IMG/VR virus record: IMGVR_UViG_3300031259_000042
Coordinates: 1 to 27,757 of that record
DNA: 27,757 bases
Reading direction: 5' to 3' (one strand)
DNA from: a virus
Positions 1-27,757 of the stretch are shown here, piece after piece (the stretch's first letter is position 1; the number at the start of each line of letters is the position of its first letter). The position numbers and the translations under genes were made by a program. The notes under the pieces are model-generated. The model worked only from the letters and a program-made list of their open reading frames with translations, was not told where the DNA came from and searched no databases.

Positions 1-1682
1 CGCAGCGTGTGCAGCGCAGCGAGGATGCTGTAGACGTAGCCGTACACGGAGGTCGGGCCAGTGTCCCCAGGGCTGCCGATCGTATAGCTGTTGGTGCCCA
101 TCACGATGAGGAAGATGTCCGGAGCTGTGGCCGCGAGGTCCTGGGCCAGCGTGTTGCCGGCGGTGCCTCCGGTGTTGACCGCTCCGCTGACGGGCGCGTT
201 CACGCCCGTGCTCGATCCGCCATAGTCCTCGAAGAAGCCACCCCAGCCGCGGCCGGCGTGGGCATCCATAAGGACCTGCGTCATGCCGGTGCGCGCGAGC
301 AGCGTCGGAATCCAGTTGGTGCCATAGGTAGCGGTGATGGAGTCGCCCCAGATGGCGATTCTCTTCCCTGCCAGCGGCGAGACGGCGGCCTCGGTGATGA
401 AGCTGGCCACCGTCGACGTGGTGACGATCTGGTCCGCTGACGGGAAGAACGGGATGTACTCCGAGGGCGTGATGGTGCCGGGCACCAGCATCGCGGCCGT
501 AGCGTCTTTGCCTTGCAGGCGGATGTAGGCCGCGCCCGCGGGCGCTGTCACCGAGAAGGGCGCCACCGAACTGTTGAGCGGCTGGCTGCTGATGAAGGCC
601 TCGCTGGCGTCGTACCAGGCGAAGTTCGCATAGGCCGTGTTGCCTTCGCCATCAGTGGGCACGATGACGTAGGGCTGGCCAGCCTGGACCGGAATGAATG
701 GCGAAACGAAGTGGGCTGCGAAGCTGGCGGTGGAACCATCGCTCGAGTTGAGGATGGTGTTCGCCGTGATGCGACTCTTGTCGAAGAGGTTGACCAGCAG
801 CGGCAGGAGATTGGTGACCACTTCGCCATAGATCGTCGAGGTCGCAGCGGCGATCATCGTGGCAGCGTCGGCCGGGGAGAGCGGCCGGAACGCCTGATAC
901 GTGGCCGGCAGCGTTGTGCCATTGACGAGCATCGCCGTGCCGGTAAGCGCGTAGCTGGGCGTCAACCGCAGGAACGCAGCCGTCGAAGGAACGCTGAAGG
1001 GTGTGTTGGCCGCGATGGTGTTGACGCCGGAGATGTAGGCGAAGCCCTGGTCGTAATACGCGAGCCCCGCAGATCCGCTGCCGATCGAGAAGTTCGCGAC
1101 CATCTGCCCGCCACTATTGGCGGGGATGTAATCCGAAGCCGAGTAGCCCGGGTAACTGCCGAGACCGCCTGTGCTGTAGTCAACGACGCCTCCAGCCACC
1201 ATCGTCGCGGCGTTGAGGAAGTTGGGCGACGATGGCATCCTCGAGAGCACTGCAGCAAGCTGGCTCAGAGACGCGACGCCGGGCGTACCTGCAGGCCCTT
1301 GTGGTCCGGTCTGGACCGTCACCTGTGGCGCAAGGTTCGGCGTGTAGGTGTCGAAGCTGTAGGTTAAGCCCGATGGCTGCACGCACTCATAGCCGCGAGC
1401 GAGAATGACCTCGCCGCTGACATTGTCGGTCACCGTGACGCGATAGCCGACGTTCACTGGCGTGGTGAGCGTGGTGTCGGCCACAGAGACGCTGAAGACT
1501 CCGTTAGAGACAGCAGCAGTGATCGGCCGCGAGATGACCTGGCCAGCTGTGCCGCCCGAGCGGAAGGAGATGGGGTTGCCGCTATTGTCGACCGGAGCGA
1601 AGGAGATGGTCGCGTTGGCGACAACAGTGCCGCTGGCGTCCTGCAGATGCGCGGCGCTGACGGTGGTGAATCCAGTAGGCAT
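1..1682 (-). CDS. Tail fibre/appendage protein with SGNH (GDSL-like) esterase domain, 3' end outside window
   Basis: The minus frame is open from an ATG at 1682 (AAGGA six bases upstream) to the window edge, giving at least 560 residues. Residues 1-115 are a beta-rich N-terminal region rich in Thr, Val and Gly. A short collagen-like run, GPQGPAGTPG, sits at residues 126-135. From about residue 440 an SGNH hydrolase domain begins: block I is GDSI with the likely nucleophile Ser448, and block III appears as GTNS at residues 529-532, where the family usually has GxND. The catalytic His/Asp block should lie past the window edge. SGNH domains on phage tail proteins commonly remove acyl groups from surface polysaccharide, so a receptor deacetylase is the inferred role. 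It is the last tail gene seen, 45 bases after the tail-tip gene, which fits a host-range appendage. Substrate is unknown. Confidence 0.82.
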   Translation of the reverse strand, partial: MPTGFTTVSAAHLQDASGTVVANATISFAPVDNSGNPISFRSGGTAGQVISRPITAAVSNGVFSVSVADTTLTTPVNVGYRVTVTDNVSGEVILARGYECVQPSGLTYSFDTYTPNLAPQVTVQTGPQGPAGTPGVASLSQLAAVLSRMPSSPNFLNAATMVAGGVVDYSTGGLGSYPGYSASDYIPANSGGQMVANFSIGSGSAGLAYYDQGFAYISGVNTIAANTPFSVPSTAAFLRLTPSYALTGTAMLVNGTTLPATYQAFRPLSPADAATMIAAATSTIYGEVVTNLLPLLVNLFDKSRITANTILNSSDGSTASFAAHFVSPFIPVQAGQPYVIVPTDGEGNTAYANFAWYDASEAFISSQPLNSSVAPFSVTAPAGAAYIRLQGKDATAAMLVPGTITPSEYIPFFPSADQIVTTSTVASFITEAAVSPLAGKRIAIWGDSITATYGTNWIPTLLARTGMTQVLMDAHAGRGWGGFFEDYGGSSTGVNAPVSGAVNTGGTAGNTLAQDLAATAPDIFLIVMGTNSYTIGSPGDTGPTSVYGYVYSILAALHTL

Positions 1683-1693
1683 GGGAAGTCCTT

Positions 1694-1712
1694 CAGGCTC
1701 GCGTGAGCCCTG
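1694..1712 (-). other. Small hairpin upstream of the fibre gene
   Basis: Arms GCTC/GAGC plus CAG/CTG, with one bulged base and a four-base loop, lie directly upstream of the AAGGA ribosome binding site of the fibre gene. It is in the 45-base gap after the tail-tip gene. There is no T tract, so it is not an obvious terminator. It is weaker than the other late-operon hairpins and could be chance. Confidence 0.3.
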
Positions 1713-1727
1713 GCTGGTGGTTACCGG

Positions 1728-4700
1728 TTATGCGATCTGTAGGTTGGAGATTGTGACGCGGGCGAAGGATGAGTGCCCGGCAGCAGGAGATCCGGGGAAA
1801 GCGCTGATCGAAACGACAACGTCCGCGAGGTTGGTACCGGAGGGGACAGACGCGCTGTAGCTCGCAGAGGCCAGCGCGGCGGTCTCTGCGACGAGCGTGC
1901 TCCAGGTGGAACCGTCGAGCGTGTACGTGATGCTCAGATAGGGCGTACCACCGGTGGCCGCAAACGCCGCCGTCAGCGAAAGCGTCATCGTCGCTGTCGT
2001 CGTGCCTGCCCAGCCGAAGATGTTGAGCTGCCCAGAGGACTCGGTTGGGTCGGAGTCCAGATCGCTGAAGGGCGGCGTAAAGGCATTCCCCGAGACGATC
2101 GCCGTCTGGCCAGAGGTCCAAGCGCCTGCAGGATTTCCCGAAGGCTGCGAGCCGAGATCGTCATAGGCGTCAGGCAACGATGACGACGCTCCCGAAGCCG
2201 GCGTCGTGGTCTCGCCGATCGCGAGCATGGTGAGCTGGTCTGCGAGCCACCCGTTGCGGTCGGTGTAGGTCACATAGGCCCCGGTCGCCGGGTTGAAGTT
2301 GATGCCGTACCAGGTTCCGAGTGCCTCAGTCGCCCAGCTCTGCGCCGGAAGCGTGACTCCAGCGCCGTTGGCCAGCGTGCCGGAGCCTGCATCGGTGATG
2401 GCTCCGCCGAGCTTGTAGACGGCGACGGTGGCCGTGGCGCCTCCGGAGTTGGCGAAGCTGCGCACGGTCATGTTGGTGGCGGTCGACGTGGACGCGCCGA
2501 GGTTGATGGCATAGGCCTGCACGTTCGCAAGATCCTGCTCTTCGTTGCCGTAGAGGTTCCAGCTGGTGAACTTGAGATAGATCACCTGGCCCTGCAGCAC
2601 GGGATCGACCGGATACTTGGTGATCGCATCGTCCAGCCGCACAAAGACCTCGCCGGCAGAGTGGGCCTGCGAGTTACCCGCGAAGATCCCGCGACGGAGA
2701 TACGTGCCGAGGTCGTAGCTGTTGGTGGTCGAGGTCGATCCGGTGAGCGTGGCCGTCTCGTAGCTGATGAGCTCCGAGCCGATCAGTGCGAGCGTCGCGA
2801 AGGCATCGGCGTCAGCCTGCGTTCCGCTGGATAGTGTGCCGGAGGTACTAATGCTGACGGTGTTGGTGGTGTCCGGATCGGAGCCGGCAGCGACGGAGTT
2901 TGTGAGGATGCCGGCGCGCGACGAGCCGAACTGCTTTGCGATCTCGGCATAGCTGTTGCCGTCCTTCGAGAGCCACACCCGGCAGCCGCCCCAGCTGGGG
3001 CCGCCCCCGAGTGCGAGCCAGAGCTGGTCAGCGCCGGAGGTAAGGCGGTTGTTCGGCTGGAAGGCTGCGAGGAGCCGCGTGGCGCCGGGGAGATCATGCG
3101 CGCCAGGCTGATTGCCGCCGGTTGCGCCCTTGGGGTACTGGACACCGCTGGCGACGCCATAGAGGAAGTCTTCCGCGATGACGGTCAGGTTATCGTCTTC
3201 GTCTTCCTCCACGGAGACGATGCGCATGGGCGTCGCGCCGAGGTTGCCGGTGGTGAGGTTGGCGACGATGATGTCCATCGGCTCGAGGAGCTGGTAGTAC
3301 CAGGGCAGCTTGAAGTGGAAGTTGCGCAGTGCCACGCTCTGCCGGCGCAGCATCATGTTCATGGCGATGGCCGCATAGAGCTGCACGCGGTACATCTCTG
3401 CGTTCACCGTCTTCATGGGCAGCAGGGTGTTGGTGAGGATCGAGGCCTCGTCCTGCTCATGGATGATCTGCGTGTTGTAGTTATCGTTCGCGGCAGAGAA
3501 CTGCCAGGTGACGCGGTTGTAGTTATCGGCGAGATCGGTGTCCGGAATCTCCAGCGCATTCTTGCCAGGCTCGCAGAGGAACTCCGACTCATCAATCTCA
3601 TAGACCGGCTGCGTGGGCGGCGTGAAGGTGCGGCCATTCGCAGTGGCCGAGGTATCACCGTAGGGAATGATCTTGAGCTGCGAGCCGCTCCACACCGGGG
3701 CGGCGTTGGTGAGGTCGCAGATCTCCTGCAGAAAGCTGAGGGCCTTACGAGCGGAGTCGAGGAACGGCGAGATGAAGAGATTGTTGGCGACGCAGAAGTT
3801 GGAGTAGACAGTGACGTCCGCGAGATACGGCCAGTTGCATCCAGCCTTCGCATCGGTCAGAAAGTCCGTGACGACGACGGCGGCATCGCAGTCGGCGATG
3901 CCGGAGCCAAAGGCCTTGCGGCGGCCGTTGATGACCTCGACGGAGAGCGAAGGCACGGTCGCCCCGGTGCCGAGATCCATCGACGAGCAGACCAAGCGAG
4001 CGATGCCGGCATAGGCCAGGGCGCGCGTGGGGTACTTCGACACCATGTAGCCCCACGGCGTGCCGGCATCGCTGCCCAGGATCGCGGTGATGGCATAGCG
4101 CTGCAGCGGGCTGAGCGGGGAGTTGGTGCCCGGGCCCGTGTTGATGTTGGAGAGATCCGCCGTGGTGTAGGCGTAGGTGATCGAGACGGTCTTGCCAGCG
4201 TCGGCCGCGGCGAAGGTGTAGAGGCCGGTGTTGCTGTGGGTGTACTGAAGCGCCGACGGAGAGCCTCCGGTATACGCCATGGGCGCGGGCTGATTGCCGG
4301 TGACGGTGACAGAGCCGTCCGAGCCAAAGTCGTTCGCCGTGAGGCTGTAATCCTTCGCGTAGGTGACACCTTCGTCGTAGTAGAAGGCGTCGTCACCATA
4401 GCCGCCGTTGGAGACCTGGTACGTGCCACCACCGGAGGGGATGGTGAAGGTCTCCGTCGCACCCACCAGCGAGGATGCACCGCCGCCGTCATAGACATCG
4501 CCGAAGGTGTCGATCGGCCCATGACAGATGAGCGCATCGACGGCAGCGTAGTACTCATAATCGAAGTTGCCGCCGCCGCCCTTGCCGCCCTGCGTGACCT
4601 CCTGCGAGTTGAAGTCCGCGAAGTCCAGCAGCTTGATGGGCGCCTTGAAGCGGCCCCAGCCGATGGGGATGGCAACGCCGTACTCGCTGGTGCCCACCTG

Positions 4701-4757
4701 GATGGTCCCCAGGCGGTTGGGCTGCTGCGAGCGCGATCCCAGTCCTAGAAACGCCAT
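1728..4757 (-). CDS. Tail tip/host specificity protein (J-like, GTA g15 'megatron'-like)
   Basis: A 1009-residue protein starting at ATG 4757. The N-terminal third resembles tail-tip proteins of long-tailed phages, with the early segment GTIQVGTSEYGVAIPIGWG near residues 17-35. Around residues 450-537 there is a region like the Phage-tail_3 family, including LPWYYQLLEPMD and VSVEEDEDDNLTV. The C-terminal third is Thr/Ser/Gly-rich beta structure, probably carbohydrate-binding or fibre-like modules. Residues 163-198 hold a short beta module that also occurs in the tail tube protein. The gene follows DUF2460, DUF2163 and NlpC/P60 genes, the same order as gene transfer agent g12-g15, which supports assignment as the central tip protein that contacts the cell surface. 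It is 14 bases downstream of the peptidase gene. Exact domain limits cannot be set by eye. Confidence 0.85.
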   Translation of the reverse strand: MAFLGLGSRSQQPNRLGTIQVGTSEYGVAIPIGWGRFKAPIKLLDFADFNSQEVTQGGKGGGGNFDYEYYAAVDALICHGPIDTFGDVYDGGGASSLVGATETFTIPSGGGTYQVSNGGYGDDAFYYDEGVTYAKDYSLTANDFGSDGSVTVTGNQPAPMAYTGGSPSALQYTHSNTGLYTFAAADAGKTVSITYAYTTADLSNINTGPGTNSPLSPLQRYAITAILGSDAGTPWGYMVSKYPTRALAYAGIARLVCSSMDLGTGATVPSLSVEVINGRRKAFGSGIADCDAAVVVTDFLTDAKAGCNWPYLADVTVYSNFCVANNLFISPFLDSARKALSFLQEICDLTNAAPVWSGSQLKIIPYGDTSATANGRTFTPPTQPVYEIDESEFLCEPGKNALEIPDTDLADNYNRVTWQFSAANDNYNTQIIHEQDEASILTNTLLPMKTVNAEMYRVQLYAAIAMNMMLRRQSVALRNFHFKLPWYYQLLEPMDIIVANLTTGNLGATPMRIVSVEEDEDDNLTVIAEDFLYGVASGVQYPKGATGGNQPGAHDLPGATRLLAAFQPNNRLTSGADQLWLALGGGPSWGGCRVWLSKDGNSYAEIAKQFGSSRAGILTNSVAAGSDPDTTNTVSISTSGTLSSGTQADADAFATLALIGSELISYETATLTGSTSTTNSYDLGTYLRRGIFAGNSQAHSAGEVFVRLDDAITKYPVDPVLQGQVIYLKFTSWNLYGNEEQDLANVQAYAINLGASTSTATNMTVRSFANSGGATATVAVYKLGGAITDAGSGTLANGAGVTLPAQSWATEALGTWYGINFNPATGAYVTYTDRNGWLADQLTMLAIGETTTPASGASSSLPDAYDDLGSQPSGNPAGAWTSGQTAIVSGNAFTPPFSDLDSDPTESSGQLNIFGWAGTTTATMTLSLTAAFAATGGTPYLSITYTLDGSTWSTLVAETAALASASYSASVPSGTNLADVVVSISAFPGSPAAGHSSFARVTISNLQIA

Positions 4758-4771
4758 GTGGCCTCAGTCGA

Positions 4772-5200
4772 TCAAGCGAAGGTAAAGAACAGTGGACGAA
4801 CGACGTTCGTGCGATTCAGCTTCGAATCGAGCGAGACATCGCAGCGGACGACACCGCCGGGATTCATGGCGTGCAAGACTCGCGGCCAGTCGAGCACGAT
4901 GGCACCGTGGGCATACACGCGGCCGAGCCGGAAGAGCGCGAAGTCACCAGGCGCGGGAGACTCAACCTCTCGTACGCCGGGGATGGCCCGGACATACTCG
5001 AGATAGAGCTCGATGCTGCGGTGGAGGTGCCACTGCGCCACATAGCGCGGCGGAGGCGGCCAGCGAACCCCCAGAGCGGCCTGATAGACGGCCAGGGGGA
5101 AGAGGGCACAATCTGCCCCGCAGCCCCGCACCGCAGCGTTGGGGTGGTACGGTGTGCCTTCCCAGGCGAGGGCCGTGGCGAGGATGGCAGCACGATCCAT
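4772..5200 (-). CDS. NlpC/P60-family tail-associated cell wall peptidase
   Basis: A 142-residue protein of the phage NlpC/P60 peptidase type (GTA g14-like). The likely nucleophile is Cys31 in GCGADCALF. The catalytic His is probably His98 in YAHGAIVLDW. The length fits a single catalytic domain without extra wall-binding modules. Such enzymes sit at the tail tip and cut peptidoglycan cross-links while DNA enters. Its ATG overlaps the TAA stop of the DUF2163 gene (TAATG), indicating translational coupling, and the tip gene follows 14 bases later. Motifs and context agree well. Its exact bond specificity cannot be told from sequence. Confidence 0.9.
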   Translation of the reverse strand: MDRAAILATALAWEGTPYHPNAAVRGCGADCALFPLAVYQAALGVRWPPPPRYVAQWHLHRSIELYLEYVRAIPGVREVESPAPGDFALFRLGRVYAHGAIVLDWPRVLHAMNPGGVVRCDVSLDSKLNRTNVVRPLFFTFA

Positions 5201-6057
5201 TAGTAGGTCACCGTAGGATCCGGCACGTAAGGTTTACCGCGGAAGAACGGCGCCGTGCCCGAGCTGGAGTCGTAGCCGAACTTCGAAGTACAGGTGGCCT
5301 GCGTCTTATCGCAGCCCGCTGAGACGCTGAAGGTATCGCCCGTGGCGGGTGCGGCCAGGAAGGGCGGCGACGGCACGATCGCTCCCGAGGCATAGCTCTT
5401 GACGAGGTAGTTGATCCCGCTCATAGCTCCGGAGGTGAAGCTGAGCACGCCCTGGGTGAAGTAGTCGTCCGCGTTGGTGAGCGCGGTGAGCAGTTTGTTC
5501 TTTGTGGAACCCGCGCCGGCCGCGCCGGTGAAGGTGTAACTTGCCGGGTTGACGCCGCAGCGCACATCGAAGACCACGGCGTTACAGTCGGCCTCGATGA
5601 CGTCGAAGGGATAGTCGCGATCGAGATCGTCGAGCATGGACTTGACGGTAAACTTGGCCCCGCTGGCCATGACGTTACTCTCGTTGAGGCGGCCGAAGAA
5701 GCGCACGATGGGCGAGGTCCACTGCAGCGTTGCATCGGCGGCGAAGACACGCTGGTGGGTGAAGACGGCGCGACGGAAGAAGCCCTGCGCGATGAGGCCT
5801 ACCGTGGAACCGTTGGCCTCCTGCAGCTCGAGGTCCTGGGTGCTGACGCTGGTGCCGCGCTCCACACGGATGTTGCCGCGCACGATGCGCGGTGTGGGCG
5901 AGTAGGTGTGCCCGGCGACGACGATGGGCCGACGCCAATCCGTGTATCGCAGCGTGAGCCCGCTGGTGAGCGCGAAGGTGAAGAGGTTCGCGCGGTAGGC
6001 GAAGCGGGGCCGCGAGGCCAGGAAGGCCGCCGTATCTGTGGGTGCATCGAGGGGCAT
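5200..6057 (-). CDS. Tail hub protein, DUF2163 / phage_BR0599 family (GTA g13-like)
   Basis: A 285-residue protein. The N-terminal half matches the DUF2163 pattern: FTFALTSGLTLRYTDW, a repeated TYSPTP-type beta region and an FFGRL segment. The C-terminal end, GCDKTQATCTSKFG to FFRGKPYVPDP, is typical of the phage_BR0599 domain. Several Cys residues (DCNAVVFDVRCG and the GCDKTQATC region) are the ones that, in gene transfer agent homologues, were proposed to hold an iron-sulfur site; that point is family knowledge and not shown here. The protein should form part of the tail hub between the distal tail ring and the central tip protein. It overlaps the peptidase gene by one base and is 13 bases downstream of the DUF2460 gene. 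Confidence 0.87.
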   Translation of the reverse strand: MPLDAPTDTAAFLASRPRFAYRANLFTFALTSGLTLRYTDWRRPIVVAGHTYSPTPRIVRGNIRVERGTSVSTQDLELQEANGSTVGLIAQGFFRRAVFTHQRVFAADATLQWTSPIVRFFGRLNESNVMASGAKFTVKSMLDDLDRDYPFDVIEADCNAVVFDVRCGVNPASYTFTGAAGAGSTKNKLLTALTNADDYFTQGVLSFTSGAMSGINYLVKSYASGAIVPSPPFLAAPATGDTFSVSAGCDKTQATCTSKFGYDSSSGTAPFFRGKPYVPDPTVTY

Positions 6058-6070
6058 GGCTGGCTCGCGG

Positions 6071-6706
6071 TTACCGTTTGTCCTGGATCAGCTTGACGCT
6101 GTCGGCCTCATAGAGGTCGAACATGAAGGCCTTGTATTCCAGCGAGCTTTGCGCGAACCGCACGCTGAGACGCCAACGGAACGATGCGGTGATGACAGCA
6201 TCGGCGGCCGGAGCAGAGGCGAAGGTGATGTCTCCCTTCGTCCCCAGCGTCCAGCCGGAGGTCACCGGCGTGCCGTCGGCGGAGATCTTCACCGACCCGG
6301 GAATGGGGTCCTGCACCTCCATGGCGAAGCCGCCGATATCGCGCATGAGATAGAAGACGGTGGTCGCGCCGTCGCCCGTGCCGATCTGATGGGCTGCCAC
6401 GGGCTCAGGCTTATCCGTGAGCAGCTCCGGATCGATCAGGAAGGTATCCGCGTTGCCGCCGCGCTGCAGGAAGAAGCCCAGGAGTTCTTTCAGCTCTGGG
6501 TAATTCTTCGGGTTGCGTGCGCTGGGCCTTCCCTCCGAATCGCGCAGGAACTCGTAGTTGAGCTCCACGCTCCACTGCGGATAAGGATCGTTCATGAGCA
6601 CGGTGACCGCGCCATTCTTCGATCGCTGCTCCACGTTGTCAAACGCAGGCGAGTAGGTGATGTCCCAGGTAAGGCCCGGGAGACACGGAAAGAGTGCGTT
6701 GCTCAT
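6071..6706 (-). CDS. Distal tail protein, DUF2460-like (GTA g12-like)
   Basis: A 211-residue protein starting at ATG 6706, with AAGGGA just upstream. The middle GTGDGATTVFYLMR and the C-terminal FRWRLSVRFAQ...FMFDLYEADSVKLIQ patterns resemble the DUF2460 family, whose members form the distal tail ring. The N-terminus (FPCLPGLTWDITYSPAFDNVEQRS) is unlike the common proteobacterial form and seems to be a lineage variant. The start lies one base after the tape measure stop codon, so the two are likely translationally coupled. Position between tape measure and hub genes supports the call. The family assignment rests mainly on the C-terminal half. Confidence 0.82.
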   Translation of the reverse strand: MSNALFPCLPGLTWDITYSPAFDNVEQRSKNGAVTVLMNDPYPQWSVELNYEFLRDSEGRPSARNPKNYPELKELLGFFLQRGGNADTFLIDPELLTDKPEPVAAHQIGTGDGATTVFYLMRDIGGFAMEVQDPIPGSVKISADGTPVTSGWTLGTKGDITFASAPAADAVITASFRWRLSVRFAQSSLEYKAFMFDLYEADSVKLIQDKR

Positions 6707-6707
6707 C

Positions 6708-9446
6708 TCAATTTCCCTTCAGCAGCGATCGCGATGATGGAACGCCATCCATGCTCCGAAACGCCTTCTTTACCGTGCGCTTGAACTGGCGCTCAAAGTC
6801 GCCATAGCCGCCCTGTTCGCCATGGAAGGTCTGGCCGCCCATATTGAAGTGGTTTGTGACTCCTCCACCGCCGGTAGTGTTGTTATTGACCATTCGCTCG
6901 AAGTTATTGGTCTGCGTGGTGGTGAGGACACGCTCACCTGCGTGAGCCAGGATGGGCACACCCATGCCAGGTGTGCCGTTGACGATGCCACCAGCCTCGA
7001 ATGCTGCCAGGGACATGACGCCAGCGAATGCAGCGCCGGCGGCGATGGGTGCGAGCACGGGGCCCACGAACGGGATGCCAGCCACAGCCTTGAAGGCTCC
7101 GGCCGCTGCCGACTTCGCGTCGGTGAAGATACCCTTGAAGGCACTTTGCTTATGGATTGCGTCCCCGATCGCGGCCGACTGTCCATCACTCTCGTTCTTC
7201 TGGAGGTTTGCTGCGCGATGCGCCGCGACCTGCCGGATCTCCGATCGCACAAAGTTGGCGAGCATCTGCTCGGCGGAGCGAGCCGCACTCTGCGCCAGGC
7301 TGAGGCCCATCTCGGCAAAGTCGCGGCCGATGCGGCGGTTGCCCTGCAGAAGATCGTTCTGCACTTTGAGCCACCCGTTATTGATCTGGTCGAAGGCCGT
7401 GAGATAAGGCTTGGCCGTGGCGGCGGTGATGGCCGCCTGGTCTCCCTTCGACTGCTGGCCGCCCTTCGCCTGGGCTGCGTTGAGAGCGTTCTGCGCCTGC
7501 TGGATCTGCGAGGCGAGCTTTGGATCGTCCAGTGCCCCGGTCTTCGGATCATGCTTGGCGTTGGCCGTGAGAGCGTTCAGCCGCTCCAGTTCCTTGCGCA
7601 GGATCGCGATCTCCGCCGAATATTCCTTCGCATGGATCTTCGCCTGCTCCTGCGCAGCGGCCAAAGGACGTAGAGCGCCAGTCTGCTCATTGATGCGGAG
7701 ATTGGCCTCGTCCATCGCGAAGCCAGCCTGAGCCTGCTGCTCCAGCCCCTTCGCGACCTCGCGGTTGAATGGCTCCCAGCGCTCCCCACTGCGGGTGACA
7801 TCCTCGGCCTGTTCGATTGCGGCCTTATTGACCTCAGCGAGGGACCGCTGCACGCCCTGCAGCGCGGTGGCCGCCTGATCGGCGTCCTTCGCCTGCGACT
7901 CCTTGAACTTCCTGATGCCTTCGCCGGCCTTCTTCGCACCTTCCTGGTCGATCGCCGTGATCTTGTCCATCACGGACTTGTATTGCGACGGGAAGCCCGC
8001 GAACGACTCCTTGCGAGCATCCCAGAAGTCGTGCTCCTCCTTCAACGTGACGGAGTGCAGCTGCTTCATCTGGTCGAGTTGCAGCTCGGCCGCACGCATT
8101 GCCTCTTCGCCAGCCTTCGATTCGCTCTCCGGCTTGTCCTGCTTGAGCTCGCCGAGTTTCTCCTGGTTCCCCGCGAGGCTCTCGATGAGATCGTACTGCG
8201 TCGCGCGATCACGCAGCTGGTCGGTAACGCCCTTCAGGTTGGCGAGCTTCGCCGAGTTGTCGATCGCATTGACGCCGGTGCCGCGACCGTCCTCATGTGC
8301 GAGGTCGGAGAGGCGCTTACTGTCGTCCTGCTCCTTCTTCAGACGCGCAGACTCTACCTGGTACGCGGTGATCTGGCTGGCGAATGCTGCCCTCACAGCA
8401 TCCGCGTGACGCTGTCCGGCGGCACGCTGCTCATCATCGGACTTGGCTGACTTCAGCTCGGCGACATAGGACTCATTCAGCGTCCGGATCTTGTCCTGGA
8501 AGGCCTGGTTATCCTTCAGCAGCTCCTTCTGCTGCTGACCCGTACCCTGCACGCCCGAGAGGAAGCTGCCGGCCATGCCGACCGCGTTGTCCTTGAAGAG
8601 CGCCTCGAGCTCCTTCCGGTCCTCGCGAAGTGCGGTCTGCAGCTGATAGGCGCGTTTGATCGCCTCATCCAGAGCGACAGCCAGACCATTGCCGGGATGC
8701 CCCGATACCTTCGCAATCTGCTCATCGAGCTTGTCGTTCTCGATCTGGAGATCGATGATGCTGAGGCCGGCCTTGTCATGCATCACCGAAAACGCTTCGG
8801 CGATCGTCACTCCAGCATGGGCAGCCTTCTGCTCAAGCTGGTAAGCCTCTTCGCCGCCGCGAATGAGCGCCCCGGCAAAGAGGGCTGCACCCACAAGCGG
8901 GAAGATCTTCTGCATCGCGCCGCCGGCTCCCAGCGTGCGACTGATGAAGACTTCAAGCGCTCGGATACCACCGTTACCCTCGAACGTCCGGATCGCCGCA
9001 CTGGTGGCCTGCACATCGGTGACGGCCCTGTGGCCAGCCGCGGCGACGGTGAGCTCCGTTCCCGCAAGTTCCTTCTCGGCCGCCGAGAGCGCGATCACGA
9101 CGGCGCGGCGGCGCTCCTGGGCCGCTGCAAGCAGAGACGTAGAGGCCGCCCCCTCGACGTCCTTATCCTTGCTGATGGTCTTCGCAGCGGAGAGGGCGTT
9201 GTCGGCAGCAGCGAGATCCTTGGTAAGCTCCGCGACCCTCTTCGCTTGGGCCGATGCCACGTCGGCGCCAGCCTTGATTTCATCCGAGATGCGGCCCCAG
9301 GCGCGCTTGGTGCGGCTCGCCAGTTCGTCGAACTGGATCGTCATCCCCTGCGCCATCGACTGCACGGCCGCACCGCTGGCAGCCGTGCCGTCAGCGACGG
9401 TCTGGGTGTCGACAATCGCGCCGATTTTTACGACGTTATCCGGCAA
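6708..9446 (-). CDS. Tail tape measure protein
   Basis: A 912-residue, Ala/Lys/Glu/Gln-rich protein with long predicted coiled coils over most of its length. Two hydrophobic stretches are visible: residues 181-195 (IFPLVGAALFAGALI) and about 785-815 near the C-terminus (GIPFVGPVLAPIAAGAAFAGV). This layout is typical of tape measure proteins. By the usual rule of about 0.15 nm per residue it predicts a tail near 135 nm. The chosen start is TTG at 9446, because a GGAG lies eight bases upstream; the nearby ATG at 9451 is in another frame. The gene follows the two chaperone frames after 27 bases, the classic position. It sets tail length and helps DNA cross the host envelope. Confidence 0.93.
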   Translation of the reverse strand: MPDNVVKIGAIVDTQTVADGTAASGAAVQSMAQGMTIQFDELASRTKRAWGRISDEIKAGADVASAQAKRVAELTKDLAAADNALSAAKTISKDKDVEGAASTSLLAAAQERRRAVVIALSAAEKELAGTELTVAAAGHRAVTDVQATSAAIRTFEGNGGIRALEVFISRTLGAGGAMQKIFPLVGAALFAGALIRGGEEAYQLEQKAAHAGVTIAEAFSVMHDKAGLSIIDLQIENDKLDEQIAKVSGHPGNGLAVALDEAIKRAYQLQTALREDRKELEALFKDNAVGMAGSFLSGVQGTGQQQKELLKDNQAFQDKIRTLNESYVAELKSAKSDDEQRAAGQRHADAVRAAFASQITAYQVESARLKKEQDDSKRLSDLAHEDGRGTGVNAIDNSAKLANLKGVTDQLRDRATQYDLIESLAGNQEKLGELKQDKPESESKAGEEAMRAAELQLDQMKQLHSVTLKEEHDFWDARKESFAGFPSQYKSVMDKITAIDQEGAKKAGEGIRKFKESQAKDADQAATALQGVQRSLAEVNKAAIEQAEDVTRSGERWEPFNREVAKGLEQQAQAGFAMDEANLRINEQTGALRPLAAAQEQAKIHAKEYSAEIAILRKELERLNALTANAKHDPKTGALDDPKLASQIQQAQNALNAAQAKGGQQSKGDQAAITAATAKPYLTAFDQINNGWLKVQNDLLQGNRRIGRDFAEMGLSLAQSAARSAEQMLANFVRSEIRQVAAHRAANLQKNESDGQSAAIGDAIHKQSAFKGIFTDAKSAAAGAFKAVAGIPFVGPVLAPIAAGAAFAGVMSLAAFEAGGIVNGTPGMGVPILAHAGERVLTTTQTNNFERMVNNNTTGGGGVTNHFNMGGQTFHGEQGGYGDFERQFKRTVKKAFRSMDGVPSSRSLLKGN

Positions 9447-9473
9447 GGCATGCGCTCCGTGGTGCTCTTTGAA

Positions 9474-9797
9474 TCAATTCGGAAGAGTGGAACCTGCGCG
9501 CAGGTCCCACTCTTCCGCCCACTTCATTGCATCCAGCACCTGGGGCGTTGGAGGAGATGCAGGTCCGAGGTACTGCGCGATTTCGCCAGCCCCAGCGCGC
9601 GCCTTCGGCTCCGCCTGCTTGAGGTGCAGCAGAGCCAGGATGGCATCGGCTGTCGGGTGCCTCAGCAGGTCGCGATAAAGCGCCAGCACACGGTTGGCCG
9701 GCTGCGTATCCAGAACGTCGAAGGTCCACCCGGTGCCGCGGATCAGGACGGGATCTATCTCGTCCCAATCCAGTTCGCCACCGGCTGCTATTCCCCC
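9474..9797 (-). CDS. Second tail assembly chaperone frame, expressed by probable -1 frameshift (gpGT-like)
   Basis: This reading frame has no ATG. It is open in the -1 frame relative to the upstream chaperone gene, passes its stop codon and continues to TGA at 9474. The encoded stretch begins GIAAGGELDWDEIDPV and continues as a plausible helical domain (VLALYRDLLRHPTADAILALL) ending AGSTLPN, 107 residues in all. A GGGGGAA run at 9791-9797 ends one base before the upstream TAG and allows a clean GGG to GGG slip in the P site. In lambda and many siphophages the same layout yields a rare fusion (gpGT) that, with the short form, binds the tape measure during tail assembly. A GTG at 9689 could start a separate short protein, but frameshift fusion fits better. 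Confidence 0.75.
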   Translation of the reverse strand, partial: GGIAAGGELDWDEIDPVLIRGTGWTFDVLDTQPANRVLALYRDLLRHPTADAILALLHLKQAEPKARAGAGEIAQYLGPASPPTPQVLDAMKWAEEWDLRAGSTLPN

Positions 9798-10102
9798 GGC
9801 TCGATCACCTGGAGGCCGGAAGCTCCCTTCACGGCTGAGACCGCCTCAGCAAACGTGTTGAGGTCTAACCACCCACCGAGCAATTCATCCGTAACCTCCG
9901 GATAGTTGCGGCGGATGGCGATCCCCACGATGGGCAGGAACGTGTCGAAAAAGCGCTGGAAGTTCTCGTCCGTGATGTGCTCAAAGTCCTTGCTCGAGAG
10001 AACGTCATAGTTCTCCTTCATCTGCGCATAGGACAGGCTGGGAACGAGATACTTCTGACTGTTGAGATAGAGCGGTACACCCTTGAAGGGGACAAGAGGC
10101 AT
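9788..10102 (-). CDS. Tail assembly chaperone, short form (gpG-like)
   Basis: A 104-residue protein starting at ATG 10102, with AGGAG 10 bases upstream. Longer open frame upstream is ignored because this ATG has the binding site and the start MPLVPFKGVPLYLN is typical. The sequence is small, helical and charged (LSYAQMKENYDVLSSKDFEHITDENFQRFF), like chaperones located between tube and tape measure genes. It probably coats the hydrophobic parts of the tape measure protein during assembly. Its stop codon overlaps a -1 frameshift window leading to a longer fusion. A strong GC hairpin sits just before its ribosome binding site. Confidence 0.82.
   Translation of the reverse strand: MPLVPFKGVPLYLNSQKYLVPSLSYAQMKENYDVLSSKDFEHITDENFQRFFDTFLPIVGIAIRRNYPEVTDELLGGWLDLNTFAEAVSAVKGASGLQVIEPGE
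9791..9797 (-). promoter_or_regulatory. Candidate -1 ribosomal frameshift slippery site
   Basis: On the minus strand the last sense codons of the short chaperone gene read CCG GGG GAA followed by TAG. The GGGGGAA run lets the P-site tRNA re-pair perfectly after a one-base backward slip. The A-site GAA to GGA re-pairing has one mismatch, so it is not a canonical XXXYYYZ site, but the adjacent stop codon would favour pausing. The -1 frame has a stop at TGA in the codons for Ala-Glu about 14 codons upstream, so the slip must fall in this short window, and this is the best site in it. Confidence 0.6.
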
Positions 10103-10116
10103 GATGCAGATCTCCT

Positions 10117-10140
10117 GCGGAGCCGCCAGTGCGGCCCCGC
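10117..10140 (-). other. GC-rich hairpin between tube and chaperone genes
   Basis: Two 10-base arms, GCGGAGCCGC and GCGGCCCCGC on the plus strand, pair fully apart from one position that becomes G:U in the minus-strand RNA; the loop has four bases. It ends right next to the AGGAG binding site of the chaperone gene and starts 37 bases after the tube gene stop. No T tract follows, so it is not a standard terminator. It could protect the 3' end of a tube message or limit chaperone translation. Confidence 0.7.
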
Positions 10141-10176
10141 TGCGCGGTTGTTCGTGCGTTGAGGATGTGAGTGGAG

Positions 10177-10935
10177 TTAGTTGGCGTAGAGCGTGCCAAG
10201 GTTGTCGCTGGCATCCGCGCATGCAGTGAAGTCCACATCCGCGACCCAGAAGTCATCCTGCTTGGATGGCAGCGAGTAGGAGCCGAAGGCGACGTTGTTG
10301 AGCTCCAGAGCCAGGAACTTCCCTTTGGTCGAGTTGAAGAGCATGAGCTTCGTGATGACGGTGTTCCCGATCGGCAGCTGCGTCAGCGCCAGCGAGACAC
10401 CTCCGGTCGTGGTCGCCGTGTAGCTGATGGCAACGTGTGTGGCAGTCTCCGACGCGTTGAAGGCATAGCTCGCGGCAGTGGGGGATCCGCCCGTAACCGC
10501 GGGCGTGAAGGCGTACTGGCCCACAGCCGGGGCAGACGCCACCTTGACCATCTGGTCGCCCGTGTCGTTGTTGATGGCGCCGAGGTCCTCGACGACGGTG
10601 AGCCCGGAGCCAACGGTGGGAGTGATGCTCGCGGCCGTCGCGTGGACCTCATCGATGACCGGCAGGTTGCCGCCGGTGGTCTGCGCGGCAGCAAAGATGA
10701 TCTGATTGATGTCCGCAGCGCTAAAGCTCGCGATCTTGAGCTTGCCGGTGACCTGCATCTTGCCTTGCGCAACGAGTACAGCGAACTTCTTGTTGCCAAA
10801 GAGCGACTTCAGATCGCCCTTGAAGTCCACCTGCGCGTCCTGCATCACCTTCAGACGCGTGGGCGTCGGGTTGGTGGGCAGGTTGCCCGCCACTGGAGTG
10901 ACCGTCACCACTCCCGATCCAAACTGTGCATTCAT
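10177..10935 (-). CDS. Major tail tube protein
   Basis: A 252-residue beta-rich protein starting at ATG 10935, preceded by a strong GGAGGG binding site. The N-terminal part (TPTRLKVMQDAQVDFKGDLKSLFGNKKF) and the long Thr/Val/Gly-rich remainder fit siphovirus tube proteins. Residues 140-178 (GQYAFTPAVTGGSPTAASY onward) look like an inserted surface module and share a pattern with the tail-tip protein. Gene order (tail terminator, this gene, chaperones, tape measure) makes the call firm. It is one of the few late genes with noncoding gaps on both sides, both holding hairpins, as expected for a very abundant virion protein with separate expression control. Confidence 0.88.
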   Translation of the reverse strand: MNAQFGSGVVTVTPVAGNLPTNPTPTRLKVMQDAQVDFKGDLKSLFGNKKFAVLVAQGKMQVTGKLKIASFSAADINQIIFAAAQTTGGNLPVIDEVHATAASITPTVGSGLTVVEDLGAINNDTGDQMVKVASAPAVGQYAFTPAVTGGSPTAASYAFNASETATHVAISYTATTTGGVSLALTQLPIGNTVITKLMLFNSTKGKFLALELNNVAFGSYSLPSKQDDFWVADVDFTACADASDNLGTLYAN

Positions 10936-10970
10936 GGCCGTCCCTCCTCAGAGACTGGGGTTGAGGTTGC

Positions 10971-11005
10971 AAACAAAACGGCTGCCCGCAGAGAGCGGAC
11001 AGCCG
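10971..11005 (-). terminator. Intrinsic terminator between tail terminator protein gene and tube gene
   Basis: On the minus strand, arms CGGCTG/CAGCCG and CCGC/GCGG (10 pairs, one internal mismatch, five-base loop) at 10979-11005 are followed at once by TTTTGTTT at 10978-10971. It lies 22 bases after the stop of the upstream gene and about 35 bases before the tube gene start. This has the form of a rho-independent terminator or attenuator. Because it lies within the late operon it must be partial, read through, or followed by a second promoter. Confidence 0.8.
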
Positions 11006-11027
11006 CGACATAGGTACCTGAGAGCTT

Positions 11028-11495
11028 CTAGGGAAAGACAATCCGGATGGGCACGATCGCAGCGCCCTGGGAGGTCTCGATGCCCGGGTCGACGTCGGCA
11101 TCGCCATCGATCCAGCAGTTATCGACCAGGCCGCCGAGCGTGAGCTTGTTCGAAGTGATGCTGTCCGGTGACATGGCCGCCGTGATTGTGGCGAGCATCC
11201 CACTGAGCACGCTGCCACCAAAGCTCTGTTCCCTTCCGATGGCCTGCGAGAGTGGATCAGGACACTGGAAGTACAGGATCAGGAAGCCGACCGCTTCGAC
11301 CTTCTGAAGACCGTGGGGCCGCTGGCGGAACATATACCGCGCCTCGACGACAAAGAGCGCGGGCTGCTTCGCTGACGACAGCGTCGGTGGCTTGGTATGA
11401 CGCCGCGAGATGACTTTGAACGTCGATTGACACTTTGTCTGCAGCAGCTCCAGCAGCGCTGTCCAGGCAGGCTCGGGATTGAATGCATTCGTCAT
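11028..11495 (-). CDS. Tail terminator-like protein
   Basis: A 155-residue protein starting at ATG 11495, overlapping the stop of the upstream gene (ATGA). The longer open frame further upstream belongs to a shadow of the neighbouring gene. Visible pattern: N-terminal helix PAWTALLELLQTK, a beta strand ending LFVVEARYMFRQRP, then FLILYFQCPD and C-terminal beta strands to IVPIRIVFP. This alpha-beta layout and length fit tail terminator proteins (lambda U or GTA g8 type), which cap the tube and join it to the neck. The family call rests mostly on position between neck and tube genes, since no strong motif is known for this group. Confidence 0.68.
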   Translation of the reverse strand: MTNAFNPEPAWTALLELLQTKCQSTFKVISRRHTKPPTLSSAKQPALFVVEARYMFRQRPHGLQKVEAVGFLILYFQCPDPLSQAIGREQSFGGSVLSGMLATITAAMSPDSITSNKLTLGGLVDNCWIDGDADVDPGIETSQGAAIVPIRIVFP

Positions 11496-11971
11496 GCTGA
11501 CTCGCCTACTGCGGCATCGATGCGCGCTTCGATGGTTGCGATGATCGCCGGCTGATATTCCCGCAGCGAAGGATTCATGATGGGGTGCGGAGCAACCTGG
11601 AAGGCAGCGTGCCCGTGGGTGAAGACGCTGCGGCCATCGGCGGAGAAGAAGCCGTACAAGACGCCCTGGACGGCAGGGACGCTGGTGCCTTCGTCGAACC
11701 ACACGCCCATGGGCTTGCGGCCAACCATGCTGGAGACGGTGCCCTTGATGTAGCCATCGGTCTGCGTAACCTTCGGGCTGCCGAGTACTGCGCCGACGAA
11801 CTGGCCGCTCCGGCTGACGATGGGATCGCCACCCGCATGCCCGGCAACCACATACGCCAGCCCCTTCATCGCGTCGGCCATGCCCCCGCGGATGCCAGCG
11901 AGCACGTTGGCTTTCACGCGATCGAGATAATCGGGTATGCCTGAGGCGTCGACGGTGAATTGCGGGATCAC
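11492..11971 (-). CDS. HK97 gp10-like head-tail joining (neck) protein
   Basis: A 159-residue protein. The start is a GTG at 11971 overlapping the TGA of the upstream gene (GTGA), with GGAGAAGG upstream. The N-terminal helix (IPDYLDRVKANVLAGIRGGMADAMKGLAYVV), the middle GYIKGTVSS and WFDEGTSVP segments and the C-terminal VAPHPIMNPSLREYQPAI are characteristic of the gp10-like family (HK97_gp10). Members act at the head-tail interface or as tail completion proteins. It is coupled by overlaps on both sides to an adaptor gene and the tail terminator gene, exactly where a neck protein is expected. Confidence 0.8.
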   Translation of the reverse strand: MIPQFTVDASGIPDYLDRVKANVLAGIRGGMADAMKGLAYVVAGHAGGDPIVSRSGQFVGAVLGSPKVTQTDGYIKGTVSSMVGRKPMGVWFDEGTSVPAVQGVLYGFFSADGRSVFTHGHAAFQVAPHPIMNPSLREYQPAIIATIEARIDAAVGESA

Positions 11972-12630
11972 TGGACCTTCTCCGTCGTCGTGCGGTTGAT
12001 GCGGGTGACGCGATAGTCTCGATCATCCTGGCGCTTGTTGTAGTTCGGCCAGCAACGCTTATAACGCTCGATGACGGCCAACGTGCCCGGCGGTGCCGGT
12101 GCCTGGGCGTCATAGGTCACATGCTCGCCGCCGGCGTCGCGCTGAGAGGTTATGCCCGTGCCCTGACGGCCCCGCCAGCGCAGCGAGACCCATTCCAGGA
12201 CTGCCTGGACCACATCCGTGGGCGGTGTGACGTAACCGGCGTTGTAGGTGACGCTGACGGCCGCGCCGTCCCGCATTGTCGATCCGCCGACGAAGAAGAT
12301 GTCCCGCAAGCGCTCCGGATCGGGCTGCTGCACGATGCTGTAGCCGGTGGCGATGCCATCGGATGAAGCCGACACGCCGACACCGGCTACCGTGAGTGCC
12401 GAGACGCTGTTGATGGGCCAGTGACGCAGGCAGAGATGCGTGCCGCCGTCGCCTTCGCGAACCTCGGTATAGTCCTCCGCGAGGAAGTCGAAGCGGTCGA
12501 TGGCGCGGAGGAAGTCTGCACTGGTGGCCGTGATGGCATCGGACAGGGCCTGGTCGAAGTCCGTTGCTTCATCAGGGTTGCCGAGCCACTGATTCAACTG
12601 CGCGAGCGTGATGAGGTCGCCGGTGGCCAT
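11968..12630 (-). CDS. Second head-tail adaptor-fold protein (gp6-like connector)
   Basis: A 220-residue protein starting at ATG 12630, overlapping the previous stop by one base (TGATG). It opens with ITLAQLNQWLG and a helical region FDQALSDAITATSADFLRAIDRF, then strands LCLRHWPINSVSALTV and VSVTYNAGYVTPPTDVVQAVLEWVSLRW. This is the helix-strand-helix pattern of gp6/gp8-type connector proteins (phage_gp6-like family). The protein upstream has the same overall pattern, so two related adaptor-fold genes lie in tandem. One may serve as the adaptor on the portal and the other as an added ring or stopper. The C-terminal tail is basic and Arg-rich. Confidence 0.72.
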   Translation of the reverse strand: MATGDLITLAQLNQWLGNPDEATDFDQALSDAITATSADFLRAIDRFDFLAEDYTEVREGDGGTHLCLRHWPINSVSALTVAGVGVSASSDGIATGYSIVQQPDPERLRDIFFVGGSTMRDGAAVSVTYNAGYVTPPTDVVQAVLEWVSLRWRGRQGTGITSQRDAGGEHVTYDAQAPAPPGTLAVIERYKRCWPNYNKRQDDRDYRVTRINRTTTEKVQ

Positions 12631-13253
12631 CAGGAGATCCTGTTCATTTCCGCGCTCAGCAGGTTGAGCGCAACGGGCGGGATGCCCTTGCTGGTGGACC
12701 CGTTCTCATAGAGGTCCTGGATGATGAAGAGCAGGGCCTGGCGGATCTTGATGGGTATATCCGCAGGCGAGTCGCCATAGCCGCAGATGAATTCGACGAG
12801 GACGTTGTTGGGCACGCACTGCAGCGGCGGCCAGGGTGTGGCGAAGGGCGGAAGGATGCGCGCGGTCTGGGGCCCGGCGCCCTGATCGACGAGTTGATAA
12901 CCCCAGGCCGTCATGTCCTGCGAGGTTCCAGAGACGTCGGTATAGGTGAAGCTCACAATCGACTGAAACGGAGGCTTGGGCAGCAGCAGTTCGGAGTAGC
13001 CTTCACGTCCGTAGCGCATGTTCCGGCGCGGCCAGCCATCGCGAGCCCAGCGCCAGGTCTGCGTGATGAGTGCGCAGTGGATCTCGTCCTCGACCATTTC
13101 GCGCGCAGTGGCGATGAGCGGACGAATGCGCGCCGCGAGGATCTGGGCCTGCACCGGGTCGGCATTCTCGCGCGGATCGAGCCCGAGCTGAACCTTGGCG
13201 TCGTAGAGCGTGACGGGCTCGATGGCCGGCGGCGTGATGCAAATGAGGGACAT
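12630..13253 (-). CDS. Head-tail adaptor protein, phiE125 gp8-like
   Basis: A 207-residue protein starting at ATG 13253. It carries the typical beginning PPAIEPVTLYDAKVQLGLD, a helix region IRPLIATAREMVEDEIHCALITQTW, the strand set around LPKPPFQSIVSFTYTD, and a final FICGYGDSPADIPIKIRQALLFIIQDLYEN. This is the phiE125 gp8 / GTA g6 family pattern. These proteins bind under the portal as a 12-fold ring. The gene follows the decoration gene after a 63-base gap with a hairpin and overlaps the second adaptor gene by one base. Confidence 0.85.
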   Translation of the reverse strand: MSLICITPPAIEPVTLYDAKVQLGLDPRENADPVQAQILAARIRPLIATAREMVEDEIHCALITQTWRWARDGWPRRNMRYGREGYSELLLPKPPFQSIVSFTYTDVSGTSQDMTAWGYQLVDQGAGPQTARILPPFATPWPPLQCVPNNVLVEFICGYGDSPADIPIKIRQALLFIIQDLYENGSTSKGIPPVALNLLSAEMNRIS

Positions 13254-13286
13254 GCGGGCTCGCGGAAGAGGAAGGGTGAAAGGTGG

Positions 13287-13306
13287 GGAGGGGCCGAAGC
13301 CCCTCC
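13287..13306 (-). other. GC hairpin with UUCG loop between decoration and adaptor genes
   Basis: Perfect eight-base arms GGAGGGGC/GCCCCTCC enclose a loop that reads TTCG on the minus strand, giving the extra-stable C(UUCG)G tetraloop in RNA. It begins 10 bases after the decoration gene stop. There is no T tract after it. It may block 3' exonucleases or cause a partial transcription stop before the low-copy adaptor genes. Confidence 0.72.
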
Positions 13307-13316
13307 GGAGTTGGGT

Positions 13317-13793
13317 TTAGGCCAGGACGGTGGGTGAGGACTCACCAGCGTAGCGGCCTTCGGAGAGGATCAGGATCACAGCGGCCAGCGTGGAGTTCGC
13401 GCCGGCGGTGATGTGGACCCGGAGGTAGCTGGAGCCGGCAGGCAGCGCGTCGGCGTCGATCTCGATCTGGTAGAAGATGTTGTCGTTCGCGCTGGGAGTA
13501 ATGCCTGCGGCGGTTGCCGACAGCCGCGCGCTGAGGACATCGCCAGCGGCGGTCTCCTGCGAGAAGTAGTCGAAGGCGATCGCAGTGGCTCCATCGCCGG
13601 CGGCATCGGTGCAGGCCTCAAGCAGGATGGCCGTGGGTGCGGCTGCCGTGATGCCCAGCGCGACGATGATGGAGGCGTGACGCCACATGCTGAAGTTGAA
13701 TGCCGCGGAGGCTTTGCCGCCGGTGGCATCGACAGGGGGCAGCAGAAGGGCCGTGTGGCCGCTCTGCGCTGCGTAGAAACGATCTCCCGCCAT
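13317..13793 (-). CDS. Head decoration-like structural protein
   Basis: A 158-residue protein starting at ATG 13793 with AAAGGA nine bases upstream. It is beta-rich: RFYAAQSGHTALLLPPVD at the start, NFSMWRHASIIVALG in the middle, and SANDNIFYQIEIDADALP and EGRYAGESSPTVLA near the end. This pattern recurs in small virion proteins encoded next to the capsid gene in several tailed phages, where a decoration or capsid-stabilising role is likely. It is not a known enzyme. The gene lies alone between two hairpin-containing gaps right after the major capsid gene, which suggests separate, high-level expression. Function is inferred from position and composition. Confidence 0.62.
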   Translation of the reverse strand: MAGDRFYAAQSGHTALLLPPVDATGGKASAAFNFSMWRHASIIVALGITAAAPTAILLEACTDAAGDGATAIAFDYFSQETAAGDVLSARLSATAAGITPSANDNIFYQIEIDADALPAGSSYLRVHITAGANSTLAAVILILSEGRYAGESSPTVLA

Positions 13794-13809
13794 GGGGTGA
13801 TGTCCTTTC

Positions 13810-13823
13810 GGCTCCGAAGAGCC
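13810..13823 (-). other. Small UUCG-loop hairpin upstream of the decoration gene
   Basis: Arms GGCTC/GAGCC enclose TTCG on the minus strand, a C(UUCG)G tetraloop hairpin. It lies immediately upstream of the AAAGGA binding site of the decoration gene and 21 bases past a larger hairpin. It could stabilise the 5' end of a processed decoration message. Confidence 0.6.
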
Positions 13824-13844
13824 TGTGAGAGGTTTACAGACCGT

Positions 13845-13869
13845 GCGGCGAGGTGATTGGCCTCGCCGC
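13845..13869 (-). other. Strong hairpin downstream of the major capsid gene
   Basis: Perfect nine-base arms GCGGCGAGG/CCTCGCCGC with a seven-base loop, 24 bases after the capsid stop codon. No T tract follows on the minus strand (next bases ACGGTCTG). It fits a 3' stabilising hairpin or a weak pause site for the most abundant late message. Confidence 0.75.
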
Positions 13870-13893
13870 GATCTCTGCTATGGCCAGCGCCGC

Positions 13894-15192
13894 TTAGGAG
13901 CGGGTCTGGAGCTGGATGAACGGCGACTGCAGGTTGGTGCCGTTCTTGGGGGTGACGGGCTTGTCCCAGAGGGGCTGGCCTGCGACACGCATCTGCCAGC
14001 GGAAGGCCTGCTCACCGGTGAGGAAGGCGACATGGATCGAGGTATCCGCCTTGACGCCCCCGCGCTTGCCGAGCATGTACTCGTCGAAGTTCGCAAGGGT
14101 GATGTCGCCCTGCGTGCCGCAGGTCTGGGCATATTCCACCGGGATGACAGGCAGGCCCAGCAGCAGGCCATAGCTGTTGTTGTTGCCCTTCATACCCGGA
14201 GGCGTGTAGAGCAGCTCGACAGCGGTGCCCGAACCGCGGGTAAGCTCCCAGAGCTGGTCTTCCATGTCCTGGTTGATGAACCACGCTGCGTTGGCGCGCA
14301 GGTAGCCCGGCATGCGGGCATACATCTTTTCGATGTTCTTGGTGACGATGGAGCCTGCGGCCTGCCCGGACTCCTTATTGAGCACCAGGAGAGCCGGGCA
14401 GTTCCTGATGCCGAACGGGCCGGCACCCGAACCCGGGTTGTTGAAGATGGCGTCGCCGACCTTGAAGCTGAACTCATCCGGGACCACACGATCAACGAAC
14501 GCCTTCCATGCGGTACCGTCTTCGAGCACCTCGTCCGTCGCGTAGGTGAGGACGGTGAGCTTGTCGGTCTGAAACGCCATCTCGCGGAACTTCGGCTTGG
14601 TGCCGGTGTACTGGCCCGCTTCACGCGTCCAGAAGCCAGCGACGCCGCCGTTGCGCTGACCATCTACACGGCTCGCATCCGTCGCACCGAAGAGCACGAG
14701 GCGATTGGAGCTCATTGGCTGCTGGCGGCAGCGGTTCGCGACGGGATCGGCTGCGAAGGTACGCGAGATGATGCCCGGAGCGAACTCCGCCGGCACCAGG
14801 ATTGCGCCTTCAGCATCCGTGGTCTCATTGCCGCCCTGCGCAGCGGCCACAATGCGGACATCCGCGTCATGCGCGTTGAGCTTCGCGTGCCGGACCGCGC
14901 CCATGAAATCCGCGAGGGACTCGAAAGGCTTGCCTTCCGCGTTGTCGTGGCCGACCTGGACGGCGCCGGGACCGGAGACCTGCACGCCGGTGGCGTTGCG
15001 ATCGAGCTCGATCAGCTCGAGGGCGGCCGTGAGGTCGGCGTTGGTCTGGGTGACCGATGCCTTGTGCGCGTCGAAGGCGGCGCGCTCTTCCGCCGTGAGG
15101 TCGCGGTTGCCTTCCGCGACGGCCTTATTGTGGATCGCTTCCATCGCCTGGCGGTGCATAGCGATCTTTTGCCGCAGTGCGTTGATATTCAT
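13894..15192 (-). CDS. Major capsid protein, HK97 fold
   Basis: A 432-residue protein of the HK97 major capsid family (Phage_capsid). Residues 1 to about 95 form a charged helical region (INALRQKIAMHRQAMEAIHNK onward) that serves as the built-in scaffold, or delta domain, and is usually cut off by the prohead protease. The rest carries the family core: ILVPAEFAPGIISRTF, REMAFQTDKLTVLTYATDEVLED, VGDAIFNNPGSGAGPFGI, AAWFINQDMEDQLWEL and LLLGLPVIPVEYA. The start ATG at 15192 has a strong GGAGGGG upstream. The gene stands alone between gaps of 123 and 100 bases, both with strong hairpins, unlike the tightly overlapping genes around it. Confidence 0.95.
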   Translation of the reverse strand: MNINALRQKIAMHRQAMEAIHNKAVAEGNRDLTAEERAAFDAHKASVTQTNADLTAALELIELDRNATGVQVSGPGAVQVGHDNAEGKPFESLADFMGAVRHAKLNAHDADVRIVAAAQGGNETTDAEGAILVPAEFAPGIISRTFAADPVANRCRQQPMSSNRLVLFGATDASRVDGQRNGGVAGFWTREAGQYTGTKPKFREMAFQTDKLTVLTYATDEVLEDGTAWKAFVDRVVPDEFSFKVGDAIFNNPGSGAGPFGIRNCPALLVLNKESGQAAGSIVTKNIEKMYARMPGYLRANAAWFINQDMEDQLWELTRGSGTAVELLYTPPGMKGNNNSYGLLLGLPVIPVEYAQTCGTQGDITLANFDEYMLGKRGGVKADTSIHVAFLTGEQAFRWQMRVAGQPLWDKPVTPKNGTNLQSPFIQLQTRS

Positions 15193-15278
15193 CGTGGCCC
15201 CTCCTGGGCTCGTGGGTTGGGGTTGTGGGGACGCGCTGCGGCAGGCACGCCATGGGGCGCACGTTGCAAACGCACGGA

Positions 15279-15300
15279 GCCAGCGGCTTAGGCCGCCGGC
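15279..15300 (-). other. GC-rich hairpin between protease and capsid genes
   Basis: Nine-base arms GCCAGCGGC and GCCGCCGGC (plus strand) pair with one position that is G:U in minus-strand RNA; the loop has four bases. It begins 15 bases after the protease stop codon. No T tract follows. The rest of the 123-base gap shows no other clear element except the GGAGGGG binding site of the capsid gene. Confidence 0.7.
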
Positions 15301-15315
15301 GATGTTGGGAGATCC

Positions 15316-16440
15316 TTAGAGCGCGGCCAGCTCCAGCTCGCGTTGGCGAGCCCTGGCGTTGCGCTCCGCGTGCTTCGCGCTGGCGGAGCTGCAACCGCAG
15401 CCATCTGCGTTGCAGTCGGTGACCGTGCAACCGTTGCAATCGCCATCACCACAGGAATCACAGCCGCAGGTGCAGGTGACGGTGGTGTCGTCGGCCACTG
15501 CACTCTTCACGGCACTCTGGCTGTCGAGGCGCTCGCGGAAGGTGCCCGCTGCGCTCATCTGGGTGCTGGGGGAGTCAACCGAGACCCCGAAGCGCGCCAG
15601 GACGCTATCGAAGGTGTCGATGGAATCGACCATGCCGAGCTTCAGCGCCTGTTTGGCACCGAAACAGAGACCCTGGCCGAAGGTGTCATGCACGGTCTTC
15701 TTCGAGACTTTGCGCCCCGCAGCAACTGCGGACTCGAAAGCGTCGCCGGCCTCATCCACGGAGTCCTGGATGTGCTGCTTCGCCGCGTCGGAGAGTGGCT
15801 CGTAGGGGTTGCCCTCGGCCTTGTTCTCACCAAACTTGATAAGCGTGTTGGCGATTCCCTGCTTTTTGAACCACTCGCTGGCGTCCTGGTGCACGCAATA
15901 GACACCGATGGAGCCCGTCTTCGAACTGGGGCTCGCGACGATCTCCGTTGCTCCCGCGACGGCATAGTACGCGGCCGAAGCGCAGAGCATGTTGACGCAG
16001 GCGATGGTCTGTTTCTTGCCGCGCGAATTGCGGATCTCCGTTGCGAGCTCGTCAACGCCTTCCACGGTGCCGCCAGGCGAGTCCACGTCGATAACGATGG
16101 CCTGGACGTTGGGGTCGCTCGCCGCAGCTTTGTACTGCCGCAGGAAACGCATCGTGGAGGTGGCCTGAGGACCGCACATATCGCCCATCGCGGAGCCGCG
16201 ATGCAGGATGAGGCCATAGAGCGGCAACACAGCCACCGATCCAGTGCTGGCAGACTGCACTTTCTGCGCGCGCGCGGCCTGCAGCTCGGTTTCAGCCTGG
16301 ATCTTCGCGAGCGTATCGGCCGAAGCGGAGCCGCCGAGGGCCTTCATCTCGAGCACGGCATAGATGCCTTCGAGATACTCGGGCATGACGGCCCAGCGCT
16401 GGGTGCGCATTGCGGCCAGAATGGCGCTGTATTGACGCAT
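15316..16440 (-). CDS. Prohead protease, S49 (SppA/lambda C-like), with Cys-rich C-terminal tail
   Basis: A 374-residue S49 peptidase. Motif VIDVDSPGG lies at residues 116-124; the catalytic Ser is Ser155 in MLCASAAYY and the general-base Lys is Lys174 in SSKTGSIGVY. Such proteases cut the scaffold region of the capsid protein during head maturation. After the catalytic domain ends near residue 290, a linker leads to a tail with nine Cys residues (323, 325, 327, 330, 335, 338, 343, 348, 350) spaced by Gly, Asp, Asn and Thr, then a basic helix. That tail is not part of the standard protease and may bind metal or be disulfide-bonded. The ATG directly follows the TAG stop of the portal gene. The capsid gene follows after 123 bases. 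Confidence 0.9.
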   Translation of the reverse strand: MRQYSAILAAMRTQRWAVMPEYLEGIYAVLEMKALGGSASADTLAKIQAETELQAARAQKVQSASTGSVAVLPLYGLILHRGSAMGDMCGPQATSTMRFLRQYKAAASDPNVQAIVIDVDSPGGTVEGVDELATEIRNSRGKKQTIACVNMLCASAAYYAVAGATEIVASPSSKTGSIGVYCVHQDASEWFKKQGIANTLIKFGENKAEGNPYEPLSDAAKQHIQDSVDEAGDAFESAVAAGRKVSKKTVHDTFGQGLCFGAKQALKLGMVDSIDTFDSVLARFGVSVDSPSTQMSAAGTFRERLDSQSAVKSAVADDTTVTCTCGCDSCGDGDCNGCTVTDCNADGCGCSSASAKHAERNARARQRELELAAL

Positions 16441-18102
16441 CTAGATGCCCTCCACGGCGAGTTTCGCGAGCTTTCGGGGCTCGGTTGCTGCGATTTGTTC
16501 GACCCAGACCTGCGCGGCGGCAAGGAACTCATCATCCTCGTCCGCGAGGTGCATGGCGAGCTGCTGGCCGCGATCATCACAGGCCGACCGCACTTCAAGC
16601 GTTGTCTTTGCGTTGAGGCGGAAGACTTCAGCGATCCATGCCGCGTGTTTCGCGTAGAACTCCGCGACTTCCGAGCCCGAAGCGCGATGGTCAATCATCT
16701 TGCGGACCTCGGAGGTCTCGCGACGCACGCAACGCTCTGCCTGGGCACTGGCCATCAGCTCAAACTGCGCACGCTTTGCCGGCGACATCGCCTTTGGGTC
16801 AGAGTCGCCGCCGGCACCGTCCTCCGGAGCGTCATCATCCTCCGGATCGCCACCGGCCGTGGCCGAATTGACCTTGGCCGGGGCTTCGAGCTGTTTGAGC
16901 GGCAGCAGATTCGCGGACCGCCAATAGACCTTGCCCGCACCGTCCGCGATCGGGTTGAGGTCCTCGAGCTCGCGAACGTCATCCGGAGAGAGCCAGCCAT
17001 GCTCGATTGCGGTGGCATAGCCGGCGAAGCGCGTGGCGTTGTCTCCACGCATGAGCGCGGCCATGGAGAGATGACTGTATTCGGCGTCGTCGAGGAGAAG
17101 ATCCCGCTGGACGGCCTGCTCCCACATGATGACCATGGGGTGCACGACGTTTTGCGCGCGCATGATGTTGAACTGCTCGACGGAGGCATAAGTAGCGGCC
17201 TTGCCGGCGTCGATACCGATGACATGGGGATACTCCCCCATGATGGAGCAGATCTCCTGGTCGGAGGCCTTCTTTCCTTCGATCAGCTGCGCATCGACGG
17301 GTGTAACGCCCATCTGCGAAACTGTCATGCCCTTCGGGGTCCACATGGGGCGACCACGGTTGGCGCCGGTGCCACCCGCGCGCATCTGCTCAATCCAGCG
17401 CTCCTCAGCCTCAGGAGTCCTGAAGTCACCGCCAGCAAACACCATGCCGGTCCTGGCGTCATTCTTGAGCCAGCGGGCCATGTAATCCTGGCGCGCCAGG
17501 GCCACGCCGAACGGGTCGAGCGCCATGGTGACGCGAGACTGGCCGGTGTAGCCGTTGTCGCTCCAATCGCGAAGGTGAAAGACCTCTTCCTGGACGAGCC
17601 GGCGTTCCTTGTTGAGCAGCGGATCGTTGTAGATGTAGAGCAAACGCCCCGACTTCGCCACTTCGACACGGACGCGATCGGGATGCATGGGGAGCAACTG
17701 CTCCGGATAGCCCTGGACGTTGCCCACCTTCTCCGCATAGCCATTGCCGCGCAGATCTACATGCGCGTTGAGCATCAGGCGGAAGTCATAGGGCGTCTGG
17801 AAAGAGTTCGGACGCTTCGCGATGAGCCGCCACACCGGATGGTTGGCGATGACCTTGCTGCCGCCGCCGCGAAGGTCCCGGCGCACCTTGAAGGGAAGCA
17901 TGGCGATCGTCTTGCCCCGCGACGAGGCGCACGCGATGACGACTCCGAGCTTCTTCGAGGTCTCCGGCGAGACGCGGATGCCGGCGGCGCTGTTGCGACC
18001 GCCCATAGGCTCATACCAGAAATCGTCGTAGGCCCCAGCGGTGCCAGAGACATCGGACGCGAGCATACGCATGCCGGAGAACATGGATTCGATGAGGCTC
18101 AA
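16441..18102 (-). CDS. Portal protein, HK97 family
   Basis: A 553-residue portal of the Phage_portal (HK97 gp3) family. Core patterns visible: VVIACASSRGKTIAMLPFKV, HPVWRLIAKRPNSFQTPYDF, LNAHVDLRGNGYAEKV, EEVFHLRDWSDNGYTGQS and ICSIMGEYPHVIGI. It forms the dodecameric ring for DNA entry. The last 150 residues include an acidic linker rich in Asp, Glu and Gly (near residues 415-440) and a helical domain that is longer than in the shortest family members. Chosen start is TTG 18102, right after the TAA of the preceding small gene with GAGAAG upstream; ATG 18084 is an alternative with a poorer site. Confidence 0.93.
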   Translation of the reverse strand: MSLIESMFSGMRMLASDVSGTAGAYDDFWYEPMGGRNSAAGIRVSPETSKKLGVVIACASSRGKTIAMLPFKVRRDLRGGGSKVIANHPVWRLIAKRPNSFQTPYDFRLMLNAHVDLRGNGYAEKVGNVQGYPEQLLPMHPDRVRVEVAKSGRLLYIYNDPLLNKERRLVQEEVFHLRDWSDNGYTGQSRVTMALDPFGVALARQDYMARWLKNDARTGMVFAGGDFRTPEAEERWIEQMRAGGTGANRGRPMWTPKGMTVSQMGVTPVDAQLIEGKKASDQEICSIMGEYPHVIGIDAGKAATYASVEQFNIMRAQNVVHPMVIMWEQAVQRDLLLDDAEYSHLSMAALMRGDNATRFAGYATAIEHGWLSPDDVRELEDLNPIADGAGKVYWRSANLLPLKQLEAPAKVNSATAGGDPEDDDAPEDGAGGDSDPKAMSPAKRAQFELMASAQAERCVRRETSEVRKMIDHRASGSEVAEFYAKHAAWIAEVFRLNAKTTLEVRSACDDRGQQLAMHLADEDDEFLAAAQVWVEQIAATEPRKLAKLAVEGI

Positions 18103-18285
18103 TTACTTCTCCCGTTCTGCTGCGCGTGCGATCGCGAGTGCCGGCAGTGCGATGAAGAGGCCCGCGACGATGAACCCGCCAGGACGCCACGCAAGCGCGA
18201 CACCGCGGACGATCAACGCGAGGCCCACGACGCACACAGCCAGGGCGATGAGCTGCTTGCGGAGTTTTTCCTGCTCTCGGGTCAT
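18103..18285 (-). CDS. Small two-helix membrane protein between terminase and portal genes
   Basis: A 60-residue protein whose ATG overlaps the stop of the large terminase gene (ATGA) and whose stop touches the portal start. Two hydrophobic segments are visible, about residues 12-32 and 36-52, joined by a short RPGG turn, with charged ends (MTREQEKLRKQ and RAAEREK). This gives a hairpin in the membrane with both ends on the same side. I do not recognise a family. It might be a holin-like or superinfection protein, or a membrane tether for the packaging motor, but nothing in the sequence decides this. Confidence 0.7.
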   Translation of the reverse strand: MTREQEKLRKQLIALAVCVVGLALIVRGVALAWRPGGFIVAGLFIALPALAIARAAEREK

Positions 18286-20066
18286 AGGTAGATCACGTCC
18301 GAATCGATGTATTCAGGCATGGCGACCTGCATTGCGCGGCCGAGCGCCATGATGGTTGCAACGATGCCGTCGATCTTCTCTTTCGACTTCGCCTTGTCCG
18401 GCTTGATATTGCCGGCGGGGTCCATGTAGGCCACCGTGTTGCGTGCCATCCAGCGGAGGATGGGGCAGGCGCCGTGCGCCAGTTCGCTGCCGAGCACGAG
18501 CTCCATGAGCCGCTTCATCGGGGCATTCATATCGTTGAAGCCTTGGCCCCACTTGATCATGTCGAAGCCGTCTGTCTCCAGGTTCTTGACGACGTCGGAC
18601 GAGTTCCAGCGGTCATAGGAGATCTCCTTCAGATCGAACATCTCCGCGCAGCGGTTGACCTCCGCGCGGATAGCTCCGTAGTCGATAACGGTGCCAGGCG
18701 TGAGGATGAAGCCGCCTTCGCGCTCCCACCTGTCATACGGAACGCGATCGCGCTTGACCCTGGCCGAGATATTGTCCTTCGGAAGGAAATACCGAATGAG
18801 CACCCGCCATTTCGGATCGTCGTCCGAGGGCGGAAAGATCAATGCGAAAGCGGAGATATCCGTGGTCGTCGAGAGATCCAGAGCGCCAACACAGAAGCGG
18901 CCGGCGAGATCATGCTCGTCGACGGGCGCGTTGCACAGATCCCATTTGTCCATGGGCATCCAGTTGGCTGTTCCTTCGGTCCAGCGCGACAGCCTGAAAC
19001 GGAGGAAAGAATTCAGAGAGGAAGGATCACCCTTGGCGACGGCTGCCTTCTGCCGCAGCTCGTCCATCGAGACGCAGATGCCGAGGTTCGGGTTCGCCTT
19101 GCGCCAGCAGGTTTCATCCTCCCAGTCGTCATCCTCGTCGATGCCACAGATCCATACAAACCACGTGTCGTTGCGGAAGCTGGTGTCGCCGGAGATCTCC
19201 GCATCGAGCACCTTGATCGCATATTCGCGTTTCTGCCAGCAGACCGACAGACGGTCATAACCAGAGTTTGTGATCGCCCAGAGCAGCGGCTCGACACGCT
19301 TACCCATGGCGGACTCGAAGACGTCCCAGACACCGGAGTTCGCGTGCACATGAAGCTCATCGAGCGACGTGAACTGTGGGCGCAGACCAAGCAGGTTATC
19401 GCTATCCGAAGCGACGGCCTCAAACTTGGCCGCCGTACCGGGAACGTGCATGTTGGCGATGCCGGCGCGCTTATCGATGAGCTCCCGCAGCTCAGGGTTG
19501 CTCTGGACCATCTGCGCGGCGGTATCCCATACCAGGCGCGCCGTCTTCTTATCGGTAGCGGCGGAATAGACCCACGCGCCGGCCTCACCAAACGCGATGA
19601 GCTCGTAGAGGCAGAGACCCGACACGAACATCGACTTACCGTTACCGCGGCCCTCCTCGTTGTAGACAAACTGGAAGCGCCGGATGTACCGGCTGCGCTC
19701 CTCAGACCGGCGCTGCCACCCATAGACGATCCAGACCTTCGCCTGCTGATCGGGCGTGAGGTGGAACGGCTTGCCGGCGAACTCGCCTTCCTGATGCGTG
19801 AGGAAGGCCGGAAAGAAGTCGATGCAATGCTGCGCAGCCTCGCGATCAAACTTGAGGCCGCGATCGGCGCCATACTCAAGATCCTGGAAGTGGCGCTGCG
19901 CCGCCTGTCGGACGTACTTTGACGCAACGATCTTGCCGTCGACGATGTCGCGGAGATACTGCTCAGCCGGATGCAGTTTAGGCTTGCGCGGCTCCCTGGG
20001 CTTCTTGGGCGTAGCCTCGGCAGCGCGGCGAGTCTTTCGCTCACGCTGTACCGTTGCCTTCATCAT
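18282..20066 (-). CDS. terL: Terminase large subunit, Terminase_1 (HK97/P27-associated) type
   Basis: A 594-residue packaging motor. The ATPase domain shows a Walker A variant GRGNGKS at residues 139-145, a Walker B FTSLDELH at 232-239 (Asp236, Glu237), and a coupling motif ITNSG at 265-269. The nuclease domain shows acidic residues at Asp397 (GALDLS), Asp485 (ISYDRW) and Asp566 (KEKIDGIVATIMALG), the expected RNase H-like arrangement. The N-terminal 35 residues are strongly basic (Lys/Arg/Pro). Length is normal for the family. The ATG overlaps the small subunit stop (ATGA). Together with an HNH gene and a P27-like small subunit this indicates cos-type packaging. Confidence 0.96.
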   Translation of the reverse strand: MMKATVQRERKTRRAAEATPKKPREPRKPKLHPAEQYLRDIVDGKIVASKYVRQAAQRHFQDLEYGADRGLKFDREAAQHCIDFFPAFLTHQEGEFAGKPFHLTPDQQAKVWIVYGWQRRSEERSRYIRRFQFVYNEEGRGNGKSMFVSGLCLYELIAFGEAGAWVYSAATDKKTARLVWDTAAQMVQSNPELRELIDKRAGIANMHVPGTAAKFEAVASDSDNLLGLRPQFTSLDELHVHANSGVWDVFESAMGKRVEPLLWAITNSGYDRLSVCWQKREYAIKVLDAEISGDTSFRNDTWFVWICGIDEDDDWEDETCWRKANPNLGICVSMDELRQKAAVAKGDPSSLNSFLRFRLSRWTEGTANWMPMDKWDLCNAPVDEHDLAGRFCVGALDLSTTTDISAFALIFPPSDDDPKWRVLIRYFLPKDNISARVKRDRVPYDRWEREGGFILTPGTVIDYGAIRAEVNRCAEMFDLKEISYDRWNSSDVVKNLETDGFDMIKWGQGFNDMNAPMKRLMELVLGSELAHGACPILRWMARNTVAYMDPAGNIKPDKAKSKEKIDGIVATIMALGRAMQVAMPEYIDSDVIYL

Positions 20067-20503
20067 CCCGCTCTGCGATTCACGAACGCAGCAAGCTTCC
20101 CAACGGGCTTCGCCGGGCCACCAGCATGCGTGTTGACTTTCTCGCGATCGAGCGGCGTCATGCCGAAGAGTCGCAGGATCTTAGTTACCTCCGCGATATA
20201 ACGGAGCTGCATCTTGCCCGGGCGCCGGGACTCGTAGATCGCCGTACAGAGCTGCTCAAGAAGCGCCCGATGCTCAACGGTGAGCAGGCCCGGAGGAAAC
20301 TCTGCGACCTTCTCGTGCCAGATCGCTTCGCGCGCCCCAGGCGGGATACTGCAGGGCATCGACCAGTGCGCCGGAGGTTCGCCGACTCCGCCGCGACCTG
20401 CGGCGACGTCGGCCGCGGCCACGCGGGAAGCGTAACGCTTCTTATCGTGCGCCGTAGAGCCCCTAAGCTCGAGTACCTTGATCGGTTGACGAGGACGGCC
20501 CAT
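20063..20503 (-). CDS. terS: Terminase small subunit, P27-like
   Basis: A 146-residue protein with the typical P27-family beginning MGRPRQPIKVLELRGSTAHDK, a Pro-rich middle (GEPPAHWSMPCSIPPGAREAIWHEKV) and helices around LTVEHRALLEQLCTAIYESRR and ITKILRLFGMTPLDREKV-type segments. This family recognises the packaging site and brings DNA to the large subunit. ATG 20503 has GAAGGG three to eight bases upstream. The gene is preceded by a 271-base noncoding region and overlaps terL by four bases. Confidence 0.9.
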   Translation of the reverse strand: MGRPRQPIKVLELRGSTAHDKKRYASRVAAADVAAGRGGVGEPPAHWSMPCSIPPGAREAIWHEKVAEFPPGLLTVEHRALLEQLCTAIYESRRPGKMQLRYIAEVTKILRLFGMTPLDREKVNTHAGGPAKPVGKLAAFVNRRAG

Positions 20504-20774
20504 TTTGCCCTTCTTTCAGGCCCTCCCGGAGACCGCAAATCCCGCTTCTAGCGGCCTCCACAGCCGATCGGGACCATCCCGGAGGCCTTTTTCGGTCCTT
20601 CACTTCGTGGCCTATTCGGAGTGAATTTTCTCCATTTTGCGGATGCCGAAACGTAGCTAACCCACGGTCTCAGGGTCCAGAGCCCCAGACATTTACCCCC
20701 ACCCGGGCCACCATGCCAGGCCGCGTGCCCACACTAGATGCAAGTGAGGCAATGACATTACTTACACGACGCCA
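20504..20774. other. Noncoding gap between HNH and terS genes; candidate cos region
   Basis: No credible gene is seen on either strand. The gap holds a large plus-strand hairpin (20553-20592), an ATTCGG/CCGAA inverted pair around an A/T-rich stretch near 20613-20650, and a G-rich track near 20696-20706. Placement next to HNH and terS genes is where cohesive-end sites are found in many HNH-coding siphophages. No promoter could be assigned with confidence. The exact nick sites cannot be read from the sequence. Confidence 0.45.
20553..20592 (+). terminator. Plus-strand terminator-like hairpin in the HNH-terS gap
   Basis: On the plus strand, outer arms GGCCTCC/GGAGGCC and inner arms CGGGA/TCCCG (sharing one base at the junction) are followed by TTTTT at 20588-20592. 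This has the form of a rho-independent terminator for plus-strand transcription, although no plus-strand gene is seen. It might block antisense transcripts or be a structural part of the packaging site. Confidence 0.5.
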
Positions 20775-21158
20775 CTACCCGCCTCGCTTGCGAGCGTTGC
20801 CGAAGCCACCATCTTCTAGTGCTGTCTTGCGGCTGTGGTCAGAGCGCGTCAGCCCTTGCCAGTTGCTCTTGTCGCGGAACAGCTCTACATTGCCGCGATG
20901 AGGGATGATGTGATCTACCGCCTCAGCAGCGAACTGCCTGCCACCATGCTCACGGAAGATGTCCACCGCGATGGGATTCTCAGCCAGGAACGCCTTACTC
21001 TCGCGACGCCACCAGGCATCGTAGAGACGAGCTGCAGCAGATGGGCGGTTGTCCTTACCCGCACCATCTGCCTCGCAGCCATTGCAGTACCGCTTCGGTA
21101 GCTCGACGAGCTTGTTACAGCCAGTCTCACGCCACCGAGCGCACACTTGCTTCGGCAC
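20775..21158 (-). CDS. HNH endonuclease
   Basis: A 127-residue HNH nuclease. Four Cys (6, 14, 25, 28) form a zinc-site pattern in the N-terminal half. The HNH core runs from VDHIIPHRGN, with Asp82-His83, through Asn99 in SNWQGL to His108 in RSDHSRKT. Phages with HK97-type heads often encode such an enzyme next to terS, where it works with terminase to cut cohesive ends. The start is GTG 21158, two bases after the stop of the upstream gene; no better start lies downstream before Cys6. The noncoding gap after it supports a packaging role. Confidence 0.9.
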   Translation of the reverse strand: MPKQVCARWRETGCNKLVELPKRYCNGCEADGAGKDNRPSAAARLYDAWWRRESKAFLAENPIAVDIFREHGGRQFAAEAVDHIIPHRGNVELFRDKSNWQGLTRSDHSRKTALEDGGFGNARKRGG

Positions 21159-21160
21159 AA

Positions 21161-22015
21161 CTAGAACCCCGCAGCCATCTCCGACTGCAGCCAGTCCTGA
21201 GCATGGATCGGTTGCTCCAGCCGCAGGTCAGCGCTCACCTGCAACGACGCTCGCTCCATCGCGTTGAGGTCCAGCTGTCGCTGCACCATCGCCAGCGTCA
21301 CCGTCACGTGTGTCTGCATCGACTCAACTTGAGCCGTCGAGCTCACGCTCTGGATCAGACCCAGCAACGTATTCACGATCGTGCCAATACCATTGATCGC
21401 TGTGAGCACCTGCTGCTGTGTCGTCGGGTTGGTGATCTTCGCCGCTGCCAGCAGCTGCGCATTCACGCCGTTCTGGATCTGCACGATCAGAGCCTGCAGC
21501 ACCTGCAGCGTCGTCTGGTTCGGGTTCGCCAGATACGCCTTCGCAGCGATCACGAACTGTGGCGCCAGCAGGTCAACGCCCGTGACGACAGTCTTCACAA
21601 TCAGCGATGCGCCAGGATCAACCACCAGCAGCAGCTCAGCCGCATTACCCGCAGTGTCGATCGCGCTGGTGAACGCTGGCGTCCAGTTCACGATCTCCTG
21701 CGCAACACCCACACGCTGCGCTTGCGTGCAACCCACCAGAGGACCGCACACCAGCGTCGAGAACAGCAGCGGCAGGATAATGGCCACAGCCATATTCTTG
21801 CCCGCGCCGAAGATCTCCTTCGCACACTCCTGCGCCTTCGGGTCGTGAAGCAGCGCGAGACCGAACAGGATTGCCGTTCCGACAGGCGCAAGGCGCGGAT
21901 GCGCACTCAGCAGCGGAATGATGTTCGCCTGCACCCAAGCTGCCTGCACTGCAAGCGAACCACTCGCAAGAAGCACCAGCAGCGTAATCGTCTTTGCCTT
22001 CAGATTCGTCAACAT
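21161..22015 (-). CDS. Membrane protein, apparent fusion of holin-like part and lipoprotein-like part
   Basis: ATG 22015 has a perfect AAGGAG six bases upstream, so it is preferred over ATG 22033. The 284-residue product has hydrophobic segments at about residues 9-27, 43-57 and 75-95. The first 74 residues look like a small two-helix membrane protein. At residue 75 a sequence starts (MAVAIILPLLFSTLVCGPLVGC) that by itself looks like a lipoprotein signal with lipobox LVGC, followed by a mostly helical, hydrophobic Ala/Val/Leu/Gln-rich domain (VGVAQEIVNWTPAFTSAIDTAG onward). The internal ATG at 21793 has no close binding site. I know of no named family. It lies between lysis-region genes and the HNH gene, so a role in lysis or in the envelope is possible but unproven. 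Confidence 0.7.
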   Translation of the reverse strand: MLTNLKAKTITLLVLLASGSLAVQAAWVQANIIPLLSAHPRLAPVGTAILFGLALLHDPKAQECAKEIFGAGKNMAVAIILPLLFSTLVCGPLVGCTQAQRVGVAQEIVNWTPAFTSAIDTAGNAAELLLVVDPGASLIVKTVVTGVDLLAPQFVIAAKAYLANPNQTTLQVLQALIVQIQNGVNAQLLAAAKITNPTTQQQVLTAINGIGTIVNTLLGLIQSVSSTAQVESMQTHVTVTLAMVQRQLDLNAMERASLQVSADLRLEQPIHAQDWLQSEMAAGF

Positions 22016-22026
22016 CGCACTCTCCT

Positions 22027-22263
22027 TCACCACAGCTCGCGATCTTGCAGCACCGCGTGCTGAAACTCCTCATGCGAGGCTTCTCGCCCCGTCACACCTT
22101 CACGCACATCCGCTTCCGCGAACGCAACGCGGCCCGCATGAAACCTCTCTCCAGGCATCAGCTCGTTGGGCTTGCACTCTTCGCCAGGCTGAGCCTTGCA
22201 ATACGGACACTCGATGGCCAACAGCCGCGCATCGTCGATCACGCTGCCGTCAGCTGCGACCAT
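22027..22263 (-). CDS. Small zinc-finger protein
   Basis: A 78-residue protein whose ATG at 22263 overlaps the stop of the preceding gene (TGATG). It carries IECPYCKAQPGEECKPN followed by FHAGRVAFAEADV, i.e. Cys-x2-Cys...Cys with a downstream His-Ala-x-Arg, a pattern common in small phage and actinobacterial proteins. The three Cys (19, 22, 30) and His42 could bind one zinc ion. The C-terminal part is acidic. A nucleic-acid-binding or adaptor role is likely but not shown. It is 11 bases upstream of the membrane fusion gene. Confidence 0.72.
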   Translation of the reverse strand: MVAADGSVIDDARLLAIECPYCKAQPGEECKPNELMPGERFHAGRVAFAEADVREGVTGREASHEEFQHAVLQDRELW

Positions 22264-22610
22264 CACGCATCTCCCAACACCACACTCACGCGCGAATCGC
22301 CGATCTGCGCGACATCCATCCCATCGAGCACCATCCAGCCCAACGCAATCGAGCCCTGAAACTTGAACCCGATATACGGAGCTCCAAACGCCACAAGCCG
22401 GCGAGCGCCATTCGCCATCACCACGCCAATCACTCGCCCGATGGGAACCTGCACATCGCGAAAGCTCACAAACTTGCGGCTGGGTTGCAGCTCCACATAG
22501 CGATGCAACGCAAACTCCGCAGGCGTCATCTCGCGCCAGGGATACATACACCCGCGCTTCGCATTCCACGTCCGCACAGACCGATTCAGCGTCACCATCT
22601 GCACGCCCAT
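22263..22610 (-). CDS. Conserved-looking phage protein of unknown function
   Basis: A 115-residue protein starting at ATG 22610, which directly follows the TAG stop of the endolysin gene; ATG 22598 is an alternative. It is mostly beta strands: FVSFRDVQVPIGRVIGVVMANGARRLVAFGAPYIGFKF and ALGWMVLDGMDVAQIGDSRVSVVL. The N-terminus is basic with a WREMTPAEFALHRYVEL helix. There are no membrane segments and no catalytic motif. I do not recognise the family. Stop/start contacts on both sides show it belongs to the lysis-region transcript. Confidence 0.65.
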   Translation of the reverse strand: MGVQMVTLNRSVRTWNAKRGCMYPWREMTPAEFALHRYVELQPSRKFVSFRDVQVPIGRVIGVVMANGARRLVAFGAPYIGFKFQGSIALGWMVLDGMDVAQIGDSRVSVVLGDA

Positions 22611-23144
22611 CTATGCCACCGAACCTCGCAGCTGCGAGTACTTCCCCATCAGGTCGACCATCTTCTTGCCGCCTGGCTGCGCATAGTTGTTGCCTGGCAT
22701 GCTCGCCCAGATGTTCGAGCACGCCGCGATCGCTTCCTGCACGCGACCTTCTCCCAGCAGCTTGATCGCTCCACGCTCGCGCACCAGCTCCAACGCCGCA
22801 CGGTCCTGAGACAGCGGAGAAAAGTCACCCAGCTTCAACTGCAACGCGAGCTGGACCCAGGAACGCCGCATGAACTGGTAACGCCCCGCAGCATCGGAAT
22901 ACAACGGCTTCGATCCAGGTATCGCAGGGTTCGCCGCACGAATCAGCTTCGGTGAGCGATTCATGAACGGGTGCGAAGAGAAGTCCGCGAAGATCTCGCG
23001 ACGCCCGTCAGCACCCGTGACGATGACGTCATAGCCATCGCACTTCGTCTGCGCACACAGCGACGTGCCTTCGCTCCATGCGATCAGATCCAGGAACGCG
23101 ACCAGCTCCGCCCCGCCTGCCTGCACTGCAGTGATCACAGCCAT
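22611..23144 (-). CDS. Endolysin, GH104 lambda R-like lytic transglycosylase
   Basis: From ATG 23144 (GGGAG seven bases upstream) the protein has 177 residues. It closely follows the lambda R pattern: AFLDLIAWSEGT with catalytic Glu25, GYDVIVTG, FADFSSHP, SDAAGRYQFMRRSW, LGDFSPLSQDRAALELVRERGA and CSNIWASMPGNNY. This family cuts the MurNAc-GlcNAc bond with formation of an anhydro ring. No signal peptide or membrane anchor is seen, so it would need a holin for release. The longer frame upstream is rejected because it would read through a hairpin region. The gene lies before the terminase genes, so lysis and packaging genes share one transcript. Confidence 0.94.
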   Translation of the reverse strand: MAVITAVQAGGAELVAFLDLIAWSEGTSLCAQTKCDGYDVIVTGADGRREIFADFSSHPFMNRSPKLIRAANPAIPGSKPLYSDAAGRYQFMRRSWVQLALQLKLGDFSPLSQDRAALELVRERGAIKLLGEGRVQEAIAACSNIWASMPGNNYAQPGGKKMVDLMGKYSQLRGSVA

Positions 23145-23170
23145 CGCGCAACTCCCAACTTGAAACGGTG

Positions 23171-23202
23171 AAGGCCTGCACGCGGCGACGCATGCAGGCC
23201 TT
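23171..23202 (-). other. Long hairpin upstream of the endolysin gene
   Basis: Perfect 10-base arms AAGGCCTGCA/TGCAGGCCTT around a 12-base loop that can add three more pairs (GCG/CGC). It ends 26 bases before the endolysin start. Only a weak T run follows on the minus strand (CACCGTTTC), so it is more likely a processing, pausing or translation-control structure than a full terminator. Confidence 0.75.
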
Positions 23203-23208
23203 CGGGCA

Positions 23209-23253
23209 GTCACCTTGGCAAGTGACAGGTTTTCGCGGCAGGTTCTCCGCGAA
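23209..23253 (-). other. Two further inverted repeats in the endolysin leader
   Basis: TTCGCGG/CCGCGAA (perfect seven-base arms, eight-base loop) lies at 23232-23253, just 16 bases after the stop of the preceding gene. GTCAC/GTGAC lies at 23209-23226. Together with the 10-base-arm hairpin they fill most of the 124-base gap. No alternative gene in this gap is convincing. Confidence 0.55.
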
Positions 23254-23268
23254 GCTCAATCTCTTCGG

Positions 23269-23736
23269 CTATCCGGAAGTCGGCGTCCCTGCACCGTTCT
23301 CCGCGATCCGCTGCAGCGCGTTCTTGCGCTTGTTACTCAGCACCAACCCCCAGGCATTCAGGATGCCCAGGATCGCGCCGCCACCCTTCAGCTCGTTCTC
23401 AATCACGGCAAGCCGCTCGCCCTGCTCACGAGCTTGCGTATCGAGTGACTGGATGGTGAGCCGTTGCTCTTCCAGCCGCGCCTTCATCTCGCTGATGCTC
23501 TGATCCTGCAGAGCATCTTCCACCGTCGCACCGCGTCCGGTGTTAGCCGACTCCAACCCCGTCTGCCCCAACGCTGGCGGCCTTCCCCAGAAAGCCAAAC
23601 CGAAGCAGACCGCCAGGGACACCCAACACAGGACCTTGGTGATCCGCTCACGCCTCATGTACCCCTCCAGGACTCCGCGACGCGCAGGGATCTTCACTGA
23701 TGCGTGGTTCAGATGTAAGGCTTCGGCGCGACTCAT
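23269..23736 (-). CDS. Membrane-anchored coiled-coil protein of the lysis region
   Basis: From ATG 23736 the product has 155 residues. That start has a perfect GGAGGT seven bases upstream. A second in-frame ATG at 23658 (residue 27) also has a strong GGAGGGG site. The second start would give a protein beginning MRRERITK followed at once by a membrane segment (VLCWVSLAVCFGLAFWG). A charged coiled coil covers about residues 80-117 (EMKARLEEQRLTIQSL to LAVIENELK). It is followed by a weakly hydrophobic GGGAILGILNAWGLVL segment and a basic tail (SNKRKNALQR). This layout resembles spanin-like or XhlA-like lysis accessory proteins. Its place just before the endolysin supports a lysis role. No family can be named with certainty. 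Confidence 0.68.
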   Translation of the reverse strand: MSRAEALHLNHASVKIPARRGVLEGYMRRERITKVLCWVSLAVCFGLAFWGRPPALGQTGLESANTGRGATVEDALQDQSISEMKARLEEQRLTIQSLDTQAREQGERLAVIENELKGGGAILGILNAWGLVLSNKRKNALQRIAENGAGTPTSG

Positions 23737-23769
23737 CGTTGCGACCTCCGCAGATCTCTCATGCCAGGC

Positions 23770-24186
23770 CTAGTGAACGCTGTTGTAGACGGCGACCTTA
23801 GCCTGGGCACGCTCGACAGCATCTTCCATCACGCCGCCGCGCCACTTCGCAGGGATGCGCGCGGCCTTCTCGTCTTCGCTGAGGTCAGCGGTCTTCGACT
23901 TACCACGTAGGCCAGCGTTGGCCTCCACCTCAGCTCGCGAGATCGCAGCACAGGTCGGGGCCGATCCCATCATCCCAATCTCATGGTGCAACTCGATGAG
24001 CTGAGCTATACCGGGCTTCGTGGAGAGCAAGAGATCGAACGCGATGACATTCCCACTCTCGCCAAGCAACTTAGTGGCCTTGTTTGCCTTGACGAGCCGC
24101 AGACCCTCCTCCAACCGGATGAAGCGCTTCACGAGGTGCTTCTTCGCGAGACCGCTCCACTGACGAAGCGCGAACATTCTGGCCAT
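23770..24186 (-). CDS. Hypothetical protein at the head of the lysis region
   Basis: A 138-residue protein starting at ATG 24186 with GGAGAG upstream. The first 50 residues are strongly basic and helical (MFALRQWSGLAKKHLVKRF to LVKANKATKLLGE), followed by VIAFDLLLSTKPGIAQLIELHHEIG. The C-terminal half is charged, with GLRGKSKTADLSEDEKAARIPAKW. There is no membrane segment, signal peptide or known motif. I do not recognise it. It is the first gene after a 241-base noncoding junction and may mark the beginning of a new transcript. Confidence 0.6.
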   Translation of the reverse strand: MARMFALRQWSGLAKKHLVKRFIRLEEGLRLVKANKATKLLGESGNVIAFDLLLSTKPGIAQLIELHHEIGMMGSAPTCAAISRAEVEANAGLRGKSKTADLSEDEKAARIPAKWRGGVMEDAVERAQAKVAVYNSVH

Positions 24187-24427
24187 CGATCTCTCCGCCT
24201 GGACGCGGGTCCGCCCAGCTTACTTCGAATTACGTTCCGGATGTCGCCCGGAAAGCCGCTGCCAACGCAGTCTCAGTTGTGGGTCTCGCTGCTTGCGCAG
24301 TCACCTTGTGGTTCGTTCTTGAATATGTCACGGAATCAATGGGTGTAATTCCACCCATTGGAGACGATATCTCGGATCGCCAGTATCCATGCAGGTTTGC
24401 GCTATCTTCTGGGACGCCTTTTCCACA
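24187..24427. other. Noncoding junction between early block and lysis/late block
   Basis: No convincing gene on either strand. It holds one perfect inverted repeat (24337-24360). A/T content is higher around 24320-24350 than elsewhere. I could not find a convincing sigma-70 -35/-10 pair for the minus strand. It is the likeliest place for a late promoter or operator. Confidence 0.5.
24337..24360. promoter_or_regulatory. Perfect inverted repeat, possible operator or attenuator
   Basis: Arms CAATGGGTG and CACCCATTG (nine bases, perfect) are separated by TAATTC. It lies 68 bases after the stop of the winged-helix gene and about 150 bases before the next gene start. No T tract follows on either strand, so a protein-binding operator is more likely than a terminator. 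The spacing of arm centres (15 bases) is compatible with a dimeric regulator. Confidence 0.55.
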
Positions 24428-25642
24428 TCACATCACCCTGCGCGAGTCCACCGTCCAGCCCTCGCCGAACGAAAGCATCACCGATCCATCGCCCTGACGG
24501 ACCATCGGCGCGCGCCTCAGCTCATGGATCATCCACGGCCAGCGCTTCGCGTTCAGCCAGTAGCCCTCCGCGAAGAACCTGCGCAGATCCGGCCGCGCGG
24601 CCTGCAGCATGTAGCTCGAAGCCACGTTGAAGAAATCCCACATCGCGCAGGCCGTCTCGCCCGCCGCAGCCGGCGCGACCTCATGCTGACTGCAGTACAA
24701 CTCCAGCGCGCGCCTCACCGCTTCGCGTTGGCGGCGTGTCGCGTTCGCAGGGGCAATACCGGCAAACCCAAGCACCGCCTCCGCTTCGTCGTACAGAGCA
24801 GCGTCGATTCCATCCAGCTCCGCACGCTCTCCAAGCCTCTTTGCCTCTCGCGTCCCAGCCACCACCGCCCCAGGCACACCGCTGTCGCCGGTGCGACCCC
24901 CACCATCACAGCGTTCTTTGCCTTTGCCTTTGCGATCTCCACAGCCTGCAACTCCGCGCGGGGGAAAGGGGGAGCTACTCTTCCATTCTTGTATTTCTCT
25001 CTTACTACTCGAGGGCGAACATTTTGCGTGGGGGGGCCGATCATCCTGCGTGGGAGGGGCGACTCTTTCCACAGCAAAAAAAGGGAGCTCCAGCGTCCGA
25101 TTCGCAGCCTCAGCCGATACACGCACGACGCCCTGACCGCCCAAAGGCTCAGCCGACATCTTGAGCACGCCCTGACCGCCCGTAGGCTCAGCCGACACAC
25201 CCCGTACACCCCGAACGACCGCATGCGTTCGCACACGCACCTCTCGAAAGAACTCCATCCTCGCTTCCAGGCCCCGCTTCCTCCGCAGCAGCGGCCGCAC
25301 CTGGTTCGGGCGCAGCCTTCCCTCACCCACCAGCCAGCGCAGCAGATCCGGCAGCTCACACTCGTTGCTTGTGCTCGCGCCCGAACGCGCATTCACGACC
25401 GCATACCGCCGCACCATCTTCCGGCGCTCCAATCCTGCCATCACACGCCGGCAATGGCCCTTGGAGAGATGGACCGCCGTGGCGATCTCGTCCAGCTCCT
25501 CGAAGGCGCACCACACTCCCTGGTGATGCCGATAGCAAAGCCGGTTGAGCACGCGCAGCTCCGCTGGCGACAACGGATTCCCATCCGGCCCCCGTCGCTT
25601 CTGCGCGAGGCTCTTGTAGTACTCAAGCGCTATCTCACTCAC
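24428..25642 (-). CDS. Winged-helix protein, possible phage replication initiation protein
   Basis: A 404-residue protein starting at GTG 25642. Residues about 25-82 (SPAELRVLNRLCYRHHQGVW to LERRKMVRRY) look like a winged helix-turn-helix domain with the recognition region AVHLSKGHCRRVM. A long, low-complexity middle (about residues 140-270) is rich in Gly, Ser, Pro and Lys and contains a 13-residue repeat. The C-terminal 130 residues form a helical domain (RRQREAVRRALELYCSQHEV to GYWLNAKRWPWMIHEL). An N-terminal DNA-binding domain, a linker and a helical C-terminal domain is the architecture of many phage replication initiators or helicase loaders, but I cannot name a family. Weak ribosome binding site. 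Confidence 0.65.
   Translation of the reverse strand: MSEIALEYYKSLAQKRRGPDGNPLSPAELRVLNRLCYRHHQGVWCAFEELDEIATAVHLSKGHCRRVMAGLERRKMVRRYAVVNARSGASTSNECELPDLLRWLVGEGRLRPNQVRPLLRRKRGLEARMEFFREVRVRTHAVVRGVRGVSAEPTGGQGVLKMSAEPLGGQGVVRVSAEAANRTLELPFFAVERVAPPTQDDRPPHAKCSPSSSKREIQEWKSSSPFPPRGVAGCGDRKGKGKERCDGGGRTGDSGVPGAVVAGTREAKRLGERAELDGIDAALYDEAEAVLGFAGIAPANATRRQREAVRRALELYCSQHEVAPAAAGETACAMWDFFNVASSYMLQAARPDLRRFFAEGYWLNAKRWPWMIHELRRAPMVRQGDGSVMLSFGEGWTVDSRRVM
25109..25196. repeat. 39-bp tandem repeat inside the winged-helix gene
   Basis: Two full copies (25109-25147, 25148-25186) and the start of a third (from 25187), each opening CTCAGCCGA and, in the full copies, sharing CGCCCTGACCGCCC. In the protein this gives the 13-residue units SAEPTGGQGVLKM and SAEPLGGQGVVRV followed by SAEA. 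The length is a multiple of three, so copy number could vary without breaking the frame. Confidence 0.8.
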
Positions 25643-25663
25643 TGGCCCAGCTCACTTCCGTCT

Positions 25664-26062
25664 CTATGCCGCTTGCGGCTCAGCTACACGCTTCTTCGGC
25701 CCACGTTTCAGCGACAGCAGAATCCGCAGCCGCTCGAGCACCAACACCATGGACGCACTGCTATCCGCGCAAACATCGGCATACACCGACCAGTCACGAG
25801 GGCTGCTCAACGTCGCCAGCAGCTTCATCTCCGGCGCTGTACGCTTCAGCCACAGCACGCCAGCGCGGTCGACATCAGGGCACGTATCGCACAACCACGC
25901 CCCGGCAAACTCCGCAACGCTCGCTGCCTTCACCAGCTCCATCGCCGCCGCCATCGATGCCGCGGGCACTACACGATAGCCGTGCGTATCCAGCACCAGC
26001 CCAAGCACGGACGAGCGAATCTCGTCCGCGCACACCAGCAGCAACACCTTGCGAGGCCTCAT
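25664..26062 (-). CDS. Degenerate response-regulator receiver-like protein
   Basis: A 132-residue protein whose ATG overlaps the previous stop (ATGA). It follows the CheY/receiver fold: strand KVLLLVCADE with acidic residues Asp13-Glu14, helix SSVLGLVLDTHGYRVV, strand FAGAWLCDT with Asp59 in the position of the phospho-acceptor, strand KLLATLSS, and a last helix VLVLERLRILLSL. The usual Lys after the fifth strand is not obvious, and the loop after Asp59 (TCPDVDRAG) is unusual. It has no output domain; the C-terminus is a basic tail (SLKRGPKKRVAEPQ). It may be a stand-alone receiver or a pseudo-receiver acting by protein contact. Its presence in a phage early block is notable. Phosphorylation is unproven. 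Confidence 0.65.
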   Translation of the reverse strand: MRPRKVLLLVCADEIRSSVLGLVLDTHGYRVVPAASMAAAMELVKAASVAEFAGAWLCDTCPDVDRAGVLWLKRTAPEMKLLATLSSPRDWSVYADVCADSSASMVLVLERLRILLSLKRGPKKRVAEPQAA

Positions 26063-26850
26063 GCAGACGCAGGCTCCGGCATAGGCATAGGCATAGGCAT
26101 AGGCATCGCCTCCACAATCGGCTCCGGAGGAGACAAGGACCGCAGCGTCGACCGCAGCACGAACAGATGATCGCGCTCGCTGCCCAGCTCCGCCTGCAGA
26201 CGCTGAATCTCGCCCTCCATCGTCGCAATGTTGGCCTCAGACACCTGCTTGCGGGCCTCGAGGATCTCGATGGTCCCGGCCGTCCCGGCCTTCACCTTCG
26301 CAGCAGCCTTCGCCGCCGGCGCCTTCACTCCCGGGGAATTCGCGGCGCCCACAGAAGAAGCACCATCAGCCTTGTGACCTCGCTGATACTCCCAACCCTT
26401 AGCGATCGCCTTCTCACTCAGCGCCTCGCCGCATCCGCACTTGCATATCTTCGCCATCGTCACCACTTCCTTTCGCTTCTCCAACCTCACAACAACCTTC
26501 GCGGGCTTCGCCACGACAACCTTCGCCTTTACACGGTGCACCAGCTCGCGATGCGGCCTCGTCCGGACTGCAGCCCGCTCCGCTTGCTCCTGCAGCACCA
26601 GCGCACGCACCGGTGCCGGCCGCACCGAACCATCCGGCAGCAACGTCTTCGGCGCGGCCTTCGCACGCCACGCCGCTGCCACAGGGTTCGAGAGGACCAC
26701 CTGGCTGGCCGCACGCGCCTCCGCATCCCGCCTGCGCATCTCGTCCGTCACCGGGATCACGCGACACTCGGCACGCACGTACTCCGGCTCGTCCGGCTCC
26801 CACGGCCGGATCAGCGTCTTCTCTCCGCGGCTTGCCATTCCAGGTATCAA
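26059..26850 (-). CDS. Basic protein with CxCxC...GH motif and internal start
   Basis: From TTG 26850 the product has 263 residues; this start overlaps the XRE gene stop and has GGGAGGG seven to eight bases upstream. ATG 26838 is an alternative. The first 130 residues are Arg/Ala/Val-rich with no known domain. At residue 132 a second module begins MAKICKCGCGEALSEKAI, with Cys136, 138 and 140 and a downstream GWEYQRGHK (His159), a short zinc-knuckle-like pattern seen at the N-termini of some phage proteins. Then follow an Ala/Lys-rich linker, a coiled coil (residues 193-235) and a Met-Pro repeat tail. The ATG at 26457 has its own AAAGGAAG site, so the second module may also be made alone (132 residues). 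Function unknown. Confidence 0.6.
   Translation of the reverse strand: MIPGMASRGEKTLIRPWEPDEPEYVRAECRVIPVTDEMRRRDAEARAASQVVLSNPVAAAWRAKAAPKTLLPDGSVRPAPVRALVLQEQAERAAVRTRPHRELVHRVKAKVVVAKPAKVVVRLEKRKEVVTMAKICKCGCGEALSEKAIAKGWEYQRGHKADGASSVGAANSPGVKAPAAKAAAKVKAGTAGTIEILEARKQVSEANIATMEGEIQRLQAELGSERDHLFVLRSTLRSLSPPEPIVEAMPMPMPMPMPEPASA
26078..26106. repeat. GGCATA hexanucleotide microsatellite
   Basis: Nearly five copies of GGCATA in a row. Read on the minus strand it codes (Met-Pro) x5 near the C-terminus of the Cys-motif protein. Copy-number change would keep the frame, because the unit is six bases. Confidence 0.9.
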
Positions 26851-27119
26851 TGCACGTCCCTCCCATCGAGGCCCTGCGGCCAGCTCTCAGCCTGCGCCAG
26901 CAGCTCGCTGGGATTCACCTCCAGCGCCCTCGCGAGGCGGATGAACGTATCCATGCGCGGCTGCGTTCGGTTTGCCTCGTACAACGCCAACTGCTTGCGA
27001 TCAACGCAGGCGCGTGCTGCGAGCTCTTCCTGCGTGAAGCCGCCCTCCTTCCGCGCCCTGCGCAGCACGTCGCCAATCGGAGCCAGACGAGCCATCACAC
27101 CCCACAACACTGCCGCCAT
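26847..27119 (-). CDS. XRE-family helix-turn-helix regulator
   Basis: A 90-residue protein. The helix-turn-helix covers about residues 16-75: IGDVLRRARKEGGFTQEELA, ACVDRKQLALYEANRTQPRM and DTFIRLARALEVNPSELL, the full HTH_3 pattern. There is no C-terminal peptidase or dimerisation domain, so it is not a classic CI repressor; Cro-like or a simple transcription regulator is more likely. ATG 27119 is chosen because GAGG lies five bases upstream; its start overlaps the stop of the gene before it (TGATG). It may bind the inverted repeat at the early/late junction, but that is only a guess. Confidence 0.9.
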   Translation of the reverse strand: MAAVLWGVMARLAPIGDVLRRARKEGGFTQEELAARACVDRKQLALYEANRTQPRMDTFIRLARALEVNPSELLAQAESWPQGLDGRDVH

Positions 27120-27415
27120 CACAACCTCACAAAGAAGCCAGGCTCCGACGGCGTCGCCTCCGCCAGGAACTTGCCAAAGCTCAACAACCCGTCAGCCTCC
27201 GTGCGATCGATGATGTCGAGCTTCTGCCGGAGCAGCTCTTCGTCGTCCAGCACGCGCGGGCCATCCTGCTGCAGCACACCCGCCGCGATGGCCGCGGCCG
27301 CATCGTCGCAGCCATAGAGGGCGCAGACCTCACGCGTCGCATCAGTCTCCGACCGCGCCAGGAACCATTCCCCCTTGCGCGTCTCATACACCCGCAGCCC
27401 CGATGCAAGATTCAT
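27119..27415 (-). CDS. Small hypothetical protein
   Basis: From ATG 27415, which overlaps the stop of the DUF4031 gene (ATGA), the product has 98 residues; the longer open frame upstream is the shadow of that gene. It begins MNLASGLRVYETRKGEWFLARS, a beta-hairpin-like start, then a helix with TREVCALYGCDDAAAAIAAG, an acidic middle (LDDEELLRQKLDIIDRTEAD) and a hydrophobic end. There is no membrane segment or metal motif. I do not recognise a family. It is translationally coupled to both neighbours. Confidence 0.6.
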   Translation of the reverse strand: MNLASGLRVYETRKGEWFLARSETDATREVCALYGCDDAAAAIAAGVLQQDGPRVLDDEELLRQKLDIIDRTEADGLLSFGKFLAEATPSEPGFFVRL

Positions 27416-27714
27416 GCGCCAGCCCCAAACAACGTAGGTTCTACAACGCCGCGGCGGCTTCGCATGAACTGCGCACACTGCTCGCGGGTGTGCTCGATAG
27501 CACCCAGCTCCAGCGCCTTCTTACGCTTCGTGCTCACCAGGTCGTAGTGCGGCAGCCTTCCGCCATCCGGCTGGAACCACGCACGCCTCATCCCGATCGA
27601 CCGCGCCATCGCGTGCAGCTCGTCCAGCGAGTCCGCGTACATGTGGCAGCTGTGGTCCCAGCGAAAGCTCTCGGAGCCGCCGTGGCGCAACAAAGGATCG
27701 ACGTACACGCTCAC
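27412..27714 (-). CDS. DUF4031 family protein
   Basis: A 100-residue protein with the DUF4031 pattern: SVYVDPLLRHGG, SCHMYADSLDELHAMARSIGMRRAWFQ, PHYDLVSTKRKKALELGA. GTG 27714 is chosen because it overlaps the TGA of the gene before it (GTGA) and has GGAAGG nine bases upstream; an open frame continues upstream to a TTG at 27744 but without a good site. The conserved His, Trp and Tyr residues hint at a binding or catalytic pocket, but the family has no assigned function. It is common in phage and bacterial genomes. Confidence 0.85.
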   Translation of the reverse strand: MSVYVDPLLRHGGSESFRWDHSCHMYADSLDELHAMARSIGMRRAWFQPDGGRLPHYDLVSTKRKKALELGAIEHTREQCAQFMRSRRGVVEPTLFGAGA

Positions 27715-27757
27715 CACTGCACCCCTTCCCACAGCGCACTGCAAAGAATCCAGAGCA
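27711..27757 (-). CDS. 3' end of an upstream gene, cut by the window edge
   Basis: A minus frame open from the window edge ends LWILCSALWEGVQW then TGA, overlapping the GTG start of the DUF4031 gene in a GTGA arrangement. Only 14 residues are visible, so neither identity nor reality as a gene can be judged beyond the telltale overlap. Confidence 0.35.
   Translation of the reverse strand, partial: LWILCSALWEGVQW

Follow-up and report, generated by a model that had tools for sequence, protein, structure and literature searches.

Hairpins around the capsid, decoration and tail-tube genes and a conserved capsid leader RNA in the late operon of a probable acidobacterial siphophage

One example of a capsid gene set apart by an RNA signal is gene 10 of T7, behind which the leaky terminator Tphi cuts the expression of downstream genes (PMC5592923), and another is LUZ100, whose capsid gene is followed by a leaky terminator lowering the genes downstream (PMC10134795). 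Terminators are also able to raise the mRNA upstream of them (PMC11696848). The putRNA of HK022, a phage-encoded RNA of two stem-loops and ~70 nt, acts in cis (PMC9378689). As to phages with comparable late operons, putative terminators are marked in the HK97 record immediately downstream of the capsid gene gp5 and before and after the major tail gene gp12. Lambda has such structures around D, E, and FI, with a U-tract hairpin between the decoration gene D and the capsid gene E, and a UUCG-loop hairpin, without a U tract, after E.

The locus analyzed here is the late operon within a window of 27,757 nt, its genes and hairpins read on the minus (coding) strand. The late gene order is the same as in HK97, and, as in HK97- and lambda-type operons, one hairpin follows the capsid gene without delay and others lie on either side of the tail gene, the post-tail hairpin being likewise devoid of a U tract. 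HK97 differs in the spacing of protease and capsid genes (2 nt), which leaves neither a gap nor a leader before the capsid gene, in the absence of a decoration gene, and in extra terminators marked after the portal gene and before the tape-measure gene. Lambda differs in that D precedes E and in having no leader RNA; the covariance model of the leader described below found no match in either HK97 or lambda. The T7 type differs in relying on a local promoter and an RNA polymerase encoded by the phage, and the available portions of its descriptions mention no comparable structured leader. The original prediction for this locus foresaw neither the HK97/lambda precedent nor a specific structured RNA at the capsid start. 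The features in question are as follows, a strict hairpin being defined as unambiguous, with at least 8 pairs, a loop of at most 10 nt and an energy of -13 kcal/mol or better.

15316-16440, minus strand: head maturation protease, S49 family (PF01343, E 1.2e-28; phrog_53, E 1.3e-83), adjoining the leader upstream
15226-15307, minus strand: capsid (MCP) leader RNA, ~80 nt (covariance model 58 bits, E 9.6e-11, a score that is not independent, this sequence having sat in the seed of the model, R1)
15279-15300, minus strand: leader hairpin 1, loop CUAA (strict, -18.1 kcal/mol)
15232-15274, minus strand: outer stem P1 of the leader, arms 15269-15274 and 15232-15237 (model alignment, pair counts)
about 15245-15262, minus strand: leader hairpin 2, loop CCAU, inside P1 (model alignment, pair counts)
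13894-15192, minus strand: major capsid protein (MCP), HK97 fold family (PF05065, E 1.2e-33; phrog_10 major head protein, E 4.3e-38)
13845-13869, minus strand: capsid 3' hairpin (strict, -17.8), no U tract
13810-13823, minus strand: small hairpin with a C(UUCG)G loop, immediately next to the Shine-Dalgarno sequence of the decoration gene
13317-13793, minus strand: probable decoration protein, between MCP and connector (AlphaFold model)
13287-13306, minus strand: decoration 3' hairpin, C(UUCG)G loop (strict, -16.5), no U tract
10979-11005, minus strand: pre-tube hairpin (strict), then UUUUGUUU, intrinsic-terminator-like
10177-10935, minus strand: probable tail tube (major tail) protein (phrog_8234, function unknown, E 8.6e-44)
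10117-10140, minus strand: tube 3' hairpin (strict, -21.0), no U tract
9480-9517: pre-tape-measure hairpin (17 bp, -31), the strongest of the late region

The decoration protein matched no sequence family; its AlphaFold model is an all-beta sandwich (pLDDT 85) with weak fold matches, among them a Pam1 capsid-shell chain and YomS. The model of the tube protein is of low confidence (pLDDT 58), with tail tube proteins as the top fold matches. Solved structures searched by sequence with these two proteins returned no match.

Most late junctions are tight, as originally described: those joining TerS, TerL, a small gene, portal, and protease, and those joining connector 1, connector 2, the gp10-like gene, and the tail terminator, all overlap or abut. 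The five gaps said to flank the capsid, decoration, and tube genes are indeed there, 123 nt wide between protease and capsid, 100 nt between capsid and decoration, 63 nt between decoration and connector, 92 nt before the tube gene and 74 nt after it. An independent strict scan recovered the five hairpins assigned to them with exact coordinates on the minus strand, and the small hairpin at 13810-13823 (GGCUC-UUCG-GAGCC), the two C(UUCG)G loops (here and at 13287-13306), and the one T tract, behind 10979-11005, are equally in place. The minus strand of the window holds 33 strict hairpins, five of them within the 452 nt of gaps, where ~0.5 would be expected (Poisson, ~2e-4, by hand calculation). 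Energy alone is unremarkable, coding sequence forming hairpins equally strong (for example, 20381-20413, -26); the weight of those in the gaps rests on position and conservation. The further claim, that hairpins bracket exactly the high-copy genes, is too strong, as the strongest hairpin of the late region precedes the low-copy tape-measure gene. As a counter-example this hairpin was discarded for want of conservation: of the six relatives checked, four lack it, one has a weaker hairpin, and one a terminator-like hairpin.

Relatives, found among others as prophages in genomes of Acidobacteria (Bryocella elongata strain DSM 22489 is one host), display the same layout. Among 51 non-redundant relatives, the junctions are wide between protease and capsid (47/47), capsid and decoration (43/43), and decoration and connector (38/38), and most remaining late junctions are overlaps. 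Best local folding energy separated gaps from coding windows only modestly and, being too blunt in GC-rich DNA, was replaced by the strict-hairpin test. By this test, the gap between capsid and decoration is positive in 24/43 relatives versus 15/430 coding windows (and in nearly all relatives under a looser test), and that between decoration and connector in 28/38 versus 16/380, for odds ratios of 35 and 64 at these two best-sampled gaps. With only eight relatives to compare, the tube 3' gap is positive in 5/8 versus 2/80 and the pre-tube gap in 4/8 versus 3/80. Across these four gaps the odds ratios are 26-65, with similar margins over shuffled sequence. The hairpins start at a median of 14-22 nt past the stop codon, the position of 3'-end structures, and while the sequence of the stems is wholly replaced between relatives, their place is kept, usually 5-30 nt past the stop. 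At the pre-tube junction, for example, relative L002 has a hairpin with a different stem and a U tract, and L003 a far longer one (~30 bp) without a U tract. A hairpin abutting the decoration Shine-Dalgarno sequence has at least 4 bp in 29/42 relatives and at least 5 bp in 20. Related phages with conserved genes thus keep both gaps and hairpins, as the original prediction required, and this shows that selection on structure, not on sequence, maintains the bracketing throughout a diverse set of uncultivated phages.

Could these hairpins be no more than common intrinsic terminators or insulators, leaky ones, that keep toxic or costly virion genes from being transcribed by accident in the lysogen, with an antiterminator-modified late polymerase ignoring them and translation setting copy number? 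Terminator-like sites do occur after the decoration gene in 10/38 relatives and before the leader in 21/47, or, with three doubtful sites removed, as a stem plus U tract immediately 5' of the leader in ~18/47, the closest relative included; the pre-tube hairpin of the window has its U tract, and the late regions of SPP1 and T1-like phages are described as bounded by stem-loop terminators. However, 2/24 capsid 3' hairpins in the relatives are followed by a U tract, compared to 13/28 decoration 3' hairpins, yet the former are placed as conservedly, and a sequence-conserved leader is left unexplained. We consider this explanation doubtful, if far from implausible. The U-tract contrast itself appears to separate a terminator (decoration) from a read-through protector (capsid). 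Of the functions proposed at first, processing, 3' protection, and partial termination, the pattern fits the latter two, and the element before the capsid gene differs in kind.

At that junction the strict test is weak (15/47), because the conserved object is a multi-part RNA, and this is how the leader was found. The hairpin at 15279-15300 is real, but it does not stand alone, being one half of a larger conserved structure composed of hairpin 1 and a bipartite stem-loop, each with a C-N-(A/U)-N loop. Helix 1 is paired in 96.9% of cells among the relatives, 13 of 17 pairs have changed on both sides, and the covariation score is 0.511 versus 0.229 for shuffled and at most 0.141 for slid alignments. 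The pairs include 73 G-U and only 4 A-C, an asymmetry by which the leader is a sense RNA, a DNA palindrome being ruled out. The first loop base is C in 67/68 cases and the third A or U in 68/68, and the C-G pair closing both hairpins is invariant in all 34 rows. Covariation, a shared structure, and sense orientation together mark the leader as a new conserved structured RNA.

At least 33 relatives, with capsid proteins ~50% identical, carry the leader, and of 42 model matches in ~0.9 Mb, 41 fall immediately upstream of MCP in sense orientation. The distance to the MCP start is 31-95 nt in the relatives, versus 8-1013 nt to the protease stop, and the leader stays with the capsid gene where genes are inserted upstream. 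It is thus tied to the capsid start and not to where the preceding gene ends, and is of a different kind from the other hairpins. Structured RNAs of Acidobacteria, Acido-1 and Acido-Lenti-1, have been described (PMC2864571), but neither these (RF01686, RF01687) nor other families of Rfam 15 gave a relevant match to the leader at the gathering threshold or at a relaxed E-value; relaxed matches were irrelevant, miRNA-like on the long stem of L003 and due to chance in the window. When all viral contigs were scanned with a DNA pattern of the leader core, the matches outside the phage group were mostly chance ones that the covariance model rejected, and for this reason the motif looks clade-restricted. 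Weak matches in host chromosomes (L094-L096, L098, L099) are within chance for the genomes searched, and none of the tested phage structural genes is nearby. What is new here is the conserved capsid leader, absent from the libraries searched; hairpin bracketing as such was already known.

The leader may alternatively be an autogenous control site: by binding its two similar loops, a phage protein, perhaps an assembly factor or the capsid protein itself, would match capsid translation or mRNA decay to the progress of assembly. The shared closing pair and loop would suit such a role, as would the restriction to the capsid gene despite upstream insertions, but the distance to the ribosome site is variable, host factors fit equally, and the partner is hypothetical, and we judge this unlikely. 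Highly improbable, in our opinion, is a put-like RNA that would act on the polymerase during elongation and let it read through the downstream hairpins: the leader resembles HK022 put, as described, in its two stem-loops within ~70-80 nt, and several hairpins do follow it, but put RNAs are found near early promoters, upstream of the terminators they suppress, whereas the leader is in the middle of the late operon, often with a terminator upstream. That strongly translated genes simply need their own ribosome sites, with GC-rich gaps folding by chance, is close to negligible: high GC does yield many hairpins in coding sequence, as the modest separation by local energy reflects, but the odds ratios, the similar margins over shuffled sequence, and the covariation of the leader already disfavor it.

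It seems more likely (a probability of about 0.6) that this acidobacterial siphophage has a late operon consisting of a single string of genes split into expression modules around the highest-copy products, with a dedicated capsid leader in addition. As to termination, processing, stability, protein binding, and copy number, the sequences suggest the following scheme. The generic GC hairpins that follow the capsid, decoration, and tube genes, and the one that precedes the tube gene, would serve as 3' protectors, leaky terminators, or processing boundaries. Most polymerases would pass them, the upstream capsid, decoration, and tube messages would be left with a stable 3' end, and the low-copy genes downstream would receive less transcript. 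The leader would most likely give the capsid message a 5' end that is both protected and regulated, whether by processing within the U-rich stretch immediately preceding hairpin 1, by a protein binding the two similar C-N-(A/U)-N loops, or by both, and would raise or tune capsid synthesis. Within the window, the combination of GC stem and U tract typical of intrinsic terminators is found solely at 10979-11005, and termination at the capsid and tube 3' hairpins is doubtful because they lack U tracts. The stems, of 8-11 bp, are short for typical RNase III sites, which are long, near-perfect duplexes. Simple occlusion of the ribosome site by the leader is unsupported, as the leader is ~40 nt from the start codon and this spacing varies. 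A terminator before the leader, such as many relatives have, would lower and not raise capsid mRNA, unless the capsid gene has its own promoter or the polymerase is antiterminated; no promoter was identified. We tentatively entertain, at somewhat less than even odds, the idea that the leader represents a novel class of regulatory RNA, dedicated to MCP in a large group of acidobacterial phages, and that its two similar loops bind a partner, be it the capsid protein, a phage regulator, or the polymerase, so that capsid synthesis would be linked to assembly or to the transcription of late genes.

How a single operon of a tailed phage yields hundreds of capsid subunits and about a dozen portals is, T7 and lambda aside, understood only in part. 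The HK97-type solution, of hairpins around the capsid and tail genes, is retained across diverse uncultivated phages, and prophage relatives in genome-sequenced Acidobacteria make end mapping and reporter tests feasible. The capsid leader could be a new switch or stabilizer for the production of the capsid protein.

The window is a virus record of 27,757 bases, whose closest relatives are a prophage of Bryocella elongata (Acidobacteriota), with a capsid protein 82% identical, and metagenomic virus contigs. Its late region follows a siphophage order:

Late region, minus strand, first half: terminase small and large subunits, small membrane-like protein, portal, S49-family protease, HK97-fold capsid
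Late region, minus strand, continued: probable decoration protein, two head-tail connectors, gp10-like protein and tail terminator (these two named from gene order), probable tail tube, frameshifted tail chaperones, tape measure
15226-15307, minus strand: structured RNA leader of about 80 nt before the capsid gene

The decoration protein matched no sequence family, and is predicted with confidence (pLDDT 85) to fold as an all-beta sandwich. The model of the tail tube is poor (pLDDT 58), its top structural matches are tail tube proteins, and the gene upstream of the tail chaperones probably encodes such a protein. The chaperone gene (9478-10102, minus strand) resembles a G/GT pair: where the 104-aa frame ends, reading can continue in the -1 frame up to a stop near 9478, which points to programmed -1 frameshifting of the kind seen in lambda and HK97. 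The endolysin frame (22611-23213) has a 15-bp inverted repeat at its 5' end (23170-23203, -29 kcal/mol), and its true start may be located downstream of this repeat. A second contig, L041 (IMGVR_UViG_3300047160_006428), is by coincidence also 27,757 bases long and represents a distinct phage (portal 44% identical, no nucleotide match).

As to the original observation, of strong hairpins in the gaps flanking the capsid, decoration and tube genes, the five gaps and all of the hairpins were recovered at the stated positions, and a scan for strict hairpins (at least 8 pairs, loop of 10 nt or less, -13 kcal/mol or better) returned five of these hairpins, with identical coordinates. The gaps hold more hairpins than expected (5 in 452 nt versus approximately 0.5); equally stable hairpins are also present within genes, so stability is no proof by itself. 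The most stable hairpin in the late region (9480-9517, 17 bp, -31 kcal/mol) precedes the tape-measure gene and overlaps with the frameshifted chaperone frame at its end; it is missing in four of six relatives checked, with a weaker hairpin in one and a terminator-like hairpin in another (L013).

For comparison, 80 related contigs were gathered via alignment of three portal proteins, annotated with iterated profile models and reduced to 51 non-redundant loci. The gap pattern is strikingly constant among these: gaps are present between protease and capsid (86-1203 nt, 47/47 loci), capsid and decoration (54-130 nt, 43/43), decoration and connector (63-1439 nt, 38/38), tail terminator and tube (28-372 nt, 8/8), and tube and chaperone (64-969 nt, 8/8), while median spacing is -4 nt from the large terminase subunit to the small protein, -4 nt from the latter to portal, and -1 nt from portal to protease. 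Strict hairpins, beginning a median of about 15 nt 3' of the stop codon, occur in 24 of 43 capsid-decoration gaps (versus 15 of 430 coding windows) and in 28 of 38 decoration-connector gaps (versus 16 of 380). Hairpins and gaps are thus kept at the same junctions, and the stems, unrelated among most loci, are replaced, indicating that sequence turns over while structure and place are maintained. A U tract follows 13 of the 28 decoration hairpins and 2 of the 24 capsid hairpins, and a second, smaller hairpin adjoins the decoration-gene Shine-Dalgarno in 29 of 42 loci. At the portal/protease junction, a hairpin with 5 or more bp adjoins the protease Shine-Dalgarno in 15 of 45 loci; this hairpin extends into the end of the portal coding sequence and may therefore be due to codon constraint. 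Some hairpin arms are made of short repeated words, GGGGGTAGGG, GTCAGTGGTCAGTTG and GTGAAAGAGTGAACGAG (14442-14516 of relative L003; capsid and decoration gaps of loci L035, L037, L038 and L081), which hints at new intergenic hairpins arising through duplication and inversion of simple repeats.

Hairpin bracketing of capsid and tail genes is already known. In the HK97 record, putative terminators are marked downstream of the capsid gene gp5 and on either side of the major tail gene gp12; in lambda, hairpins separate D from E and follow E. Late regions of SPP1 and T1-like phages are described as modules bounded by stem-loops, and a mycobacteriophage has a terminator after the major tail gene. 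Termination after the capsid gene is described for T7 and LUZ100 (PMC5592923, PMC10134795).

The capsid leader is a different matter: we found no description of it in the literature searched, mainly open-access papers, and no matching family in Rfam. The hairpin at 15279-15300 is present as originally noted; a side-by-side reading of the protease-capsid gaps revealed it to be only the 5' half of a common element. In 20 copies aligned without structural guidance, its consensus forms three helices, and 12 of their 17 pairs have changed on both sides. A covariance model searched against about 0.9 Mb from 70 sources found 42 matches, 41 of them on the sense strand of the protease-capsid gap, including about 13 loci outside the seed. 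Compensatory changes, sought in related phages, are evident in 34 copies (13 of 17 pairs changed on both sides, 93.9% of cells paired), with a covariation score of 0.511, versus 0.229 +/- 0.017 when shuffled and at most 0.141 with slid register; this alignment, being fitted to the model, leans towards the structure, and the unguided one agrees. There are 73 G-U pairs and 4 A-C pairs, which marks the capsid-sense transcript as the functional strand. Both apical loops read C-N-(A/U)-N, their closing C-G pair does not vary in any of the 34 rows, and hairpin 1 is preceded in most copies by a U-rich stretch that resembles, and may be, an RNase E-type site.

The leader ends 31-95 nt (median 43) ahead of the capsid start and begins 8-1013 nt past the protease stop, at loci whose capsid proteins share a median identity of 51%; the narrow range of distances on one side and the wide range on the other imply that it is part of the capsid gene's unit and remains beside that gene where other DNA has been inserted. 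Directly upstream, about 18 of 47 loci possess a stem that resembles a terminator and has a U tract (21 in the scan, three sites being discounted). This stem, AAAGGCTCCGC..GCGGGGCCTTTT, is conserved in sequence across distant loci (L002, L010, L035, L039, L043, L050 and others) and is present in the closest relative of the window and missing from the window. Strong leader matches were found in only two of the genomes searched (299 of the host class, 396 of the phylum), both before a prophage capsid gene. A protein search independently turned up ten prophage capsid genes, and four of these have a significant leader immediately before them: two were known already, one has the same sequence as a viral contig of the set, and one is new (host genome G201, E 1.1e-4). 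The model had no match in HK97, lambda, phiC31, a Bradyrhizobium phage, Caulobacter phage Kronos or Streptomyces phage Dagobah.

The leader could be an autogenous binding site or, less probably, a put-like antitermination RNA. More probably it forms the structured 5' region of the capsid message, and the 3' hairpins would give the messages of capsid, decoration and tube protection or partial termination. Judged from sequence, the anatomy of the late operon fits a message split into stability and termination modules.
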